Positions 1-64,000 of a DNA stretch of 64,000 nt are shown one piece after another. Origin of the DNA: Peptoniphilus genitalis (GTDB lineage: Bacteria; Bacillota; Clostridia; Tissierellales; Peptoniphilaceae). The first letter of the stretch is position 1; each line of letters opens with the position of its first letter. Where the stretch lies: assembly GCF_023614525.1 (NCBI RefSeq), contig NZ_CP097885.1:742501-806500 (forward strand), given 5' to 3'. Made by a program: the position numbers and the translations under genes. The notes under the pieces were generated by a model. The model was given only the letters and a program-made list of their open reading frames with translations, was not told where the DNA came from and searched no databases.

Positions 1-544
1 TAGTTTGTGTTGCTACTGTACTTCCACCCTTTGAATAAAATGTAACATCAAATTTTTTAACTTCTGGTGCTTTTTTAGTGAATTTAGCATAAATTATTCT
101 GTCAGTATTAATTTCTTCTGTTTTTGTAAATCCAGTAGTTAACCCTTCATCAGTATACCAACCACCAAATACATAACCTTCTTTTTTTGGTTCCTTTAAG
201 TTTTCGGCAGGAATTGCTTCTCCTTTATTTACATCTATTGGTGTGCCTAAGTCTTGGATTGTTTTTTCAGCTTTTCCTTCTTCAACTAGTACAGCTTTAA
301 ATGTAACTTTCACTATCTCTTTAGCTGGAGTTAGAGGTGTCAATTCTTGACCAGCTTTTTGGCCACCAGTTTCTCCTCCTGATTGATCAGTTGGATCAGC
401 TTCGTTTTCTTGTGCTACTGCAACAGGAACTGTTACATCAGATAATTCTAGTTTTTCACCTTCATCATCTGCAAATACATTGAATGGTATTGAGGTTACC
501 ATTACTCCTGCGAGCAATAGTCCTAATATTTTCTTGTTTCTCAT
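1..544 (-). CDS. InlB-repeat surface protein, N-terminal part (cut by window edge)
   Basis: The ATG at 544-542 follows an AGGAGG ribosome site, and the frame stays open to base 1, so 181 codons are seen. The first ~25 residues are a Sec signal peptide (basic MRNKK, hydrophobic LGLLLAGVMV, likely cut after FA). An acidic Gly/Gln-rich stretch follows to about residue 75. Then comes one Listeria-Bacteroides/InlB B-type repeat (about 80-165, core EGYVFGGWYTDEG, ending IIYAKFTKK) and the start of another (FDVTFYSKGGS). Such repeats are found in secreted or wall-bound adhesins of Firmicutes, so an exported surface protein is expected. The C-terminal anchor lies outside the window, so its function cannot be refined. 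A -10 (TATAAT) lies at 594-599 on this strand. Confidence 0.85.
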   Translation of the reverse strand, partial: MRNKKILGLLLAGVMVTSIPFNVFADDEGEKLELSDVTVPVAVAQENEADPTDQSGGETGGQKAGQELTPLTPAKEIVKVTFKAVLVEEGKAEKTIQDLGTPIDVNKGEAIPAENLKEPKKEGYVFGGWYTDEGLTTGFTKTEEINTDRIIYAKFTKKAPEVKKFDVTFYSKGGSTVATQT

Positions 545-1013
545 ATGTTTCCTCCTATCTAAATATTTCCGTTAAAACATTTTCCTTAAAGCTATTATAC
601 CCAAAACAATGAAAAATACATTAGAATTTACAATTTTTTAATAAATTTAATTCTTTTGTAATATTGGAAGGACAAACCTATGCAAATATATTTTTTGCGT
701 AAATCTTTTGTCAAAACTTATAATTAATTATCAAGCTAATTTTCTTTTCTTCTCTATAAATAAATTTTCAATAAGAAAAATAAGTTGAAAGAAAAAAATT
801 TTTTAAAAATTATTCCCTATCTACTCCTAATTTAGATCTCTCTAAAGTTTCTAAAGCTCACAAAAAAATTTATTTCTTATTTATAGAGCGAAAAATAATT
901 TTAAATAAAGGAGAAAATAATTTTCAAACTAAATAAAAAATCAAAAACAAATCCAAAACCATCAACAATCTTTATAAAATTTTAAATAAATCAAATAAAA
1001 TAAGACAAGAAAA
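545..1013. other. Intergenic AT-rich region
   Basis: No coding frame is convincing here. It holds the -10 of the surface-protein gene (594-599, minus strand) and a 12-bp inverted repeat (752-763 with 877-888, core CTCTATAAATAA) about 113 bp apart. No RNA gene or mobile element is recognised. Confidence 0.5.
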
Positions 1014-1035
1014 AAGGCAACCCTAAGATTGCCTT
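1014..1035 (-). terminator. Rho-independent terminator of the PP2C phosphatase gene
   Basis: Stem AAGGCAA/TTGCCTT with an 8-nt loop, followed on the minus strand by a run of T. It lies about 30 bp beyond the stop codon. Confidence 0.8.
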
Positions 1036-1067
1036 AAATATTTTATAAAATTTTACTTCTTAACATC

Positions 1068-2165
1068 TTACCATACACTCACAATAAGCATTGATATATC
1101 GTCCACTTGTGGGCTGTCTGTAAATTCTTCTAATTCCTTATTTATATATTCCAGGATGTCACTATTATATTCTGAAATTATGTCCAGGATTTTCTCATGG
1201 CCAAAAACTTCTTTCTTAGCATTCCTCGCCTCTTCCACCCCGTCAGTCATAAAGAGGAGGTAGTCGCCAGTGTGGAGTTTTATCTCCTTCTCTTCATAGT
1301 CTGGCTTGGCAAAAAATCTTGAGATTGGATAACCTCTGGACTCAAGGCTCATTGATTCCCTGTTCCTTACCATAAGGGGAAGGGGCAGGTGGCCTGCATT
1401 GGAAAAGGTGAAGGTCTTCTTTTTCAAATTATAGACCCCATAAAAGCAAGTGAAATAATTTTCTATCTCTAGCTTTAGGCCGGTGAACCTCTCGCATAGT
1501 TCTGTCAAAGTTTCTCTTGGCGATCTTTGGCTTGTCTTGTCCAGGGTCCTCACCATAGACTTGATAAACATAGTCACCATAGATGCCGCAAAGCCATGGC
1601 CCACTGAGTCTGCTATGTACATTCCTATGTGGTCGTCATCAATTTGAAAGACATCGAACATATCTCCACTTAAAATTGTCGAAGGCTTGTAGAGGTAGTT
1701 GACCTTTAGATTTTTTATGAAGCCCTTGTCGGGAAGGACCTTTCTTTGGATAAGGGAGGCCGCATTGGTTTCGTTGGTCATGAACCTATTCTTGTCTATA
1801 AGTTCCTTTTGAAGTTTCCTTGCCATAGTCACGTTCCTAAAAACTTCTACAACACCAAGGATTTCCCCCTTCTTGTTAATTATTGGCGAGCACTTAACTG
1901 AAAAGACCATGCCCCCAATATTTTCTTCCCTTTGGATGACTTCGCCACTAACTAGGGCTCTCTTGGTGATCTCAGGGTCAAAGAGGTCTTCTCCCAATAT
2001 GCAGACTTTCTTTTCTGGGTCATAACCCAAGAGGTCTTCCATGGCCTTGTTTACAAAGACTACTTTTTCATTGTAGTCCAGGACCCTAACAAGGTCTGCA
2101 ATGGCATTTAAGACCTGAAAGTCTATGTTTTCGTCAATTTTCTCTCTTTCCATTTTGTTTACCAT
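1068..2165 (-). CDS. PAS domain PP2C-type (SpoIIE/RsbU family) serine phosphatase
   Basis: 365 residues. An N-terminal PAS sensor domain (about 15-120) is joined by a short coiled linker (RKLQKELIDKN) to a PPM/SpoIIE phosphatase domain (about 145-365). Metal-binding motifs are visible: SGDMFDV near residue 166, the ADSVGHG motif about 25 residues later, FMTDGVEEARN near 305 and the terminal DDISMLIV. The family dephosphorylates anti-anti-sigma (STAS) proteins or similar targets in signalling cascades. No STAS or kinase partner lies beside it, so the target is unknown. No membrane segment is seen, so it should be cytosolic. The start at 2165 is supported only by a modest GAAAGG site; ATG at 2153 is an alternative. 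Confidence 0.85.
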   Translation of the reverse strand: MVNKMEREKIDENIDFQVLNAIADLVRVLDYNEKVVFVNKAMEDLLGYDPEKKVCILGEDLFDPEITKRALVSGEVIQREENIGGMVFSVKCSPIINKKGEILGVVEVFRNVTMARKLQKELIDKNRFMTNETNAASLIQRKVLPDKGFIKNLKVNYLYKPSTILSGDMFDVFQIDDDHIGMYIADSVGHGFAASMVTMFIKSMVRTLDKTSQRSPRETLTELCERFTGLKLEIENYFTCFYGVYNLKKKTFTFSNAGHLPLPLMVRNRESMSLESRGYPISRFFAKPDYEEKEIKLHTGDYLLFMTDGVEEARNAKKEVFGHEKILDIISEYNSDILEYINKELEEFTDSPQVDDISMLIVSVW

Positions 2166-2223
2166 GAGTTCACCAGCCTTTCGTCAATGCTTTCAGTATA
2201 ACAGATGACAATCCACTAAACAA

Positions 2224-3354
2224 TTACCTTCTTGGCTTTGGGCCATAATATTGGTAGTAGTAGGTCTTTAGTCTACCGTTGTATAGTTTTCTATTTCTAT
2301 CAGATTTTTTACCAAAGTTTTTTTCAAAGTTTTCATTGGCTGTGATTATATAGTAGGACCAAGTCTTTAAGGACCTTGCAAGTTCGCCAAGTTCCTTATT
2401 AAGTTCGTCTACGTCTTCCTTGCCAATTCTCTCTCCATAAGGTGGGTTGGTTATTATAATTCCATAATCGTCTGGAAGGTCCAAGTCCCTTATGTCCTTT
2501 TGGAAGAAGGAAATGTCTTCGTCTAGTCCCAGGATTTCTGCATTAGATCTTGCAATTTGAATTGCTTTGTGGGATATATCTGATGCAAGAATTTCTAATT
2601 TTTCGTCGTACTTTATCTCTGAGTAGCACTTTTTCTTTTCTTCTTTAAATATTTCTTCGTCAAAAAATTTGAAGTTAACAAAGTCGAAGTCCCTCATAAG
2701 TCCCGGGGCAATATTTTTTTCTATCATGGCTGCTTCTATAGGGACTGTGCCTGATCCACAGAAGGGGTCTGCCAGGATCCTGTCCTTGTTCCAAAAAGTT
2801 AATTTGACAAGGGAGGCTGCAATTGTTTCTGAAAGTGGTGCCTTGTAGTTGACTTCTCTATAGCCCCTCTTGTGAAGTCCGTCGCCTGATGTGTCCATAG
2901 TAATTTCTGCAATGTCATTTAGGAGTGACACTTCAATTTTAACTCTTGGGCCAGATTTTTCGAACCAAGACACCTTGTACTTCATCTTCAATTTTTCGAT
3001 TATTGCCTTTTCTGTAATTCTTTGGCAGTCGGAGATAGAAAATAATTTTGACTTCCTGCTCCTTCCTTGGATGATGAACTGGTCCTCTTCTGCGATGTAG
3101 TCCCACCATCTTATCTCGAAGACCTTATCAAATAATTCTTCAAAGGTCTCTGCCCTAAAGGAGTCGATTAGTAGCAAGACTCTCTCAGCCGTCCTCAGTC
3201 TTAAATTTAAAATGGCAATGTCCTTTAGCTGGCAAGATATTTTTATTTTTCCATCGCTAACTTCTAAGTCCTTGTAGCCAAGGTCTTGTAGTTCTCTTTT
3301 AGTAACTGCTTCAAGACCCATGTTAGTAGTTGCGATTAATTTTATGTTTTCCAT
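2224..3354 (-). CDS. THUMP-domain class I RNA methyltransferase (RlmL/YpsC-like)
   Basis: 376 residues from the ATG at 3354, chosen because GAGGTG stands 6 nt before it; an ATG 18 nt upstream has no good ribosome site. The N-terminus MENIKLIATTNMGLEAVTKRE and the following ~150 residues match the THUMP RNA-binding architecture of YpsC. The C-terminal UPF0020 methylase domain shows the SAM-binding DPFCGSGTVPIEAA motif (about 200) and the catalytic NPPYGERIG motif (about 300), typical of N2-guanine modification. Family knowledge suggests 23S rRNA m2G2445-type methylation; the exact base is inferred. It is monocistronic and divergent from the superoxide reductase gene. Confidence 0.88.
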   Translation of the reverse strand: MENIKLIATTNMGLEAVTKRELQDLGYKDLEVSDGKIKISCQLKDIAILNLRLRTAERVLLLIDSFRAETFEELFDKVFEIRWWDYIAEEDQFIIQGRSRKSKLFSISDCQRITEKAIIEKLKMKYKVSWFEKSGPRVKIEVSLLNDIAEITMDTSGDGLHKRGYREVNYKAPLSETIAASLVKLTFWNKDRILADPFCGSGTVPIEAAMIEKNIAPGLMRDFDFVNFKFFDEEIFKEEKKKCYSEIKYDEKLEILASDISHKAIQIARSNAEILGLDEDISFFQKDIRDLDLPDDYGIIITNPPYGERIGKEDVDELNKELGELARSLKTWSYYIITANENFEKNFGKKSDRNRKLYNGRLKTYYYQYYGPKPRR

Positions 3355-3436
3355 TTTACACCTCGCTTCCATTATACTAAATATGAAAATATTTTTCCTT
3401 AAATTAAATTCAATGTGATAATTTATTTAATTGGGG

Positions 3437-3468
3437 TATAATATATTTGTAAAATATTTATTGGGGGT
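3437..3468 (+). promoter_or_regulatory. -10 element and ribosome site of superoxide reductase
   Basis: TATAAT at 3437-3442 with only a weak -35 near 3413-3418, followed by GGGGGT at 3463-3468, 6 nt before the ATG. Confidence 0.55.
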
Positions 3469-3474
3469 AATAAA

Positions 3475-3828
3475 ATGAAATTAACTGAAACAGTACAAAC
3501 TGCTGATTGGAAAACTGAAAAACACGTTCCTGTAATCCACGTTGAAAAGGCTGACGGTCTTCTAAAGATCAAAGCTCTAGTTGGAGAAGAAGTTGAACAT
3601 CCTAACACATTAGAACACCACATTGCTTGGATCAAAGTATTCTTCAAACCTGAAGGAGAAAAATTCCCAGTTGAAGTTGGTTCTTATGAATTTGCTGCTC
3701 ACGGCGAAGCAGACCTATTCACAGTTCCATGTGTTGAAGCAGCAGTTAAGACTGACAAAGGCGGCGAAGTTTACGCACTAAGCTACTGTAACATCCACGG
3801 ACTTTGGGAAAACTCAGTAGAAGCTTAA
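3475..3828 (+). CDS. Superoxide reductase (neelaredoxin/desulfoferrodoxin centre II type)
   Basis: 117 residues, the size of one-domain (class II) superoxide reductases: it has the catalytic SOR domain but lacks the N-terminal desulforedoxin FeCys4 domain. The Fe(His)4Cys ligands are visible: H17 in EKHVP (with E15/K16 of the substrate loop), H42 in EHPN, H48 in EHHI, and C105/H108 in YCNIHGLW. It reduces superoxide to H2O2 in the cytosol, which rubrerythrin and thiol peroxidase elsewhere in this window could remove. It has its own promoter and terminator. Codon use is biased (AAC, GAA, CCA), as expected of a highly expressed gene. Confidence 0.95.
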   Translation: MKLTETVQTADWKTEKHVPVIHVEKADGLLKIKALVGEEVEHPNTLEHHIAWIKVFFKPEGEKFPVEVGSYEFAAHGEADLFTVPCVEAAVKTDKGGEVYALSYCNIHGLWENSVEA

Positions 3829-3839
3829 GTATAATATTA

Positions 3840-3871
3840 AAGAGCTATGAAATTAATCATAGCTCTTTTTT
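3840..3871 (+). terminator. Terminator of superoxide reductase gene
   Basis: 11-bp stem AAGAGCTATGA/TCATAGCTCTT with loop AATTAA and a six-T tail. It starts 12 nt after the stop codon. Confidence 0.92.
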
Positions 3872-3924
3872 CTTGCTTATTTTTATTTAATTTTTCTTTA
3901 TAGTTTTATTTTTTATTTTCAAAC

Positions 3925-5097
3925 TTATAGTGAAGCCTTATAAATTTCTAATACATCCTCTTTATTAAGTTCAACTACACCCTTGATTGATCCACCAGCG
4001 TGTCTTACAGCTGCTTCTGCCATTTCTTCTAGCTTTTCATCATCTATTCCAACTTCTCCAAGTGTCATTGGTATATTCATGTCATCTTCAAAAAACATGT
4101 GAAGAGTAGCAATGGCCTTCTTAGCATCATTCATCTTGTCATCTGATGGCCTTATGTTAAATACATTTATGCCAAAGTCCCTAATCATATCGACAGTTTC
4201 ATCATTTAAGATGTGCTTTAAGAATCTTGGTGTCAAGATTGCAAGTCCAATTCCATGAGTTATGTCATAGAAGGCAGAAAGTTCATGTTCCATTGCATGG
4301 ACTGACCAGCCTGTTGACTTGCCTGTTGAAAGAAGTCCATTGATGGCCCAAGATGAAGCCCACATAATATTTGATCTTGCTTCATAATTTTCTGGTTCTT
4401 CCATGGCGATTGGTCCATAGTGGATACAAGTTTTTAGAATTCCTTCCGCAAGCCTATTTTGCATATAGGCATTGTCACCAAGTGTGAAATAATTTTCCAT
4501 TGTGTGGCTCATGATGTCAGCTACACCTGCTGCTGTGTGTTTAACATTTACAGAATAAGTTGTTTCTGGATTCATAATTGAGAACTTTGGAAGTGTGTAG
4601 GCTGAGCCAAAGCCTAATTTTTGATTTGTCTCTGGATTTGTTATAACTCCTCCAGCATCCATTTCTGAACCTGTCGCTGCAAGTGTAAGGATAGTTCCAA
4701 TAGGAAGGGCTTTTTCGATTTTTGCCTTCTTAATTACAACGTCCCATGGGTCACAGTCGAGGAAAACTGCTCCGGCAACTAACTTGGAAAGGTCAATAAC
4801 AGATCCTCCACCAACTGCCAAGATGAAGTCAAGGTCGTTTTCTCTCACAATCTTAACTCCTTCTCTTGCTGAATCAACTCTTGGGTTTGGTTCTATGCCT
4901 GCAAGTTCCTTGTAGAAGATGTCATTTTCTTCAAAAATTTTCACAATTTCGTCGTAAAGACCATTTCTCTTAATTGATCCCCCGCCATAGGCAAGTAAAA
5001 CTCTTGAACCATATTTTTTAATTTCAGAGGCCAAGTTATCCATTTGGTTCCTTCCAAAAAGAATTTTCGTACTTACATTAAAAATAAAATCTTTCAT
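3925..5097 (-). CDS. Iron-dependent alcohol (butanol) dehydrogenase
   Basis: 390 residues, full length for the YqhD/BDH branch of the group III Fe-ADH family. The N-terminal Rossmann-like half has YGGGSIKRNG and the dinucleotide loop VGGGSVIDLSK. The C-terminal half has the metal ligands D and H in ADIMSH (about 194/198) and the two His of the WSVHAMEHELSAFYDITHG segment. The G-G-G-S dinucleotide motif and overall likeness to clostridial BdhA/BdhB suggest an NAD(P)H-dependent aldehyde reductase that forms butanol or ethanol as an electron sink. The start has a GGAGG site a few nt upstream. It lies just downstream of the ABC exporter pair on the same strand (8-nt gap), so it may be co-transcribed, though a functional link is not evident. 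Confidence 0.9.
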   Translation of the reverse strand: MKDFIFNVSTKILFGRNQMDNLASEIKKYGSRVLLAYGGGSIKRNGLYDEIVKIFEENDIFYKELAGIEPNPRVDSAREGVKIVRENDLDFILAVGGGSVIDLSKLVAGAVFLDCDPWDVVIKKAKIEKALPIGTILTLAATGSEMDAGGVITNPETNQKLGFGSAYTLPKFSIMNPETTYSVNVKHTAAGVADIMSHTMENYFTLGDNAYMQNRLAEGILKTCIHYGPIAMEEPENYEARSNIMWASSWAINGLLSTGKSTGWSVHAMEHELSAFYDITHGIGLAILTPRFLKHILNDETVDMIRDFGINVFNIRPSDDKMNDAKKAIATLHMFFEDDMNIPMTLGEVGIDDEKLEEMAEAAVRHAGGSIKGVVELNKEDVLEIYKASL

Positions 5098-5105
5098 AAT
5101 TCCTC

Positions 5106-6851
5106 CTAGTTTTTAAACTGTGAATTGTAAAGTTCTGCATAAATCCCATCTCTTGCAAGAAGTTCCTTGTGATTTCCCTTTTCCACTATGTCACCCTTAT
5201 CTAGGACCAAAATCACATCGGAGTTAACAATAGTGGAAAGTCTGTGGGCGATTACAAAGTTTGTCCTCTCCTTTAAAAGGTTCTTCATAGCCTTTTGTAT
5301 AAGGGCCTCTGTCCTGGTATCAACAGATGAAGTTGCCTCGTCTAAGATTAAAATTTCTGGATCTGACAAGAGAGCCCTTGCAATTGTGAGGAGTTGTCTT
5401 TGTCCTTGTGATATATTTGAAGCTTCTTCATTTAAGACAGTGTCATAGCCCTTTGGAAGCTTCTCAATAAAGGAGTGACAATAGGCCTTTTTGGCTGCAT
5501 CAATAACTTCTTCCCTTGTGGCATCTTGTCTGCCATAGAGGATGTTGTCGTAAATCGTCCCCCTAAAGAGCCAAGAATCTTGAAGTACCATACCAAAGAG
5601 GGACCTCAAGTTTTTCCTCGACACGTCCTTGATGTTTACTCCATTTATATTAATCCTACCCCTATCAATATCATAGAACCTCATTAAAAGATTTACAATA
5701 GTTGTCTTGCCGGCTCCAGTAGACCCAACAATGGCAACAGTCTTGTTCTTCTCAACATGAAGATTTAAGTTATTGATAACAGGAGTCTTTTTGTCATAGG
5801 AAAAATAAACTTCATCAAACTCGATGTCTTCCACTGGCCTTTTGATTTCATCTGTAACAACTTCTTCCTCTGGCTCTTGGTCAAGAAATTCAAAAATTCT
5901 TTCAGCTGCAGCAATAGATGCTTGAAATATAGAAGCCATTTCTGCCAACTGCTCTATTGGGTTTGCCAGCCTTCTTACATATTGGATAACTGCCTGGATG
6001 TCCCCAACAAATAACTTGCCAGATAGGACCAGAAGTCCCCCAACAATAGAAAGCATTACATAGCCAAGGTTGGAAATAAAAGTCATAATCGGCAGCATAA
6101 TCCCCGTCATAAAGGACGCACGATAGCTGACTTCATAGAGGTTTTCGTTTATGTCCAAGAATTCTCTCTCGGCCCTTCCTTCATAGTTAAAGGCCTTGAT
6201 TAGTTCTGAACCAGAGAAGTTTTCTTCAACAAAGCCAACCATAGATCCAAGCCCTTGTGACTTTCTCCTAAAATAGCCTTGAGACTTTTTGGAAATAAAT
6301 TTCGTAGAAAAATAAGTCATGGGCAACGTGAATAAAAAGACCAAGGTAAGAGTTGGCGAAATTTTTATCATGACTGTCAGAATTCCAACTATCAATACAA
6401 TAGAAGAAAGTATGGAAGAGATTGTCTGTTGCAAGTTCTTGCCCAGGGTCTCAACATCGTTTGTCATCCTCGACAAGAGATCCCCAGTTTTATTTTTATC
6501 GTAATAAGAAGTTGGAATATATTTTACCTTTTCAGAAATTTCTCTCCTAAATTTTGCAATTAAGTCTTGGGTCACATCAACTAAGATCCTACCCCTGAAG
6601 AACTCAAAGACTCCTTGTAGGAGATAAACTACACCAAGAGTTATGCAAATTTTTATCACATAGTCGAAGTCAATCCTAGTATTCATCTTCAGGTTTTCAA
6701 AAATCCTTGTAGTAATATTCCCCATTAGTTTTGGAGAAATAATTTCAAAAATTGATGAACCAATTGTGAGAAAAATTGCCAGGAAGAGAAAGAACTTATA
6801 GGCTTTTAAATATGAAATTATCCTTAAAACTGTGTTGTTATTCTTCTTCAT
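5106..6851 (-). CDS. Heterodimeric ABC exporter, canonical half (BmrD/YheH-like)
   Basis: 581 residues: a six-helix exporter domain (about 1-320) fused to an ATPase. Walker A GSTGAGKTT lies near 375, the signature SQGQRQLL near 480, and Walker B LILDEATSSVD near 505 has the catalytic Glu. The H-loop (IAHRLST) is present. Its start overlaps the end of the upstream ABC gene by 14 nt, so the two are translationally coupled and should form one heterodimer in the membrane. The SQGQ signature is typical of the BmrD/LmrD side. Substrate is unknown; relatives export drugs, lipids or peptides. Confidence 0.9.
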   Translation of the reverse strand: MKKNNNTVLRIISYLKAYKFFLFLAIFLTIGSSIFEIISPKLMGNITTRIFENLKMNTRIDFDYVIKICITLGVVYLLQGVFEFFRGRILVDVTQDLIAKFRREISEKVKYIPTSYYDKNKTGDLLSRMTNDVETLGKNLQQTISSILSSIVLIVGILTVMIKISPTLTLVFLFTLPMTYFSTKFISKKSQGYFRRKSQGLGSMVGFVEENFSGSELIKAFNYEGRAEREFLDINENLYEVSYRASFMTGIMLPIMTFISNLGYVMLSIVGGLLVLSGKLFVGDIQAVIQYVRRLANPIEQLAEMASIFQASIAAAERIFEFLDQEPEEEVVTDEIKRPVEDIEFDEVYFSYDKKTPVINNLNLHVEKNKTVAIVGSTGAGKTTIVNLLMRFYDIDRGRININGVNIKDVSRKNLRSLFGMVLQDSWLFRGTIYDNILYGRQDATREEVIDAAKKAYCHSFIEKLPKGYDTVLNEEASNISQGQRQLLTIARALLSDPEILILDEATSSVDTRTEALIQKAMKNLLKERTNFVIAHRLSTIVNSDVILVLDKGDIVEKGNHKELLARDGIYAELYNSQFKN

Positions 6852-8550
6852 AAGCTTGCCCCTGACTAATTGCGATTTCCCTGTAAACTTCGTTGGTATC
6901 CATTAGCTCTTGGTGGTTGCCGTAGCCTGCCACCCTTCCATCTTCTAGGACCAAAATCTTATCTGCATTTAGTATTGTCGCTACCCTTTGGGCAACAACT
7001 ATTACAATTTTATCCTCAAGACTCTTCTTCAAAAGCTGCCTTAACTCGTAGTCTGTCTTGTAATCAAGAGCCGAGAAGGAGTCGTCGAAGAGGTAGACTG
7101 ATGCATCACGAGTAAGGGCCCTAGCCATAGCAAGTCTCTGTCTTTGGCCACCAGAAAGGTTTCTTCCACCTCTAGAAATTTTCTTTTCCAAAGGCTTGTC
7201 ACCTAAAAATTCTTTGGCCCTGGCATTTTCTAAGGACTCAAGCATTTTGTCAGCCTCAGCATCTTCCTTGGCATAGGATAAGTTTTCAGCAACAGTTTTT
7301 GAGAAAAAGAAGTTTTCTTGTGGAACATAGGAAATCTTGTCCCTCACCTGGTAATTATTTAGAGTTTTTATGTCAATTCCATTTAAGAAGAGTTCACCGT
7401 CTCCTGGTTCATAAAATTGTAAAAGGAGCCTAAGTAGACTTGACTTACCAGATCCAGTTCCCCCGATGATGCCAAGGGTCTCTCCACTTTTGACATCAAA
7501 GCTTATGTCATTTAAAACCCTTTGAGATGCATCTGGATAGGCAAAGGAAAGATTTTTTGCCTCAATTTCATAAATGTCACCAGATAATTTTTTATCTCCA
7601 CCAGTTTTTGTGGACTCATATTCCAAAACTTCGTTGATCCTCTCCATAGAAGCGAAGGTCCTTGGAAGAAGTGACAAGAGGAAACTCATCATTATCATGG
7701 CAGATAGGACTTGGGTGATGTATTGGATAAAGGCCATTAGGTCACCAATCCCCATCTCTCTTATGTCGATGAGCCTTGCACCAAAATAGAGGACAAAAAT
7801 AATTCCAAAATTTAAAATTGTCCCAAGCATTGGTCTCACATTTACAAGAAGTTTATTTACCTTAGTTGCCATTTCTTGGTAAGAAAGGTTAGCCTCATCA
7901 AAAATTTCTTCTTCATAAGCATCCTTTGAGAAGGCCCTTATAACCCTAAGTCCAGTTAGTCTTCTCCTGAAGAGTTCGTTTAACTTGTCGAGCCTTCTTT
8001 GTAAAATTGGAAAATATGGAAGGCCCTTCTTGAAGACAAAATAAATCCCAATCCCAATAAAGGGAATTGTAATTGGGAAGACTGCCGACAACTTAACATT
8101 AGTTGAAAGAGCCATGATGAGACCACCAATAAACATTAGTGGACCTCTAATAAGAGGCCTAAGTCCCATTAAGACCATTTGCTCAACTTGGTTGACGTCA
8201 TCAGTTGTCCTTGTGATAAGTGATGAAATGGAAAAATGTTCCACGTCATCAAAACTCAAATAATTTATTTTTTTAAATAGTTTGTACCTAAGGTCTCGGG
8301 AGAAGGCCATAGTTGTCTTGGAAGAATGGTAGGCAGCAGATGCCCTGCACATGACAGTGAAGATCACCACGATAATCATGATGCCGCCAATCCTTAAGAC
8401 ATAATCGGTGTCTCCATAGGCCACACCCTTATCAATGACAAGACTCATAAGCTTTGGGAGGAAAAGTTCCCCAAGAGCATTGCCAAAGGTAAGGAGGATG
8501 ACCACAAAAATTCTTAATTTGTATTTATTTAATCCTTTGTATATATTCAT
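6838..8550 (-). CDS. Heterodimeric ABC exporter, degenerate half (BmrC/YheI-like)
   Basis: 570 residues from the ATG at 8550, which GGAGG precedes by 4-5 nt; an ATG 27 nt upstream lacks a ribosome site. It has an exporter membrane domain (about 1-310), Walker A GGTGSGKSS near 362, signature LSGGQRQRL near 463 and Walker B LFDDSFSALD near 487, where the catalytic Glu is replaced by Asp. The H-loop His is also changed (VVAQRVAT). These replacements mark the non-hydrolysing site of asymmetric exporters such as BmrCD and TM287/288. It is the first gene of the pair and overlaps its partner by 14 nt. The minus-strand ribosome site sits inside the divergent region with ridA. Confidence 0.9.
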   Translation of the reverse strand: MNIYKGLNKYKLRIFVVILLTFGNALGELFLPKLMSLVIDKGVAYGDTDYVLRIGGIMIIVVIFTVMCRASAAYHSSKTTMAFSRDLRYKLFKKINYLSFDDVEHFSISSLITRTTDDVNQVEQMVLMGLRPLIRGPLMFIGGLIMALSTNVKLSAVFPITIPFIGIGIYFVFKKGLPYFPILQRRLDKLNELFRRRLTGLRVIRAFSKDAYEEEIFDEANLSYQEMATKVNKLLVNVRPMLGTILNFGIIFVLYFGARLIDIREMGIGDLMAFIQYITQVLSAMIMMSFLLSLLPRTFASMERINEVLEYESTKTGGDKKLSGDIYEIEAKNLSFAYPDASQRVLNDISFDVKSGETLGIIGGTGSGKSSLLRLLLQFYEPGDGELFLNGIDIKTLNNYQVRDKISYVPQENFFFSKTVAENLSYAKEDAEADKMLESLENARAKEFLGDKPLEKKISRGGRNLSGGQRQRLAMARALTRDASVYLFDDSFSALDYKTDYELRQLLKKSLEDKIVIVVAQRVATILNADKILVLEDGRVAGYGNHQELMDTNEVYREIAISQGQAYEEE

Positions 8551-8620
8551 AATTCCTCCATCATAACATTCTAACATATAGGGTTTTAAAAGAAAATTTC
8601 ATGAAGATAGATGCAAGACT

Positions 8621-8642
8621 TGCTATAATGGTTGAAGAGGTG
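8621..8642 (+). promoter_or_regulatory. Extended -10 promoter of ridA-like gene
   Basis: TGCTATAAT at 8621-8629 is an extended -10; no clear -35 is seen. The expected start point near 8636 leaves a very short leader, with the GAGGTG ribosome site at about 8637-8642. Confidence 0.6.
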
Positions 8643-8648
8643 ATATAG

Positions 8649-9068
8649 ATGGAAAAAAATCCAATACCACAAGGAAGATACTTGCCAGCCAAGAAGTCAC
8701 AGGGATTTATTTACTCAGCAGGTATGACCCCAAGACTTGACGACAAACTAATATTAGAAGGAAAAGTCACAAGTGATAAGGAAATCTCTTTTTATCAAGA
8801 AGCAGTAGTCCAAGCAACAAAAAATGCCTTGGCAGCAATAAATAACACCTTAGAAGAAGGCGAAGTCTTAGAAGAAATAATTTCCATGACAGTCTATGTA
8901 AATGCAGAAGAAGATTTTACGGCCCACTCAAAGATAGCAGACCTTGGATCAGACTATCTCTTTGACGTCCTTGGAGAAAAAGGAATCTCTCCAAGAGCTG
9001 CAATAGGAGTAATGACATTGCCTGGTAACGCCCCGGTAGAAATCCAACTAGTAGCAAGTTATAAGTAA
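8649..9068 (+). CDS. RidA/YjgF family enamine/imine deaminase
   Basis: 139 residues, near the usual length for RidA. Visible family features are the YSAGMTP segment, the MTVYVN strand, and the active-site signature SPRAAIGV followed by LPGNAPVEIQLVASY, whose Arg binds the substrate carboxylate. RidA hydrolyses reactive 2-aminoacrylate and related enamines/imines from PLP enzymes, releasing ammonia. That suits an amino-acid fermenter with many lyases. GAGGTG supports the start at 8649. It is divergent from the ABC exporter and followed by pnuC, which has its own promoter. Confidence 0.9.
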   Translation: MEKNPIPQGRYLPAKKSQGFIYSAGMTPRLDDKLILEGKVTSDKEISFYQEAVVQATKNALAAINNTLEEGEVLEEIISMTVYVNAEEDFTAHSKIADLGSDYLFDVLGEKGISPRAAIGVMTLPGNAPVEIQLVASYK

Positions 9069-9098
9069 GATTTATTTAAATTCCCTAACTTTATTTGT

Positions 9099-9139
9099 TT
9101 GAATAAGTTTAATTTCAATGCTATACTACATGTATACAT
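9099..9139 (+). promoter_or_regulatory. Promoter of pnuC-like gene with palindrome at the start point
   Basis: TTGAAT (9099-9104), 17-bp spacer, TATACT (9122-9127) with an upstream TG. A 10-nt palindrome ATGTATACAT (9130-9139) covers the likely start point and resembles the half sites at the acnX operon promoter. Confidence 0.7.
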
Positions 9140-9166
9140 CTAATAAGGGAGGTATTCAGTATATTT

Positions 9167-9862
9167 TTGAAAAAATTTATTAGACATTTAAACAATTATT
9201 TTACTAGATTCGAAAAAATATTATGGTTTTTTTCATGCTCCGTAATTTTTATCACATCTTTATTTTTCGGTGATGATCTTCTATCACTGATAGCATCTTT
9301 AATAGGTGTTACATCACTTATTTTTTGTGCCAAGGGTAATCCTATAGGACAATTTCTTATGATTTTATTCAGTTTATTGTATGGATATATTTCCTATACT
9401 TTTTCTTATTATGGTGAAATGTTTACTTACTTGGGCATGACTATGCCAATGGCTACTTTTTCCTTAATAGCTTGGCTTAAAAACCCCTATAAAGGTAATA
9501 AAAATGAAGTAACCATATCTTTGTTAAAGGCAAAAGATTATATTATTTTAATTTTTTTGACTATGTTAGTTACATTTGTTTTCTATTACATTTTAAGTTA
9601 CTTTAATACATCTTATTTAGCTTTAAGCACAGTGTCTATAGCAACTAGTTTTTTTGCCGTTTATTTAACTTTAAAAAGAAGTCATTTTTATGCAATGGCA
9701 TATGCTTGTAATGATATAATTTTAATATTTTTATGGATTTTTGCCTCAATAGAAAACTCAAGCTATATACCTGTAATAATTTGCTTTATTATTTTCTTAA
9801 TTAATGATTTATATGGATTTATAAATTGGAAAAGAATAATGAAAAGACAGATGGCTATGTGA
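9167..9862 (+). CDS. pnuC: PnuC-family nicotinamide riboside/vitamin transporter
   Basis: 231 residues, with about seven hydrophobic segments, as in the PnuC fold. Conserved-looking parts are IGVTSLIFCAKGNPIGQ after the first helix pair and NDLYGFINWKRM at the end, where PnuC proteins carry the substrate-gating W/N residues. PnuC takes up nicotinamide riboside by facilitated diffusion coupled to intracellular phosphorylation. The start is TTG at 9167; no ATG is available, and AGGGAGG lies about 14 nt upstream, a long but possible spacing. Base composition is AT-richer than its neighbours. No NAD riboswitch fold is seen in the roughly 33-nt leader. Confidence 0.85.
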   Translation: MKKFIRHLNNYFTRFEKILWFFSCSVIFITSLFFGDDLLSLIASLIGVTSLIFCAKGNPIGQFLMILFSLLYGYISYTFSYYGEMFTYLGMTMPMATFSLIAWLKNPYKGNKNEVTISLLKAKDYIILIFLTMLVTFVFYYILSYFNTSYLALSTVSIATSFFAVYLTLKRSHFYAMAYACNDIILIFLWIFASIENSSYIPVIICFIIFLINDLYGFINWKRIMKRQMAM

Positions 9863-10010
9863 TTTATATTAGAAAAATTGAATATTTAATGATATGTTTA
9901 TTGATATAACATTTTTTCTAAACTAAATGCTTCATAATTTGTTTTGTAAAGTTTATTCCTTTATTTTCATTTATCTTAATAAACGGAATATTGTTTTTGC
10001 TGACAATACA

Positions 10011-10062
10011 AAAAACCAATGGTATTGAGTCAAGGAGTTCATCCAATCCCATTGGTTTTTTT
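10011..10062. terminator. Bidirectional terminator between pnuC and the acnX operon
   Basis: 12-bp stem AAAAACCAATGG/CCATTGGTTTTT with a 26-nt loop. It has T tracts on both strands, so it can end both converging transcripts. Confidence 0.75.
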
Positions 10063-10081
10063 AATATACACTTTTTTAATT

Positions 10082-10768
10082 TTATAATTTTATAAACTCT
10101 TTAACTAGAACCTCATATGACCATTTCAAATGCTCTTCTAGAATTTTAGTCGTTTCTTCTAAGTTTCTTCTTTTGATCGCATCAAGTATCTCTAAGTGAA
10201 ACTCCGTACTCTCAACTGTAGTATCAGTTAATGTGTAAGCTTCTTGCTGATATCTATCAATTTGACTTTTAATATTTGAATAAATCCCTTTTATATAATC
10301 ATTAGTTGAATTTTCTAAAATTAACATATGGATTTCTTCATCTTTTCTTATTAAATACTCACTAGAAATACTTTCAAGGTTTTGTTTTTTTTCCAAGATA
10401 TCTTTTAAATCATTTTCAAGTTTACTTATTTCCATGTCAGAAATATTGTTTATGGATGATTTTATTGCAATTTTTTCTAAAGCAATTCTAAGTTCATATA
10501 TGTCAGCTAAATCTTTAACCGATAATTCTCTAACTATATTCCCAACCCCATCAACACTTTTTAAATATCCTTCTTGTTCTAGTCTAGTGAGTGCTCTCTT
10601 AACAGGGGTTCTGCTCATATTAAGTTTTTCCCCTATTTTTTTTTCAGTTAAAAGTTCCCCACCTTTTACATCGCCAGAAACAATTAAATCTCTTAAATAA
10701 AAATAAGCTTTATCAGATAGTGTTTGTTTTTTTACATAATTTCCTTTTTCCATTGATGTCATCTTCAA
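10082..10768 (-). CDS. GntR-family regulator, FadR/FCD subfamily
   Basis: 228 residues. The N-terminal winged helix (about 15-85) contains LTEKKIGEKLNMSRTPVKRA. The C-terminal FCD ligand domain shows the usual metal/ligand residues: D and H in DEEIHMLIL, H in STEFHLEIL and H in LEEHLKWS. FCD regulators bind carboxylates, sometimes through a metal, and often repress an adjacent catabolic operon. It is the last gene of the acnX-TRAP operon, 7 nt after the dehydrogenase. The best operator candidate is the palindrome at 16301-16319 over the operon promoter, implying autoregulation. The start is uncertain: TTG at 10768, ATG at 10762 or ATG at 10753; none has a strong ribosome site. Confidence 0.9.
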   Translation of the reverse strand: MKMTSMEKGNYVKKQTLSDKAYFYLRDLIVSGDVKGGELLTEKKIGEKLNMSRTPVKRALTRLEQEGYLKSVDGVGNIVRELSVKDLADIYELRIALEKIAIKSSINNISDMEISKLENDLKDILEKKQNLESISSEYLIRKDEEIHMLILENSTNDYIKGIYSNIKSQIDRYQQEAYTLTDTTVESTEFHLEILDAIKRRNLEETTKILEEHLKWSYEVLVKEFIKL

Positions 10769-10775
10769 TCTTAAT

Positions 10776-11747
10776 TTAAATTACTGGATCCCTTGGTTCT
10801 TCTCCTTTTAAAACTGCTTCTAAATTTCCCAATGCAAACTCTTTCAATGCTTTCATTGATTCAATAGAGATGTAGGATATATGAGGAGTTACCAAAATAT
10901 TTTTTTCTAAAAATATTTCTTCATCTCCATTAGGTGGCTCATTAGTAATAACATCTACTATTGCCCCAGCTATTTCTTTACTTCTAACAGCTTCTATTAA
11001 ATCAGATTCATTAATAACTTTTCCTCTAGATGTATTTATAATGCTGGCTGTATTTTTCATTAGTTTAAACTCATTCATAGATATTTTATTTTTGTTAGCA
11101 TCAATACCCTTAAGGTTTACGCTAATATAATCAGCCATTTTAAAGCCTTCTTCCCAGTCAAGCTTCTTTACTCCATATTTTTCTATTTCGGTTTCGCTCA
11201 AGAACTCATCAACTGCATAAATATTTATTCCAGTTCCTTTAACTTTATCAGCTATAGCCTTTCCTATTGCACCAAATCCTACAATAACTAAGTTCTCTTC
11301 TGATAATCTATGAGTTGGTTTCTCTATAACAAGAGATCCCCACTTCCCAGCTTTTACATTTTCTAAGCATGTGTTTGCGTAATATTGAATTTTTTTATTA
11401 AAATGATATATTGCAGCTAATGTGTAATCCGCTAAATCTTCAGCACAATAACCTTGTATATTGGTTACTCTTATGCCTTTTTCTTTACACGCATCTAAAT
11501 CAATTCTGTCGTATCCACCACCATAAGTTGAAATAACTTTACAGTTTTCAAGGTTTTCTATGGTACTTCTTGGTATTTCAGCATACACTTGCGCTAAAAT
11601 TGCATCTGCTTTATATCCAAATTCTTTAAGATCTTCTTCATAATTGTAATTAGAGATTCTGATATCAACATTTTCAAATACTTTTGGTAAATACTCATTT
11701 TCTAAATCATAATCTGTCCATTCTTCGTCTATAATCCAAACTAACAT
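10776..11747 (-). CDS. NAD-dependent D-2-hydroxyacid dehydrogenase family protein
   Basis: 323 residues. The substrate domain and Rossmann domain are arranged as in SerA/D-lactate dehydrogenase relatives. The nucleotide motif GFGAIGK is followed by an acidic residue (AVDEF), which indicates NAD rather than NADP. The catalytic Arg-Glu-His triad is visible in NTSRGKV, ITNEPP and TPHISY. It probably oxidises or reduces a 2-hydroxy/2-oxo acid in the pathway of this operon. It sits 11 nt after dctM and 7 nt before the GntR gene. The substrate is unknown; assignment as phosphoglycerate dehydrogenase is not supported by context. RBS AGGAG stands before the ATG. Confidence 0.88.
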   Translation of the reverse strand: MLVWIIDEEWTDYDLENEYLPKVFENVDIRISNYNYEEDLKEFGYKADAILAQVYAEIPRSTIENLENCKVISTYGGGYDRIDLDACKEKGIRVTNIQGYCAEDLADYTLAAIYHFNKKIQYYANTCLENVKAGKWGSLVIEKPTHRLSEENLVIVGFGAIGKAIADKVKGTGINIYAVDEFLSETEIEKYGVKKLDWEEGFKMADYISVNLKGIDANKNKISMNEFKLMKNTASIINTSRGKVINESDLIEAVRSKEIAGAIVDVITNEPPNGDEEIFLEKNILVTPHISYISIESMKALKEFALGNLEAVLKGEEPRDPVI

Positions 11748-11758
11748 TTTTTACTCCT

Positions 11759-13027
11759 TTATAAAAATACAGTTGTTACAACTGGAACAAAAGTTACAAG
11801 CATTAACACAACTAACAGCGCTATAATAAACTTAATAATTTCTTTAGAAATAACGCTCATTCCTACTTTCGAGATAGCTGTGGCTACAAATAAATTAATT
11901 CCATATGGTGGTGTACAAAATCCTATCGCTAAGTTCATTGTTAACATTATACCAAATGTTATTGGGCTCATTCCCAATTTTAAAACTATAGGCAACAAGA
12001 TTGGTGTCAATATAATTGTACCTGGTATATTATCAATAAACATTCCAACAATTATTAAGAAGATATTTATTAAAATTAAAATTACAATACCATTATCACT
12101 CAGTGATGTAATAAATGTTGCTATCTTTAGAGGTATTTGTTCCATAGTCAGCAACGCTGCAAAAGCTGTAGACAAACCAACCATGAATGTTGTTGCTCCA
12201 TTAACTACGATAGCATCTCTAAAAGATTTATAAGCATCCTTTAGATTTAACTCTTTATACACAAATACGCCTACTATAAATGAATATACAACTGAAACTA
12301 CTGCAGCTTCTGTTGGTGTAAATATACCAGCATAAATACCACCTAGAATTATAACTGGCGACATTATTGCCCAAAAAGCTTCTTTAAAAGTGGTAAATAT
12401 TTCTTTAATACTTTTCTTTTCCTCATTACCTTTATATCCATTTTTTTTCGAAACAATATAGCAAACAATCATGAGTGCTACGCCCATTAATATTCCTGGT
12501 AAAAATCCTGCTGTAAACATTTGAGTAATAGAGGCTCCTGATACAACCCCATAGATAACAAAAGGAACACTCGGTGGAATAATTACTCCAATAGTTCCTG
12601 CTGCAGCTGTTAATGCTGTAGAGAACCCTTTGCTATATCCATGCTCTACCATCTGAGGTATCATGAACGCACCTACAGCTGAAACAGTTGCTACAGCTGA
12701 GCCTGATATAGCTGCAAAAAACATACAAACTACTATCGTTACCATTCCAAGTCCACCTGTAATATGGCCAATAAATGATTGAAAGAAATCTACAAGTCTC
12801 TTAGCAATTCCACCACTACTCATCAAGTTTCCAGCTAGCATAAAAAACGGTATCGCTAAAAGGGGAAATGAATCTACACCAGCAACTGAATTTTGAGCAA
12901 TCATCATAGTCGGCATATTTGTAAAGCCTACTATATTTATTAAAGTTGATATCCCTATTGCATAACCTATAGGTACACCAAGAATTAATAGTATAAAAAA
13001 TACTCCAAATAAAACTAGAGACTCCAT
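11759..13027 (-). CDS. dctM: TRAP transporter large membrane subunit DctM
   Basis: 422 residues, the usual DctM length. It is almost wholly hydrophobic, with about 12 membrane segments and the DctM loops AIPFFMLAGNLMSSGGIAKR and AAAGTIGVIIPPSVPFVIYG, and FIDNIPGTIILTPILLP in the second half. DctM forms the Na+-driven transport path for carboxylates delivered by DctP. It starts 1 nt from the end of dctQ, so the two are coupled. The partners in this operon suggest import of a hydroxy- or other carboxylic acid that aconitase X then dehydrates. Confidence 0.95.
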   Translation of the reverse strand: MESLVLFGVFFILLILGVPIGYAIGISTLINIVGFTNMPTMMIAQNSVAGVDSFPLLAIPFFMLAGNLMSSGGIAKRLVDFFQSFIGHITGGLGMVTIVVCMFFAAISGSAVATVSAVGAFMIPQMVEHGYSKGFSTALTAAAGTIGVIIPPSVPFVIYGVVSGASITQMFTAGFLPGILMGVALMIVCYIVSKKNGYKGNEEKKSIKEIFTTFKEAFWAIMSPVIILGGIYAGIFTPTEAAVVSVVYSFIVGVFVYKELNLKDAYKSFRDAIVVNGATTFMVGLSTAFAALLTMEQIPLKIATFITSLSDNGIVILILINIFLIIVGMFIDNIPGTIILTPILLPIVLKLGMSPITFGIMLTMNLAIGFCTPPYGINLFVATAISKVGMSVISKEIIKFIIALLVVLMLVTFVPVVTTVFL

Positions 13028-13028
13028 A

Positions 13029-13541
13029 TTAAACCTCCCTTATGTCCGAATTATCTGTAACTAAAACTTTTTTACCAGAAATTAAGTCTATAGAATCAAA
13101 CAGTATTCTTATTGCTAATATAAATGATGAAACAGGGAGTGCAGCATAAACATAAACTAAAGGTAGTCTCATACCAGAAGATAAAGCATTCCTAGCATTC
13201 ATTGATCCCAATAACTTCACTCCAACATAAACTAAAAACACATTGAACGAAAACCATATTATATTATTAATCAAATGTAATACTTTTTGTGAGTTTTCTG
13301 ATTTAAAGATACTAAATATTAAATCAACCCTTATATGTTGATTATCTACAAACGCTATACTACTTCCTAGCCACACTTGCCATATAAATATGTATCTGGA
13401 TAACTCTTCAGACCAAGTTAGAGAAGTATTGAAAAAATATCTCATAATAACTTGCATAAAAATTATAATTACATTTAACACCAAGCTAGAAACCAAAACT
13501 ATTTCTTCAAATTTATTAAATTTTTTAAGTAAATTTCTCAT
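13029..13541 (-). CDS. dctQ: TRAP transporter small membrane subunit DctQ
   Basis: 170 residues with four predicted membrane helices, as in DctQ. The segment MQVIMRYFFNTSLTWSEELS followed by RYIFIWQVWLGSSIA is the typical DctQ core, with the NTSLTWSEEL motif. It stabilises DctM and docks the binding protein. It has its own ribosome site (AAAGGAG) directly after the intercistronic hairpin, so it may be translated at a different level from dctP. Confidence 0.93.
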   Translation of the reverse strand: MRNLLKKFNKFEEIVLVSSLVLNVIIIFMQVIMRYFFNTSLTWSEELSRYIFIWQVWLGSSIAFVDNQHIRVDLIFSIFKSENSQKVLHLINNIIWFSFNVFLVYVGVKLLGSMNARNALSSGMRLPLVYVYAALPVSSFILAIRILFDSIDLISGKKVLVTDNSDIREV

Positions 13542-13556
13542 AATATATACTCCTTT

Positions 13557-13588
13557 TTAGAAGAATTGGAAAATTCCAATTCTTCTAA
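13557..13588 (-). other. Intercistronic hairpin between dctP and dctQ
   Basis: A perfect 15-bp stem (arms 13557-13571 and 13574-13588, core AGAAGAATTGGAA) with a 2-nt loop. On the transcribed minus strand it is followed by AAAAAGGAG, not by T, so it is not a usual terminator. Such hairpins often protect the 3' end of binding-protein mRNA and raise its level over the membrane subunits. Confidence 0.8.
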
Positions 13589-13596
13589 GTATAATT

Positions 13597-14637
13597 TTAT
13601 TTATTATATTTTTCACATAAATCAAATAGTTCTTGTCCAAATTGCTTTTGATATTTATCGTACATTGGTTGTACTGCTTTTCTAAATTCTAGTTTTTGAT
13701 TATTATCTAGTACATTAGTAATAAGTTTTCCTTCTGTTTCAAGGTCTTTTATAGCTTTTTCATTATCTACTAATTCCATTTCTCTTTGTTCTTCTACAAA
13801 AACTTTTGCTTCACTTTCTAGCAATTCTTGCATTTCACTGTCTAAAGAATCAAAAACATTTTTATTAATTAAAAATGGCAAGAAGTTATGAACATGTTCA
13901 TCTATTGTTTGATATTTTTGAACTTCATAGAACTTGTTTGCAAAAGTTAAAGAAGGAGGATTTTCTTGTGCATCAACAGTTCCTTGTTGTAAACCTGTGT
14001 ATAACTCAGTAAAACTCATAGGTGTAGGATTTGCTCCAATTGTTTTGTAAAAGTCAATAAAAATTGGACTTTCCATAACTCTCATTTTTACTCCCTTTAA
14101 ATCTTCAGGTTTTTCTATAGGGCCAGAGTTTGTAGTTGTAGATCTAGGTCCGTTATATACATATCCTAGACATTTAATTCCTTGTTCTTCTAGCTTTTTG
14201 TTGAAGTATTCTCCAACTTCTCCATCTAATGCATTAAAAGCTGATTCACTATTTAAAAATAGATATGGCATATCCAAAATTCCAAATTCTTCAGAATAAG
14301 TAGTTAATACAGAAGTAGAAGGTAGTGTAGATTGTAAAGTACCCATAGCTACGGATTCTGTCATTTGAACGTCTCCACCTAATGATCCATTAGGGTAGAT
14401 CTCAATTCCTATTTTTCCGTTACTTTTTTCTTCTACATTCTTTTTAAAGTTAACTAAAGCTTTGTGCGTAGATCTACTTTCAGGTTCTACGTGACCTATT
14501 TTTATTATTACATCTCCAGATGCTGGCTTAACTGCATCTCCAGCAGTAGCAGTGTTTTCTGACTTCTCTTTTTTCCCGCAAGCAACTAAAGTTAAAGCGA
14601 TGAATAGAAAAGCAAGCACTTTATATAATTTTTTCAT
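13597..14637 (-). CDS. dctP: TRAP transporter substrate-binding lipoprotein DctP
   Basis: 346 residues. The signal peptide ends in lipobox LVAC with Cys20, so it is a membrane-anchored lipoprotein outside the cell. The DctP core is clear: KIGHVEPESRSTHKAL near the start of the mature protein, the helix with GVKMRVMESPIFIDFY (its Arg normally binds the substrate carboxylate), and GLQQGTVDAQENP. Close DctP relatives bind C4-dicarboxylates, sugar acids or other acids; the ligand here cannot be read from sequence. It lies 16 nt downstream of the small aconitase X gene. Confidence 0.95.
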   Translation of the reverse strand: MKKLYKVLAFLFIALTLVACGKKEKSENTATAGDAVKPASGDVIIKIGHVEPESRSTHKALVNFKKNVEEKSNGKIGIEIYPNGSLGGDVQMTESVAMGTLQSTLPSTSVLTTYSEEFGILDMPYLFLNSESAFNALDGEVGEYFNKKLEEQGIKCLGYVYNGPRSTTTNSGPIEKPEDLKGVKMRVMESPIFIDFYKTIGANPTPMSFTELYTGLQQGTVDAQENPPSLTFANKFYEVQKYQTIDEHVHNFLPFLINKNVFDSLDSEMQELLESEAKVFVEEQREMELVDNEKAIKDLETEGKLITNVLDNNQKLEFRKAVQPMYDKYQKQFGQELFDLCEKYNK

Positions 14638-14653
14638 AGTTTACTCCTTATTT

Positions 14654-15058
14654 TTACAAAATTGTAATCTCTTCATTTGTAGCGTCAATAATTATTTTGT
14701 CTCCCTCTTTAATATCCTTATAAAATTGAGGATCAACTTTATCAACTAATGGAATCTCGAAAACTATCGCACTCGTTACTAGAACGGTTTCTGGATATTC
14801 AACAATCATACCAGCAGGTTGATTTTTATACTTCATTAATTGAAATAATCCATCCGCTTGAACAACAGAACTTCCTTTTCCAGAAGGGAAAACTAGTATT
14901 TTCCCTGACATACTCCTACCTGTGAAATCATGATTTGGTTCAATCATCTTTCCTGTTTCAGGTTCTAGCAAATAAAACATTATCGGATCTTTCGAAATAG
15001 TTACCTCTGCTTCTACTTTTCCGTCAGAAATTTTATGGCATTTATAAACTTTACTCAT
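14654..15058 (-). CDS. Aconitase X swivel domain (small subunit, DUF126)
   Basis: 134 residues. The mobile 'swivel' domain of aconitase X is recognised from FTGRSMSGKILVFPSGKGSS, whose SGKGSS loop closes over the active site, and from the following AIVFEIPLVDKVD strand. It is encoded apart from the catalytic subunit, as in many bacterial AcnX, whereas in some species the two are fused. Its ATG overlaps the TAA of the large subunit by one base (TAATG), so the pair is translationally coupled and should assemble as one Fe-S hydro-lyase. Confidence 0.93.
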   Translation of the reverse strand: MSKVYKCHKISDGKVEAEVTISKDPIMFYLLEPETGKMIEPNHDFTGRSMSGKILVFPSGKGSSVVQADGLFQLMKYKNQPAGMIVEYPETVLVTSAIVFEIPLVDKVDPQFYKDIKEGDKIIIDATNEEITIL

Positions 15059-16263
15059 TATTTAACCCTCCCTGTTAAAGCTGCATCAACACAAGTATCT
15101 AAGTCTCTTATTACGAAATCAATCCCTCTTCTCTTAGGATAATATGCACATTTTGGAGATTCTGTCACACCTACTTTTCCTTTAAGGAACTTCCAAATAG
15201 GTTGATCTGGACATGTACTTGGAACTATATGTGCTCCGAGCTTTTCCATATCTTCAGAATAACCCATTATATCACAAAGGTGTTTTACATGAGATGATAC
15301 TAATATCCACATATCTTTTTCTAGCTTTCTCCCATCAATTCTTTCTGAGATATGTCTAACTTCATCTAGAGTAAAGTGTGGACATCCAAACATTGCAAAA
15401 TCTATTTCTCTTTCTCCTTCTAGAGAAATATTTTCTAATACTTCTTCAAAGTCCTCATTTGTTATTGTAACTTTTCTCTCAGGTTCTTTTCCACCAAATG
15501 CCATTTCCAATGTCTGAGCCTCTGGTGTAAATCCTACAATATGGTACATATCATATGCACCTGATGTATTTAGTTGAGCCCCTAGATTTCTTAAGGCTTC
15601 TTTACTAATATGTTCAGGTAGTCCAACAAATACCGGTATTCCATGTCCTATTTTTTTACCACACATTCCCAACATATGATAATCATAGTCGTTTTTCATG
15701 TCAGCCTTCACTTCAACTAGTATTGTTCCCTTTCTGTTTTCATCTAGTAATAGTCCATATTCAGGAACATATCCAGTTATTGCTGCAAATAATGCAGAGT
15801 TAGCTCCTTCCCTATTTGATCTTGCTCCCCAAACAGAGTTAACGTATGGTGTCGCGCTAGATTCTGAAAATGCAGTGATTTCACCAAAATTTGGTACGTT
15901 AGTATCTATATATGGCGTGCAATTATAAGATAATGTAGCTCCCAGTTTCTTATAAGCTTCATGAGTTCTCTGCATCATTTCATAATCTTCTTTATCACCC
16001 ATACCTCTCTCTTTAAAATATGGTATCCCCCATCCTGGATTTACAGTTGGAGAAACTCTACAACGAGCTCCTAAATTAACCATTTTTTCTGCTAACCATA
16101 AATCTGCATCTTGATTACTTAGTGCAACATGGGCCCTAGTAATTGGAACCATTCTTTTTGCTCCAAAAGATTCTCCAATTGCAACTTGTACTTTCATTGC
16201 AAGTTGAGCACCTTCGCCATATTTACCATCTAATAAATCTTGTTGATCTTTTGTTAGTTTCAA
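15058..16263 (-). CDS. Aconitase X catalytic subunit (AcnX, Fe-S hydro-lyase)
   Basis: 401 residues from a TTG at 16263, chosen because GAGAGGAGAGG lies just upstream and homologues begin at this KLTKDQQ segment. The frame extends to an ATG at 16320, but that ATG would lie inside the operator. AcnX signatures are clear: NCTPYID (Cys115), FSESSATPYVNSVWGARSNR, AAITGYVPEYG, FGCPHFTLDEV (Cys294) and PSTCPDQP (Cys351); the three Cys are the likely cluster ligands. Characterised family members are bacterial cis-3-hydroxy-L-proline dehydratase and archaeal mevalonate-5-phosphate dehydratase. Substrate here is unproven. It is the first gene of the operon with the small subunit, TRAP, dehydrogenase and GntR genes. 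Confidence 0.9.
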   Translation of the reverse strand: MKLTKDQQDLLDGKYGEGAQLAMKVQVAIGESFGAKRMVPITRAHVALSNQDADLWLAEKMVNLGARCRVSPTVNPGWGIPYFKERGMGDKEDYEMMQRTHEAYKKLGATLSYNCTPYIDTNVPNFGEITAFSESSATPYVNSVWGARSNREGANSALFAAITGYVPEYGLLLDENRKGTILVEVKADMKNDYDYHMLGMCGKKIGHGIPVFVGLPEHISKEALRNLGAQLNTSGAYDMYHIVGFTPEAQTLEMAFGGKEPERKVTITNEDFEEVLENISLEGEREIDFAMFGCPHFTLDEVRHISERIDGRKLEKDMWILVSSHVKHLCDIMGYSEDMEKLGAHIVPSTCPDQPIWKFLKGKVGVTESPKCAYYPKRRGIDFVIRDLDTCVDAALTGRVK

Positions 16264-16300
16264 GTATACCTCTCCTCTCATTGATATGAAAACAATTTCT

Positions 16301-16340
16301 TGTATACTAGAAGTATACATCTAACGCTTTACTATGTCAA
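16301..16340 (-). promoter_or_regulatory. acnX operon promoter with overlapping palindromic operator
   Basis: On the minus strand TTGACA (16335-16340) and TATACT (16312-16317) are 17 bp apart, a near-consensus promoter. The inverted repeat TGTATAC-N5-GTATACA (16301-16319) overlaps the -10 and the likely start point, an ideal place for repression. The GntR protein encoded at the end of the operon is the likely binder (inference). Confidence 0.85.
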
Positions 16341-16628
16341 TATGTTTTTTAATAAAATTATTTTTTATTTTATTTTAATCTTAATCTTCTTATGCATGAC
16401 TAAATAATTAATATAACTATAAAAACTTTTTTATTTAAATTCATTATATTATGCATTTTAGATTAATTATTTTTAACTTTTGTAAGAATTCGTTTTCAAT
16501 TAATATTAATATAAGTTTTATATTCAAGCTTTATATTAATTCATAATTATTCAAAAACTTTTCATTACTATTTTATACTTTAATACTTAATTCTAGCCAT
16601 AAGTTGTTTTATAAGTTTGCAACAAAAA
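16341..16628. other. Intergenic AT-rich region between acnX operon and tuf
   Basis: Apart from the operon promoter on its right-strand side and the tuf terminator at its end, nothing is recognised. It is very AT-rich with no open frame of note. Confidence 0.5.
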
Positions 16629-16656
16629 AGAGGGAGCATAAACTCCCTCTAATTTT
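16629..16656 (-). terminator. tuf terminator
   Basis: 8-bp GC-rich stem AGAGGGAG/CTCCCTCT (16629-16650), loop of 6, with six T after it on the minus strand. Confidence 0.9.
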
Positions 16657-16689
16657 ATTTATTAAGATTTGTCTGTTAATCCCAAAGGA

Positions 16690-17883
16690 TTAGTCAATAA
16701 TCTTTGATACTACTCCTGATGCTACAGTTCTTCCACCTTCACGAATAGCGAATCTTAGTCCTTCGTCCATTGCGATTGGTGTGATTAGTGTTACTGTAAA
16801 TGTTGAGTTATCTCCAGGCATTACCATTTCTACGCCTTCTGCTAGTTGGATATCTCCTGTTACGTCTGTTGTTCTGAAGTAGAATTGTGGTCTGTATCCG
16901 TTAAAGAATGGTGTGTGTCTTCCACCTTCTTCTTTTGTTAGTACGTACACTTCTGCTTCAAATTTTGTGTGTGGGTGAATTGTTCCTGGTGCTGCTAGTA
17001 CTTGTCCTCTTTGGATTTCTTCTCTTTGTACACCTCTTAGTAGGGCTCCAATGTTGTCTCCTGCTTCTGCTTGGTCTAGTTGTTTTCTAAACATTTCAAC
17101 ACCTGTTACTACTACTTGTCTACTTTCGTCTGTTAGTCCAACTAGTTCTACTGTGTCTCCTACTTTTACTACACCTTGTTCTACTCTTCCTGTTGCTACT
17201 GTACCTCTACCTGTGATTGAGAAGATGTCTTCGATAGGCATTAGGAATGGGTGTTCTGTATCTCTTACTGGAGTTGGGATGTATTCGTCAACTTCATCCA
17301 TAAGTTTTGCTACTTTGTCTCCCCATTCTCCGTCTGGTTCTTCGATTGCTTTAAGTGCTGATCCTACTACGATTGGAGTGTTGTCTCCGTCAAAGTCGTA
17401 TTCTGATAGTAGGTCTCTTACTTCCATTTCTACTAATTCAATTAGTTCTGGATCGTCTACTTGGTCTTCTTTGTTTAGGAATACTACAATCTTTGGTACA
17501 CCAACTTGTCTTGCAAGTAGGATGTGTTCTCTTGTTTGTGGCATTGGACCGTCTGCAGCTGATACTACTAGGATTGCTCCGTCCATTTGTGCTGCTCCTG
17601 TGATCATGTTCTTAACATAGTCAGCGTGTCCTGGGCAGTCTACGTGTGCGTAGTGTCTGTTTGCTGTTTCGTATTCTACGTGAGAAGTTGAAATTGTAAT
17701 TCCTCTTTCTCTTTCTTCTGGAGCCTTGTCAATGTGTGCGTAGTCAACGAATTCTCCGCCGCCATATCTCTTGTTCATTACAAGTGTGATTGCAGCTGTA
17801 AGTGTTGTCTTACCGTGGTCAACGTGACCAATTGTTCCAATGTTTACGTGTGGTTTATTTCTTTCAAATTTTGCTTTTCCCAT
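16690..17883 (-). CDS. tuf: Translation elongation factor Tu
   Basis: 397 residues, full length. All GTPase motifs are present: GHVDHGKT (G1), the RGITI switch I Thr, DCPGH (G3), NKED (G4) and SAL (G5), followed by the two beta-barrel domains. It brings aminoacyl-tRNA to the ribosome. AGGAGG stands 6 nt before the ATG, and codon use is strongly biased, as expected. It stands alone, away from the str operon (rpsL-rpsG-fusA), which suggests either a second copy or a rearranged str cluster. Confidence 0.99.
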
Positions 17884-17914
17884 GCTATTCCTCCTGGATA
17901 TTTAAATTAAGTTC

Positions 17915-17943
17915 ATAATACCTCAAATTCAAATTTTTTTCAA
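17915..17943 (-). promoter_or_regulatory. tuf: tuf promoter
   Basis: TTGAAA (17938-17943), 17-bp spacer, TATTAT (17915-17920) on the minus strand, about 30 nt before the ATG. Confidence 0.7.
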
Positions 17944-17963
17944 CATTTAAGCCAATTTAAGCC

Positions 17964-19307
17964 TTAAATTGCTTCCATTTTTCTTCTCACAAAGGTGTTC
18001 ATAAAGTAAGCTATGAAAAATACTGATGCAATCTCTGCAATTAAGTAACCCCACCAAATTTCGTTAACTGTAAAGAAGGTCACTGCTATATAGGCAACTG
18101 GTAATAGGACTATGATTTGTCTTAGGATTGAGTCAAGTAGTGCCAAGATTCCGTTGCCAAAGGCTTGGAAGATAGCATTCCCTACAACAGAAATACCTGC
18201 AAAGACATAGGACAAGGCACAAATCCTAAGCATTGGTATTCCAATTTCCAACATCTTATCTGAGGCTGAAAATATTCCTAAGATTTCTCTTGGGAAGGTC
18301 ATAATAAGTCCCGATACTATTAGGGTCATTACTATTACTGTTGCAAAGGCAAGCTTTATCGATTTTATAATCCTCTCTTTATATTTTGCCCCATAGTTGT
18401 AGGCGATGATTGGAACTAGTCCGTTGTTTATTCCAAAGATTGGCATAAAGACAAAGGACTGAACCTTGAAATAGGCGCCTAGGGCTGCTATGGCAGATGT
18501 AGAAATCTCTGATAGCATTTTGTTTAATACATATATTGTAAAGGACTGGATTGTTATTGTAATCATTGATGGGATCCCAACAATATAAATCCCCTTAATA
18601 ATTTTTGGGTTAAAAGAAAACTTCTTAATAGTTATATCTGGATTAAACTTGTGTTGGAAGAAGGAACCACATATTGCTCCAATTATTTGTCCTGTTACAG
18701 TTGCAACTGCTGCTCCCTTTACCCCCATGGCTGGTAGTCCAAAATAACCAAAGATAAATATTGGGTCTAGGATAATATTTAGTACTGCCCCAATAAGTTG
18801 GGTCAACATGGTAAATATTGTCCTACCCGTTGACTGAAGGGTTCTCTCCAAAAATATTTGTGTAAATACACCTACAGACAAGCCCATTACAATTTGAAGA
18901 TAGGCCACTCCATAGTTAATTATATTTTCATTTGTTGTTTGAGCTGACACAAAGGGCCTTGGCAAAAATCTTGACAAAATAAACAGGAGTATTCCATATA
19001 ATATGGCAAGTGTAAGTCCATTCTCTGCTGTCTTGTTGGCCCGATCAAAGTTTTTCTCTCCCAAGTATCTTGAGATGAGTGAGTTCATACCAACTCCTGT
19101 TCCTACCCCAATTCCTATCATTATATTTTGAATAGGAAAGGCAATGGCAATGGCTGTGAAGGCCTCTTCATTTATCTTTCCAATGTAGTAGGAGTCTACC
19201 AAGTTATACATAGATTGGATAAACATAGAGATCACAATTGGAAAGGACACTTGAAATAAAAGTTTTGGGATTGACATAGTCCCCAATTTATTTTCATTAT
19301 TTTGCAC
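17964..19307 (-). CDS. MATE-family multidrug/organic cation efflux pump
   Basis: 447 residues with 12 predicted membrane helices in two homologous halves. The N-terminal LFQVSFPIVISMFIQSMYNLVDSYYIGKIN and the motif MGVKGAAVATVTGQIIGA are typical of the DinF/MepA branch of MATE. It exports cationic compounds by Na+ or H+ antiport. The start is GTG at 19307 with GAGGTG 5 nt upstream. It is monocistronic with its own promoter; no regulator lies next to it, so its substrate cannot be inferred. Confidence 0.92.
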   Translation of the reverse strand: MQNNENKLGTMSIPKLLFQVSFPIVISMFIQSMYNLVDSYYIGKINEEAFTAIAIAFPIQNIMIGIGVGTGVGMNSLISRYLGEKNFDRANKTAENGLTLAILYGILLFILSRFLPRPFVSAQTTNENIINYGVAYLQIVMGLSVGVFTQIFLERTLQSTGRTIFTMLTQLIGAVLNIILDPIFIFGYFGLPAMGVKGAAVATVTGQIIGAICGSFFQHKFNPDITIKKFSFNPKIIKGIYIVGIPSMITITIQSFTIYVLNKMLSEISTSAIAALGAYFKVQSFVFMPIFGINNGLVPIIAYNYGAKYKERIIKSIKLAFATVIVMTLIVSGLIMTFPREILGIFSASDKMLEIGIPMLRICALSYVFAGISVVGNAIFQAFGNGILALLDSILRQIIVLLPVAYIAVTFFTVNEIWWGYLIAEIASVFFIAYFMNTFVRRKMEAI

Positions 19308-19343
19308 TTAATCACCTCTTACTATTTTATTGTAATCCTAACT

Positions 19344-19372
19344 ATTATATAGGAAGATATAAGTTTTTTGAA
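19344..19372 (-). promoter_or_regulatory. Promoter of MATE pump gene
   Basis: TTCAAA (19367-19372) and TATAAT (19344-19349) on the minus strand, 17 bp apart. The -35 side adjoins the terminator of the upstream small gene. Confidence 0.65.
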
Positions 19373-19374
19373 GT

Positions 19375-19408
19375 ATAAAAAAGAAGTTAGGAAAATTCCC
19401 AACTTCTT
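19375..19408 (-). terminator. Terminator of the 90-residue membrane protein gene
   Basis: Stem AAGAAGTT/AACTTCTT extended inward by a G-U pair and GGAA/TTCC, with six T following on the minus strand. The stem begins in the stop codon. Confidence 0.85.
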
Positions 19409-19679
19409 AAATATAATTTTTTTCTCTTAACAGTAATAATATGTTCGTAATAATATAGAAAAATAAGATTAAACCAATAAGACTTATTATATTTTCAACA
19501 ATTTGAAAAAAAGCTAAATGCCCTATGCTTTGACTTACATCTCCTGTGATTTTCCATTTAATATGATTTATTAAAAAAATTACAGAATCAAAACCTAGTC
19601 CACTTCTTCCAAGTAGCATCATTGCTATCGAACTAATTAAATATAAAAAATATTTTAATACTTCATAAATTTTTTCCAT
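19407..19679 (-). CDS. Small membrane protein of unknown function
   Basis: 90 residues. Two long hydrophobic segments are seen (about 8-32 and 56-84), with a hydrophilic middle (INHIKWKITGDVSQ) and a basic C-terminus (LREKNY). An AAAGGAG ribosome site precedes the ATG and a good terminator follows, so it is probably a real gene. No family is recognised. It is monocistronic; a long inverted repeat (19692-19737) lies directly upstream. Confidence 0.65.
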   Translation of the reverse strand: MEKIYEVLKYFLYLISSIAMMLLGRSGLGFDSVIFLINHIKWKITGDVSQSIGHLAFFQIVENIISLIGLILFFYIITNILLLLREKNYI

Positions 19680-19691
19680 AGTAATCTCCTT

Positions 19692-19737
19692 TATATTAAT
19701 AAAAGCTATATCTACACTAATCTCTTTTATTAATATA
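19692..19737. repeat. 14-bp inverted repeat upstream of small membrane gene
   Basis: TATATTAATAAAAG (19692-19705) and its exact complement (19724-19737), 18 nt apart. It can be an operator pair or an RNA hairpin; no protein partner is evident. Confidence 0.6.
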
Positions 19738-19873
19738 ATATGAACATCGGAAACATCTTCTCTCTTTTAGCTTAAAATAACATTTGCTTGTTTTTTTAGT
19801 CAATACATTTTCCTGTTGCTTTTTTCTTCTTCTTTTAAAGTTTTGCCACTAGGTCCAATTTTTTCACCCAATC

Positions 19874-20062
19874 TTATTTATTTTTATAAATATCGTATAA
19901 GCAATAACAAATCTGAACAAAAAATCCAAAAGTAAATAGCAAAAATATACTACGACCTCTTTTAAAATATGATATAAGAGTAAAAATTAAAAATATAAAA
20001 TTTAAAAATATTAACGTTTTATTCTTCTTCAAAATACCACCTGCTAAATTTAATAATATCAC
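19874..20062 (-). CDS. Possible small membrane protein, perhaps frameshifted
   Basis: 62 residues from a GTG at 20062, with two hydrophobic segments (about 15-32 and 38-56). The ribosome site (GAGAA) is weak. Just after the stop, another frame reads LGEKIGPSGKTLKEEEKS down to about 19803, which looks like coding sequence and may be the lost C-terminal end of the same gene. No family is recognised. It could be a decayed gene. Confidence 0.35.
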   Translation of the reverse strand: MILLNLAGGILKKNKTLIFLNFIFLIFTLISYFKRGRSIFLLFTFGFFVQICYCLYDIYKNK

Positions 20063-20243
20063 AATTCTCGTCCAATTCTAAATTTATTTTTTCTCAATTA
20101 AGGAAATTACTAAATATTATTACTATATAAACTTTATTCCATAAATATAATATTGAATTTTTTTCAATTTATTTTTTAATTATTTCCAGCGTACTTTATA
20201 CAATAATCATTTAATGTTAAAATAAAAGCAACGAGGTGATTTT

Positions 20244-21197
20244 TTGAAATTATTGATTACGAGTAATATTCCAGAAAAAATTTACGATGAGCTAGACAAA
20301 CATTTTGAAATAAGCTATCACGACTCCAACGTTCCACTAAAAAAAGAAGAAATTATAGAAATGATAAAGGGACAAGATGCTCTTTTATGTCCCCTATCAG
20401 ATAAAATCGATAAGGATGTAATTGATGCTGGCGACAATTTAAAAATTATTGCCAACTATGGAGCTGGCTTCGACAATATAGATATTGATTACGCAAGAGA
20501 AAAGGGAATTGTTGTTACTAACGCACCTGCTCCTGCATCTGCTGTGTCCACAGCTGAACTTGCTTTTGGCCTTATGCTTGCTGCTGCAAGACGCATTGTA
20601 TCTGGCGACAAGGTAACAAGGGCTGGAGAATTTTACGGCTGGAGACCAACTTTTTATCTTGGAAGTCAACTTAAAGGAAAGACTCTTGGCATCATTGGCC
20701 TAGGAAACATTGGAAAAAACCTTGCCAAGAGGGCAAGAGCCTTTGAAATGAAGGTTGTCTATTATTCACGCACAAGAAAAGAAGATTTCGAAAAAGAATT
20801 TGGCCTAGAATACATGGATAAAGATGAGGTAATAAAGTCTTCTGACTTTTTAAGTCTTCACACAGCCTTTGTGCCTGAACTCCATCACATGATTTCCAAA
20901 AAAGAACTTGAAATGATGAAAAAATCTGCTATATTAATTAATGCGTCTAGGGGTCCAGTTGTTGACGAAGAAGCCCTTGCCAATGCACTAATAGAAAATG
21001 TAATTGCAGGAGCAGCCCTTGATGTTTATGAATTTGAACCAAAGGTAAATGAAAAACTCATGGACCTAGACAATGTAATTCTTGCTCCTCACCTTGGTAA
21101 TGCAACTTTTGAAGCAAGACTTGAGATGGGAGAAAATGCAAAGGACAATTTAATTGCTTTCAAGGAAGGCAAGAGTCCTAAGAACAAAGTAAACTGA
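20244..21197 (+). CDS. D-2-hydroxyacid dehydrogenase family protein (NADP-type motif)
   Basis: 317 residues. The Rossmann motif GLGNIGK is followed by YYSRTRK, where Ser/Arg replace the acidic residue of NAD enzymes, so NADPH is the likely cofactor. The catalytic Arg (NASRGPVVD), Glu (YEFEP) and His (APHLGN) are present. Close families are glyoxylate/hydroxypyruvate reductases and 2-ketoacid reductases. It starts with TTG at 20244, with GAGGTG 5 nt upstream, and is 8 nt from hutG, so the two form an operon. It might reduce 2-oxoglutarate to 2-hydroxyglutarate, a step missing from the glutamate cluster, but that is only inference. Confidence 0.87.
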   Translation: MKLLITSNIPEKIYDELDKHFEISYHDSNVPLKKEEIIEMIKGQDALLCPLSDKIDKDVIDAGDNLKIIANYGAGFDNIDIDYAREKGIVVTNAPAPASAVSTAELAFGLMLAAARRIVSGDKVTRAGEFYGWRPTFYLGSQLKGKTLGIIGLGNIGKNLAKRARAFEMKVVYYSRTRKEDFEKEFGLEYMDKDEVIKSSDFLSLHTAFVPELHHMISKKELEMMKKSAILINASRGPVVDEEALANALIENVIAGAALDVYEFEPKVNEKLMDLDNVILAPHLGNATFEARLEMGENAKDNLIAFKEGKSPKNKVN

Positions 21198-21205
21198 GGT
21201 GTAAA

Positions 21206-22237
21206 ATGATAAATTATTATAGTCCACAAGAAATGACAATTTGGTCTGGAAGAGTCGATGATGAAAATGATTATGAATCCTTTAGATGGCATCAATGGGT
21301 TAAGCCCCTTGATCTAAACGACGAGAACTTAAGTCCCTTTGAAGGCAAGCTAGGTTTTGGTATCATAGGCTTTGAATCTGACCAAGGTATTGAACTCAAC
21401 AAGGGAAGGTTTGGCGCTGCTGCTGGTCCTGCTGCCATAAGAAAAGAACTTGCAAAACTTCCATGTCAATTCTCTGAAGAAGTTAAAATCTTTGACTGCG
21501 GCAATGTCACAAGTAAGTATACAACTCTTGAAGCAAGCCAAGACGAGCTGGCAAAGGCTGTGAAAAGAGTTCTCGAATTAAACTTATTCCCTCTAGTTCT
21601 TGGTGGAGGTCACGAAACTGCCTTTGGCCACTACAAGGGAATTAGCACCTTCCTTGATGACAAGGAAGACGACAAGCTTGGCATTTTAAATTTTGATGCC
21701 CACTTTGACCTTAGACCTTATGAAAAAGGAAATGGAACAAGTGGAACAATGTTTAGACAAATTGCAGACTACACTCGTGAAAAGGGAACTGAGTATGCCT
21801 ACTATGTAATGGGAATTCAAAAGCACTCCAACACACTTTCACTTTTTAGGACTGCTGAAGACCTTGGAGTTAAGTATGTACTTGGTAAGAACTTGATAAA
21901 TGGAAACTTTTTTGAAATTGTTCACGAACTTGATGAGTACATTGGAGAACAAGACCATCTTTATGTGACAATTTGTATGGACTGCTTCACATCTTCCTAT
22001 GCTCCAGGAGTTTCTGCTCCACAAGCCTTGGGAATTGATCCAGAAAAAGTAATCCTACTTTTAAAACACGTCTTCTCAACTGGCAAGCCAACAAGCTTCG
22101 ACATATGTGAAGTTTCTCCAAGATTTGACCACGACTCTGTAACTGCCAACTTGGCATCAATCCTTGTGTACACAGTTGTGTCAACTATGGCCAACCACGT
22201 CTTGGGTAAAGAAAATAAAAAATATATTCCTAGATAA
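21206..22237 (+). CDS. hutG: Formimidoylglutamase (arginase family)
   Basis: 343 residues, ureohydrolase fold. Mn-binding motifs are GGGHE (H136) and DAHFD (D164, H166, D168). The third motif reads T-I-C-M-D (C257, D259), where arginases have S-x-D-x-D, so one metal ligand is Cys instead of Asp. APGVSAPQALG follows, and the C-terminal FDICEVSPRFD carries the last conserved Glu. HutG converts N-formimino-L-glutamate to glutamate and formamide, the last step of one histidine degradation route, and would feed the glutamate fermentation genes in this window. The other hut genes are not in the window. Confidence 0.85.
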   Translation: MINYYSPQEMTIWSGRVDDENDYESFRWHQWVKPLDLNDENLSPFEGKLGFGIIGFESDQGIELNKGRFGAAAGPAAIRKELAKLPCQFSEEVKIFDCGNVTSKYTTLEASQDELAKAVKRVLELNLFPLVLGGGHETAFGHYKGISTFLDDKEDDKLGILNFDAHFDLRPYEKGNGTSGTMFRQIADYTREKGTEYAYYVMGIQKHSNTLSLFRTAEDLGVKYVLGKNLINGNFFEIVHELDEYIGEQDHLYVTICMDCFTSSYAPGVSAPQALGIDPEKVILLLKHVFSTGKPTSFDICEVSPRFDHDSVTANLASILVYTVVSTMANHVLGKENKKYIPR

Positions 22238-22259
22238 AAATAATTTTTGTATAAAAATT

Positions 22260-22285
22260 GCCATGGATTTCTCCATGGCTTTTTC
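22260..22285. terminator. Terminator after hutG, possibly bidirectional
   Basis: 8-bp stem GCCATGGA/TCCATGGC, loop TTTC, tail TTTTTC on the plus strand. A T-rich tract on the other strand may also end the tryptophan transporter operon. Confidence 0.85.
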
Positions 22286-22331
22286 TTTTGCAAAATTTAT
22301 AAAATTTTCTTTTCTTATTTTATTTTATTAT

Positions 22332-23111
22332 TTATAAAGAGTTACCAGACTCAATAGATATTTCATAAAATTTATCTAAAATTGAATCCAGCTTAAGATT
22401 TTTCTTTTCTTCTCCAGCAAAGTCCATAATCTTTTCTCCCTTGTGCATCATTATGAGCCTGTCACCATAGTCAAGAGAATAATTTAAGTTGTGGGTAACC
22501 ATAAGGGCTGTCAAATTTTTTTCTCTCACAATTTTATTGGTGATGTCCATAACTGTGTCAGCTGTCTTTGGGTCAAGAGCTGCTGTGTGTTCGTCAAGGA
22601 TTAAAAAATCTATGGGTACAAGTGTAGCCATTATTAGGGCAAGAGCCTGCCTTTGGCCACCTGATAAGAGCCCAACCTTGTCGTCTAACTTGTCTTCGAG
22701 TCCAAGGCCAAGTCCCCTTAGGGTCTCCCTATAAATTTCTCTTTTCTTTTTATTTACTCCTGGCAGCAAGTTCCAAGACTTGTTTTTATTTTCTGCCATA
22801 GACATATTTTCTAAAATCGTCATCTTTGGCGAAGTCCCCATCTTTGGATCTTGAAAGACCCTTCCCATCTTGACGTATCTCTTGTGCTCTGGAATTTTTT
22901 TGAGGCTTTCTCCGTCGATTAAAATTTCTCCTGAGTCTTCTCTTAGAGACCCACAAATAATATTTAAAAGAGTAGACTTGCCTGACCCATTAGACCCAAT
23001 AATGCTGACAAATTGTCCCTTGGGAAGAGTAAGGTCAAAACTCTCAAAAAGTTTATTCTCATTTGCTGTCCCAATATTAAAAGTTTTATCAATTGATCTT
23101 AGTTCAAGCAT
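22332..23111 (-). CDS. Tryptophan ABC transporter ATP-binding protein (TrpZ-like)
   Basis: 259 residues from the ATG at 23111; an ATG 33 nt upstream lacks a ribosome site, and GAAGG precedes this one. Walker A GSNGSGKST, Q-loop, signature LLSGGQRQALALI, Walker B FLILDEHTAALD and the H-loop VTHN are intact. It powers uptake through the TrpY-like permease, whose stop it overlaps by 8 nt. Assignment to tryptophan rests on the Trp-specific T-box in the leader and on likeness of the whole gene set to the streptococcal trpXYZ system. Confidence 0.85.
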   Translation of the reverse strand: MLELRSIDKTFNIGTANENKLFESFDLTLPKGQFVSIIGSNGSGKSTLLNIICGSLREDSGEILIDGESLKKIPEHKRYVKMGRVFQDPKMGTSPKMTILENMSMAENKNKSWNLLPGVNKKKREIYRETLRGLGLGLEDKLDDKVGLLSGGQRQALALIMATLVPIDFLILDEHTAALDPKTADTVMDITNKIVREKNLTALMVTHNLNYSLDYGDRLIMMHKGEKIMDFAGEEKKNLKLDSILDKFYEISIESGNSL

Positions 23112-23982
23112 TTTGGACCTTCTTTCTCTTTCCCCTTCCTGCAATTAATATCACAAGGAAGATCACTGCAGTTATAAGTTTCATTGAGTTGGCTGAAAAA
23201 CCAAAGGCAATGGCAAGGGCAATTGAAGCCTTGTAAAGAATTGAACCTATTAAAACTTTTGTAGTGTCCTTTATAAAGTCAAAGGACTGCAAAAGCTTCA
23301 TTCCAAGCACAACTGAAGCCAAACCCATTACCATGGACCCAGTTCCCATGGAAACTTCAAAAAATCTCTGATCTTGGCAAACTATGGACCCACTTAGGGC
23401 AACAAGTCCGTTGGAAAGGGCAAGACCATAAATTTTTACCAAACCAGGATCAACTGCCATGGTCCTAACGAGGCTTTCGTTGTCGCCACAAGCCTTTAAA
23501 ATAAATCCAGCCTTGGTCTTTAAAAAATAATCTAAGATAATTTTCATCACAAGAACAAAAGGGATCATAACAAGGAGCAAGTCAAAATCTTTTAAATTTT
23601 CGGGCACAAGTCTTGCAAGCCCCGTAGAAAAGATTGTTGCCTCATTAAAGATTGGCACGTTGGCCTTACCTGCAATTTTTAAATTAATAGTCCATAGGGC
23701 AGTTTGCATAATAAGACCTGCAAGTAGGTCTTCCACCTTTAGCTTTATATGGATTAGACCTGTCAAGGAACCTGCAATAGCTCCAGCCAAGAAACTCATT
23801 ACAAGGGCAAGACCAGGGTTCACTCCCCTTAAGATTGCAAAAACTGTTACTGCTGCTCCCAGTGGAAAGGACCCGTCAACAGTTAAGTCTGGGAAGTCCA
23901 AGATGCTGTAAGCAATATAAAGACCAAGGGCTAAGAAACTATAAGTCAGCCCCTGCTCAATTATTCCTCTTAAAATATCCAT
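23104..23982 (-). CDS. Tryptophan ABC transporter permease (TrpY-like)
   Basis: 292 residues and about eight hydrophobic helices of the BPD_transp_2 (LivH-like) type. The PDLTVDGSFPLGAAV segment near residue 31 and the cytoplasmic coupling loop around LKACGDNESLVRTMAVD are typical of this permease subgroup. It forms the membrane path for the substrate delivered by the lipoprotein encoded 7 nt upstream. The C-terminus GRGKRKKVQ is basic and cytosolic. Confidence 0.87.
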   Translation of the reverse strand: MDILRGIIEQGLTYSFLALGLYIAYSILDFPDLTVDGSFPLGAAVTVFAILRGVNPGLALVMSFLAGAIAGSLTGLIHIKLKVEDLLAGLIMQTALWTINLKIAGKANVPIFNEATIFSTGLARLVPENLKDFDLLLVMIPFVLVMKIILDYFLKTKAGFILKACGDNESLVRTMAVDPGLVKIYGLALSNGLVALSGSIVCQDQRFFEVSMGTGSMVMGLASVVLGMKLLQSFDFIKDTTKVLIGSILYKASIALAIAFGFSANSMKLITAVIFLVILIAGRGKRKKVQNA

Positions 23983-23989
23983 AGATTAC

Positions 23990-25003
23990 CTACTTTTCTG
24001 AAGGTATAACAACTTCAGTTATATTTTCTGTTGCCCTATCAAGTAGGTCCTTTGGTATTTCTATGCCAAGGTCTTTAGCAACCTTTGAGTTTAAGTATAG
24101 GTTTGGCTTTTCAATTGTTTCAAAAGGCATTTCACTTGCCTTAGCTTCTCCCTTTAAAATTTTTGCAGCCATCTTACCTGTTTGCTTGCCAAGAGAAACA
24201 TATTCAATACCTTCTGAACCAAGGCAACCCATATTTACTTGTTCAACTTCAGAACCAAAAACTGGAATCTTCTTTGCATTGGCCTTGTCTAAAATTGTTG
24301 GAAGAGAATTCACAACTGTGTTATCCAAAAGATTTGTAATGGCATCAACTTTTGAAAGTAAGTTGTCTGTTGCTAGAGGTATGTCTGCTGTAGTGTTTAT
24401 AGCCTCGTCAACAATTGTAAAGCCGTACTTACCTGCAAGGTCCTTGTAGATTTTTAACATTGAATCAGAGTTTGCTTCACTTGATGTATGAAGGATGCCA
24501 AGATTTTTTGCTTCTGGCATTATCTCTCTTATTAATTTTAATTGAGCTTCCACTGGCAAGATGTCACTTGTGCCTGTTACATTGCCAAGAGGATTTTTAT
24601 TTTCATCTGCAAGTTGAGCAACAATAGGATCAGTGATTGCTGTGTAGACAACTGGTATGTCTGTTTTCATTGTTGCGTTGTAGGCACTCATGGCTGCTGG
24701 TGTGGCAATTGCTGTTACCATATCAACCTTGTTGCCCACAAAGGCATTTGCTATTTGGGCTGCTATACCCATATCTGCTTGGGCGTTTTGGTAATCAATT
24801 TCTAAATTCTTTCCTTCAACAAGTCCTTCTTCTTCAAGTCCTTGCAAGAAACCTTCCCTACAATTATCAAGTGATGGGTGTTGAGCAAATTGTAAAATTC
24901 CAATTTTATAAACTTTCTCACTATCAGAAGTTTTTTCTCCGCTTCCCTTTGAACATCCAACTAGCAACATAACTAATGACAATACTACTAAAATTTTTTT
25001 CAT
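23990..25003 (-). CDS. Tryptophan ABC transporter substrate-binding lipoprotein (TrpX-like)
   Basis: 337 residues. The lipobox LVGC places the lipidated Cys at 17. The mature protein is an ABC_sub_bind (PF04392-type) periplasmic-binding fold, with YKIGILQFAQHPSLDNCREGF at its start, GTSDILPVEAQL in the middle and IEYVSLGKQTGKMAAKIL near the end. This family includes TrpX of streptococci. The T-box with a UGG specifier upstream supports tryptophan as the ligand. RBS AAAGGAG precedes the ATG at 25003. Confidence 0.87.
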   Translation of the reverse strand: MKKILVVLSLVMLLVGCSKGSGEKTSDSEKVYKIGILQFAQHPSLDNCREGFLQGLEEEGLVEGKNLEIDYQNAQADMGIAAQIANAFVGNKVDMVTAIATPAAMSAYNATMKTDIPVVYTAITDPIVAQLADENKNPLGNVTGTSDILPVEAQLKLIREIMPEAKNLGILHTSSEANSDSMLKIYKDLAGKYGFTIVDEAINTTADIPLATDNLLSKVDAITNLLDNTVVNSLPTILDKANAKKIPVFGSEVEQVNMGCLGSEGIEYVSLGKQTGKMAAKILKGEAKASEMPFETIEKPNLYLNSKVAKDLGIEIPKDLLDRATENITEVVIPSEK

Positions 25004-25045
25004 TTTTTTCTCCTTTTCCTCACACTATGAGAGAAGGATGGAAAT

Positions 25046-25314
25046 AAAAAAAGACTTCCATCCCTAATGGGACAAAAGTCTTAACTTCTGCGGTACCACC
25101 CAAATTTGCATAAAGCACCCTCTCATCAATACTAACATATTGGTCTTATTTTAACGGCTAAGTCCCGTCGGGCATTACTCTAAATCAAAGATTTATTTCT
25201 TCCCGCCCTCAGAAGTCCATTCATTTAAACTTCACCTACAAGTCTCTCACCAAGTGACTCACTCTCTTTAAAGCTCCATAAAAATTACTAATCTTCTTTA
25301 TCGGTTTATTATTT
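25046..25314 (-). ncRNA. T-box leader with tryptophan (UGG) specifier
   Basis: On the minus strand the conserved T-box TGGGTGGTACCGC lies at 25102-25090. The terminator stem (25051-25064 with 25069-25082, loop ATTA in RNA sense) is followed by seven T. In Stem I the specifier region reads GAA-TGG-ACTTC, flanked by the matching GAAGT arm; the codon TGG is at 25219-25217. Uncharged tRNA-Trp should bind and favour the antiterminator, turning on trpXYZ-like transport when tryptophan is scarce. Confidence 0.93.
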
Positions 25315-25320
25315 AGATAT

Positions 25321-25349
25321 AATATAGGCTTTCAATTTTATTTTGTCAA
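25321..25349 (-). promoter_or_regulatory. Promoter of the T-box/trpXYZ-like operon
   Basis: TTGACA (25344-25349), 17-bp spacer, TATATT (25321-25326) on the minus strand, placing the start point at the head of the T-box leader. Confidence 0.85.
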
Positions 25350-25461
25350 GAAGTTTTTTTATATTGATTTTAAATTTTTAAAAAGTAAATCCCACGAGAT
25401 TAAAAAAAATTACCATATCTTTAAATTTTAAAAATGTAAGCTCAAAATAATTTTCAAAGGT

Positions 25462-25490
25462 TTGACTATTTTAATAAAAAGATATATATT
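25462..25490 (+). promoter_or_regulatory. htpG: htpG promoter
   Basis: TTGACT (25462-25467), 17-bp spacer, TATATT (25485-25490), immediately upstream of the CIRCE-like repeat. Confidence 0.85.
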
Positions 25491-25491
25491 A

Positions 25492-25518
25492 TTAGCAGAA
25501 GCACATATCGAGTGCTAA
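25492..25518 (+). promoter_or_regulatory. CIRCE-like HrcA operator
   Basis: TTAGCAgaa-N9-GAGTGCTAA fits the CIRCE layout (TTAGCACTC-N9-GAGTGCTAA): the right arm is perfect and the left arm has 6 of 9 bases, with exact 9-nt spacing. It lies over the start point, where HrcA would repress until heat stress. Confidence 0.8.
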
Positions 25519-25535
25519 TGAAGAAAGGTGATAAT

Positions 25536-27389
25536 ATGCAAAATAAAAAATATAATGCCGAAACAGAAAGATTAATGGACTTGATGATTCATTCCATTTA
25601 CACAAATAAAGAAATATTCCTAAGAGAACTTATCTCCAACGCATCAGATGCTATGGACAAGATGTACTACATCGCCTTAAACGATGACAAGCTTAAGTTC
25701 AACCACGAAGACTATTTTATTAGGATCACTCCTGACAAGGACAAGAGAACTTTGACAATAGAAGACGGTGGCCTTGGCATGACTGCTGAAGAACTTGTAG
25801 AAAATTTGGGAACAATAGCAAAGTCTGGATCTCTTGATTTTAAAAACTTAAACAAAAAAGATGCCGACCACGAAATCATTGGACAGTTTGGTGTTGGTTT
25901 CTACTCTGCCTTTATGGTTGCAGATGAAATTTCTGTCTTGACTAAGTCTTACAAGGAAGAAAAAGCTCATCTTTGGAAGTCCAAAGGTGCAGAAGGCTAC
26001 TCCATTGAAGATGCAGAAAAGGACAAACATGGTACTATCATAACTCTTCACTTGAGAAACAACACTAAGGAAGAAAATTATGATGTCTATCTCGATGAAT
26101 ATAAGATAAGAGAACTTGTGAGCCACTACTCCAACTACATCTCCTATCCAATTAAGATGGAAGTGGAAAAGAAAAGACCAGCTGCCGACTCAACAGAAGA
26201 TGATCCAAAATTTGAATCCTACAGAGAAGACGACGTATTAAACTCTTCTGTCCCAATGTGGAGAAAAAATAAAAATGAATTAAAGGAAGAGGACTACAAC
26301 AACTTCTTCAGGCAAAGACACTTTGGCTTTGAAGACCCCCTTGCCCACATCCACATCTCTGTGGAAGGTATGATTTCCTTTAAGGCAATTTTATACATTC
26401 CATCAAGGAGACCTTTTGACTTCCTAAACCCAGACAAGAAGGGTGGACTTGAACTCTACTCCAATGGGGTCTTAATAATGGAAAAATGTGAAGACCTACT
26501 TCCAGACTACTTGAGTTTCATCAAGGGAGTTGTTGACTCAGAAGACATTTCCCTTAACATCTCACGTGAAATGCTACAAAAGACTCGTGAGCTCCAATTA
26601 ATTAAGAAAAATATAGAAAAGAAAATCCTTGATGAACTTGCAAAGATTCTTAAAAATGATAGGGACAAGTACGCTGAATTCTTTAAAAACTTTGGCGTCA
26701 GTCTAAAGTCAGGTGCCTATGAAAATTATGGAGCAGACAAGGACAAGTTAAAGGACCTCTTTATCTACACTACTACTAAGAGGGAAAATATTACTTTTAA
26801 CGAATACAGGAAGGACATGTTGCCAGACCAAGACTTCATCTACTATGCAAATGGCTCATCAATCGAGGCAATTAAGGACCTTCCACAAATCAAACACTTC
26901 ATTGACAAGGACATAGAAGTCCTTGCCCTAACAGATCCAATTGACGAGTTTGTAATTAAAATGTTAGAAGAATATGACGACAAGAAGTTTAAGTCAATTT
27001 CCGAAACAGATGAAGTCAAAGAAGAAGATGAAAAGAATTTACAAGACTATGTAAAGAAGATGAAGGAAATCTTAAAGGGAGAAGTTTCATCAATAAGAGA
27101 AAATCCAAATCTAAAAGATGACGCAGCCTACCTATCAAGCAAGGGCGAAATCTCCATTGAAATGGAAAAAACTCTTAGCCACATGCCAAACAACCAAGGC
27201 TTTAAGGCAGACAAGGTCCTAGAATTAAATCCAAACCACCCTGCCCTTAAGAAGCTAAAAACAATGGATGAATCTTCAGAAGAATTTAAAACTTACACAC
27301 AAATGCTATACGACGGAGCAAGACTTGTTGCAGGACTTGAAATAAAAGATCCAATAGCCTACGCAAGAAATGTTTCAAAGTTAATGTAA
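25536..27389 (+). CDS. htpG: Chaperone HtpG (bacterial Hsp90)
   Basis: 617 residues from the ATG at 25536, supported by AAAGGTG 5 nt upstream; an ATG 24 nt earlier lies within the operator. The GHKL ATPase domain shows REL-SNASDAMDK, DGGLGMT, GTIAKSG and GQFGVGFYSAF. The middle domain holds the catalytic-loop segment NISREMLQ, and a C-terminal dimerisation domain follows. HtpG is a cytosolic ATP-dependent chaperone. The CIRCE-like site indicates HrcA control together with groE/dnaK, unlike in Bacillus subtilis, where htpG is not in the CIRCE regulon. A strong terminator follows. Confidence 0.96.
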   Translation: MQNKKYNAETERLMDLMIHSIYTNKEIFLRELISNASDAMDKMYYIALNDDKLKFNHEDYFIRITPDKDKRTLTIEDGGLGMTAEELVENLGTIAKSGSLDFKNLNKKDADHEIIGQFGVGFYSAFMVADEISVLTKSYKEEKAHLWKSKGAEGYSIEDAEKDKHGTIITLHLRNNTKEENYDVYLDEYKIRELVSHYSNYISYPIKMEVEKKRPAADSTEDDPKFESYREDDVLNSSVPMWRKNKNELKEEDYNNFFRQRHFGFEDPLAHIHISVEGMISFKAILYIPSRRPFDFLNPDKKGGLELYSNGVLIMEKCEDLLPDYLSFIKGVVDSEDISLNISREMLQKTRELQLIKKNIEKKILDELAKILKNDRDKYAEFFKNFGVSLKSGAYENYGADKDKLKDLFIYTTTKRENITFNEYRKDMLPDQDFIYYANGSSIEAIKDLPQIKHFIDKDIEVLALTDPIDEFVIKMLEEYDDKKFKSISETDEVKEEDEKNLQDYVKKMKEILKGEVSSIRENPNLKDDAAYLSSKGEISIEMEKTLSHMPNNQGFKADKVLELNPNHPALKKLKTMDESSEEFKTYTQMLYDGARLVAGLEIKDPIAYARNVSKLM

Positions 27390-27410
27390 GATTAAAAAGA
27401 TAAAACTTTC

Positions 27411-27443
27411 AAAACAGCCCACAAAATCGTGGGCTGTTTTTTT
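27411..27443 (+). terminator. htpG terminator
   Basis: 12-bp stem AAAACAGCCCAC/GTGGGCTGTTTT, loop AAAATC, T tail to 27443. Confidence 0.95.
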
Positions 27444-27561
27444 CATCTTTAACTAAGGATGTTTAATGTAAGTCAAAAAATTTTTTTAACTTATAAAAAT
27501 AAATTAGCTATTGGTTTTCTCTTCTGAAATTTATCTTTTACTTTTTCTTTTTCCTCTCTTA

Positions 27562-27590
27562 TTGACAATGAATTTATTAAGTGCTATAAC
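27562..27590 (+). promoter_or_regulatory. Promoter of TrxR-like flavoprotein gene
   Basis: TTGACA (27562-27567), 17-bp spacer ending in TGC, TATAAC (27585-27590). Confidence 0.8.
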
Positions 27591-27624
27591 ACCATTGTAA
27601 TATTGACACAAGGGAGGTTTTAAT

Positions 27625-28500
27625 ATTAAAGATTTAATTATAATTGGAGCTGGACCTGCTGGTGTTTCTGCTGCTCTTTATGCACAATCCAGGGGCCTCG
27701 ACTTGACAATATTTGAAAAAGATAAGGTTGGTGGTTTAATTGGAAATGTTTCTAAGGTTAGCCACTACACTTCTGTTATAGTTGATGAAGACGGAGAAAG
27801 TTTTAGAAAGAGATTAGAGGATCAAATCAAGGCATATAAGCTTGATTTAAAATACGAAGAGGTCCTTAGCTTAAAAAAAGATGGCGATGTCTTCGTTGTT
27901 AAGACAAATAAGGACACCTATGAAGCTAAGAAAGTTATTGTAGCTTCTGGCTCTAGTCCAAAGGAATTGGATTTAAAGATTGAAAATTATAAGATTTCTC
28001 ATTGGGCTAAGGGTTCTGAAGAAAGGGTTAAGGGCAAGCTTGTAATAGTCAACGGTGGTTCTGATGGTGCAGCTAAGGAAGCTATTTATCTTTCCAAGTT
28101 CGCAAAGGAAGTTCACATCGTACAAAACCAAGATAAGCTCTTATGTATTCACGAGTTCAAAAAGCAAATCGAAGAATCTAATAACATTGTAGTCCACACT
28201 TCTTCCTCTTTGGAAGCTGTAACTTGTAAGGATGGTCTTATAAGATCTGCCAAGCTTTCTAATGGATGTGAAATTACTGCCAAGGATGGACTTGAAATTT
28301 TTGCTATGATTGGTCAACATCCAAATACAAGTTTTATTGACTTAAATATTCCAAAGAATGAACTTGGTTTTATTGATTCTGATGTTGAAAGCAAAATTGA
28401 TAATTTATTTTTTGCAGGCGACCTAAGGGTCAAAGCAGTTAGACAAGTTGCCACTGCTGTAAATGATGGAGCCCTTGCAGGCATTGGAGCAAGTAAGTAG
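27625..28500 (+). CDS. Thioredoxin-reductase-like FAD/NAD(P) oxidoreductase without CxxC, ATT start
   Basis: 291 residues if read from ATT at 27625. AGGGAGG lies 7 nt before it, and the FAD motif IIIGAGPAGVSAALYA follows at once; the first ATG or TTG further in would delete this motif. The second dinucleotide motif is NGGSDGAAKEAIYL, and the FAD-closing FFAGDLR is near the C-terminus. True thioredoxin reductases carry CxxC just before the NADPH motif; here that stretch (SHWAKGSEERVKGK) has no Cys. It is thus a TrxR-like reductase that cannot use a CxxC, perhaps a ferredoxin or flavodoxin reductase; the partner is unknown. It is monocistronic, with promoter and terminator. Confidence 0.82.
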   Translation: MKDLIIIGAGPAGVSAALYAQSRGLDLTIFEKDKVGGLIGNVSKVSHYTSVIVDEDGESFRKRLEDQIKAYKLDLKYEEVLSLKKDGDVFVVKTNKDTYEAKKVIVASGSSPKELDLKIENYKISHWAKGSEERVKGKLVIVNGGSDGAAKEAIYLSKFAKEVHIVQNQDKLLCIHEFKKQIEESNNIVVHTSSSLEAVTCKDGLIRSAKLSNGCEITAKDGLEIFAMIGQHPNTSFIDLNIPKNELGFIDSDVESKIDNLFFAGDLRVKAVRQVATAVNDGALAGIGASK

Positions 28501-28572
28501 TTTTAATTTTTGTTTAAACTTAACTGCTTGCATCTCACTAACAAGCTTCAAAAATTTTATAAGTAGCAAAAG

Positions 28573-28597
28573 AAAGCTCACACTTGTGGGCTTTTTT
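28573..28597 (+). terminator. Terminator of TrxR-like gene
   Basis: 10-bp stem AAAGCTCACA/TGTGGGCTTT (one U-G pair), 2-nt loop (or 4 if the closing pair opens), T tail. Confidence 0.85.
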
Positions 28598-28609
28598 GTT
28601 TTGCATAAA

Positions 28610-28638
28610 TTGAAAATAGGACTTATTTGTGTTATATT
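28610..28638 (+). promoter_or_regulatory. Promoter of second decarboxylase beta subunit
   Basis: TTGAAA (28610-28615), 17-bp spacer ending in TGT, TATATT (28633-28638). Confidence 0.75.
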
Positions 28639-28670
28639 ACTTTCCATGTTAAAAACAATTAGGAGGTAAA

Positions 28671-29783
28671 ATGGATATACTTTTAGAAGGGATTTTAAAT
28701 CTCGAAGTTAAACACTTAATTATGTTTATCATTGGCGGAATTTTAATTTATCTTGCCATTGATAAGGAATACGAACCTTCACTTCTTCTGCCTATTGGTT
28801 TTGGTGCAATTATTTCTAATATTCCACTATCATCAGCAGTTGGAGATGGAGGCTTCTTGACAATACTTTATAAGGCAGGGATTGCCACAGAGCTTTTCCC
28901 AGTTTTAATCTTTATAGGTGTAGGCGCAATGATCGACTTTAAACCACTTATTGCTTCGCCTTTCATGCTCTTCTTTGGAGCAGCGGCTCAATTTGGAATT
29001 TTTGCCACAATGCTCTTTGCTATTTCAACTGGCAAGTTCTCACTTCCTGAAGCAGCGTCAATTGGTATAATTGGTGCAGCCGACGGCCCAACATCAATTT
29101 ATGTTGCAAAGGTCTTTGCTCCTAATTATCTTGGACCAATATCTGTAGCAGCTTATTCTTATATGTCTCTTGTGCCAATTATTCAGCCACCAGTTATTAA
29201 ACTCTTAACAACTTCTAAGGAGAGAAAAATAAGAATGAAGTACACCACTGTTCACGTACCAAAGAAGGTTGAAATATTATTCCCAATTGCAATTACTCTT
29301 ATTGCTGGAATAATAGCACCTATGTCTGTGTCCCTTATTGGAGCCTTGATGTTTGGTAACTTGATAAGAGTTTGTGGAGTTCTTGAAAGACTTTCTATCT
29401 CTGCACAAAATGAACTTTCAAACCTAGTTACAATTTTGCTTGGGATAACAATTGGTGGAACCATGTCTGCCGATGCCTTTTTAAATGTCAACACCCTTAT
29501 GATCCTTGCCATGGGACTTGTTGCCTTTATCTTTGACACAGCAGGTGGTGTTCTCTTTGCAAAATTCTTAAATTTATTCTTAAAGAACAAGGTCAATCCA
29601 ATGATTGGGGCAGCAGGTATCTCCGCCTTTCCTATGTCTGGTAGAGTTGTGCAAACTATGGCTGCAAAGGAAGACCCAACGAACTTTATCCTTATGCAAG
29701 CTATGTCTGCTAACGTTGCAGGACAACTTGGCTCAGTAGTTGCTGGTTCAATGATTTTGGCTCTTGTGCCAATGTTTATGTAG
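28671..29783 (+). CDS. Na+-translocating decarboxylase beta subunit (GcdB/OadB paralogue)
   Basis: 370 residues, full length, with about nine hydrophobic segments. The signature IIGAADGPTSIYVA holds the Asp of the Na+ path, and the symmetric AGISAFPMSGRVVQ segment lies near the C-terminus. It is a second copy of the family encoded at 55378-56514 and is similar throughout. The beta subunit decarboxylates carboxybiotin and exports Na+. No carboxyltransferase or biotin carrier lies next to it; only a 41-residue gamma-like protein follows 10 nt downstream. It may swap into the glutaconyl-CoA pump or serve another decarboxylase. RBS AGGAGG. Confidence 0.92.
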   Translation: MDILLEGILNLEVKHLIMFIIGGILIYLAIDKEYEPSLLLPIGFGAIISNIPLSSAVGDGGFLTILYKAGIATELFPVLIFIGVGAMIDFKPLIASPFMLFFGAAAQFGIFATMLFAISTGKFSLPEAASIGIIGAADGPTSIYVAKVFAPNYLGPISVAAYSYMSLVPIIQPPVIKLLTTSKERKIRMKYTTVHVPKKVEILFPIAITLIAGIIAPMSVSLIGALMFGNLIRVCGVLERLSISAQNELSNLVTILLGITIGGTMSADAFLNVNTLMILAMGLVAFIFDTAGGVLFAKFLNLFLKNKVNPMIGAAGISAFPMSGRVVQTMAAKEDPTNFILMQAMSANVAGQLGSVVAGSMILALVPMFM

Positions 29784-29793
29784 GGGTGATAGG

Positions 29794-29919
29794 ATGGACA
29801 TGAATGTATTTATGCAAGGTGTAGAAGTAGCAGTTTGGGGACTAGCTGGAGTTTTTGCTGTCCTAATACTCTTCTACTTATCAACTAAACTTATGCTAAA
29901 AGTTTTTAAAGAAAAATAA
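29794..29919 (+). CDS. Small gamma-like subunit of decarboxylase Na+ pump
   Basis: 41 residues starting MDMNVFMQGVEVAVWGLAG, with one membrane helix (about 12-30, VWGLAGVFAVLILFYLS) and a basic tail (KVFKEK). Size, topology and position after a beta subunit match the N-terminal anchor of OadG/GcdD gamma subunits, but the soluble tail is missing. GGGGTGAT gives a ribosome site. It probably stabilises the beta subunit in the membrane (inference from family). Confidence 0.7.
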   Translation: MDMNVFMQGVEVAVWGLAGVFAVLILFYLSTKLMLKVFKEK

Positions 29920-29943
29920 TTTTTTAAAATTTAATAGACATGA

Positions 29944-29977
29944 AAAAACTGTTGGATTTATTTTTCCAACAGTTTTT
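29944..29977. terminator. Bidirectional terminator
   Basis: 13-bp stem AAAAACTGTTGGA/TCCAACAGTTTTT with an 8-nt loop. It serves the pump genes on the plus strand and the lipoprotein gene on the minus strand. Confidence 0.9.
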
Positions 29978-29983
29978 ATTTGC

Positions 29984-30397
29984 TTATTTTTTCTCTTCAC
30001 CTATAAAGGAGTATTTTGTATCCCAATGTTCAAAAACTAAATCAGGCTTAGGATCCTTATCCTTGTAAGTTCTCATGCCATAAATCCCAGTCACAGGCTC
30101 TTCAAAACCATCAAACTTCATAATAACTTCATATCCTGCGCCAGCCTTTTTTAGTTTATAAGTACCAGTATAGTCATAGGCACTGTTTCTATCAGTCATG
30201 ACAAAATTTTTCTTGTCAAATTTAAGAGCCATGTCATTGCTTAATTCTACTCCATCATCTGTTTTTATCATGCTTTCCAAAGTCCACTTTACATTATAAA
30301 TTTTCTTATCTGGAAGACCTTGGTCCTTACCTGTGCAAGCCGTCAAAATTATTCCTGCCATAAAAATTAAAAATAAAAAGCTTAAAATTTTTTTCAT
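29984..30397 (-). CDS. Hypothetical lipoprotein
   Basis: 137 residues from the ATG at 30397, chosen because AGGAGG stands 6 nt upstream; a start 27 nt earlier has none. The signal peptide ends in lipobox LTAC (Cys21). The mature part (YNVKWTLESMIKTDDGVELS, a beta-rich DYTGTYKLKKAGAGYEVIMKF) is reminiscent of small META/lipocalin-like or DUF4923-type lipoproteins, but no family is firmly recognised. It should be anchored to the outer face of the membrane. An inverted repeat GAACAC-N10-GTGTTC (30417-30438) lies just upstream. Confidence 0.75.
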   Translation of the reverse strand: MKKILSFLFLIFMAGIILTACTGKDQGLPDKKIYNVKWTLESMIKTDDGVELSNDMALKFDKKNFVMTDRNSAYDYTGTYKLKKAGAGYEVIMKFDGFEEPVTGIYGMRTYKDKDPKPDLVFEHWDTKYSFIGEEKK

Positions 30398-30648
30398 GTC
30401 TACCTCCTTGTATAATGAACACATAGTAATTAGTGTTCTTTTTTCTTTTTACTATATGATAAGCATAGGCTTGTGGATTGGTTCGTCCTCCATAGCTTTG
30501 ACTATTTTATTTAGATTCCAACCACAGTTCTATCTTTATTTGTTTATGAGTTAGATAAGGCTAGACCTTTTATTTCGAGCAAGGATGCGATACATAGTTT
30601 TGAGGATACCACAGCCAATTTTTATTAAGGATGTGATTTTTATGTTTT
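30398..30648. other. Intergenic region ahead of IS110 remnant
   Basis: It holds the leader of the lipoprotein gene with the inverted repeat at 30417-30438, then about 200 bp with no convincing frame. It may include the relic non-coding end of the IS110 element, which in intact elements encodes the bridge (seek) RNA; no such fold could be confirmed. Confidence 0.4.
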
Positions 30649-30975
30649 GTTGGTATCGATGTTGCTAAGGATAAGCATGATTGTTTTGTCTTTAATTCTG
30701 ATGTTGAAGTTTTTAAGGATGGCTTCACTTTTTCTAAGGATTTAGAGGGGTTTAATCTTCTACTATCACTATACCATATCCTTCTGAAAATTTAAAAGTG
30801 TGATTTGAAGCTACTGGACACTATAGTTTTAACTTAAACAATTTTCTTGTGAGCTGAAATTATTGCTGACATCAATAAATTTGATACTCCTAGTCAGCTT
30901 TAAGCTTTTGCAGGTTTAGATCCTGCCACTCATCAATCTGGTAAGTTTGTTGCTAAAGATGTCTCTTCATATTAA
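30649..30975 (+). pseudogene. Decayed IS110-family transposase
   Basis: Three pieces of an IS110 transposase are seen in changing frames. First, VGIDVAKDKHDCFVFNSD (from 30649) is the start of the DEDD RuvC-like domain. Second, after a frameshift near 30780, a piece reads SENLKV-stop-FEATGHYSFNLNNF, with the conserved Glu and one TGA in place of Gly. Third, a large internal deletion joins this to AEIIADINKFDTPSQL-stop-AFAGLDPATHQSGKF of the Transposase_20 domain. The catalytic serine region's end is also lost. The element cannot be active. Terminal boundaries were not found; IS110 elements usually lack terminal inverted repeats. Confidence 0.85.
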
Positions 30976-31097
30976 CCTCCATTTTCTTTAGTAAGCTATA
31001 GCATAGTTAAAGATTTTTAAGTTTACAATTTAGTAAAAAAAACCTGGCCTATATGCTAGGTCAGGTTTCTATACTTTTATATTTTATTTCTAATGTT
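30976..31097. other. Rubrerythrin terminator region
   Basis: The short gap after the IS110 relic holds the terminator at 31041-31067 and otherwise nothing recognised. Confidence 0.5.
31033..31067 (-). terminator. Rubrerythrin terminator
   Basis: 11-bp stem AACCTGGCCTA/TAGGTCAGGTT (one G-U) with a 5-nt loop, and eight T following on the minus strand. Confidence 0.9.
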
Positions 31098-31691
31098 TTA
31101 TTTTACTAGGCCTATTGCCATAAAGAAGCCTTGTGGGTGTTTACATGCTGGACATGCTTTTGGAGCTTCTTCGCCTTCGAAGATATATCCGCAGTTTAGG
31201 CATTTCCAAATTGTTACTTCATCTTTTTTAAACATTTCTCCTGCTTCTAGAGTGTCTAGAAGGGTTTTGTATCTGTCTCTGTGGTGTTCTTCTACTTCGC
31301 CTATTTCTGTAAATGATTTTGCTATATCGTCAAAGCCTTCTTCTTTTGCAACTTTTGCAAATTCTGGATACATAGATTCAGCTTCGCCATTTTCACCATC
31401 AATAGCTCCTTTAAGGGCAAGTTTTGTGTCCTTATAAACTACTGGGAAGGCTGTATAGTCAGGGTTTAGTTCAATAGCTTCATTTTCAAATTCGTCTTTT
31501 AAGTACTTATAAAGTGCATTTGCGTGAGCTCTTTCGTTTAAAGCTGTTTCTTCAAAAACTTTTGCTATGTGCTTGTAGCCTTCTTTGTCAGCAATTTTTT
31601 GAGATAGAGTGTATCTTTGAACTGCTTGAGATTCTCCTGCAAAGGCTGTTATTAAGTTACTTGCTGTTTTTGTTCCTTTTAATTTTTTCAT
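31098..31691 (-). CDS. rbr: Rubrerythrin
   Basis: 197 residues, typical length. The N-terminal four-helix diiron domain has the Glu/His ligand motifs AGESQAVQRY, EETALNERAHA, the EAESMYPEFA helix and GEVEEHHRDRY. The C-terminal rubredoxin domain has CLNCGYIFEG and CPACKHPQGFF binding one Fe. Rubrerythrin reduces H2O2 to water with electrons from rubredoxin/NADH reductases and should complete the superoxide reductase pathway. GAGGT precedes the ATG. A Fur-like box lies 86-100 nt upstream. Confidence 0.97.
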   Translation of the reverse strand: MKKLKGTKTASNLITAFAGESQAVQRYTLSQKIADKEGYKHIAKVFEETALNERAHANALYKYLKDEFENEAIELNPDYTAFPVVYKDTKLALKGAIDGENGEAESMYPEFAKVAKEEGFDDIAKSFTEIGEVEEHHRDRYKTLLDTLEAGEMFKKDEVTIWKCLNCGYIFEGEEAPKACPACKHPQGFFMAIGLVK

Positions 31692-32019
31692 TTTACTTAC
31701 CTCTTTCTTTTTTTAGATATACTTCCAATATATTATATATATAACCCTTTACAAATGGCTTAAACACTGGGTTTGTCGATAATAATTATCAATTGGTCGC
31801 GACTTTAAATTAATTCTAAATTTATTCCTCATAATTAAAACTTTATTATTTTCTTTCCTAATTAATTTAGGCTTGTTTGTTATGCTTATTTTTATTTAAT
31901 TGTCTTTTGTTTTTTACTCATTTTACTGTTGACTTCATATAGTTAGTCTAATTTATTACTTTAATTTACAAAATTTTTCTCACTTATATTTAAGTCAAAT
32001 TGGCATTTTATTTCAATAC
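31692..32019. other. Divergent intergenic region between rubrerythrin and tpx
   Basis: It contains the rubrerythrin promoter area (a TA-rich -10 near 31735-31745), the Fur-like box at 31777-31791 and a 15-nt imperfect palindrome CCTAATTAATTTAGG at 31857-31871. No coding frame is seen. Confidence 0.5.
31777..31791. promoter_or_regulatory. Fur-like 7-1-7 box upstream of rubrerythrin
   Basis: The minus-strand reading TGATAATTATTATCG matches 14 of 15 bases of the Firmicute Fur box TGATAATNATTATCA. It differs from the PerR form, which has TTATAAT arms. Its distance from the likely promoter is larger than usual. Confidence 0.55.
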
Positions 32020-32049
32020 TTGTTATGATTCATGATAATTGGATATAAT
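32020..32049 (+). promoter_or_regulatory. Promoter of tpx
   Basis: TTGTTA (32020-32025), 18-bp spacer, TATAAT (32044-32049); AGGAGG follows at about 32080. Confidence 0.65.
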
Positions 32050-32092
32050 TATAGTGTAAATTAAAACAAAAATAATTTTAGGAGGAATTGAA

Positions 32093-32593
32093 ATGGATAT
32101 AACATTTGGCGGAAATAAAGTAAATCTTGAAGGAAAAGAAATCAAAGTTGGAGACGTGGCTCCATCATTTAAGGCAATTAAAAGGGACCTATCTGACTTT
32201 AACTCAGATGACCTAAAGGGCAAAATCGTAGTTTATTCAGTTGCACCATCTATTGACACACCAGTTTGTGCTCTTCAAGCAACTACTTTTAACGAAGAAG
32301 CTACAAAGTTATCTGACGATGTGAAAATCGTAACTGTTACTGTTGACCTTCCTTTCGCACAAGAAAGATTCTGTTCAGTTAAAGGAATCGAAAACGCAGA
32401 TATTGTTTCTGACTACAAATACAAGGAATTTGGTAAAAAATTCGGTTTCATGATTGAAGAATTGCAACTACTTGCTCGTGGAGTTGTAATTGTTGACAGA
32501 GACGGAAAAGTTGCTTACGTTGAATATGTTCCTGAAGTAACTCACGATGTTAACTTTGACAAGGCTCTTGAAGAAGTTAAAAAATTAAAATGA
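32093..32593 (+). CDS. tpx: Thiol peroxidase (atypical 2-Cys peroxiredoxin Tpx)
   Basis: 166 residues. The peroxidatic Cys59 lies in SIDTPVCALQ and the resolving Cys94 in ERFCSVKGI, 35 residues apart, as is usual in Tpx; the Pro/Thr of the active site and the conserved Arg (LLARGVVIVD) are present. Tpx reduces lipid and hydrogen peroxides with thioredoxin. The codon bias is strong, suggesting high expression. Its TGA overlaps the ATG of rlmH by 4 nt, so the two are translated together. Confidence 0.96.
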   Translation: MDITFGGNKVNLEGKEIKVGDVAPSFKAIKRDLSDFNSDDLKGKIVVYSVAPSIDTPVCALQATTFNEEATKLSDDVKIVTVTVDLPFAQERFCSVKGIENADIVSDYKYKEFGKKFGFMIEELQLLARGVVIVDRDGKVAYVEYVPEVTHDVNFDKALEEVKKLK

Positions 32594-33072
32594 TCAACAT
32601 TAATTTAATTGTACTTGGCAAGATCAAGGAAAATTATTTTAAGGATGCCATAAATGAGTACAAAAAAATGCTTAAGTCTTACGCAGATTTAAGCATTTTT
32701 GAAATTATGGACGAACCCTGTCCCGAAAATTTGTCAGACAAGGACATGGAGAAGGTAAAAAATGTGGAAGGCGAAAAAATCCTCTCCAAGATAAAGGATG
32801 GTGCCTATGTCATTGCCCTTGAGATTGGTGGCAAGAGCCTAGACTCTGTTGCCTTTGCTGATAAAATCAAGGACCTTATGATTGACGGCCACTCCAACAT
32901 AACTTTTGTAATTGGTGGAAGTCTTGGACTATCCCAAGAAGTTTTATCTAGGGCTGACTACAAGCTCAGCTTCTCCAAGATGACCTTCCCCCACAAGCTT
33001 ATGCGAGTGATCTTGATGGAACAAATCTACAGGGCCTTTAGGATAATTAATAACCACCCCTACCACAAGTGA
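32590..33072 (+). CDS. rlmH: 23S rRNA pseudouridine-1915 N3-methyltransferase
   Basis: 160 residues, the standard RlmH (SPOUT) length. The SAM-binding knot is seen in FVIGGSLGLSQEVL and in ISFSKMTFPHKLMRVILMEQIYRAFRI-type sequence, ending in the characteristic NHPYHK. RlmH methylates pseudouridine 1915 in helix 69 of assembled 70S ribosomes. Its start overlaps the tpx stop (ATGA), an unusual pairing without obvious functional logic. Confidence 0.97.
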   Translation: MININLIVLGKIKENYFKDAINEYKKMLKSYADLSIFEIMDEPCPENLSDKDMEKVKNVEGEKILSKIKDGAYVIALEIGGKSLDSVAFADKIKDLMIDGHSNITFVIGGSLGLSQEVLSRADYKLSFSKMTFPHKLMRVILMEQIYRAFRIINNHPYHK

Positions 33073-33153
33073 TCTGACATGAATTTAAGTTCATTACAAT
33101 AATGATGCTGAACTTATTTACGATTCACTAGAAAAATTATAAGGAGAATATTT

Positions 33154-33492
33154 GTGGAAAAAATACTTTTTTATGTGATGGAAGGCGAGAAGATGTGCTT
33201 TAACCACGTCATGTTAAATGCAGACTCCCTCCTAGAAGCTGGCAAGTAAGTAAAAATAATTCTTGAAGGCAAGTCTGTCAAGCTTCCAAAAGTTTTAGAA
33301 GACGAGAAAAATTCTCTTTATAAAAAACTCTTGGACTCAGGACTTATTGTGGGCGTATGCAAGGCTTGCTCCAAGGTAATGGGCGTCTATGAGGATAACG
33401 AAAAGCTTGGCCTTACATTTTTAGATGACATGAAGGGCCACGCTGGCATGGAAAAATATATAAGCCAAGGCTATCAAGTCCTTGTCTTCTAA
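33154..33492 (+). pseudogene. DsrE-family protein gene broken by one nonsense codon
   Basis: From GTG at 33154 (AAGGAGAA upstream) the frame reads MEKILFYVMEGEKMCFNHV and on to SLLEAGK, then TAA at 33247-33249 (codon 32), then VKIILEGKSVKLPKVLEDE through GVCKACSKVMGVYED to GYQVLVF and stop at 33490. Without the stop it is a complete 112-residue cytosolic DsrE-like protein; relatives have Glu or a similar residue where the TAA is, so one GAA-to-TAA change explains it. The rest of the frame is intact, so the lesion is recent, or it is a sequencing error. Function of this subgroup is unknown; Cys pairs suggest sulfur transfer. Confidence 0.82.
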
Positions 33493-33510
33493 TTAAAAAT
33501 TATAAAAAAT

Positions 33511-33581
33511 AAACCAGAGCTGCGAAGAAAGTTTCATTATCCTTTAGGATTTTGAAGCTTACTTCCTAGCTCTGGTTTTTT
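33511..33581. terminator. Terminator-like long hairpin between convergent genes
   Basis: 11-bp stem AAACCAGAGCT (33511-33521) with AGCTCTGGTTT (33568-33578), a 46-nt apical part with weaker pairing, and T tracts on both strands. Confidence 0.75.
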
Positions 33582-33585
33582 ATTT

Positions 33586-34341
33586 TTATATAAGAGTATC
33601 TAAAAACATCATTAGGATAAATCCAAAAACTACCCCATAAGTTGCCTCTCTCTCATATCCGTTATTGTGGGTCTCTGGTATAATCTCGTCACTAATTACA
33701 AAAAGCATGGCTCCTCCTGCAAGAGCAAGGATGAAGCCTAGAGTTGCAGAGAAGATGGAAACAAGTCCAACTCCAAGGAAGGCTCCAATAGGTTCAACAA
33801 GTCCTGTCAAGCTTGCTATGGCAAAGGCCTTCTTGCGAGTGTAGCCTTCACGAACAAGGGCAAGGGCAACAGCAAGTCCCTCTGGCATATTTTGTAGGGA
33901 GATGCCAAGGGCAACTGAAAGACCATTTGCCACATTTTCTCCACCAAAACTTACACCAGTTGCAAGTCCTTCTGGAAAGTTGTGGATGGCAATGGCAATT
34001 ACAAAGAGCCACATCTTGGATAAGTTCTTTACATTTGCTCCCTCGTGTCTATTGTCTATTAAGTGCTCGTGGGGTGCAAACTTGTCGATTAAATCAAGAA
34101 GGAGAGCCCCGAAAAAAATTCCAAGTCCCGTTGAGACAACGCCCATAGTTCCATTAGCTATCTCAAGACTTGGTATAACAAGGGAGAAGCAAGTTGCTGC
34201 AAGCATAACTCCTGCTGCAGCTGCAAGGAGAATGTCCAGTCCCTTCTGGCTCACATCCTTTGCAAAAAATATAGGGATTGCACCAACCCCTGTCATAAGT
34301 CCAGGCACCACACAGCCTAGTATAAGAAAAGTTAAATTCAT
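33586..34341 (-). CDS. ZIP-family divalent metal transporter (ZupT-like)
   Basis: 251 residues and eight predicted helices. Metal-binding helices IV and V show IHNFPEGLATG and LQNMPEGLAVA, the H-N-x-P-E-G motifs of ZIP. A His-containing loop (FAPHEHLIDNRHEG) lies between helices III and IV. The protein should import Zn2+ or other divalent metals. It is monocistronic; no metal-responsive site was recognised upstream. Confidence 0.93.
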   Translation of the reverse strand: MNLTFLILGCVVPGLMTGVGAIPIFFAKDVSQKGLDILLAAAAGVMLAATCFSLVIPSLEIANGTMGVVSTGLGIFFGALLLDLIDKFAPHEHLIDNRHEGANVKNLSKMWLFVIAIAIHNFPEGLATGVSFGGENVANGLSVALGISLQNMPEGLAVALALVREGYTRKKAFAIASLTGLVEPIGAFLGVGLVSIFSATLGFILALAGGAMLFVISDEIIPETHNNGYEREATYGVVFGFILMMFLDTLI

Positions 34342-34413
34342 TTAATCACCTTAATTCAAAATTTTACCTATTAATTATAACACAATAATATATTTAATTT
34401 TTCGCAAAAAATA

Positions 34414-34434
34414 AAAGCACGAAGGTCGTGCTTT
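34414..34434 (-). terminator. Terminator of the 71-residue protein operon
   Basis: 9-bp stem AAAGCACGA/TCGTGCTTT, 3-nt loop, T-rich tail on the minus strand. It lies downstream of the repeat tract. Confidence 0.7.
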
Positions 34435-34452
34435 ATTATTACTATTTAAATT

Positions 34453-34577
34453 CTTATAAAGTTGTAGATTTTTATAGGGGCATAAAATCTTGCAAGCTTG
34501 TATCTTTTTATAAAGTCCTGATACCTTACAAGGTCATAGTTTCTTATAAAGTCATAAATCTTTATAAGATTATAAAC
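34453..34577. repeat. Degenerate tandem repeat, about seven units of 17-19 bp
   Basis: Units start near 34453, 34471, 34490, 34507, 34526, 34543 and 34561, with a loose consensus YTTATAAAGTCATARATC. The first and sixth units share CTTATAAAGT. The tract begins in the last codons of the small gene at 34570 and ends before the terminator. Confidence 0.65.
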
Positions 34578-34785
34578 TGTTAACCGCTCTTCTTATTCCA
34601 CCAGCTAGTTCGTCAAAAAATCTTGAGACCTTGTCAAAGAGATCTCCTAGGTTAAAGTTTCTAATTCCACTGACAATAAAGTGTTTGTCAATTCTTTGAT
34701 TTCCAATAAAGATGGAAATGTTAAAAAGTTTCATTAGGATAAGAATTCCTGCTATTATTCCCAAAATTTTTAAAGCTTTTTTCAT
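34570..34785 (-). CDS. Small membrane-anchored protein of unknown function
   Basis: 71 residues. One N-terminal helix (about 4-26, ALKILGIIAGILILMKLF) is followed by an amphipathic, charged C-terminus (NFNLGDLFDKVSRFFDELAG). AGGTGAT lies 5 nt before the ATG. It sits 8 nt downstream of the metallopeptidase gene and so is likely its operon partner. No family is recognised. Its last codons are part of a tandem repeat tract, so the C-terminal end may have changed by repeat growth. Confidence 0.7.
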   Translation of the reverse strand: MKKALKILGIIAGILILMKLFNISIFIGNQRIDKHFIVSGIRNFNLGDLFDKVSRFFDELAGGIRRAVNSL

Positions 34786-34793
34786 TTTATCAC

Positions 34794-35333
34794 CTAGGTC
34801 TTTAATTCTCTTTCAATTTCTTCATAGTTTTCCATGTACTTCTTGCACTCATTTATAAAATTCTTGTCGTGGTGAAAGAATTTTAAGTGAACTAACTCGT
34901 GAAGGACAACTGCCTCAATTTGTTCTAAGGGTCTTGCTGCCAGGTAGAGATTTATTTTTATATCTCCACGCTGTGGATAGCAGGTTCCCCATCTCACCTT
35001 CATCTTCCTTATCTCATAGGACTTGGCTGAGAGTCCAGTCAAGGCTTCGTATCTTGGAAAAATTTCATCCAAGACCTTCTGAAGCTCTCGTCTGTAAATT
35101 TTTTCAAGTTCTTCCTCTGAAGTGAAGTTTACCTTTTGGCCAAACAAGTGGTTATTGTAGCGTCCCCTTCTCTCATCTTCCATCTTTAGTCTCTCAATGG
35201 CTTCCTCATTGTTTTTAATAAATTCTTTTATGGCTCTGTCAGTCATAGACCTTGGAGCAGAAACTTTTATTATCCCATCTTCGACCCTAAGCCTAAGGGA
35301 CCTTATCTTCTTTTTATTTATTTCTATATCCAT
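34794..35333 (-). CDS. YgjP-like (DUF45) zinc metallopeptidase
   Basis: 179 residues, somewhat shorter than many YgjP proteins (about 220-240). The zinc site is HELVHLKFFHH (HExxH plus a downstream His), preceded by the family's KMKVRWGTC segment. These SprT-like proteins are thought to be cytosolic proteases; none of the closely related bacterial ones has a firm role. It lies between cls (6-nt gap) and the small membrane protein gene, in one probable operon. Confidence 0.88.
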   Translation of the reverse strand: MDIEINKKKIRSLRLRVEDGIIKVSAPRSMTDRAIKEFIKNNEEAIERLKMEDERRGRYNNHLFGQKVNFTSEEELEKIYRRELQKVLDEIFPRYEALTGLSAKSYEIRKMKVRWGTCYPQRGDIKINLYLAARPLEQIEAVVLHELVHLKFFHHDKNFINECKKYMENYEEIERELKT

Positions 35334-35339
35334 TATATC

Positions 35340-36803
35340 CTATAAGAGGGGAGATAAAAGTCTTGAAAAGGATTCACGTAGCTTAGTGAACTTTGACCTC
35401 TTGGCATAAGTTTCCTTAGTTATCTCTGTGCACTCTTCAAGATCCCTCTTAAAGTCTTCCTTTAATTTTTTATTTAATTCTTCATCGTATAAGAAGGCGT
35501 TGACTTCAAAGTTTAGTTCAAAGGACCTTATGTCGAAGTTTGCTGTCCCAACGCTTGATAGGTAGTCATCTGATATCATAATCTTTGTGTGGAGGAAGCC
35601 AGCTTCATATTGGTAGACATGAGCTCCCCACTTTAAAAGTTCTCCCAAAAAAGATAGGGATGCCCAGTGAACAAAGAGGTGGTCACGCTTGGCTGGGAAC
35701 ATTATGTTGACATCAACTCCACTTAGGGCTGCAACCTTTATGGCCTTTAAGAGTCCTTCATCAGGAACAAAGTAAGGAGTTTGGATGTAGAGTTCCTTCC
35801 TTGCAGAAGTTATTAATTTTTCGTAGCCATTTCTTATGGAGTCTGCCTTGGTGTCTGGTCCACTTGTGACAATATTTATGTCCACTCCATCTTCTATCTC
35901 TGGAAAAATTTCTGTAGTGAAACCCTTGGTGTGGTCTTCTGATGCAAACTTGAAGTCTAAGAAAAATCTCCAGGCAAGTCCATTGACTGCTGGACCTTCT
36001 ATTCTTAGGTGGGTGTCTCTCCAATAGCCCATGGGACCCTTGGATATATATTCATCTCCAACGTTAAATCCGCCAACATAACCAATTCTCTTGTCGATTA
36101 CAGCAATCTTTCTGTGGTTTCTGTAGTTGATGTGGGTGTTGATCTTGTCAATAATACCTGGGAAGAAGATGGCAAACTTAACTCCAGCTTTTTCGAGAGA
36201 CTTCCTGTCCCTTAGCTTCATCTTCCTAACACCCATGCCGTCAACTAATAAGTAAACGTCAAGGCCTTCCTTGGCCTTTGACTTTAGTATATCCATAAAT
36301 TCAGTGGAAAGTCCATCTGATTTAAAAATATAATATTGAACGTAAATTGTATGTTTAGCCTTTCTCAAGTCTTCAAAGAGGGCAGCGAATTTTTCAACTC
36401 CATCGTTAAAAATCTTTACCTTGTTGTCGGTGTAGAGCATTTCGTTTTCTGCCTTGTTGAACATCTCAACCATATCAATGTGGTTGGCAGTTCTCTTTTT
36501 TGAAAACCTAAATTCCTTGTTCTTTATCTCTCTTAATTGAGCTTTTGATTCCTTGCTTAGGATCTCGTCCTTTTTATGTTTGCCACTAAATATTTTGGAT
36601 TTTGAAATGTCTTGTCCTATAAAAAGGTAGAGTACAAAACCAAGAAGGGGCAAGAAGTTAATAGCCATTACCCACAATAATGTGGATATTGGCTTCTTGT
36701 TGTCAAATAAAATTATAAAGGTGGATACTAGTAAGTTTACAATAAATAGTACTGAATAAACTTGGGCAAAGTTTTTAAGCATCCCAAAATATACACTAAA
36801 CAT
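35340..36803 (-). CDS. cls: Cardiolipin synthase
   Basis: 487 residues. Two N-terminal membrane helices (PLDc_N, about 10-65) are followed by two phospholipase-D domains, each with an HKD motif: HRKIAVID (about 225) and HTKIMISD (about 405). The spacing and GGFNVGDEY after the first motif match bacterial ClsA. It condenses two phosphatidylglycerols to cardiolipin at the cytoplasmic membrane. It is the first gene of an apparent operon with the metallopeptidase and the small membrane protein, and is 20 nt from typA. Confidence 0.95.
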   Translation of the reverse strand: MFSVYFGMLKNFAQVYSVLFIVNLLVSTFIILFDNKKPISTLLWVMAINFLPLLGFVLYLFIGQDISKSKIFSGKHKKDEILSKESKAQLREIKNKEFRFSKKRTANHIDMVEMFNKAENEMLYTDNKVKIFNDGVEKFAALFEDLRKAKHTIYVQYYIFKSDGLSTEFMDILKSKAKEGLDVYLLVDGMGVRKMKLRDRKSLEKAGVKFAIFFPGIIDKINTHINYRNHRKIAVIDKRIGYVGGFNVGDEYISKGPMGYWRDTHLRIEGPAVNGLAWRFFLDFKFASEDHTKGFTTEIFPEIEDGVDINIVTSGPDTKADSIRNGYEKLITSARKELYIQTPYFVPDEGLLKAIKVAALSGVDVNIMFPAKRDHLFVHWASLSFLGELLKWGAHVYQYEAGFLHTKIMISDDYLSSVGTANFDIRSFELNFEVNAFLYDEELNKKLKEDFKRDLEECTEITKETYAKRSKFTKLRESFSRLLSPLL

Positions 36804-36823
36804 CTTTTACTCCTTTCCTAAAA

Positions 36824-38647
36824 TTATTTATTTTTCTTTGATTTATATCTTGTTTGTGAGTTTAGAATTTTCTTTCTAAGTCTAAATTCATTAGGTGTAA
36901 TTTCTATTAGCTCGTCATCTTCAATAAACTCTAAAGCTTCTTCAAGACTCATCTTCCTAACTGGAGAAAGTCTAAGGGCTTCATCAGAACCTGATGCTCT
37001 GACGTTAGTTTGTTTCTTTGACTTAGTAACAGAAACTTCAATTTCAATTCCCTTTGGTGATTCACCAACAACTTGACCTTCATAAACATCTTCACCTGGC
37101 TCAACAAATAGGGTACCACGTTCTTGGGCGTTGTTAAGTCCATAAGCTGAAGCTGTTCCTGTGTCAAAGGAAACAATAGATGCATTTACCCTTCTTGGGA
37201 TTTCTCCCTTGAAAGGCACATAGGATTCAAAAATAGAATTTAGGATTCCAGAACCCTTAGTGTCAGTCATAAATTCTGTCCTATAACCAATAAGTCCCCT
37301 TGATGGAATAATAAATTCAAGCCTTTGGTAGCCCCCATTAGGTTCAACAATGTTAACAAGCTCTCCCTTTCTCCTGCCAAGTTTTTCTATAACAGATCCG
37401 GCGTAGACATTGTCAACATCAATAGTAACTCTTTCTGTTGGCTCTAACTTTTTGCCATTTTCATCATATTTATAAAGAACTTGTGGTTTGGAAACTTGGA
37501 ACTCATAACCTTCACGTCTCATGTTTTCAATTAAAACTGAAAGGTGAAGTTCTCCCCTACCAGAAACCTTAAAGGAATCAGTTGAGTCAGTATCTTCAAC
37601 TCTTAGTCCTACGTCAGTTTGTAGTTCTCTGTGAAGTCTTGCCTTGATTTGTCTTGAAGTCAAGAACTTTCCAACCCTTCCTGCAAAAGGTGAATCATTT
37701 ACAGAGAAGTTCATGGAAATTGTTGGCTCAGAAATTTTTACAAATTCAAGAGCTTCTGTGTCTTCTGTTGAAGTAATAGTGTCTCCAATGTTGATGTCTT
37801 CGATACCTGTTACTGCAACAATGGAACCTGAACGTGATGAATCAACTTCAACCCTGTCTAGACCTTCAAACTCATAGATTTGTGCAATCTTAATGTTTTC
37901 TTTAAAGTCTGGATCAAGTTTATTAACTCTTACAAGCTTGTCGTTTTCGTTAATAATACCTTGTTCGATTTTTCCAATACCAATTCTTCCAATGTATTCA
38001 TTGTAGTCAATTGTGGAAATTAGAAGTTTGAAAGGTTCATCATCTCTTTGTTCTGGACCTGGAATGTAATTAATAATAGTTTCAAAAAGTGGGTCCATGT
38101 TTTCCATCTTGTCCTCTACATCAAGAGCTGCAATACCTTGCTTTGCTGATGCAAATACAAAAGGACATTCAAGAACAGATTCATCAGCACCCAATTCGAT
38201 AAATAGGTCAAGAACTTCGTCAACTACTTCAAGTGGTCTTGCTTCAGGTCTATCTACCTTGTTAATGCAGACAATAACTGGAAGGTTAAGTTCAAAGGAC
38301 TTCTTTAACACAAACTTAGTTTGTGGCATTGGACCTTCAAAGGCATCTACTAATAGGACAACACCATTTACCATTTTTAAAACACGTTCAACTTCGCCAC
38401 CGAAGTCAGCGTGTCCTGGAGTATCAATGATATTAATCTTAACTCCATTGTGGTTAACAGCAGTGTTCTTGGAAAGGATAGTGATACCTCTTTCCTTTTC
38501 AATGTCATTTGAGTCCATTACCCTGTCCTTAACTTGTTGGTTTTCCCTAAAGATACCTGATTGTCTTAATAGGGCATCAACTAGGGTAGTCTTACCGTGG
38601 TCAACGTGGGCAATAATAGCTATATTTCTTATATCTTGTCTTTTCAA
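36824..38647 (-). CDS. typA: Ribosome-associated GTPase TypA/BipA
   Basis: 607 residues, full length. GTPase motifs [23 protein letters not shown] and SAKQG are present, followed by the EF-G-like domains III and V and the TypA-specific C-terminal domain (SRGLIGYRTEFMTDTKG, and ERGTLFVEPGEDVYEGQVVG). TypA acts in 50S assembly and stress adaptation, binding the ribosome at the EF-G site. The start lacks a strong AGGAGG but has GAGATGAG upstream. Confidence 0.97.
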   Translation of the reverse strand: MKRQDIRNIAIIAHVDHGKTTLVDALLRQSGIFRENQQVKDRVMDSNDIEKERGITILSKNTAVNHNGVKINIIDTPGHADFGGEVERVLKMVNGVVLLVDAFEGPMPQTKFVLKKSFELNLPVIVCINKVDRPEARPLEVVDEVLDLFIELGADESVLECPFVFASAKQGIAALDVEDKMENMDPLFETIINYIPGPEQRDDEPFKLLISTIDYNEYIGRIGIGKIEQGIINENDKLVRVNKLDPDFKENIKIAQIYEFEGLDRVEVDSSRSGSIVAVTGIEDINIGDTITSTEDTEALEFVKISEPTISMNFSVNDSPFAGRVGKFLTSRQIKARLHRELQTDVGLRVEDTDSTDSFKVSGRGELHLSVLIENMRREGYEFQVSKPQVLYKYDENGKKLEPTERVTIDVDNVYAGSVIEKLGRRKGELVNIVEPNGGYQRLEFIIPSRGLIGYRTEFMTDTKGSGILNSIFESYVPFKGEIPRRVNASIVSFDTGTASAYGLNNAQERGTLFVEPGEDVYEGQVVGESPKGIEIEVSVTKSKKQTNVRASGSDEALRLSPVRKMSLEEALEFIEDDELIEITPNEFRLRKKILNSQTRYKSKKNK

Positions 38648-38710
38648 AAATTCTCATCTCATTTCTTCATGTTTCTATCCTATTTTAAGCTTAAATAAAA
38701 AAAAGTGCAA

Positions 38711-38753
38711 CAAAAAAGACCTATAAACTTTGAAATTATCAGTTTATAGGTCT
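38711..38753 (-). terminator. hisS terminator
   Basis: 13-bp stem AGACCTATAAACT/AGTTTATAGGTCT (38717-38753), 11-nt loop, then six T on the minus strand. It separates hisS from typA. Confidence 0.92.
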
Positions 38754-38768
38754 AATTTTAATCCGAGC

Positions 38769-40076
38769 TTACTTCTTAAATCTTTCAACTAACTCATCAA
38801 AAGTTACTTCTTCCTGATCTCCTGTCTTCATATCCTTCAAACTATACTTTCTAGTTTTTATTTCTTCTTCACCAAGAACTATTACATAGTCCACCTTTGT
38901 TTGGTCTGCGTACTTGAATTTCTTCTTTAATTTTGCAAATTCTGTGTAGACAGAAACCCTTACTCCCTTTTCTCTAAGTTCACTTAGGAGTTTAATTCCG
39001 TCGTGGATGCAATCATCCATTGGGATAATTAAAAGGTCAACTAAAGATTTTTCTTCACTAGAAATTATTTTTGCTTCATTTAATTGGTAGAAAAGTCTTG
39101 AAAGTCCAATGGAAATCCCAACTCCTGGCAATGCCTTGTCTGTGTAATAGCTTGCAAGGTCTTCGTATCTTCCACCTGAGCAAACTGATCCAATCTTTGG
39201 ATAGTTATCAAGAGTAGTTTCATAAACTGTGCCTGTGTAGTAGTCAAGGCCTCTTGCAATCTTTAGGTCAATGTCAAAACAGTCTTCGTCTATGCCAAAG
39301 TCCCTCATGTAGCCAACAACTTGTGTAAGTTCATCAAGTCCTTCTTGGAAGATCTCATCTTCTATTTTTAATGCTCTTAGTTGTTCAAGAATTTCATCTA
39401 CAGTTCCCTTGATTTTTATAAATTCTAGGATTTTTTCTCCAGAATCTCTTCCTATTCCATTTTCTCCTAATTCTTCAAGGACACTTTCTTCACCAATCTT
39501 ATCTAGCTTGTCAACGGTTCTAAGTACATTCATGGAGTCTTCGATTCCAAGTGATGAGAAGAAGCCCTTTAAGATCTTTCTATTGTTAAGGTGAATTGTG
39601 AAATCTGTAAAGCCTAAGTCCTTAAAAGTGTGGAAGATTACAACTGGGAACTCTGCGTCATTGACAAGCGAAAGTTCTCCCATGCCAATTGTGTCAATAT
39701 CACATTGGTAGAACTCTCTAAAACGTCCCTTTTGAGCCTTCTCTCCCCTGTAAACTTTTCCTATTTGATATCTTTTAAATGGGAAGGATAAGTCGTTCAT
39801 GTGCTCTACAGTGTATCTTGCTAGGGGAACTGTCAGGTCAAACCTAAGACTCATGTCAGTGTCTCCCTTTGAGAACCTGTAAATTTGTTTTTCAGTTTCT
39901 CCACCGCCCTTTGCTAGTAGGACTTCAGATTTTTCTATAACTGGAGTATCTATGGGCAAAAAGCCGTGCTTTTCAAAATTTTTTCTTATAATGTCTTTCA
40001 TCTCATTAAAGAGAATTTGATCCTTTGGTAGTAGTTCCATAAAACCTGGAAGGGTTGATGGTTTTACAATTGTCAT
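38769..40076 (-). CDS. hisS: Histidyl-tRNA synthetase
   Basis: 435 residues. Class II motifs are seen: motif 2 with YRGEKAQKGRFREFYQCDID, the histidine-A signature RGLDYYTGTVYE, motif 3 (GVGISIGLSRL), and the C-terminal anticodon domain from about 335. It charges tRNA-His. RBS AGGAGTG precedes the ATG at 40076. No T-box is seen in its leader, unlike many Firmicute synthetases. Confidence 0.97.
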   Translation of the reverse strand: MTIVKPSTLPGFMELLPKDQILFNEMKDIIRKNFEKHGFLPIDTPVIEKSEVLLAKGGGETEKQIYRFSKGDTDMSLRFDLTVPLARYTVEHMNDLSFPFKRYQIGKVYRGEKAQKGRFREFYQCDIDTIGMGELSLVNDAEFPVVIFHTFKDLGFTDFTIHLNNRKILKGFFSSLGIEDSMNVLRTVDKLDKIGEESVLEELGENGIGRDSGEKILEFIKIKGTVDEILEQLRALKIEDEIFQEGLDELTQVVGYMRDFGIDEDCFDIDLKIARGLDYYTGTVYETTLDNYPKIGSVCSGGRYEDLASYYTDKALPGVGISIGLSRLFYQLNEAKIISSEEKSLVDLLIIPMDDCIHDGIKLLSELREKGVRVSVYTEFAKLKKKFKYADQTKVDYVIVLGEEEIKTRKYSLKDMKTGDQEEVTFDELVERFKK

Positions 40077-40246
40077 AATATCACTCCTGTTTATAAATTT
40101 TGCTTTTTCTTCTTATTAATAATTATAATTTTATCACATTTAGGGAGCTTTTTGTACTTTTGTATGCTATTACGAGAAAGTTTTGAAAGCTTTATAAAAA
40201 TTTTATTTAATTTTTAAATTTTTCGTGTATTAATTTGATAGAGTCT

Positions 40247-40275
40247 TTGACTTGATAAGCTTTATCCCTTATAAT
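40247..40275 (+). promoter_or_regulatory. gltS: gltS promoter
   Basis: TTGACT (40247-40252), 17-bp spacer, TATAAT (40270-40275). Confidence 0.88.
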
Positions 40276-40282
40276 CAAATGG

Positions 40283-40302
40283 TTAATATATTGATATATT
40301 AA
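40283..40302 (+). promoter_or_regulatory. Palindrome at the gltS start point
   Basis: TTAATATAT-TG-ATATATTAA, a 9-bp perfect inverted repeat just downstream of the -10, suited to a repressor operator. The binding protein is unknown. Confidence 0.6.
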
Positions 40303-40325
40303 TAAATTTTTTAGGAGGAAAAAAT

Positions 40326-41549
40326 ATGGAAAGAATGGTAATCGAGTTCGGCATGTTCGAAACTCTACTACTTGGCGTATTAGCCATTTACCTGGGAGAT
40401 TTCATGAGAAAGAAATTTCCAGTTTTAGTTAAGTACTGTCTGCCTTCAGCCGTAGTTGGTGGCACTATTGTATCTATTATTACTATGATTTTATACTACG
40501 CAGGCATAATGGAACCTAACTTTGATTTTAAGACAGTTAACACTTTATTTTATTGTCTATTCTTCGCGGCTAGTGGAGCTGCAGCCAGCCTTTCACTTTT
40601 AAAACAAGGTGGAAAGCTTGTAGTTATCTTTGCAGCTTTAGCTGCCCTACTTGCAGCTTGTCAAAATGCAGTTGCACTTGGAGTTGGTGGCCTAATGGGA
40701 GTTAATCCACTTATCTCAATGATGACTGGCTCAATCCCAATGACAGGTGGCCACGGTAACGCTGCAAGTTTTGCACCAATAGCTGTTGAAGCTGGTCAAA
40801 CTGCTGCCATGGAAGTTGCCATTGCATCTGCTACTTTTGGACTTATTGCAGGTTCACTTATTGGCGGACCTTACGGTAACTTTATCGTTAAGAAATTTGG
40901 ATTTGAAGATCCAGAACTAGATAATCAACAAAACACTCTTGTTGATACAGCCAAAACTGTTTTGATGAACAAGAAGACTATGATTTCTTCTGTAAATATG
41001 ATGGTTCTTGCTTGTGGTATTGGCCAATTAATTTTCTTGGGCCTACAAAAAGTTGGTGCTAACATTCCAATTCACGTTTGCTGTATGCTTGGTGGTATTC
41101 TTGTGAGAGTCTTCCTTGATAAGACAGGAAGAGTTGAAGATTCACTTCTTGAAGCAATTGATACTGTTGGAGACTTTTCTCTTGCACTTTTCGTTTCAAT
41201 GTCAATTGTAAGTATGAAGCTATGGCAACTTGCAGACCTAGGACCTCAACTAATCGTTCTTCTTCTTGCACAAGTTGTTCTTGTTCTAGTATTCACTTAC
41301 TTCTTAACATTTAGACTACTTGGCAAGAACTATGACTCAGCTGTTATGGCAGTAGGTCACCTTGGATTCTCAACAGGTGCTGTTCCAGTTTCAATGACAA
41401 CTATGAAGACAGTTTGTGACAAGTATAGGTTCTCTAAGCTTGCCTTCTTCGTTGTTCCAGTAATTGGTGGATTTATTTCAAATATTTCAAATGCACTAAT
41501 AATTACTAAGTTCTTAGACATTGCCATTAAGATGAGCGCAGGTATGTAG
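40326..41549 (+). CDS. gltS: Sodium/glutamate symporter
   Basis: 407 residues with about 10-12 membrane segments. The GltS core is clear, with GSIPMTGGHGNAASFAPIA in the first half and GHLGFSTGAVPVSMTTMKT in the inverted second half. It imports glutamate with Na+. In this window glutamate is the expected main energy substrate, and the Na+ gradient would come from the glutaconyl-CoA decarboxylase pump, so import and pump form a Na+ cycle. It has a strong promoter with a palindrome, AGGAGG and a terminator. Confidence 0.96.
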   Translation: MERMVIEFGMFETLLLGVLAIYLGDFMRKKFPVLVKYCLPSAVVGGTIVSIITMILYYAGIMEPNFDFKTVNTLFYCLFFAASGAAASLSLLKQGGKLVVIFAALAALLAACQNAVALGVGGLMGVNPLISMMTGSIPMTGGHGNAASFAPIAVEAGQTAAMEVAIASATFGLIAGSLIGGPYGNFIVKKFGFEDPELDNQQNTLVDTAKTVLMNKKTMISSVNMMVLACGIGQLIFLGLQKVGANIPIHVCCMLGGILVRVFLDKTGRVEDSLLEAIDTVGDFSLALFVSMSIVSMKLWQLADLGPQLIVLLLAQVVLVLVFTYFLTFRLLGKNYDSAVMAVGHLGFSTGAVPVSMTTMKTVCDKYRFSKLAFFVVPVIGGFISNISNALIITKFLDIAIKMSAGM

Positions 41550-41610
41550 GAAAAATTATAAATCTTTTAATTTTAGAATTATTTTAATTTAAAATTTTAA
41601 GCACTAAAAA

Positions 41611-41642
41611 AGGGCTATAGTGAAAACTATAAGCCCTCTTTT
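41611..41642. terminator. Terminator between gltS and aldehyde dehydrogenase
   Basis: Stem AGGGCTATAGT/ACTATAAGCCCT with one bulge and a GAAA loop, with T tracts on both strands. Confidence 0.88.
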
Positions 41643-41673
41643 TGATTATTCTATTTATTTATAAAATTTATTC

Positions 41674-43158
41674 TCAGTAAAGTCCTGAAGATTTTTCAGA
41701 AGTATCAATGAAGATGTTCTTAACTTGTGAGTAAGCATCAAGCATCATCTTGTGGTTTTCTCTACCAATACCAGATTTTTTGTAGCCGCCAAAAGGTGCA
41801 CCTGCTGGAAGTTGGTTGTAAGTGTTAACCCAAACTCTACCAGTTTCAATTGCTCTTGCAACTCTTATTGCCTTGTTGATGTCTCTTGTCCAAACAGCTC
41901 CTGCTAGACCATAGTCTGAGTCATTTGCCATCTTAATAACTTCATCGACCTCCTTAAACTTAATTACAACTGCAACTGGTCCAAAGATTTCTTCTCTTGC
42001 AACCTTCATGTTGTTGTCAGCATTTGTAATAAGAGTTGGCATTGTGAAGTAACCATTTTCTGTGCCATTCTTTGTAGCCTTTTCGCCACCAACAGCAATT
42101 GTTGCTCCTTCTTTTCTTGCAACTTCTACATAACCAAGAACTTTTTCAGTTTGTGATCTGTTAACTTGGGCTCCAACTTGAGTGTCTTCTTCCCAAGGTA
42201 GACCAACCTTGATCTTCTTGAATTTTTCAATTGCCTTTTCAACAAATTCATCGTAGATATTTTCGTGAACAAAAACTCTTGAACCTGCACAACATACTTG
42301 TCCTTGGTTAAATAAGATACCCATAGCAAGACCATCAATTGCAAGATCCATGTCGCAGTCATCAAAGAAGATGTTAGCAGACTTACCACCAAGTTCTAGG
42401 GTAGCTGGAATTAATTTTTCTGCTGCAGCTCCTGCAATCTTGTAGCCAACTTCAGTTGAGCCAGTGAAGGCAAGTTTTGAAAGTCCTTCATGGTGTTGTA
42501 GGTATTCACCAGACTTAGATCCAGATCCTGTTACAACGTTAATAACTCCCTTTGGCACTACATCTTTTATCAACTTCATAAGTTCTAGAAGTGAAAGGGA
42601 AGTTGTTGAAGATGGTTTAATTACAACTGCGTCCCCTGCTGCTAAGGCTGGAGATAATTTCCATGCTGCCATTAAAAATGGGAAGTTCCATGGGATAATT
42701 TGACCAACAACTCCAAGTGGTTCACGAAGAACTATGGATAGGGTGTTTTCGTCAATAGCATTAGCAGTTCCTTCTTCAGCTAGGATTGCTCCTGCAAAGT
42801 ATCTAAAGTGTTCAGATGCTAGTGGAATATCAACATTTCTTGTTTCCCTAATTGGCTTACCATTGTCGAGAGTTTCAACCATGGCAAGGTGGTCAGCATT
42901 TTCATCAATAATATCAGCAATCTTGTTTAAGATTTTTGCTCTTTCGTATCTATTTGTCTTTTTGAATTGGTGGAAGCCTTCCCAAGCTGCCTTAACTGCC
43001 TTGTCTACATCAGCTTCAGATGCTTGGGCAATTGATGCAAGTTTTTCTCCATCAGCTGGACAAAATACATCTAAAGTTTCTCCATTTTCACTTTCAACAA
43101 ATTCTCCGCCAATAAATAGGCCATACTTTTTATCTAAATTAATGTTTGGTTTAGTCAT
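41674..43158 (-). CDS. NAD(P)-dependent aldehyde dehydrogenase
   Basis: 494 residues of the ALDH superfamily (AldA/ExaC group). The NAD-binding FTGSTEVGYKI, the catalytic Glu in LELGGKSANI and the catalytic Cys in GQVCCAGSR are present, as is the EEIFGPV segment. It oxidises aldehydes to acids in the cytosol. Physiological substrate is not known; possibilities are acetaldehyde or aldehydes from amino-acid breakdown. It is monocistronic, with GGAG before the ATG. Confidence 0.93.
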   Translation of the reverse strand: MTKPNINLDKKYGLFIGGEFVESENGETLDVFCPADGEKLASIAQASEADVDKAVKAAWEGFHQFKKTNRYERAKILNKIADIIDENADHLAMVETLDNGKPIRETRNVDIPLASEHFRYFAGAILAEEGTANAIDENTLSIVLREPLGVVGQIIPWNFPFLMAAWKLSPALAAGDAVVIKPSSTTSLSLLELMKLIKDVVPKGVINVVTGSGSKSGEYLQHHEGLSKLAFTGSTEVGYKIAGAAAEKLIPATLELGGKSANIFFDDCDMDLAIDGLAMGILFNQGQVCCAGSRVFVHENIYDEFVEKAIEKFKKIKVGLPWEEDTQVGAQVNRSQTEKVLGYVEVARKEGATIAVGGEKATKNGTENGYFTMPTLITNADNNMKVAREEIFGPVAVVIKFKEVDEVIKMANDSDYGLAGAVWTRDINKAIRVARAIETGRVWVNTYNQLPAGAPFGGYKKSGIGRENHKMMLDAYSQVKNIFIDTSEKSSGLY

Positions 43159-43293
43159 ATTACACTCCTTACTTTACTTTAATGTGTCATATAAAGCTTT
43201 CGTATAAGAAATACCCCTCAAAGTTGTTTTAAAAACCCATAAGTATATATTTTTAATTTTTTACTTAGAGAAAACTATGTGATTTTTTCCATT

Positions 43294-43322
43294 AAAAAAA
43301 GACTCTTTTCGAGTCCCTTTTT
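43294..43322 (-). terminator. Terminator of the XRE/membrane protein unit
   Basis: Stem GGGACTC/GAGTCTT (two G-U pairs on the minus strand), loop of five A/G, then seven T. Confidence 0.7.
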
Positions 43323-43358
43323 TAAAAATTCTAATTGATTTTCTTTATCAATTTTACT

Positions 43359-43835
43359 TTAAGTGTCCCATTCTAAAAATAAAATTTCTCCCTTATCTTC
43401 ATCAAGTATTAGAGCCACAAAATTTCCATACATTCCTGCAAAGACATATTCTGAAGTTGCTTTGAAATAAATTTTATTATTCAAATCAAGAGAAGGATCA
43501 AATCCTCTCTTTTTAACTTGTAAGTAACAAGTTTCTATTTGGGATTTTCTATTTTCATCTGTAATCTCATAATCCTCTAGTTCTTCTTTTATTTTTCCAA
43601 GGTCCTTCTTGTCAAAAGAAAATAAAATTGCAGCTTCGCCGTCTCCATGAAAGCTTGGCTCCTTATATAGTTCTCTTTCCCTTTTCACTGACTTTGGAAG
43701 GCTTATGCCAAATTCATTTTCCACTTTCTTCACTGACTGATCTCTTGGATCAGACAAAAAATATAAAAGTGGTATAGCGGCAAGAAAAATTATGAACATT
43801 GTAATTAAAATATTTTTAAATTTTTTATCGGTCAT
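43359..43835 (-). CDS. Membrane-anchored protein of unknown function
   Basis: 158 residues from the ATG at 43835, supported by GAGGGTG 6 nt upstream. One N-terminal membrane helix (about 8-28, ILITMFIIFLAAIPLLYFL) is followed by a soluble, charged domain that should lie outside the membrane. No family is recognised. It overlaps the XRE regulator gene by 11 nt and is therefore in one unit with it and the DUF2975 protein, which suggests a common role. Confidence 0.7.
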   Translation of the reverse strand: MTDKKFKNILITMFIIFLAAIPLLYFLSDPRDQSVKKVENEFGISLPKSVKRERELYKEPSFHGDGEAAILFSFDKKDLGKIKEELEDYEITDENRKSQIETCYLQVKKRGFDPSLDLNNKIYFKATSEYVFAGMYGNFVALILDEDKGEILFLEWDT

Positions 43836-44046
43836 CTTCATCACCCTCGTAACGTAAAATATCTCCAACTTGACAGTCTAAGACCCTACAAATTTCTGAA
43901 AGGGTAGAAAACCTTATGGCCCTAGCCTTATTTGTCTTTAAGATAGAAAGGTTTGAAAGACTAATGCCAACTTCCTCAGACAATTCTGTCAAAGTCATCT
44001 TATTCTTTGCAAGTTCAACGTCTAAATCAACAATTATTTTTCCCAT
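43825..44046 (-). CDS. Small XRE-family HTH regulator (YozG-like)
   Basis: 73 residues from the ATG at 44046 (GAGGTGG just upstream). Nearly the whole protein is one Cro/C1-type helix-turn-helix: LAKNKMTLTELSEEVGISLS is followed by NLSILKTNKARAIRFSTLSE and LDCQVGDILRY. Proteins of this type often pair with a DUF2975 membrane protein, as here. The palindrome next to the promoter at 44580-44606 is a candidate binding site, implying autoregulation. Confidence 0.88.
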   Translation of the reverse strand: MGKIIVDLDVELAKNKMTLTELSEEVGISLSNLSILKTNKARAIRFSTLSEICRVLDCQVGDILRYEGDEDDR

Positions 44047-44054
44047 AGTCCACC

Positions 44055-44525
44055 TCAAATCGTAAGATCATTTTCTTCTTTCAAGTCTATGCCTTCTTTA
44101 ACCATATCGCACAAGAGAAGAAAAATTTGTCCCACAAGCATGGACACAAGACCTGTCCCAATAAAAATAAGATTTGTTATGGAACCCTGGAGGTTGAAGT
44201 TGGTGTAAATTATTGCGAGGATAGATAAAAGAAAAATTCCTATAAAGGAAAGGGCCACTACTTGAAGGTTAAAAAGTGTCTTCCTCTCAAAAACTTTGTC
44301 CTTCCCATAATTTTTTAATGCCAAGAGTCCAAATACTAGGGCAAGTATAAGTCCCAAGACCATGGCTTGACACAAGACCATCATGGGATACTGCATATTC
44401 ATAAACATGGGGTAGATTCCTGACACTAGCTTAGCAAATTTATAAACTCCATAGAGTCCACAAGTTAAGGTAAAAATTGCAAGAATCAAAAGTCCCCCAA
44501 TAAATTTAACTCTAAAAGATTTCAT
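44055..44525 (-). CDS. DUF2975 family membrane protein
   Basis: 156 residues with four hydrophobic helices (about 8-30, 47-70, 88-108, 118-140) and an acidic C-terminal tail (GIDLKEENDLTI), typical of DUF2975. It is the first gene of a unit with the XRE regulator (8-nt gap) and the membrane-anchored protein. The family is widespread in Firmicutes, but its role is not known; the pairing suggests a membrane signal to the regulator. Confidence 0.82.
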   Translation of the reverse strand: MKSFRVKFIGGLLILAIFTLTCGLYGVYKFAKLVSGIYPMFMNMQYPMMVLCQAMVLGLILALVFGLLALKNYGKDKVFERKTLFNLQVVALSFIGIFLLSILAIIYTNFNLQGSITNLIFIGTGLVSMLVGQIFLLLCDMVKEGIDLKEENDLTI

Positions 44526-44548
44526 GATAAGCTCCTTTCTTTTTCTTT

Positions 44549-44606
44549 ATTATAATATTTAAGTTTATGTTTTTCAATAATTATTTATTGTTTATCAATA
44601 AATAAT
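44549..44606 (-). promoter_or_regulatory. Promoter and adjacent palindrome of the DUF2975-XRE unit
   Basis: TTGAAA (44572-44577), 17-bp spacer, TATAAT (44549-44554) on the minus strand. An 11-bp inverted repeat ATTATTTATTG-N5-CAATAAATAAT (44580-44606) abuts the -35. Confidence 0.75.
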
Positions 44607-44900
44607 TTATCTTTTACATTAAATTTTAATTTCTTCTATTTAAAATTATTTATTCTTCTACTTCCATAAGCTCTACAAATTTTCATAACTTAGTCACTTC
44701 CCTTAATTAATACAAATTTTAAAAATTTATGAAATCCTTTTTATAGGACTTTTTGATAAATAATTTTTTGCCAATAAATTTTTATATATAGTAAGAAAAA
44801 TCTTTTTAAATAAACTATTAGTAAAAAAGATTTTTCTTATCATAAAAAGTGTTCATCCTTCGCCTAATTAACAAGCTTCCTTTATAATTTTTGGTCCTTA
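44607..44900. other. AT-rich divergent intergenic region with long hairpin
   Basis: A perfect 16-bp inverted repeat lies at 44791-44806 and 44823-44838 (core AAGAAAAATCTTTTT) with a 16-nt loop. The rest shows no coding frame. Confidence 0.65.
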
Positions 44901-44909
44901 TGTTATAAT
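44901..44909 (+). promoter_or_regulatory. Extended -10 of the LRR protein gene
   Basis: TGTTATAAT with no good -35; GGGGGAGG stands ahead of the ATG at 44953. Confidence 0.5.
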
Positions 44910-44952
44910 ATATATAAGAAAAATTTTTAATTAGGGGGAGGACGTACATAAT

Positions 44953-45546
44953 ATGGAAAAACCTTGGGAGTTTGATGATTTTATTTTTGACGGCGATGTT
45001 TTAAAGGGAATGACAAGAAAGGGCAAAGACAAAATCAAAAATGAAGAATTATTTGATATGGTAGTGCCTACTGAAGGACCTGACGGAACTAAGATCAGAG
45101 TAATTGGAGAACAATGCTTCTTTAGAAGAAAACTTAACTCTGTTGTAATTCCTGAAACTGTAGAAGAAATCCAATACGAAGCTTTTGGTGTTAACAACCT
45201 TACTGAAGTAGAAATTCCTGATTCAGTTAAAAAGATTGACGCTTACGCTTTCTACAGAAACAAATTAACTGACGTTAAGTTACCAGAAGAAGTTGAATTT
45301 ATCGGTGACAATGCTTTCTCACTAAACCAAATCGGTGAAATTGATTTTCCTGATACAGTAGAATTCATTGGTGTAAGTGCTTTCTACAAGAACAACCTTA
45401 CAGAAGTTAACTTACCTAAGAACATTAAGGAAATCGACATGTATGCATTCAGAAAGAATAACATTCATGAAGTTCAAGTTCCAGCTGGTATGGAAAAACT
45501 TGACAATAGAGCTTTCGAAGAAAACACTGTTGTTAAAGAAGCTTAA
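44953..45546 (+). CDS. BspA-type leucine-rich repeat protein, apparently cytosolic
   Basis: 197 residues. From about residue 60 there are six repeats of 23 residues with the LRR_5 pattern (LTEVEIPDSVKKIDAYAFYRN, then LTDVKLPEEVEFIGDNAF and so on). LRR_5 proteins of Firmicutes are usually secreted adhesins, but this one starts MEKPWEFDDF with no signal peptide and no anchor. It is therefore probably cytosolic and may act in protein binding. Codon use is that of a highly expressed gene. It stands alone with promoter and terminator. Confidence 0.85.
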   Translation: MEKPWEFDDFIFDGDVLKGMTRKGKDKIKNEELFDMVVPTEGPDGTKIRVIGEQCFFRRKLNSVVIPETVEEIQYEAFGVNNLTEVEIPDSVKKIDAYAFYRNKLTDVKLPEEVEFIGDNAFSLNQIGEIDFPDTVEFIGVSAFYKNNLTEVNLPKNIKEIDMYAFRKNNIHEVQVPAGMEKLDNRAFEENTVVKEA

Positions 45547-45556
45547 TATTAATTAT

Positions 45557-45586
45557 AAACTGTTGCTTTGGGCAACAGTTTTTTAT
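45557..45586 (+). terminator. Terminator of LRR protein gene
   Basis: 10-bp stem AAACTGTTGC/GCAACAGTTT, loop TTTGG, T tail. Confidence 0.92.
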
Positions 45587-45612
45587 TGCATTTTTACAAT
45601 TGCAAATTAAAC

Positions 45613-45644
45613 AACAAAAAAACTGTCAGACTTCTGACAGTTTT
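45613..45644 (-). terminator. Terminator of OCD-family gene
   Basis: 12-bp perfect stem AAAACTGTCAGA/TCTGACAGTTTT (45619-45644) with a T run on the minus strand. Confidence 0.92.
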
Positions 45645-45654
45645 CTAATTTATT

Positions 45655-46653
45655 TTACATTTCTATTTTTGTTCCTATTCCCTTTTCCTTAGCAAGTTGG
45701 TAAATCTTTTCACCTGCCACAAGGTCTAGACCTGCGAAGCCCACAGTCTTAAACCAAGTTATCTCTTCCCTGGACTCTCTTCCCACTTCTCTTCCAAGTA
45801 GGAGGTCACCAAGTTCGTGAGCAACCTTCTCTTTAGAAATTTTTCCTTCATTCATCGGGATGATAACATCTCCTGCCTCTTCAATTACACCTTCATTTGT
45901 ATCAGTGAAAATCTTGCCAGCCCTCACCAAAAGCTCTGGAGGAGTTTCCTGCATATCAGGAGTGTAGGAACCCACACTATTTACATGGACACCCTTCTTG
46001 ACCTTAGCGCCATCAAATACAGGCTTCTTAGAAGTGGTAACAGTAGTTATTATGTCCACATCTCCTAAGACTTCATCAAGCTCTTTAATTGCAAGTATCT
46101 TTGCCCCGTAGCCTTTTAATTTTTCATCCATTTTCCTTGCAAAGGCCTCTGCCCTCTCGTAGTTCACATCATAAACATAGGACTTTTCTATGTCTCTTAC
46201 TGCAAGGACTGCCTCAAGCTGAGTCCCAGCTTGCCCGCCTGTTCCTATTAATAGAAAAGATTTTGCATCCTTATTGGCTAGGACCTCTGTAGCTGCACCT
46301 GACACTGCCCCAGTCCTTAGTCTTGTTAGGATTGTTCCATCGAGAATTGCCTTTACAAATCCATTGTCCTTGTCAATTAAGATCATTGTTGATGGAGAAC
46401 TAACAAGTCCCTTATCAATGTTTCCTGGATAGATGTCAATTATCTTCATGCCAAGAGCCTTCTTGTCCTTGATGTAGCCTGGCATAAAAATAGCAGTGCT
46501 TGATGAGTCCTTGTCTACGTCAATTACAGTTCTTAGGGGAATGTCGGACCCTCCTTGGCTGTAACTCTTTAGGGCTTCCTTGTCTGCCTCAATTATATCT
46601 TTAATGTCAACTGCCTTTAAAATATCTTCTTCCCTTAAAATTAATATTTCCAT
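45655..46653 (-). CDS. Ornithine cyclodeaminase / mu-crystallin family protein
   Basis: 332 residues. The family dimer domain (LRTVIDVD, MPGYIKDKKALGMKIIDIYPGN) and the Rossmann motif IGTGGQAGTQ are clear; TILTRLRTGAVSGAAT and VNSVGSYTPDMQE hold the conserved substrate residues. Members include ornithine cyclodeaminase, alanine dehydrogenase and delta1-pyrroline-2-carboxylate reductase; sequence alone does not choose between them. The reductase role would fit the aconitase X operon at 10-16 kb (see findings). It is monocistronic. Confidence 0.87.
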   Translation of the reverse strand: MEILILREEDILKAVDIKDIIEADKEALKSYSQGGSDIPLRTVIDVDKDSSSTAIFMPGYIKDKKALGMKIIDIYPGNIDKGLVSSPSTMILIDKDNGFVKAILDGTILTRLRTGAVSGAATEVLANKDAKSFLLIGTGGQAGTQLEAVLAVRDIEKSYVYDVNYERAEAFARKMDEKLKGYGAKILAIKELDEVLGDVDIITTVTTSKKPVFDGAKVKKGVHVNSVGSYTPDMQETPPELLVRAGKIFTDTNEGVIEEAGDVIIPMNEGKISKEKVAHELGDLLLGREVGRESREEITWFKTVGFAGLDLVAGEKIYQLAKEKGIGTKIEM

Positions 46654-46681
46654 AATTACCTACTTTCTTTATACTTAGTTT

Positions 46682-47734
46682 TTATAAAATTCTCAAGTTT
46701 AATTTCTTTTTTATTGACCTCAAGATGATAGAAGTTAAAAGAGAAATAACAAAAATCCCCATAATTTCTAGGATGCTAACTAGGACCTTGCTTAAGCCAG
46801 CAAAGTTTACATAAGTTAGCCCACGGCTGCCCAAAAAGTCCAGAAAGACCAAATGGATTATAAAAATCACAAAAATATTTTCAGAAACTATCCTTAGAAA
46901 AGTCTTTAGCTTTTGACTTTCGATTTTCGCCTTCATGCATAGGGCAAAAAGTGAATAGGCCAGACCAAAGATCAAGATGTTGTTGCCTTCCCAGGCGTAG
47001 AGGTTTAAGCCTTCCCCACTCATCTTAATTACACTTAAGACCAAGAGGATATAAGATGCGAGAAAAATCAAAAAATAAAAACCTGCTTTCCTGTCAAGAA
47101 TTTTGGACTTATACTTTTTAAAATATCCTCCCAAAAGAGCAAACATGACATAGTTGTAGGCCCCGCTAAGTTCATAAAACTTTAGGATTTTAAAAATCCT
47201 TATATTAAAGACTGTTATTGCAAAATTTATTGTAAGCGAAATTATAATCCAAATTCCCAAAATATATTTTAATTGGCCCTCTTCCTTCTTCACAAGAAAA
47301 TTCCCAAGAGGAGCAAAAATATAGATAAAAATTATTATAAAAATATAGTAGAGGTGGTTTTTAAAGTTTCCATCTAAGATGTCGGATACCATGGCACCAA
47401 TGTCAAGGGGCTTGTGGTATTGGAAAATTGTTGAAAGGCAGGACAAAGTTCTGTAAAAGATTTCTGCTAAAATAAAGTAAATAAAAAATTTTATAACCTG
47501 TCTTGCAACTTTCTCATAAGATATCTCGCCTCTTGTGTAGAGAAGATAACCACTTGCCATGCAGAAGGCTGGAACGCAAAACCTAAAGAAGGATCCCGCA
47601 AATAAAAAATATTTCCATGTCATAGTGTCCATGTCGTAGGCTGATCCAGGTGCAAGGACGTGGATGGCAATAGTTGCTATTATAGCAATGAATTTTATTA
47701 AATCTATCTTATAATCTCTAGTGGACCCTTTCAT
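46682..47734 (-). CDS. Acyltransferase family 3 membrane protein
   Basis: 350 residues with about ten membrane helices. The N-terminal RDYKIDLIKFIAIIATIAIHV matches the OatA/WecH-type acyltransferase-3 start, with the conserved His, and the RFCVPAFCMASGYLL segment with the F-x-x-P-x-F motif follows. Members O-acetylate cell-wall or exopolysaccharide sugars; no SGNH domain is fused. No glycan genes lie nearby, so the target is unknown. Confidence 0.88.
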   Translation of the reverse strand: MKGSTRDYKIDLIKFIAIIATIAIHVLAPGSAYDMDTMTWKYFLFAGSFFRFCVPAFCMASGYLLYTRGEISYEKVARQVIKFFIYFILAEIFYRTLSCLSTIFQYHKPLDIGAMVSDILDGNFKNHLYYIFIIIFIYIFAPLGNFLVKKEEGQLKYILGIWIIISLTINFAITVFNIRIFKILKFYELSGAYNYVMFALLGGYFKKYKSKILDRKAGFYFLIFLASYILLVLSVIKMSGEGLNLYAWEGNNILIFGLAYSLFALCMKAKIESQKLKTFLRIVSENIFVIFIIHLVFLDFLGSRGLTYVNFAGLSKVLVSILEIMGIFVISLLTSIILRSIKKKLNLRIL

Positions 47735-48153
47735 ACTAACTCCTCAAATTATTTTAATTTAATTTTATCATATAGGCCGCCTTTTACAATGAAAGACTAT
47801 AAAGTTTTTATCAATAAGTTTTGACCGGTGTCTTTAAAGCTTAATCTTATTATTTTTCCCTATCTCATTAAACATTCTTCCTTAATACTTGTCCCACTGT
47901 CTTTAAAGTTTTATTTTGATACTTCCCACAGCTTTTTAAAATTTTGCAACTAATTTATTCCCTATAGAAATTTTTTCATAATAGTTTTACGAATTCTTGA
48001 CTTCTTACATTTTACAAATGCCTAGCTAATTATGACTTTACTAATCATTAACTTTTTGTGGCTTTGGAATTAATAATTTAATATTTTCAACAATTATTAA
48101 CTCCTAAAGTTTCCATTCTCAAAAATATTTTCACACAAGAAAGGCAAACAAAA
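47735..48153. other. AT-rich intergenic region
   Basis: No coding frame is recognised. Two copies of TGTCTTTAAAG occur, near 47829 and 47899. It ends in the hgd operon terminator. Confidence 0.45.
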
Positions 48154-48177
48154 AAGACGCCGATCTCTCGACGCCTT
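48148..48177 (-). terminator. hgdCAB operon terminator
   Basis: 10-bp stem AAGGCGTCGA/TCGGCGTCTT on the minus strand, with two G-U pairs that exist only in RNA of this strand, a four-base loop and a T tail. Confidence 0.9.
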
Positions 48178-48191
48178 AAAATTTTATTTTA

Positions 48192-49340
48192 TTACATTCT
48201 ATTAAGTTGAACCATTTCTTCAAATGTTTCAAGTTGAGTCTTAGCTTGACCGAAGTCAGTCATTTGTTGGTCATAACCAAGTTTGATTAGTGGAATACCA
48301 GCTTTTTCGTAAGCTTGTTTTAATGATGGATATTCCATTTCTTCTGTATCGTTGAATGTCATCATGAATACTAGACAACCATCAGCATCGTTATCAACTG
48401 CTAGGTCAACAACATATTTTGGTCTCTTCCAAATATCTGGGTCGTAAAGAATTGGATCTTCGTCCATTCTTGCGAATTGGTCAGCAAGTGCCATGTATGG
48501 ATCTTCGATTGAAGTATCAACATCAACCTTGAATCCTCTTGATTCACTTGCAACGTCGTCTGCAACTACACAGATGTTGAAGTCGTCAAGTACTTGAAGA
48601 AGTGCAGGGTTATCAGTGATAACACCAGAAGTTACTACTCTTGGTCCCTTGCATTCTTCTTTTGGCATAGCCTTAAGTGCTTCAATAAGTTCTTTTAACA
48701 TCTTGTTGTGTTCGTCTTTTAGCATGTGGTGTGATGCCTTAAGAACGTTACTTCTGTCTGATGCCTTAATTGTTTGTGAATAGTCTCCACATAGTTTAAC
48801 AAATTCTCTCTTAAGAGCTCTGTTTTCGTTGTAAACTTCGCAAGCCTTCTTAAGGTTTTCGTCAGTAATCTTAACGTCACAAATTTCTTCAAGTCTTTCA
48901 GCAGCTTGTTTGAAGATTGTAGCGTTGTATTTTTTACCAAATTCTTCTTTTCTGTGTTGTGCATGGTTTAAGAATACCATAGGAATCTTTCTACCAACAG
49001 AAACTTTGTAGTTTTGAGAGAATGGTCTTAGTGTATCATCAAGTGTTGTTATCATTGATGCGCTAAGTCCATCAAGAGATCCGTCAAGACCCATTTCTAA
49101 ACATCTAAGTGCTAGTGAATAGTAGAATGTTGGGAAATATTCTTTAGCCTTATCAATAGGTCCTTGTCCTCCCCAAACTCCGTAAGGTACAAGTCCACCT
49201 GCATAGATGATTTCTTCAGGTGCGTAGTAAGGGAAAACACCAACTACTTTTTTACCTTCTGCAAGGTACTTGTCGATTTGTTCTCTTCCGTTTTCTGCTA
49301 TATGTTTAAATTCTTTTAATAATTCTTTTATATCAGTCAT
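48192..49340 (-). CDS. hgdB: (R)-2-hydroxyglutaryl-CoA dehydratase beta subunit
   Basis: 382 residues of the HgdB/FldC family (2-hydroxyacyl-CoA dehydratase D component). VVGVFPYYAPEEIIYAGGLVPYG near the start and the paired Cys segments (RCLEMGLDG, VFMMTFNDTEE near the end) are typical. With HgdA it carries [4Fe-4S] clusters and, after one-electron activation by HgdC, dehydrates 2-hydroxyglutaryl-CoA to glutaconyl-CoA. Last gene of hgdCAB, 12 nt after hgdA. GGGGTG precedes the ATG. Confidence 0.95.
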   Translation of the reverse strand: MTDIKELLKEFKHIAENGREQIDKYLAEGKKVVGVFPYYAPEEIIYAGGLVPYGVWGGQGPIDKAKEYFPTFYYSLALRCLEMGLDGSLDGLSASMITTLDDTLRPFSQNYKVSVGRKIPMVFLNHAQHRKEEFGKKYNATIFKQAAERLEEICDVKITDENLKKACEVYNENRALKREFVKLCGDYSQTIKASDRSNVLKASHHMLKDEHNKMLKELIEALKAMPKEECKGPRVVTSGVITDNPALLQVLDDFNICVVADDVASESRGFKVDVDTSIEDPYMALADQFARMDEDPILYDPDIWKRPKYVVDLAVDNDADGCLVFMMTFNDTEEMEYPSLKQAYEKAGIPLIKLGYDQQMTDFGQAKTQLETFEEMVQLNRM

Positions 49341-49352
49341 TTTGCACCCCTA

Positions 49353-50675
49353 TTAAATTGTAGTCTTAGACCAGTCAGTTTCTTTAGTGTTTTCGAAGTT
49401 AGTGTAGATATCTTCGCCCTTAGCGATTCTATCTGCCTTTCTTTCGTTCATAATTTCAACTAAACCTTGAACTCTTGTCTTGTATTGTTCTTCAGAGAAG
49501 TTTCTTTCGTCAGCTTGGTCACCGTCAAAGTGAACTACTGGAATATCAAGGTCTTCTCTCCATCTTCTTTCGATTTCAGGCATTGCTCCTGACCATGGTT
49601 TACATGATCTGTTGTAGTTAACAAGTGCTCCAGAAACTCCGTTTTCTTTAGCCATTGTTTCTCTCCATTCAACACCATCTTCGATACATACTGAACAAGG
49701 TGCCTTACAGTAAGCTGCAGCCATTTCTCTAACAGTTGTGTATTGGAAACCAAAAGCAGGTGCATATACTACTGCAGTTACGTTAACTCCATTTTGTTTT
49801 AGTGGTTCAAATAAGTGTCTAAGTCCTGGCCAGCAAGGAATACCTTCAAATAGGATTCTGTGTTCTTCTGGGTATTCCCAAGTAGAAGTTCCTTCCTTAA
49901 CTGATTGTTCGTATTCAGCTGCTAGAAGTTCAAAGCCTTCAGCTGCATCAATTTCACATCTTGCAGCAACAATATCTGCCATGTGGTTAAATAGGTCAAA
50001 TCCAGAAAGTGGAGATGGTTCGTAAGCCATGTATGAACAAGCCTTTAACCATGCAGCAGCAGTTCTGTTTGCAATTTTACAAGCTTCTTCGAATTTCTTT
50101 TCATCAAACTTCTTACCAGTAAGTTTTTCAAGTTGGTGAATAGCATATTCGAATTGGCCCATTAAGTAATCAACTTTTTCTTCAGGTACGTCAACTGTGT
50201 TTTGGAATGGAATGTCAATCATGATCATTGGAATGTCGTGCATTCTTGCAATGTTTTCATACCATTTAGTCATCATGTTACAGATGTTGTTACAGCAAAG
50301 TACGAAGTCTGGTTGTGGCATCTTTCTAGAGTCAGTTGGTTCTCCAGCTGCGTAAGCAAGTGAAATCCTTGCGTAACCACAAATATCGTTGTCGTATCCC
50401 ATATCTTCAGCTGTTTGACAAAGTCTTAAACCGTCTTTTTTAGCTGCAGTTGTAGCTGCGTGGTTTTCTGGATATACAGCATGTAGTCCAAATGCCTTTG
50501 CAAGCTCAATAGGGAATTTGGATGATGACCATCCAACTAGTTCTCCTCTTTTTTTAGCATCCCATGCTGCTCCGTAAACTCTATCTACTACATTTCTTAG
50601 CGCTTGAGCTGCAGGAATGTTTCCTTCGATTGGTCTTGGTTTTTTACCAGGTATTTTTTGAATTTTTTCAGCCAT
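49353..50675 (-). CDS. hgdA: (R)-2-hydroxyglutaryl-CoA dehydratase alpha subunit
   Basis: 440 residues. The HgdA family is clear from its length, the N-terminal IPGKKPRPIEGNIPAAQALR, VGWSSSKFPIELAKAFGL, and the cluster-binding segment FVLCCNNICNMMTKW. The C-terminal ALVNYNRSCKPWSGAMPEIE holds another conserved Cys. It forms the dehydratase with HgdB. Gene order C-A-B is the same as in Acidaminococcus fermentans. RBS AGGAGG. Confidence 0.96.
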   Translation of the reverse strand: MAEKIQKIPGKKPRPIEGNIPAAQALRNVVDRVYGAAWDAKKRGELVGWSSSKFPIELAKAFGLHAVYPENHAATTAAKKDGLRLCQTAEDMGYDNDICGYARISLAYAAGEPTDSRKMPQPDFVLCCNNICNMMTKWYENIARMHDIPMIMIDIPFQNTVDVPEEKVDYLMGQFEYAIHQLEKLTGKKFDEKKFEEACKIANRTAAAWLKACSYMAYEPSPLSGFDLFNHMADIVAARCEIDAAEGFELLAAEYEQSVKEGTSTWEYPEEHRILFEGIPCWPGLRHLFEPLKQNGVNVTAVVYAPAFGFQYTTVREMAAAYCKAPCSVCIEDGVEWRETMAKENGVSGALVNYNRSCKPWSGAMPEIERRWREDLDIPVVHFDGDQADERNFSEEQYKTRVQGLVEIMNERKADRIAKGEDIYTNFENTKETDWSKTTI

Positions 50676-50695
50676 AGTTTACCTCCTAAAATAAA

Positions 50696-51514
50696 TTATG
50701 CATTAGCCTTTTTTTCTTTTAATTTTTCTAATTTACATTTTTGATATCCAAATAGCGCTGCACCAAGAGCACCATTTAGTTGACATAAAGGTGAAGTGTA
50801 GATCTTGTGACCTGTGTTTTCTTCAAGGGCTCTTACCATACCCTTGTTTAGAGCAACACCACCTGTGAATATTATGTCATCATTTAAACCAACCCTCTTT
50901 GCAAGAGAACCAACTCTTGCGGCGATTGATTTGTGAATCCCCTTAACTATATCTTCAATCTTCGTTCCACTTGCCAGTTGCGAAATAACTTCTGATTCGG
51001 CGAAAACTGTACAAGTAGAAGAAATACTAACGTCTTTAGTTGACAGTTTGTCTAACTCTTCTAGTTTAGAAACATCTACTTCAAGAACCTTTGCGATAAC
51101 ATCTAGGAATCTTCCAGTTCCAGCTGCACACTTGTCATTCATAACGAAGTTTTCAAGCATACCATTGTCTCCAATTTTTAGAGCCTTGGCATCTTGTCCA
51201 CCAATATCAATGATTGTGCGAACATTTGGGAATAAGAAGTATGCGCCCTTAGCGTGACAAGAAAGTTCAGACATTTGGAAGTCAGCTTCTTCTAGTGAAG
51301 TTCTTCCGTATCCAGTAGCTAAAATATAGGAAATATCTTCTCTTGTCAGGTTTGCATTTTCTAGAGTTTCTTTTATAGTTCTTGATGGACCACTAGTTCC
51401 AGCTCCTACATCTATACAAGAGCTTGAAATAATCTCCTTGCCATCTTTTAAAATAATACTCTTTGAGGCTGTCGAACCAATATCGACGCCCATTGTATAA
51501 ATAGCTTCTGCCAT
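50696..51514 (-). CDS. hgdC: 2-hydroxyglutaryl-CoA dehydratase activator (archerase ATPase)
   Basis: 272 residues of the ASKHA/BcrAD family. ATP-binding loops DIGSTASKSI (about 11-20) and DIGGQDAKALK are seen. The two Cys that bind the dimer-bridging [4Fe-4S] cluster are C129 (NDKCAAGTGRF) and C168 (STCTVFAESEV). It uses ATP to inject one electron into the dehydratase. First gene of hgdCAB, with its own promoter. Confidence 0.97.
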   Translation of the reverse strand: MAEAIYTMGVDIGSTASKSIILKDGKEIISSSCIDVGAGTSGPSRTIKETLENANLTREDISYILATGYGRTSLEEADFQMSELSCHAKGAYFLFPNVRTIIDIGGQDAKALKIGDNGMLENFVMNDKCAAGTGRFLDVIAKVLEVDVSKLEELDKLSTKDVSISSTCTVFAESEVISQLASGTKIEDIVKGIHKSIAARVGSLAKRVGLNDDIIFTGGVALNKGMVRALEENTGHKIYTSPLCQLNGALGAALFGYQKCKLEKLKEKKANA

Positions 51515-51556
51515 ACAATCTCCTCTTTATTTAACATTAATATCTTACTCTTCTTA

Positions 51557-51585
51557 ATTCTACTATACTTATGTATCTTTGTCAA
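51557..51585 (-). promoter_or_regulatory. hgdCAB promoter
   Basis: TTGACA (51580-51585), 17-bp spacer, TAGAAT (51557-51562) on the minus strand. Confidence 0.85.
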
Positions 51586-51699
51586 AAAACCTAGTAGCTA
51601 AGAGGTTGAAAATATCAGGCTTTCATGGACTTGAGACTTTACTATTTAAAAGTTTAAAATATTATTATTTACTTATAGTAAGGTATGTGGTCATATGCA

Positions 51700-51733
51700 A
51701 AAATATTGGATAATCCTTTTGAGATTATCCAAT
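51700..51733 (-). terminator. Terminator after gcdA
   Basis: 11-bp stem ATTGGATAATC/GATTATCCAAT with a 7-nt loop and a following ATTTTT on the minus strand. It separates the gcd-gct unit from hgdCAB. Confidence 0.85.
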
Positions 51734-51753
51734 AAATTGTCATATTTTTTATA

Positions 51754-53523
51754 TTATTTAATGTTATTTAGTCTATCGTAGTCTCTAATGATTCTTGGAG
51801 TAAGCATTTGGTGAACTGGACAAATAGATTTTGGATCTTGGTAAGCACTTTCAGTGAAAGCAATGATATAGTTTCTCCATAGATTCATGTTTACTATTTC
51901 GTCTACTAGACCATACTTAGCACAAGAGAATGGTTTTGATTTTTCAGCATAGTCTTGAATCAAATCGTTCATCTTGTCAATTGTAGGTTGAAGATCTTTT
52001 CCAGCTTTTTTATCCTTAGCAAGTCTTCTAGAGTACATTGCTGTTGCTGCTGTTTCTCCATTCATTACGTTGATTTCAGTTGCTGCAGAACCAAGTGAGA
52101 ATGCGTTAGTGTCATTTCCTTGAGGTCCACCAAGTACATAGTGAGCTGCTGCAGTACCCTTTCTCATTGTAATTTCCATTTGTGGAAGGTCAGAGTTTTG
52201 GATTGAATAAATAAGTGATTGACCAAGTCCTAGTAATTCAGCCTTTTCTGCATCATCACCTACATCAATACCAGTAGTATCTTGTAGCCAGATGATAGGA
52301 AGTCTGTCTCTAGCACAAAGTGTTACGAATTCATTCATCTTTATTAGACCTTGTCTATAAAGTTTTCCACCGATAGAGATGTGTTTTGGATCATTGTAGT
52401 ATTCTGGGTAGCCCATTAATAGACCTTGAACGTTAGCTACAACACCAACTAAAAGTCCGTTAACTTTTGCAAGTCCAGTTACCATTTCTCTTCCGTATCC
52501 TTTTTTGTATTCCATAAATTCAGAACCATCAAATAGTCTTGAAATTACGTCATAAACGTCATATGCCTTTTTACCATTTTGTGGAATTATTGAGTACATG
52601 TCGTTAGGATCGTATAGTGGATTCTTTGGATCGTCTACTCTAAAGAATTCTCTTTGGAATTTTGGAAGCATTGAAAGGTACTTTCTAATTCCTTCAAGAA
52701 CGCCTTCTTCTTCAACGTAACATTCTCTCATGAAACCAGTTTGAGCGAAGTGAACGCCAACTGATCCTGGAGGAGTTGTTTTCTTAGCATTTGCAGTTTG
52801 ATCTGCAATTTGGTTAGCTCCTTCTTCGTCGATGTATCCCTTTGGATTCATACCGCCAAGGATTCCAGCTCCACCAACAGCCATGTTTGCATCTTTGTGA
52901 GCAATAATAATTGTAGGTGAAATTGAGTGGTATCCACCACCTGCTGGGTTAGTACCATAGATACCAACAATTACAGGAACTCCACATTGGTTAAGTCTAG
53001 AGTTTCTGTAGAATGGAGTACCGCCACCACGTCTGTTTGGATAAACTTTTTCTTGTTCGTCAAGCTTAACACCAGAACAGTTTAGGATATAAACTAGTGG
53101 AATTCTAAGTCTTTCAGCAGTATCTGATGCTCTAAGAAGGTCATCAGCTTGTCCTGCAATCCAAGCACCTGCAAGTTTCTTGTTATCGCTGGCAACAATG
53201 TAAACCCATCTGTCGTCAACTTTAGCAAGACCTTTTACGATACCTGTAGTTCCGTGATCATTTTCACCAGGATTGTAAATTGTATTTAGTGGGCACCATG
53301 TGCCTTCATCGATAAGTTCAGCAATTCTTTGAAGTGCTGTCATTTCGCCACGTTCGTTTACTTTTTCATCTGGTTTACCAGCAGCAAGAGCCTTTTGAGC
53401 AAATTCTTGGATTTCTTCTTCAATTTCTCTAAGTTGTTTGAAGTTTTCTTCATCTACTGCTTTTAAAGGATTACCAATTGTCTTCATATTTTGGAAATAT
53501 GAAGCAAGTGAATATTGAGCCAT
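51754..53523 (-). CDS. gcdA: Glutaconyl-CoA decarboxylase alpha subunit (carboxyltransferase)
   Basis: 589 residues from the ATG at 53523 (AGGAGG 5 nt upstream); a start 24 nt earlier would overlap gctB without need. Two crotonase-like halves are seen: the N-half with the acyl-CoA site (GDNDHGTTG-like NDHGTTGIVKG) and the C-half with GTAAAHYVLGGPQGNDTNAFSLG. It moves CO2 from glutaconyl-CoA to biotin on GcdC, giving crotonyl-CoA. Last gene of the gcdD-gcdC-gcdB-gctA-gctB-gcdA unit. Confidence 0.97.
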   Translation of the reverse strand: MAQYSLASYFQNMKTIGNPLKAVDEENFKQLREIEEEIQEFAQKALAAGKPDEKVNERGEMTALQRIAELIDEGTWCPLNTIYNPGENDHGTTGIVKGLAKVDDRWVYIVASDNKKLAGAWIAGQADDLLRASDTAERLRIPLVYILNCSGVKLDEQEKVYPNRRGGGTPFYRNSRLNQCGVPVIVGIYGTNPAGGGYHSISPTIIIAHKDANMAVGGAGILGGMNPKGYIDEEGANQIADQTANAKKTTPPGSVGVHFAQTGFMRECYVEEEGVLEGIRKYLSMLPKFQREFFRVDDPKNPLYDPNDMYSIIPQNGKKAYDVYDVISRLFDGSEFMEYKKGYGREMVTGLAKVNGLLVGVVANVQGLLMGYPEYYNDPKHISIGGKLYRQGLIKMNEFVTLCARDRLPIIWLQDTTGIDVGDDAEKAELLGLGQSLIYSIQNSDLPQMEITMRKGTAAAHYVLGGPQGNDTNAFSLGSAATEINVMNGETAATAMYSRRLAKDKKAGKDLQPTIDKMNDLIQDYAEKSKPFSCAKYGLVDEIVNMNLWRNYIIAFTESAYQDPKSICPVHQMLTPRIIRDYDRLNNIK

Positions 53524-53536
53524 TTGTCCTCCTATA

Positions 53537-54334
53537 TTATTCTTCAACAGGCTTCTTTATGAAAGCTTCGCCTGGGTCTATTTCTTCTCTAATAAGTCTG
53601 ATTACATTTTCGTCTGGTGCTTCAAGTTCAACTGCACGAGATACGTCAATGTCAAATCCAGTGTTTTCGATTACATCTTCTGGAGATGAAGATGGATAGT
53701 ATCCAGCAAGATACATTCTCTTAGTATCTTCATCGAACTTTAAGATACCCTTGTCAGTTACAACCATTTGTGGTCCAACATTTTCAGGAATACCTACTCT
53801 AGTTCTTCCACCAGGGCCATCGATCCAACCTGGAGAAGTGATATAGTCAACTTTTTCTATAAATCTTCTCTTTTCGTGTTGCATCATGATAATTGTATTT
53901 ACATAAGTTGCAATACCGTTAGCTCCACCAGATCCTGTGAATCTTGTCTTAGGGTGGTGGTAGTCACCGATTACTGTAGAGTTAACATTTCCGTATGGGT
54001 CGATTTGAGCTCCACCGATAAATGCGATCATTCTCTTCTTGTCGTGTCTCCATTCGTTAGCTTGGAATCCAACGTATGTTGCGTTTGTCCAGTGAACACC
54101 ACAGTGTGCCATGAATCTGTTGTCACCAACTGATCTTGGAACTTCGATTGGGTCACAGTCCATTAGTCCTGATTCTACAATTAGATAGCAGTGAGGAGCA
54201 TAAACTGCCTTTGCAAGAGAAGCACCAATTAGTGGTAGTCCTGTACCTACAATTGCGATTTGACCATCTTTAATTTGTCTTGCAATTGTAACTGCTTGCA
54301 TTTCCTTATTAGTATAGTTATCGTATCTAGCCAT
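53537..54334 (-). CDS. gctB: Glutaconate CoA-transferase subunit B
   Basis: 265 residues of the class I CoA-transferase beta family. MTIARQIKDGQIAIVGTGLP-like start (VTIARQIKDG), the VESGLMDCDP segment, where the catalytic Glu lies in the V-E-S-G motif, and RTRVGIPENVGPQ follow. With GctA it moves CoA from acetyl-CoA to (R)-2-hydroxyglutarate. Its ATG overlaps the gctA stop by one base (TAATG), so the two are coupled. Confidence 0.96.
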   Translation of the reverse strand: MARYDNYTNKEMQAVTIARQIKDGQIAIVGTGLPLIGASLAKAVYAPHCYLIVESGLMDCDPIEVPRSVGDNRFMAHCGVHWTNATYVGFQANEWRHDKKRMIAFIGGAQIDPYGNVNSTVIGDYHHPKTRFTGSGGANGIATYVNTIIMMQHEKRRFIEKVDYITSPGWIDGPGGRTRVGIPENVGPQMVVTDKGILKFDEDTKRMYLAGYYPSSSPEDVIENTGFDIDVSRAVELEAPDENVIRLIREEIDPGEAFIKKPVEE

Positions 54335-55305
54335 TATTTTTCTTCTCCCTTCTTTAGTACGTCTGTTGCGTATCCAAATCCTGGAACATCCTTAAGTCCA
54401 ATTAATCTAGTAGCACCTAGTTTGTTAAGGTATGCATCGTGATCTTCAACTCCGTACACCCATTCGTCTAAGAATGCATTGAAATCTTCTTCTGTCTTTG
54501 ATTTAACATTGTACATCTTGTAGAAATCAGCATCGTAGTCGTAGTATTTGTAACATTGTGAAGGGTGAGCTCCAAATGGTGCGTGAACTACAGCGTCAAC
54601 ACAGAATCCTGGAATCTTGTTTTCGTCAGCGTCGAAATTCTTAATGTATTCGTCACTTACAAGTTCTTCGCAAGTTACGATAACTTTTCTTGCTGCAATT
54701 GCAATGTCAACATCGTGGAATGTGTTTCCAAGAATTCTTGTAGTTCCATCTGGAGAAGCCATTTGTACGTGAATGATTGCAGTATCAATTTCTGGAACTG
54801 GTGCTGCAACTAATTTTTCGCCTTTTTTGAATGGGTTTTCAACATAGATGAATTTGTCATCTGGAAGTTTGTCGATTTTTTGTCTTTCTTCTTTAGAAAT
54901 TCCCCATTCGTCAACTAAACTTGAACCCATCATAAGTCTAACTGGTAGGTATGGAAGGCCAAGTGCAGCTGCGTGAATTCTTTGCATTTCAACGTCTTGA
55001 GAGTAGTCTTCCATTAGAAGTTCTCCCTTTTCAACTGCTGCTCTAAATCTTCTTGATACGTTTGTATATCCTGAGTTAGCAGTGTAGCAATTTATGTATG
55101 CTTTTACTCTGCCAGCTCCAATTAGTGTGTCCCAGTCTCCCCCTGCAGGTCCTGCTTCAACGATAAAATCTTTTTGTCCTTGACGTAAGATTTCGTTTAC
55201 TGCTGCGTAAGGCTTTCTGTTTGTTGTAAATCCCCCAAGAGATATTACATCGCCATTTTCAACATATTTTGCTATGGCGTCTTTAAGATTCATTACTTTA
55301 CTCAA
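54334..55305 (-). CDS. gctA: Glutaconate CoA-transferase subunit A
   Basis: 323 residues of the class I CoA-transferase alpha family, with GDVISLGGFTTNRKPYAAVNE at the start, VEAGPAGGDWDTLIGAGRVK, and FGAHPSQCYKYYDYDADFY near the end. The start is TTG at 55305 with AGGAGG 7 nt upstream; the ATG four codons later is a weaker choice. It follows gcdB after a 72-nt gap that contains a hairpin. Confidence 0.96.
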   Translation of the reverse strand: MSKVMNLKDAIAKYVENGDVISLGGFTTNRKPYAAVNEILRQGQKDFIVEAGPAGGDWDTLIGAGRVKAYINCYTANSGYTNVSRRFRAAVEKGELLMEDYSQDVEMQRIHAAALGLPYLPVRLMMGSSLVDEWGISKEERQKIDKLPDDKFIYVENPFKKGEKLVAAPVPEIDTAIIHVQMASPDGTTRILGNTFHDVDIAIAARKVIVTCEELVSDEYIKNFDADENKIPGFCVDAVVHAPFGAHPSQCYKYYDYDADFYKMYNVKSKTEEDFNAFLDEWVYGVEDHDAYLNKLGATRLIGLKDVPGFGYATDVLKKGEEK

Positions 55306-55350
55306 GTTAAAACCTCCTTATTGTTCCATATATAACTTGATTGCATAAAT

Positions 55351-55374
55351 ATTCAGCTCACTATGGAGCTGAAT
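55351..55374 (-). other. Intercistronic hairpin between gcdB and gctA
   Basis: 9-bp stem ATTCAGCTC/GAGCTGAAT with a 6-nt loop. No good T run follows on the minus strand, so an RNA processing or attenuation site is more likely than a full stop. Confidence 0.65.
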
Positions 55375-55377
55375 GAA

Positions 55378-56514
55378 TTAATGACTAAATAGAATTAAGA
55401 ATACACCTGCTGCTACGGCTGAGCCAATAACTCCCGCAACGTTAGGTCCCATTGCGTGCATTAGTAAGAAGTTAGTAGGATTGTATTTTCTACCTTCAAC
55501 TTGTGAAACACGCGCTGCCATTGGTACTGCTGATACACCAGCTGATCCAATTAGTGGATTGATTTTTCCACCAGTTACAATATATAAAATTTTTCCAAAT
55601 ACAACACCGCCTGCTGTTGCAAAGCAAAATGCCATAAGTCCTAGAGCAATAATCTTAATTGTTGCTGGTTGTAGGAAAGTTGTTCCGTCTGCTGTTGCCC
55701 CAACTGTTACACCAAGCATGATAGTAACAATGTTCATAAGAGCATTTTGTACAGTGTCGGATAATCTTGCAACTACTCCTGATTCCTTAAATAGGTTACC
55801 AAGCATTAGCATACCAAGAAGTGGTGCTACGTCTGGAAGAAGTAGTGATGTGAAAAGTACTACTACAACTGGGAAAATTATTTTTTCTAGTTTAGTTACT
55901 TTTCTTAGTGATGTCATAACTGTTTTTCTTTCTTTTTCAGTAGTAAGTGCCTTCATGATTGGCGGTTGAATCATAGGGATAAGCGCCATGTATGAATAAG
56001 CTGCTACTGCAATTGGTGCTAGTAGGTGTGGTGCTAGTTGTGATGTTGTAAAGATAGCTGTTGGTCCATCTGCTCCACCGATAATAGCAATTGATGCTGC
56101 TTCTGGTCCAGTAAATCCAAGCTTAACAGCTACTATAAAGGCAACATAAATACCAAATTGCGCTGCTGATCCTAATATAAGTGAAATAGGATTTGCAATA
56201 AGTGGTCCAAAGTCAGTCATTGCTCCTACACCCATGAAGATTAGACATGGGAATAAGTTAGACTTAACACCATTATACATAATTGCTAGAACACCAGAGC
56301 TTTGCCATGGGTCTGCTACTTCCATTAAGCCTGTCATTGGTAAGTTTCTTAAAAGCATACCAAAGGCAATTGGTAGAAGTAATAGTGGTTCAAATTCTTT
56401 TTTAATCGCTAGATAAATAAGAATGAAGGATACGATAAACATTACCACATTTTGCCACTGTAATGCTGCAAATCCCGATTCACCAAGAATCCCCTGTAAT
56501 GTTTCTAATAACAT
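55378..56514 (-). CDS. gcdB: Glutaconyl-CoA decarboxylase beta subunit (Na+ pump)
   Basis: 378 residues, membrane protein with about nine to eleven helices. The Na+-path signature [14 protein letters not shown] and the C-terminal [19 protein letters not shown] are present. It decarboxylates carboxy-biotin and exports Na+, conserving energy. GGGAGG precedes the ATG. A paralogue lies at 28671-29783. The gene order gcdD-C-B upstream of gctA joins the pump and the CoA-transferase in one unit. Confidence 0.97.
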
Positions 56515-56529
56515 ATGCCGACCTCCCTA

Positions 56530-56949
56530 TTATTGTACACTTGCTAGTACTGCGTCAGTATCTACTGTTTCTCCAGCTTTAACATTAAGTGTTACTGTAC
56601 CTGCACAAGGAGCTACGATTTCGTTTTCCATCTTCATAGCTTCAAGAATAAGGATTACATCTCCTGATGCTACTGTGTCTCCATTGTTAACATTAACTTT
56701 AAGAACAGTTCCTGGCATTGGTGCAACTACATCTCCTGCTCCGCCTGCTGCTGGTGCTGCTGCAGGAGCTGGTGCTGGTGCTGCAGGAGCTGCTGGTGCT
56801 GGTGCAGGTGCTGCTGCTTGAGGAGCTGGTGCTACTGGTGCTACAGGTGCTGCTGTTAGTGATCCTGGTGTAAGTGATGCATATCCTCCACCAACTTTTT
56901 CAACTTCTACTTCAAAAACTTTTCCATCTACTTTAACTTGATATTTCAT
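56530..56949 (-). CDS. gcdC: Glutaconyl-CoA decarboxylase biotin carrier subunit
   Basis: 139 residues. A short N-terminal anchoring domain (1-30) is joined to a biotinyl domain (72-139) by an Ala/Pro-rich linker (about 33-71). The biotin site is EAMKMENEI, with K106. The linker lets biotin swing between GcdA and GcdB. Because the linker is a simple-sequence tract of Ala-Pro codons, its length is likely to vary between strains. Start with AAAGGAG upstream. Confidence 0.97.
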
Positions 56950-56991
56950 TAATTTCTCCTTTTCATAAATAATAGAATAATTTAAAATAAT

Positions 56992-57306
56992 TTATTTCTT
57001 TTCGTTTATAGATACGATTCTAAAACTTTCAACTCTCGATCTTTCTTCCATGCTGATAGCTCCAACTATAGCTGCTAAAAGTGCAGGGTCCATTGAATTA
57101 TCAACTGGTTTTGCTGCTTTTGGTGAAGCTTTTTGAGCTCCTTGATTTGCTTTCGCTGAGTCTTCCTTACCTTGAATACCTCCAACTATTTTAGTAATAA
57201 CAACAATTGCTATTAGTAGAGAAATAAGGGCCAAGAAAACAACAGATAAACCTGTCAACGCTACGCCAAAGGCTTGCCCAAGGGTAAGACTAACATCTCC
57301 TAACAT
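56992..57306 (-). CDS. gcdD: Glutaconyl-CoA decarboxylase small (delta/gamma) subunit
   Basis: 104 residues from the ATG at 57306 (GGGGAGG 7 nt upstream; a GTG 6 nt earlier is too close to it). One membrane helix (about 13-38, VALTGLSVVFLALISLLIAIVVI), then a charged linker rich in Lys/Ala, and a C-terminal segment (LLAAIVGAISMEERS, ESFRIVSINEKK) as in OadG/GcdD. It holds the complex together. First gene of the unit. Confidence 0.92.
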   Translation of the reverse strand: MLGDVSLTLGQAFGVALTGLSVVFLALISLLIAIVVITKIVGGIQGKEDSAKANQGAQKASPKAAKPVDNSMDPALLAAIVGAISMEERSRVESFRIVSINEKK

Positions 57307-57337
57307 TATCACACCTCCCCAAGTGGTTTCATATTAC

Positions 57338-57391
57338 GGAATCCATTCCAGCTTTTAGGAATATTATAACAAAGACCTATAATTAATTCAA
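57338..57391 (-). promoter_or_regulatory. gcdDCB-gctAB-gcdA promoter with downstream palindrome
   Basis: TTGAAT (57386-57391), 17-bp spacer ending in TGT, TATAAT (57363-57368) on the minus strand. A palindrome GGAATCCATTCC (57338-57349) lies in the early leader and could be an operator. Confidence 0.85.
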
Positions 57392-57412
57392 TTAAAAAAC
57401 CTATGTATCATC

Positions 57413-57834
57413 GATTAATCAAAATCTTTTGCAAGTTAATTATACATGAAAAAGGGACTAAAATAAAGGAAAGCCTTTTTAGAAAAAATCATGAGATAAA
57501 CAAATTTTAAATATTTTTAATTATTAATTACATTTGTTAAAAAAAGTTTTAATTATGAATTATTTTTTCTTAAAAATTTATTTTATAGGCAAAATCTTTG
57601 ACTAAATGAAAAATCAAATATTTTATCCTTTCCTTTTTATAAAAATTTTAAGTAATCCTATCTTTTTGTAATATTTTTTTATACTCTTTCTTATTAGATA
57701 TATTTAGAAACAAAGATTTTATTTTTTTTCAAATTAATCTTCTCTCTCCTACTCTTTCTAAAAAAATTCGATTAAATAAAACAAACTTTTCATAAAAACT
57801 TTTTCACAATTTTTTTATTGAGTTTCAGTGAACT
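57413..57834. other. AT-rich intergenic region
   Basis: Very AT-rich, with no coding frame or RNA gene recognised; it leads into the tandem repeat at 57835. Confidence 0.5.
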
Positions 57835-57977
57835 TATGAAAAGTTACAAACTCTTAGGATTTTATTGCATCGTAAAAATTTACAAAGTCATAAGTAAATA
57901 CGACTTCATGAAAATCCACCAACTTATAAGTAAATATTACTTTGTAAAAATTTGAAAGCTCATAGATAATCACTAGT
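57835..57977. repeat. Degenerate tandem repeat, four 35-36-bp units
   Basis: Units at 57835-57870, 57871-57906, 57907-57942 and 57943-57977. The second and third agree at about 27 of 36 positions and share ATAAGTAAATA; the first and fourth agree with the second at about 21-22 positions. There are no spacers, so it is not a CRISPR array. Confidence 0.7.
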
Positions 57978-58003
57978 CCCTATAAATTAAAAGTAATAAG
58001 TCC

Positions 58004-58144
58004 TTATAAGGCCAATAAAAAAAGAGAAATCACAAAGGATTTCTCATAAAAATTTTTCTTAATTGCAAGTCCCTTGCAGATGGCTGCTGCGAAGGCATCC
58101 ATGGAAAGGCCCACTCCAACTAAGAATACCCATATTAAATTCAT
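58004..58144 (-). pseudogene. Truncated N-terminal fragment of manganese exporter MntP
   Basis: 46 residues from the ATG at 58144: MNLIWVFLVGVGLSMDAFAA then AICKGLAIKKNFYEKSFVIS. The first helix with GLSMDAFA is the MntP (YebN/DUF204) signature, but a complete protein has about 185 residues and six helices. The frame runs into a hairpin terminator (58024-58045) and stops. Nothing upstream resembles the remainder. It is a remnant, or less likely a small peptide; a GGTGAG site precedes the ATG. Confidence 0.75.
58015..58045 (-). terminator. Terminator inside the mntP fragment
   Basis: 8-bp stem GAGAAATC/GATTTCTC (58024-58045), 6-nt loop, then seven T on the minus strand. Confidence 0.85.
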
Positions 58145-58172
58145 CTTCACTCACCAATCATTAAATCTCAAT

Positions 58173-58203
58173 AAAAAAAGATAGATGTTATTAAACACCT
58201 ATC
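58173..58203 (-). terminator. Terminator of glutaredoxin gene
   Basis: 10-bp stem GATAGGTGTT/AACATCTATC on the minus strand (one G-U), loop TAAT, then seven T. Confidence 0.88.
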
Positions 58204-58222
58204 TCTATCTTATTCTTAAATC

Positions 58223-58450
58223 TTATTTTAGCAATTCATCTAGTCTTGCTTTGTCGAAGCCAACGATTTGTTCGTCGTCAACACAAATTACAGGAACTCC
58301 TGTGTAACCCATTGCCATTAATTCTTGTCTTGCTTCTTTGTCAGTTTGCACGTTCTTTTCTTCAAAGGCAACTTCCCTGTCTTTAAGATAGTCTTTTGCC
58401 ATTGTGCAATAAGGGCAAGTGTTACTTGTATATACTGTTACTTTACTCAT
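58223..58450 (-). CDS. Glutaredoxin-like thiol oxidoreductase
   Basis: 75 residues from the ATG at 58450, 7 nt after AGGAGG; an ATG 6 nt earlier is too close to it. Thioredoxin fold with CPYC in TSNTCPYCTMAKDYL, the cis-Pro in TGVPVI, and the C-terminal VGFDKARLDELL. It resembles NrdH/YruB glutaredoxins that reduce cytosolic disulfides with thioredoxin reductase. It follows the ArsR gene by about 130 bp and has its own terminator. Confidence 0.92.
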   Translation of the reverse strand: MSKVTVYTSNTCPYCTMAKDYLKDREVAFEEKNVQTDKEARQELMAMGYTGVPVICVDDEQIVGFDKARLDELLK

Positions 58451-58582
58451 ATTCATTCCTCCTCGTTACTTTTTCATTATACTCCAAGGTCCTTAATAAA
58501 ATCAAACCTTTTGAGCTTTCTTCTATGTGAATAAAAATTTCTTCTATTAAATATGCATAAATATACAAATTTTTATTTAAAT

Positions 58583-58933
58583 CTATAACTTATGCTCAGC
58601 GTGTTCAAGTCCGTCTTTAAAAATGCAAAGTACGTGATCATCATCAAGAGAATAGTAGGCTCTTCTACCACGTCTTTTTACCTTAATTAGGTTTTGAGTC
58701 CTAAGTAGGGCAAGTTGATGAGATATTGAGGACTGACTCATGCCAAGTAGCTCTGAAATATCAGACACGCATAGGGGACCATTCATCAAGGCGTAAATTA
58801 TTTTTATCCTTGTCGGGTCCGATAGGGTCTTAAATATTTGGGATAAGTTGTTTACTAAGTTTTCTTTCCTATTAAAGTTGGATATATCCTCCTGAACTTT
58901 TTCAGGTATATCGTCGATTAAGTTCGTTTTCAT
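58583..58933 (-). CDS. ArsR/SmtB-family metal-sensing repressor
   Basis: 116 residues from the ATG at 58933 (AAGGA 5 nt upstream); a GTG 18 nt earlier overlaps rsmA. Winged helix with LSDPTRIKIIYAL and VSDISELLGMSQSSISHQLA. The alpha5 metal site D-x-H-x10-H-x2-H is complete: D98, H100, H111 and H114, as in SmtB/CzrA sensors of Zn/Co. The alpha3 site of CadC type is incomplete (LCVSD). No metal exporter stands next to it; the mntP remnant is 440 bp downstream. It lies 7 nt after rsmA. Confidence 0.92.
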   Translation of the reverse strand: MKTNLIDDIPEKVQEDISNFNRKENLVNNLSQIFKTLSDPTRIKIIYALMNGPLCVSDISELLGMSQSSISHQLALLRTQNLIKVKRRGRRAYYSLDDDHVLCIFKDGLEHAEHKL

Positions 58934-58940
58934 AATTTCC

Positions 58941-59792
58941 TTACCCCACACTTTTAAAGTTTACACTTAAAATGATGAACTCTTCAAGGCTGAGGGTCTC
59001 TGCCCTTCTTCCTCCATCAATTCCACTAAGTTCAAGAGCTCTTTTGATATCGTCCTTGCTATAGGGAAGTCCTGAGTTGGAAAAAGAATTTAACAAGGTC
59101 TTTCTCCTTGTTGTAAAGGCTGCTCTCACTATCTTAAATAAGAAGTCTGTGTCAAGGTCTTCTCTTTCCTTCATTTTTAAGTTTACAACTGCTGAATCAA
59201 CATTAGGCTTTGGCATAAATACTGAGCTAGGAACTTGAAACTTGTACTTGCAGTCTGTGTAATAATTTATAAAGACTGAAAGAGATCCATAGTCCTTGTT
59301 GCCCGGTTGAGCTGCTAGTCTCTTTGCAACTTCCTTTTGTACCATTACTGTTATAGATATTAAATTTACCTTAGATAAAAGCAACTTTTCTATAATTGGT
59401 GTTGTTACATAATAAGGTAGGTTTGCAACGACCTTAAAGCCCTCGTCGCCAAACTCTTCTCCAGCGATTTTTTCAAGGTCAAGTTCAAGGAAGTCACCGT
59501 AGATAACTTTTACATTTTCTATGTCCAAAGTTTCCTTGTGAAGGTCCCTTAGCTTTTCATCTATCTCGACAGCCACTACCTTCTTTGCCCTCAGTGCCAA
59601 CTCCTCTGTCATGGTACCAACACCTGGACCAATCTCTAGTATGTTGTCATATTCACTTATTTCTGCTGCATCAGCAATTTTTCTAACAATATTTCCATCT
59701 ATTAAAAAGTTTTGTCCCAGAGACTTTGTAAATCTAAAGCCATACTTGGAAAGTATTTCTGAAAGTTTGCTGGGTTTATATAATCTATCTAT
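58941..59792 (-). CDS. rsmA: 16S rRNA dimethyladenosine transferase, apparent ATA start
   Basis: 283 residues when read from ATA at 59792. Homologues begin exactly here (DRLYKPSKLSEILSKYGFRF then TKSLGQNFLID), an in-frame TGA lies two codons upstream, and the first ATG (59612) would lose the SAM motif EIGPGVGTMT. The catalytic NLPYYVTTP is near residue 125. RsmA (KsgA) makes m6,2A1518/1519 in 16S rRNA. It overlaps rnmV's stop by 8 nt, so translation coupling may help start at ATA. Order metG-tatD-rnmV-rsmA is classical for Firmicutes. Confidence 0.9.
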   Translation of the reverse strand: MDRLYKPSKLSEILSKYGFRFTKSLGQNFLIDGNIVRKIADAAEISEYDNILEIGPGVGTMTEELALRAKKVVAVEIDEKLRDLHKETLDIENVKVIYGDFLELDLEKIAGEEFGDEGFKVVANLPYYVTTPIIEKLLLSKVNLISITVMVQKEVAKRLAAQPGNKDYGSLSVFINYYTDCKYKFQVPSSVFMPKPNVDSAVVNLKMKEREDLDTDFLFKIVRAAFTTRRKTLLNSFSNSGLPYSKDDIKRALELSGIDGGRRAETLSLEEFIILSVNFKSVG

Positions 59793-60336
59793 GGGAGTTC
59801 ACTTCCTTCATAGCCTCTTCAAATTCTTCCCTTGTTATTCCAAAGGAATTTAATTTGCTTAGGGTCTTTTTTCCATTTCCATATCCTATCTTTAGGATTT
59901 CAGAAAGCATCTCACGTCTTCTGCTTGCATCATCAGAGTTTACTAGGTCATTTTTTATTAAGTCAGCCATGGTAAATTCTGTAGACTTTTCAGTCTTTGT
60001 TGCCCTAGCAGCCTTTAGTGCCTTTAGGATTTCTTCTGGCGAAGCATTCTCTACTCCAATGTCCCCATGTTTTGTGGAAACCCTTTGAGAAAGGTAGGCA
60101 TGCTTGGCAGTGGGAATTTCATCTGCAATTCTCTTTCTTATTTGTGATCCAACGTAGTCAGAGTCTGTAAAAATTATTATTCCCTTCTTCTTGTCCATTT
60201 CCTTTAAGAGATTTATTAATTTCCTTCCGAAAGCAAAGCCGTGAGTGGTTATAATTTCTGCATCAACTGCCTTTTTAATGGCAATCTCATCATCACGACC
60301 CTCTGCGACAATTACTTCTTTAATTGTCATCTTCAT
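59785..60336 (-). CDS. rnmV: Ribonuclease M5
   Basis: 183 residues. A TOPRIM domain has EVIVAEGRDD (Glu and Asp metal ligands) at the N-terminus and FTDSDYVGSQIRKRI about 50 residues on; the C-terminal half is the RNase M5 substrate domain (FGITREEFEEAMKEV). It matures 5S rRNA. Its ATG overlaps the tatD stop in ATGA. Confidence 0.96.
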   Translation of the reverse strand: MKMTIKEVIVAEGRDDEIAIKKAVDAEIITTHGFAFGRKLINLLKEMDKKKGIIIFTDSDYVGSQIRKRIADEIPTAKHAYLSQRVSTKHGDIGVENASPEEILKALKAARATKTEKSTEFTMADLIKNDLVNSDDASRRREMLSEILKIGYGNGKKTLSKLNSFGITREEFEEAMKEVNSHR

Positions 60337-61097
60337 ATTCCAAAAAACCTCTTTGTATTTTCTGCCGTTATCTTTTCCACTTCTTCTGGATCAATTTGCC
60401 TTAGGTCTGCAATGTATTGACAGACAAACTTCACAAGCTTGGGCTCATTTCTCTTTCCCCTATAAGGGACAGGTGTCATATAAGGACAGTCCGTCTCAAG
60501 TAGGAGCCTATCAAGGGGCACCTTCTTTGCAACTTCCTTTGGAGTCTTGGCATTTTTAAAGGTAACTGCACCGCCAAGTGCAAGGTAGTCCCCCATCTTC
60601 ACATACTCTTCCATCATCTCAACCGATTGAGAGAAGCAGTGGATTAAGGCTGTGAATTCATATTTTTCGTGGGCTTCCTTTAAGATGTCAAAGGTATCCT
60701 TAACTGCATCACGAGAGTGGATGACAATATTTTTTCCAAGTCTTGCCGCAAGTTCGATTTGTCTTTTAAAGACTTCCTTTTGGACATCTCTAGGTGAGTT
60801 GTCGTAGTAATAGTCTAGGCCAATTTCTCCAATTGCCATAACTTTTTCATTTTTAGAAAGTTCAATTAATCTCTCTTCCACCTGGTCATCATAGGTCTTT
60901 GCCTCATGAGGGTGGACTCCAATGGCTGCATAAATATTTTCGTATTTATTTGCAAGCTCCACTGACCTCTCAGATGATGGGAGGTCAGAAGAATTATTTA
61001 TTACAAGTTCTATTCCATTATCACCTAGGCTCTTTATTAGGCTGTCTCTGTCTTCATCAAAGGCAGGATCATCTAGGTGGACATGTGAATCTATCAT
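60333..61097 (-). CDS. tatD: TatD-family metal-dependent deoxyribonuclease
   Basis: 254 residues of the amidohydrolase-like TIM barrel. Metal ligands are DSHVHLDD (H-x-H), GEIGLDYYY (Glu), VIHSRDA (His), LIHCFSQS (His) and ETDCPYMTPV (Asp). TatD has 3'-5' exonuclease activity. It is 8 nt after metG. Confidence 0.96.
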   Translation of the reverse strand: MIDSHVHLDDPAFDEDRDSLIKSLGDNGIELVINNSSDLPSSERSVELANKYENIYAAIGVHPHEAKTYDDQVEERLIELSKNEKVMAIGEIGLDYYYDNSPRDVQKEVFKRQIELAARLGKNIVIHSRDAVKDTFDILKEAHEKYEFTALIHCFSQSVEMMEEYVKMGDYLALGGAVTFKNAKTPKEVAKKVPLDRLLLETDCPYMTPVPYRGKRNEPKLVKFVCQYIADLRQIDPEEVEKITAENTKRFFGI

Positions 61098-61105
61098 CTT
61101 TTCTC

Positions 61106-63061
61106 CTAACTAATTTTTGCTCCTGATTTAAGGTCTGCTAAAGTTGATGCAAGGCTTAGGTTCTTTTCATCGTCTTCTGCTGCAAGAATCATTCCCTTGG
61201 ATTCAATTCCTCTTAACTTAATTGGCTTTAAGTTTACAATCATTAGGACCTTCTTGCCAATTAAATCTTCTTTCTTGTAGTGGTCTTTGATGCCAGAAAC
61301 AACTTGTCTTTCCATGTCGCCAACTTTTAATTTTAATACAAAAAGTTTGTCAGCCTTTGGATGGTCTTCTACATCAAGAACTTCAGCTACCCTTATATCA
61401 AGTTTGTCAAAATCATCTATAGTAACTTCTTCTTTTATATCTTCTTTTTCTTCCTTCTTTTCCTTCATAATTCTTGACTCTAATAGAGCTGTGTTTTCTT
61501 CATTAAATCTTTCGATTTCAGCTTCAATGTCAAGTCTTGGGAAGATGACTTCTCCCTTTCTAACCTTAGTATCATCAGGAAGTAGGCCAAAGACTCTTGA
61601 GTCTTCCCAGGAAACTTTTTCATCAAGACCAAGTTGTTCCCTAATCTTTAGAGAAGTTTCCTTAATAAATGGATAAATTAAAACAGAAACAATTCTCAAA
61701 CTTTCTGCCAAGTTATATAAAACAGTGTTTAGTCTGTCCTTCTTGTCTTCGTCCTTTGCAAGCTTCCAAGGTTCAGTTTCGTCAACATACTTGTTAGTCC
61801 TCCTGATTAGCTTCCAAATCGCTTCTAAGGCAACAGAAAATTCATAGTGTTCCATTGCTTTTTCAACCTTATCTACAACAGACACTGCAAGATTTTCTAA
61901 ATCATCATCAAGGTCTTCTCTAACGCCCATGTCTTTGATGACTCCGTCGTTATACTTGCCAATCATAGAAACAGTTCTTGAAAGTAGGTTGCCAAGGTCA
62001 TTAGCTAAGTCAGAGTTAAGTCTTTGCATGAATTTTTCTATGTTAAAGGATCCATCAGAACCAAAGGAGAATTCACGAAGTAGGAAGTACTTAAGAGCAT
62101 CAACTCCGTAAAGCTTGATAATTGGTTCAGGGTAAATAACATTTCCCTTAGACTTACTCATCTTGTCGTTGTCAAATAAAATCCAGCCGTGGCCAAATAC
62201 CTTGTCAGGTAGAGGTAGGTCAAGGGCCATTAAGATTGCCGGCCAAATAATAACGTGGAATCTAATGATTTCCTTTCCAACGAAGTGGACACCCGCTGGC
62301 CAATAGTCATTAAATTTTTCTTTATCAGTTCCATATCCAATTGCAGTCAAGTAGCAAGTTAGGGCATCAATCCAAACGTAGACAACGTGCTTAGGATCAA
62401 AGGGAACCTTAACTCCCCAGTCAAAAGTTGACCTTGAAACAGAAAGATCTTCAAGTCCGCTTTCTCCTTCAAAGAAGTTTTTAACCATTTCATTTTTTCT
62501 AAAAGCTGGCTCAATAAACTCAGGGTGGTCTTCATAATATTTTAAAAGTCTGTCCTTGTATTTAGAAAGTCTAAAGAAGTAAGACTCTTCATTAGTAAGT
62601 TCAGTTGATCTGCCACAGTCAGGACAAGTGTGACCTTCACCTAGCTGAGCTTCAGTCCAGAAAGACTCACAAGGCTTACAGTAGTAGCCCTTGTATTCGC
62701 CCTTGTAGATATCGCCCTTGTCATAAAGTTTTTGGAAGATTTCTTGAACGTCCTTTTCGTGATCTTCATCAGTTGACCTAACAAAGTAATCGTAATCAAT
62801 ATCCATGATTTCCCAAAGCTTCTTTATGTTCTTAACAATTCCATCAACATAAGCCTTTGGCTTCATGCCAAATTCCTTAGCCTTATCTTCTATCTTTTGG
62901 CCGTGTTCATCAGTACCAGTAGTGAAGAAAACATCATAGCCTTGCATTGTCTTAAATCTCTTAACGCAATCAACTGCCACAGTACAATAAGTGTGGCCAA
63001 TGTGAAGATTATCACTTGGATAGTAAATTGGCGTTGTAACATAAAATTTTTTATTACTCAT
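61106..63061 (-). CDS. metG: Methionyl-tRNA synthetase with C-terminal tRNA-binding domain
   Basis: 651 residues from the ATG at 63061 (GGAGG 6 nt upstream); an upstream ATG has no ribosome site. HIGH motif HIGHTY, KMSKS motif DKMSKSKGNV, a zinc knuckle CKPC...CPDC, and the C-terminal EMAP/Arc1p-like domain (from about 550, DIRVAEVLDVEDHPKADKL) joined by a Lys/Glu-rich linker. It charges both initiator and elongator tRNA-Met. A small hairpin with seven T lies just before the ribosome site. Confidence 0.97.
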   Translation of the reverse strand: MSNKKFYVTTPIYYPSDNLHIGHTYCTVAVDCVKRFKTMQGYDVFFTTGTDEHGQKIEDKAKEFGMKPKAYVDGIVKNIKKLWEIMDIDYDYFVRSTDEDHEKDVQEIFQKLYDKGDIYKGEYKGYYCKPCESFWTEAQLGEGHTCPDCGRSTELTNEESYFFRLSKYKDRLLKYYEDHPEFIEPAFRKNEMVKNFFEGESGLEDLSVSRSTFDWGVKVPFDPKHVVYVWIDALTCYLTAIGYGTDKEKFNDYWPAGVHFVGKEIIRFHVIIWPAILMALDLPLPDKVFGHGWILFDNDKMSKSKGNVIYPEPIIKLYGVDALKYFLLREFSFGSDGSFNIEKFMQRLNSDLANDLGNLLSRTVSMIGKYNDGVIKDMGVREDLDDDLENLAVSVVDKVEKAMEHYEFSVALEAIWKLIRRTNKYVDETEPWKLAKDEDKKDRLNTVLYNLAESLRIVSVLIYPFIKETSLKIREQLGLDEKVSWEDSRVFGLLPDDTKVRKGEVIFPRLDIEAEIERFNEENTALLESRIMKEKKEEKEDIKEEVTIDDFDKLDIRVAEVLDVEDHPKADKLFVLKLKVGDMERQVVSGIKDHYKKEDLIGKKVLMIVNLKPIKLRGIESKGMILAAEDDEKNLSLASTLADLKSGAKIS

Positions 63062-63150
63062 AAAACCTCCATAAAAAAACCCAATCCACTGGGATAAGGC
63101 CTTGGCATAATCTGTCAATATTCCGATAAATTTCTACATATATTAGAATA

Positions 63151-63179
63151 ATTATAACTGAATAACTTCATAAAATCAA
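63151..63179 (-). promoter_or_regulatory. metG operon promoter
   Basis: TTGATT (63174-63179), 17-bp spacer, TATAAT (63151-63156) on the minus strand, giving a leader of about 85 nt. Confidence 0.8.
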
Positions 63180-63233
63180 TTTTGGTTAAGCTTATAACCT
63201 ATGATATCAACTATAAATAGTTGCTTTTTGTTA

Positions 63234-64000
63234 TTAGATTTTATTATAATCTTGTTTAACCTCCTCAGGAGTTTCCCCTAAGAAATAATTTTCTATCTTT
63301 TCCCAAAAAAACTTAGTATAATTAATTACTTTTTCCTTCCTTGTATCGCCATCCGCCTCATGTTTAAATAGATATGTCAGCATAGCTATATTAAGTCTGT
63401 GTTTATCATATATATCGTTTAAGATATAATTCTGATATTTTTCCCCTTGTCCAATAGACTTTTCCAAAGGAGAAATTGAGTTGATTCTCATATAAAGCTG
63501 AGGCGAATTTCCTTTCTCAATGTTATATGATAAAAGATTTAGATTTTCCGCAATTGACAAAACTATTGTATCTTTTTTTTGATTCAATATTCCATTATTT
63601 TTTCTTGTGTAAATTTTTTTAAAACCTTTATCTTTTCTAATTACATCCGTATTATCAAATATCAGTTTTTTTAATTGTTGTTTTGTAAAATCTATAAATA
63701 CATCATAGCTTTGAGTTATTTTATAAGCCGTAGTTTGATTTATTCTTTCACTGATAAAAGTATAAGATGTTAGGTTCTGATAATCGAAGCAAGCATTAAT
63801 TAAAGTTTGTGCGATAGTTTTTGACTCCATATCATTTATCGACTTTAAATTTGATCTTAAAAAGTAAGAAAGATCATCGCTAGTGAAAAATATCTCTTTT
63901 CTTTTTTTACTTCCTAAGAAAGTCGAAAAAATATCTAGGCAATTATTAAAATAATATAATTTGTCATTTATATTATTTTTATCAAAATCATCTACTTGAA
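63234..64000 (-). CDS. Protein of unknown function, 5' end beyond the window
   Basis: The frame is open from base 64000 to the stop at 63234 (about 255 codons); the ATG at 63830 is internal, not the start, since coding continues upstream (QVDDFDKNNINDKLYYFNNC). The protein is soluble, rich in Asn/Lys/Ile and free of predicted membrane segments. No family is recognised. Base composition is AT-richer than the metG cluster, and it ends the housekeeping block, so it may mark the edge of an accessory region. Confidence 0.65.
   Translation of the reverse strand, partial: QVDDFDKNNINDKLYYFNNCLDIFSTFLGSKKRKEIFFTSDDLSYFLRSNLKSINDMESKTIAQTLINACFDYQNLTSYTFISERINQTTAYKITQSYDVFIDFTKQQLKKLIFDNTDVIRKDKGFKKIYTRKNNGILNQKKDTIVLSIAENLNLLSYNIEKGNSPQLYMRINSISPLEKSIGQGEKYQNYILNDIYDKHRLNIAMLTYLFKHEADGDTRKEKVINYTKFFWEKIENYFLGETPEEVKQDYNKI

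Follow-up and report, generated by a model that had tools for sequence, protein, structure and literature searches.

An aconitase X operon of Peptoniphilus genitalis belongs to a clade linked to urocanate breakdown and may supply it from an imidazole hydroxy acid

The two-subunit aconitase X (AcnX) encoded in a seven-gene operon of Peptoniphilus genitalis belongs to a clade that is strongly linked to urocanate breakdown, and this tie between AcnX and urocanate is new here. No prior report of it was found in the titles and opening parts of abstracts among the listed matches of open-access full-text searches, and two AcnX papers, PMC10040528 among them, do not mention urocanate. Only two aconitase X reactions were known in 2021, when the bacterial types IIc-IIf were left open (PMC8184944); these types are bacterial and two-subunit and, like the clade described here, lack the landmark residues that mark the two activities, and the clade is probably one of them. 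We give about an even chance to the reading that the operon imports a hydroxylated imidazole-propionate, with imidazole-lactate the likeliest candidate, and that the urocanate made from it enters the HutU/HutI pathway of the same cell. An undescribed catabolic pathway had originally been predicted from the gene content. The step does look new, but the unit seems to open another way into the known breakdown of urocanate and histidine and does not look like a pathway of its own.

The operon and its control region

The operon lies in a stretch of 64,000 nucleotides of contig NZ_CP097885.1, referred to here as the window. AcnX identity places the host close to P. vaginalis. All seven open reading frames of the tight unit first described were recovered in place on the minus strand, with intergenic gaps of 7, 11, 1, 55 and 16 nt and an overlap of 1 nt between the two AcnX genes, and all products scored above the Pfam cut-offs (GntR with FCD, 2-Hacid_dh with 2-Hacid_dh_C, DctM, DctQ, DctP, AcnX_swivel and AcnX). 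The features are as follows.

10082..10768, minus: GntR-family regulator with FCD domain, last gene (Pfam GntR 52.6 and FCD 67.6 bits, above cut-off)
10776..11747, minus: D-isomer-specific 2-hydroxyacid dehydrogenase, 2HADH (Pfam)
11759..13027, minus: TRAP large permease DctM (Pfam DctM 410.9 bits)
13029..13541, minus: TRAP small permease DctQ (Pfam DctQ 108.4 bits)
13556..13589, no strand: hairpin of 15 pairs between dctP and dctQ (terminator-like scan)
13597..14637, minus: TRAP solute-binding protein DctP (Pfam DctP 295 bits; model pLDDT 89.8)
14654..15058, minus: AcnX small (swivel) subunit with presumed catalytic serine (PF01989 84.9 bits; 7cnr_B E 2e-22)
15058..16263, minus: AcnX large subunit, likely TTG start (PF04412 438.1 bits; model pLDDT 90.7)
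16269..16279, minus: ribosome-binding-like sequence GAGAGGAGAGG (direct reading of the sequence)
16301..16319, minus: dyad TGTATACTTCTAGTATACA overlapping the -10 element, probable GntR operator (sole 0-mismatch site in the genome)
16312..16340, minus: sigma-70-type promoter TTGACA-N17-TATACT (11/12 matches)
16629..16650, minus: terminator-like hairpin after the upstream EF-Tu gene (scan; EF-Tu from ORF inspection)

The seven genes are a genuine operon behind a single promoter with a dyad. The succession AcnXL-AcnXS-DctP-DctQ-DctM-2HADH, sometimes followed by GntR and sometimes not, turns up again elsewhere in the family, in further genera (loci L021, L025, L027 and L028), and in named genomes (loci L034, L035, L036 and L047); given this recurrence, the arrangement is not due to chance.

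The listed large-subunit ORF extends to an ATG at 16320, inside the promoter and dyad and upstream of the expected transcript start. A start at this ATG is unlikely, and translation probably begins instead at the TTG at 16263 behind GAGAGGAGAGG; the resulting subunit of 401 aa matches the length of its relatives, and it is this length together with the promoter layout that makes the TTG preferable. The promoter is the best of 42 sigma-70-type sites listed within 9800-16700, a number close to the shuffled mean of 37.5. The dyad at 16301-16319 has its only 0-mismatch occurrence in the whole genome at this position, and with at most one arm mismatch it was found anywhere in the fetched stretch at 17/32 loci with TRAP and GntR genes versus 6/48 others, which makes it a probable, still putative, GntR operator. 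The genome-wide site scan found no intact dyad at the genome's own HutH, HutI and HutU genes (636-658 kb). A site with two mismatches lies at 645695-645713, in the neighbourhood of this hut region.

Co-occurrence with urocanate hydratase

HutU (urocanate hydratase) was present in 72 of 76 genomes carrying the AcnX clade (47/49 plus 25/27) and in 122 of 393 genomes of the phylum sample once the four members of the clade and the genome of the window had been taken out of it; the genomes are related, and neither these statistics nor those for HutH take kinship into account. The 76 genomes stand for the 80 loci, of which L058 (in one record with L048), L107 and L108 (by title from the assemblies of L039 and L040) and L094 were left out. 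Genomes with other kinds of AcnX showed no enrichment of HutU (10/25, p 0.38).

The linkage is also physical at a part of the loci, since the fetched stretch holds HutU or HutI at 20/80 and any hut gene at 29/80, and these loci include relatives that share 72-76% identity with the window protein. These counts come from a tblastn recount with chosen bit thresholds, the ORF caller having given antisense ORFs in some loci, and they are lower bounds, as some loci end at contig edges. Four AcnX-linked HutU and one HutI were tested, and all scored above their equivalog cut-offs. TRAP-type operons such as the present one mostly stand apart from hut genes, which share the stretch in 3/34. Hut-linked and other AcnX copies are intermingled on the tree (12 changes).

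Histidine ammonia-lyase (HutH) was sought in 49 of the 76 genomes and was less common than HutU (42 versus 47 of 49), with no HutH-family gene found in seven. All seven belong to the 16 genomes with hutU or hutI in the AcnX stretch (7/16 versus 0/33 others, p 1e-4), a split chosen after seeing the data. Among HutU-positive clade genomes the lack of HutH (6/47) was not above background (8/122, p 0.22). As no HutH was found in those seven genomes, their urocanate should come from another source. Sporolactobacillus terrae and Heyndrickxia acidiproducens are hut-linked hosts in which HutH was not found.

The HutU data also bear on the direction of the reaction. One may imagine that urocanate is imported, hydrated to imidazole-lactate and oxidised via imidazole-pyruvate for energy by IorAB and an ADP-forming acyl-CoA ligase. 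In operons of Synergistaceae (L083, L090) AcnX, LarA and 2HADH do stand next to genes resembling those of IorAB and acyl-CoA ligase, all below equivalog cut-offs, and the archaeal AcnX reaction is described as reversible in PMC10040528. Hydration would, however, make HutU dispensable, yet HutU is near-universal in the clade and commoner than HutH, and we regard this direction as improbable.

Genes surrounding AcnX

The original prediction placed weight on the dehydrogenase as a partner of AcnX, and the association with a 2-hydroxyacid enzyme is indeed conserved in other genomes: 2HADH occurs near AcnX at 34/80 loci, LarA at 40/80, and at least one of 2HADH, LarA and Ldh2 within about 10 kb at 66/80, leaving 14/80 with none of the three nearby. 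The 2HADH of the window passes both of its Pfam models (146.2 versus 25.1 and 81.9 versus 24.6 bits) and falls below every NCBIfam equivalog cut-off; plausible motifs for its catalytic Arg/Glu/His triad can be seen by eye in the unaligned translation. It groups with the 2HADH of hut-linked clusters, and 25/31 neighbourhood 2HADHs share its single-linkage group at >=45%. Its relatives of 47-49% identity lie in the Faecalispora clusters and, in Sporolactobacillus and Heyndrickxia, in clusters of the hut type.

IorAB-like genes occur at 3-4 of 80 loci and HisC-like matches, which may include unrelated aminotransferases, at 14. Together with LarA these neighbours point to aryl-lactate or aryl-pyruvate. 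The L044 LarA1 protein gave no solved relative by sequence at E 0.01, and four LarA papers mention neither a group 22 nor aconitase. Several hosts of the clade are classic fermenters of the hydroxyglutarate pathway, so that the unit could serve glutamate/2-hydroxyglutarate metabolism downstream of histidine with AcnX acting on a C5 hydroxy acid; this would leave unexplained the HisD, HisC-like and IorAB-like neighbours as well as the clusters of Sporolactobacillus and Pectinatus, and we consider it very unlikely.

The DctP model resembles many TRAP binding proteins, the fold comparison being headed by a tie between a sugar-acid protein (Z 41.8) and a C4-dicarboxylate protein (Z 41.6), with sialic-acid proteins at Z 38-39, and the modelling gave no preference for an aromatic-acid ligand.

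Active site and phylogeny of AcnX

Both subunits belong to aconitase X by wide margins (438.1 versus a cut-off of 31.5 bits for PF04412, 84.9 versus 27 bits for PF01989), and the large-subunit model superimposes on 7cnr_A with Z 46.4 and rmsd 2.0 over 379 aligned residues at 37% identity. Conservation was counted in the window's large subunit and 75 of 81 other ORFs (395-435 aa), two of these 76 coming from another AcnX branch and leaving 74 clade rows, and in the small subunits of the window and 63 others.

The closest solved fold is that of phosphomevalonate dehydratase, AcnX type IIb (T. kodakarensis 7cnr/7cns; A. pernix), which has the same two-subunit layout and has in common with the clade three cysteine ligands, Glu, Lys, Tyr and the catalytic Ser; its Cys110/Cys283/Cys342, Glu129 and Lys361 are present in 74/74 rows. 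The phosphate loop Gly48-Val49-Ser50, in contrast, is Leu-Ser-Asn in the clade (Leu 73, Ser 73, Asn 71 of 74) and Asn53 is deleted in 74/74, and type IIb differs further in other invariant residues and in gene company. By its residues the clade was rejected as a phosphomevalonate dehydratase, since the cluster ligands fit and the phosphate loop does not.

Cis-3-hydroxyproline dehydratase (7cnp/7cnq) likewise shares the residues for carboxylate and hydroxyl, but its type I form is a single chain with a [2Fe-2S] cluster (PMC8184944). Among the NCBIfam models this family (type I/IIa) alone matches the large subunit, at 223.7 bits (40.2 for the small subunit) against a cut-off of 700 for a single-chain model of 555 positions on which split subunits score lower by design. 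Its substrate residues are missing: Asp203 is deleted in 76/76 large subunits, Trp35 is Tyr in 64/64 and Thr72 is Val in the window. The position of Cys510 is empty as well. With its score below the cut-off, these residues lost and a place outside the branch of the solved enzyme, this activity was rejected as highly improbable. The AcnX of the window falls in a separate clade of the tree and, by its landmark residues, is neither cis-3-hydroxyproline nor phosphomevalonate dehydratase. As far as the sequence tells, this and the conserved link to a 2-hydroxyacid enzyme support the proposal of another hydroxy acid as substrate, or of a modified route.

Several residues are invariant, namely Gln57, Asp60 and Trp62 of the large subunit (74/74) and Tyr29, Ser63, Ser64, Gln67 and Asp69 of the small one (64/64); Gln57, Asp60, Trp62, Gln67 and Asp69 differ from both known AcnX enzymes. 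Lys377 and Tyr381 (74/74) and Ser141 (72), which bind the carboxylate when the substrate is a 3-hydroxy acid, are kept, and this pocket fits a 3-hydroxy acid better than imidazole-lactate.

Two other substrates have to be weighed in this light. Dehydration of 3-hydroxy-3-(imidazol-4-yl)propionate would be the simple loss of water from a beta-hydroxy acid that the relatives also catalyse, would use the conserved carboxylate-binding Lys/Ser/Tyr and Fe-site Glu, and would by yielding urocanate account for the HutU linkage. It leaves the 2HADH, LarA and Ldh2 genes without a role, and to our knowledge the compound is not a common metabolite; its probability is small. A 2,3-dihydroxy acid such as 2,3-dihydroxy-3-imidazolylpropionate would also suit the pocket and would give imidazole-pyruvate for 2HADH, an aminotransferase or IorAB, in keeping with genes for HisD, SDR, ADH and ABC proteins of the sugar type, which lie in the vicinity of AcnX at 5-9/80 loci, and with the likeness of DctP to sugar-acid binding proteins, among others. 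No urocanate would result in the seven genomes where HutH was not found, HisD is near only 9/80 loci, and we know of no source of such a substrate. We find this reading unlikely, if less so than the other alternatives.

Proposed route from imidazole-lactate

We infer urocanate as product and imidazole-lactate as substrate, and likewise the direction, stereochemistry, cluster type and regulation. Imidazole-lactate released from histidine by other bacteria would be imported by DctPQM, and the two AcnX subunits, as an Fe-S hydro-lyase, would remove water to give urocanate; the three-cysteine set matches that of the [4Fe-4S] archaeal enzyme and may hold the same cluster. The D-2-hydroxyacid dehydrogenase would interconvert D-imidazole-lactate and imidazole-pyruvate, a LarA-type isomerase in other genomes would convert the opposite enantiomer, and the GntR/FCD protein may sense the acid and repress from the dyad over the -10 element. 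HutU and HutI would be downstream steps shared with the Hut pathway, in which urocanate is made by histidine ammonia-lyase, with the AcnX hydro-lyase proposed to act instead of it or besides it.

Against imidazole-lactate it counts that removal of the C3 proton is hard and that no carboxylate stands beside C3. For dehydrations of this sort anaerobes as a rule rely on radical 2-hydroxyacyl-CoA dehydratases. The Fld/Had systems for phenyllactate and 2-hydroxyisocaproate, which are radical and CoA-dependent, would act on compounds of this kind, turning an aryl-lactate into an aryl-acrylate by means of an unrelated protein, and the operon's seven genes include neither a CoA transferase nor an activase nor a dehydratase of that type. 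In one genome a set of the radical 2-hydroxyacyl-CoA dehydratase type was seen beside a HutU. Also weighing against the reading are the preserved 3-hydroxy-acid pocket, the background level of missing HutH among HutU-positive genomes, the separation of most TRAP-type operons from hut genes, the failure to find an intact dyad at the hut genes of the window's genome, the DctP modelling and the 14 loci with no 2HADH, LarA or Ldh2 close by.

The imidazole-lactate reading can be taken further. The clade may consist of [4Fe-4S] hydro-lyases that form urocanate from imidazole-lactate and need neither CoA nor radicals. With a transaminase and 2HADH they would lead from histidine to urocanate past histidine ammonia-lyase in genomes where none was found, and they would allow bacteria to live on the imidazole-lactate of lactobacilli; we put this somewhat below an even chance. 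Imidazole lactate is made by vaginal lactobacilli according to PMC8669023, PMC9942568 and PMC12682059, and in the first of these it is called a final product of histidine degradation.

Conclusions

The link to urocanate names the pathway of one AcnX clade and narrows the search to a few compounds, which can be assayed by the absorbance of urocanate near 277 nm. If imidazole-lactate is the substrate, vaginal and gut anaerobes would feed on a supposed end product, histidine ammonia-lyase would not be needed for entry into the Hut pathway, and dehydration of an aryl-lactate would proceed without CoA or radical chemistry.

The AcnX operon and its probable control region

Seven genes, all on the minus strand and separated by 1 to 55 nt, were read as ORFs between positions 10082 and 16320 of the window. 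Their Pfam identities agree with the tight unit of aconitase X (AcnX), TRAP uptake, D-2-hydroxyacid dehydrogenase (2HADH) and GntR genes in the original prediction, which thus stands.

Features of the AcnX operon
10082-16320, minus strand: GntR/FCD regulator, D-2-hydroxyacid dehydrogenase, DctM, DctQ, DctP, AcnX swivel (small) subunit and AcnX large subunit (Pfam)
16340-16312, minus strand: predicted promoter TTGACA-N17-TATACT (sequence scan)
16301-16319: dyad TGTATAC-N5-GTATACA, overlapping the -10 of the promoter

In a scan of the whole 1,917,962-base genome, the sole copy of the dyad without mismatch was that of the AcnX operon. Comparable dyads (at most one arm mismatch, any position in the DNA analysed around AcnX) were found in 17/32 loci with TRAP and GntR genes versus 6/48 other loci, and this enrichment makes the dyad the probable operator of the FCD regulator. 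With promoter and dyad so placed, transcription is expected to begin downstream of the ATG at 16320, and the TTG at 16263, which agrees with the 401-aa length of relatives, is the more likely start of the large subunit. A strong 15-pair hairpin (13556-13589) separates dctP from dctQ, perhaps allowing more of the binding protein to be made. Past pnuC, beyond the end of the operon, lies a RidA-family gene (8649-9068, plus strand); RidA genes are also close to AcnX at 6/80 loci.

A distinct clade of AcnX

In the sections of PMC8184944 drawn on here, two AcnX activities are described, cis-3-hydroxyproline dehydratase (types I and IIa) and mevalonate-5-phosphate dehydratase (IIb), and the activity of bacterial types IIc-IIf is left open. 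The large-subunit model matched 7cnr_A (Z 46.4, rmsd 2.0, 379 residues) and 7cnq_A (Z 36.0, rmsd 2.3, 400 residues). The tree places the window's protein among 77 rows that form a clade (SH-aLRT 100, stem 1.02 changes per column) and leaves both solved enzymes outside it; some of the deeper joins are unsure and involve long branches. Three cysteines, Glu140, Lys377, Tyr381 and Asn81 are invariant across 74 clade rows. In contrast, Asp203, specific to cis-3-hydroxyproline dehydratase, is deleted, a Tyr stands in place of its Trp35, and the type IIb phosphate loop is replaced. The initial doubt about hydroxyproline as substrate was therefore justified. Gln57, Asp60 and Trp62, after the phosphate-loop site, and small-subunit Gln67 and Asp69, after the catalytic serine (the structure's printed chain and the paper's numbering apparently being offset by one), are clade-invariant and differ from both known enzymes.

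The window's genome has one AcnX copy, with Peptoniphilus vaginalis the closest among named genomes (99% identity). Large-subunit matches were found in 13/120 genomes of the family, and the operon order recurred in other genera. Stand-alone AcnX pairs at three Peptoniphilaceae loci (L022, L024, L030; 46-49% identity), with no adjoining TRAP or dehydrogenase genes, also fall inside the clade. At two loci (L046:3252-4553, L058:11633-12934) the clade AcnX is immediately followed by a second, distant large subunit, which comes from a separate branch and lacks the conserved Asn and Tyr; HutH-like genes belong to the same run.

Gene neighbourhoods and the link to urocanate

The gene neighbourhoods at 80 loci, drawn from genome contigs, were clustered and recounted by tblastn. 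The small subunit was present at 80/80, DctM at 34/80, 2HADH at 34/80, LarA at 40/80, and 2HADH, LarA or Ldh2 at 66/80. Urocanate hydratase (HutU) occurred at 18/80, HutI at 16/80, histidine ammonia-lyase (HutH) at 15/80 and any hut gene at 29/80; IorAB-like genes were found at 3-4/80 and HisC-like matches at 14/80. All four AcnX-linked HutU tested (L046, L054, L099, L109) and the sole HutI tested (L054) exceeded NCBIfam cut-offs, and of four HutH-like proteins one passed clearly, one passed a subfamily cut-off only and two fell below. LarA1 of L052 exceeded the cut-off of 'nickel pincer isomerase group 22', and LarA2 of L066 reached no model cut-off. Neighbours of the M20 and amidohydrolase families are similar to N-carbamoylglutamate hydrolase and to various deaminases; the M20 protein exceeded only a broad hydantoinase/carbamoylase model and the amidohydrolase none. 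The window's 2HADH groups with those of Sporolactobacillus, Heyndrickxia and Faecalispora clusters (47-49% identity), which indicates that a single group of dehydrogenases accompanies AcnX in both kinds of setting.

Histidinol-dehydrogenase-like genes lie near AcnX at 9/80 loci (L069, L093, L094, L098, L100, L101, L105, L106, L111), often accompanied by genes for an SDR, a zinc alcohol dehydrogenase or a sugar-type ABC transporter, a possible separate polyol-like feeder route. MttB (trimethylamine-methyltransferase)-like genes at 5/80 (L091, L096, L104, L045, L058), accompanied at some by HutH or XDH-like genes, may be linked to histidine betaine (hercynine).

HutU was detected in 72/76 clade genomes (47/49 plus 25/27), the exceptions being G542, G544, which has a HutU fragment at the contig end of L093, G570 and G585. 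In a phylum sample HutU exceeded the cut-off in 127/398 genomes, including 4/4 clade members, and in 122/393 once these and the window's genome were removed (odds ratio 40 for clade versus rest, treating genomes as independent though they are related). In this comparison, uncorrected for phylogeny, the effect size, the range of hosts (Peptoniphilus, Clostridium, Blautia, Acidaminococcus, Pectinatus, Sporolactobacillus, Synergistaceae) and the negative control, HutU in 10/25 genomes with other AcnX kinds, argue against mere relatedness.

HutH-family genes were not found in 7/49 clade genomes (Desulfotruncus arcticus, Heyndrickxia acidiproducens, Sporolactobacillus shoreae, S. terrae, Pectinatus cerevisiiphilus and two MAGs), although a draft assembly can hide a gene. 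Among HutU-positive clade genomes this lack (6/47) was not above background (8/122). Split by hut linkage, a division chosen after the data were seen, HutH went undetected in 7/16 genomes with hutU or hutI near AcnX and in 0/33 others (p 1e-4; 4e-4 without G544). Even so, several different hosts seem to carry AcnX inside a hut cluster while lacking HutH; urocanate there should then come from another step, and AcnX is the hydro-lyase available.

The proposed reaction

The 2-hydroxyacid (2HADH, LarA, Ldh2), aryl-pyruvate (IorAB-like, HisC-like) and urocanate (HutU, HutI) genes meet at imidazole-lactate/imidazole-pyruvate. Because of this convergence, and since one 2HADH group accompanies AcnX, we propose that AcnX would convert imidazole-lactate to urocanate. 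In cervical models or culture, imidazole lactate is reported to be raised or produced by Lactobacillus crispatus, L. paragasseri and L. iners (PMC8669023, PMC9942568, PMC12682059), and P. lacrimalis, a related species, is among bacteria examined for histidine catabolites (PMC9307755); the relevant passages of these four papers do not treat the AcnX operon.

Chemistry is the weak point of the proposal, since known AcnX substrates are 3-hydroxy acids, in which the C2 proton is next to the carboxylate, and the clade keeps the residues by which known enzymes bind that carboxylate. Dehydration of imidazole-lactate would require the imidazolium ring, instead of the carboxylate, as electron sink. A 3-hydroxy or 2,3-dihydroxy imidazole acid is a possible substrate that accords with the retained residues. 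At one Tissierellia MAG locus (G029, L209:6593-12808) HutU is followed by a CaiB-type CoA-transferase, an acyl-CoA dehydratase activase and a HadB-like subunit of 2-hydroxyacyl-CoA dehydratase that scores below its cut-off. Acyl-CoA dehydrogenase/Etf-like ORFs come next, and the set may encode a radical route by way of imidazole-lactyl-CoA and urocanyl-CoA.

The unit is best regarded as a new clade of AcnX that serves the metabolism of urocanate, with imidazole-lactate as its putative substrate. The window's own genome has HutH, and the operon there would therefore be a second entry to urocanate.
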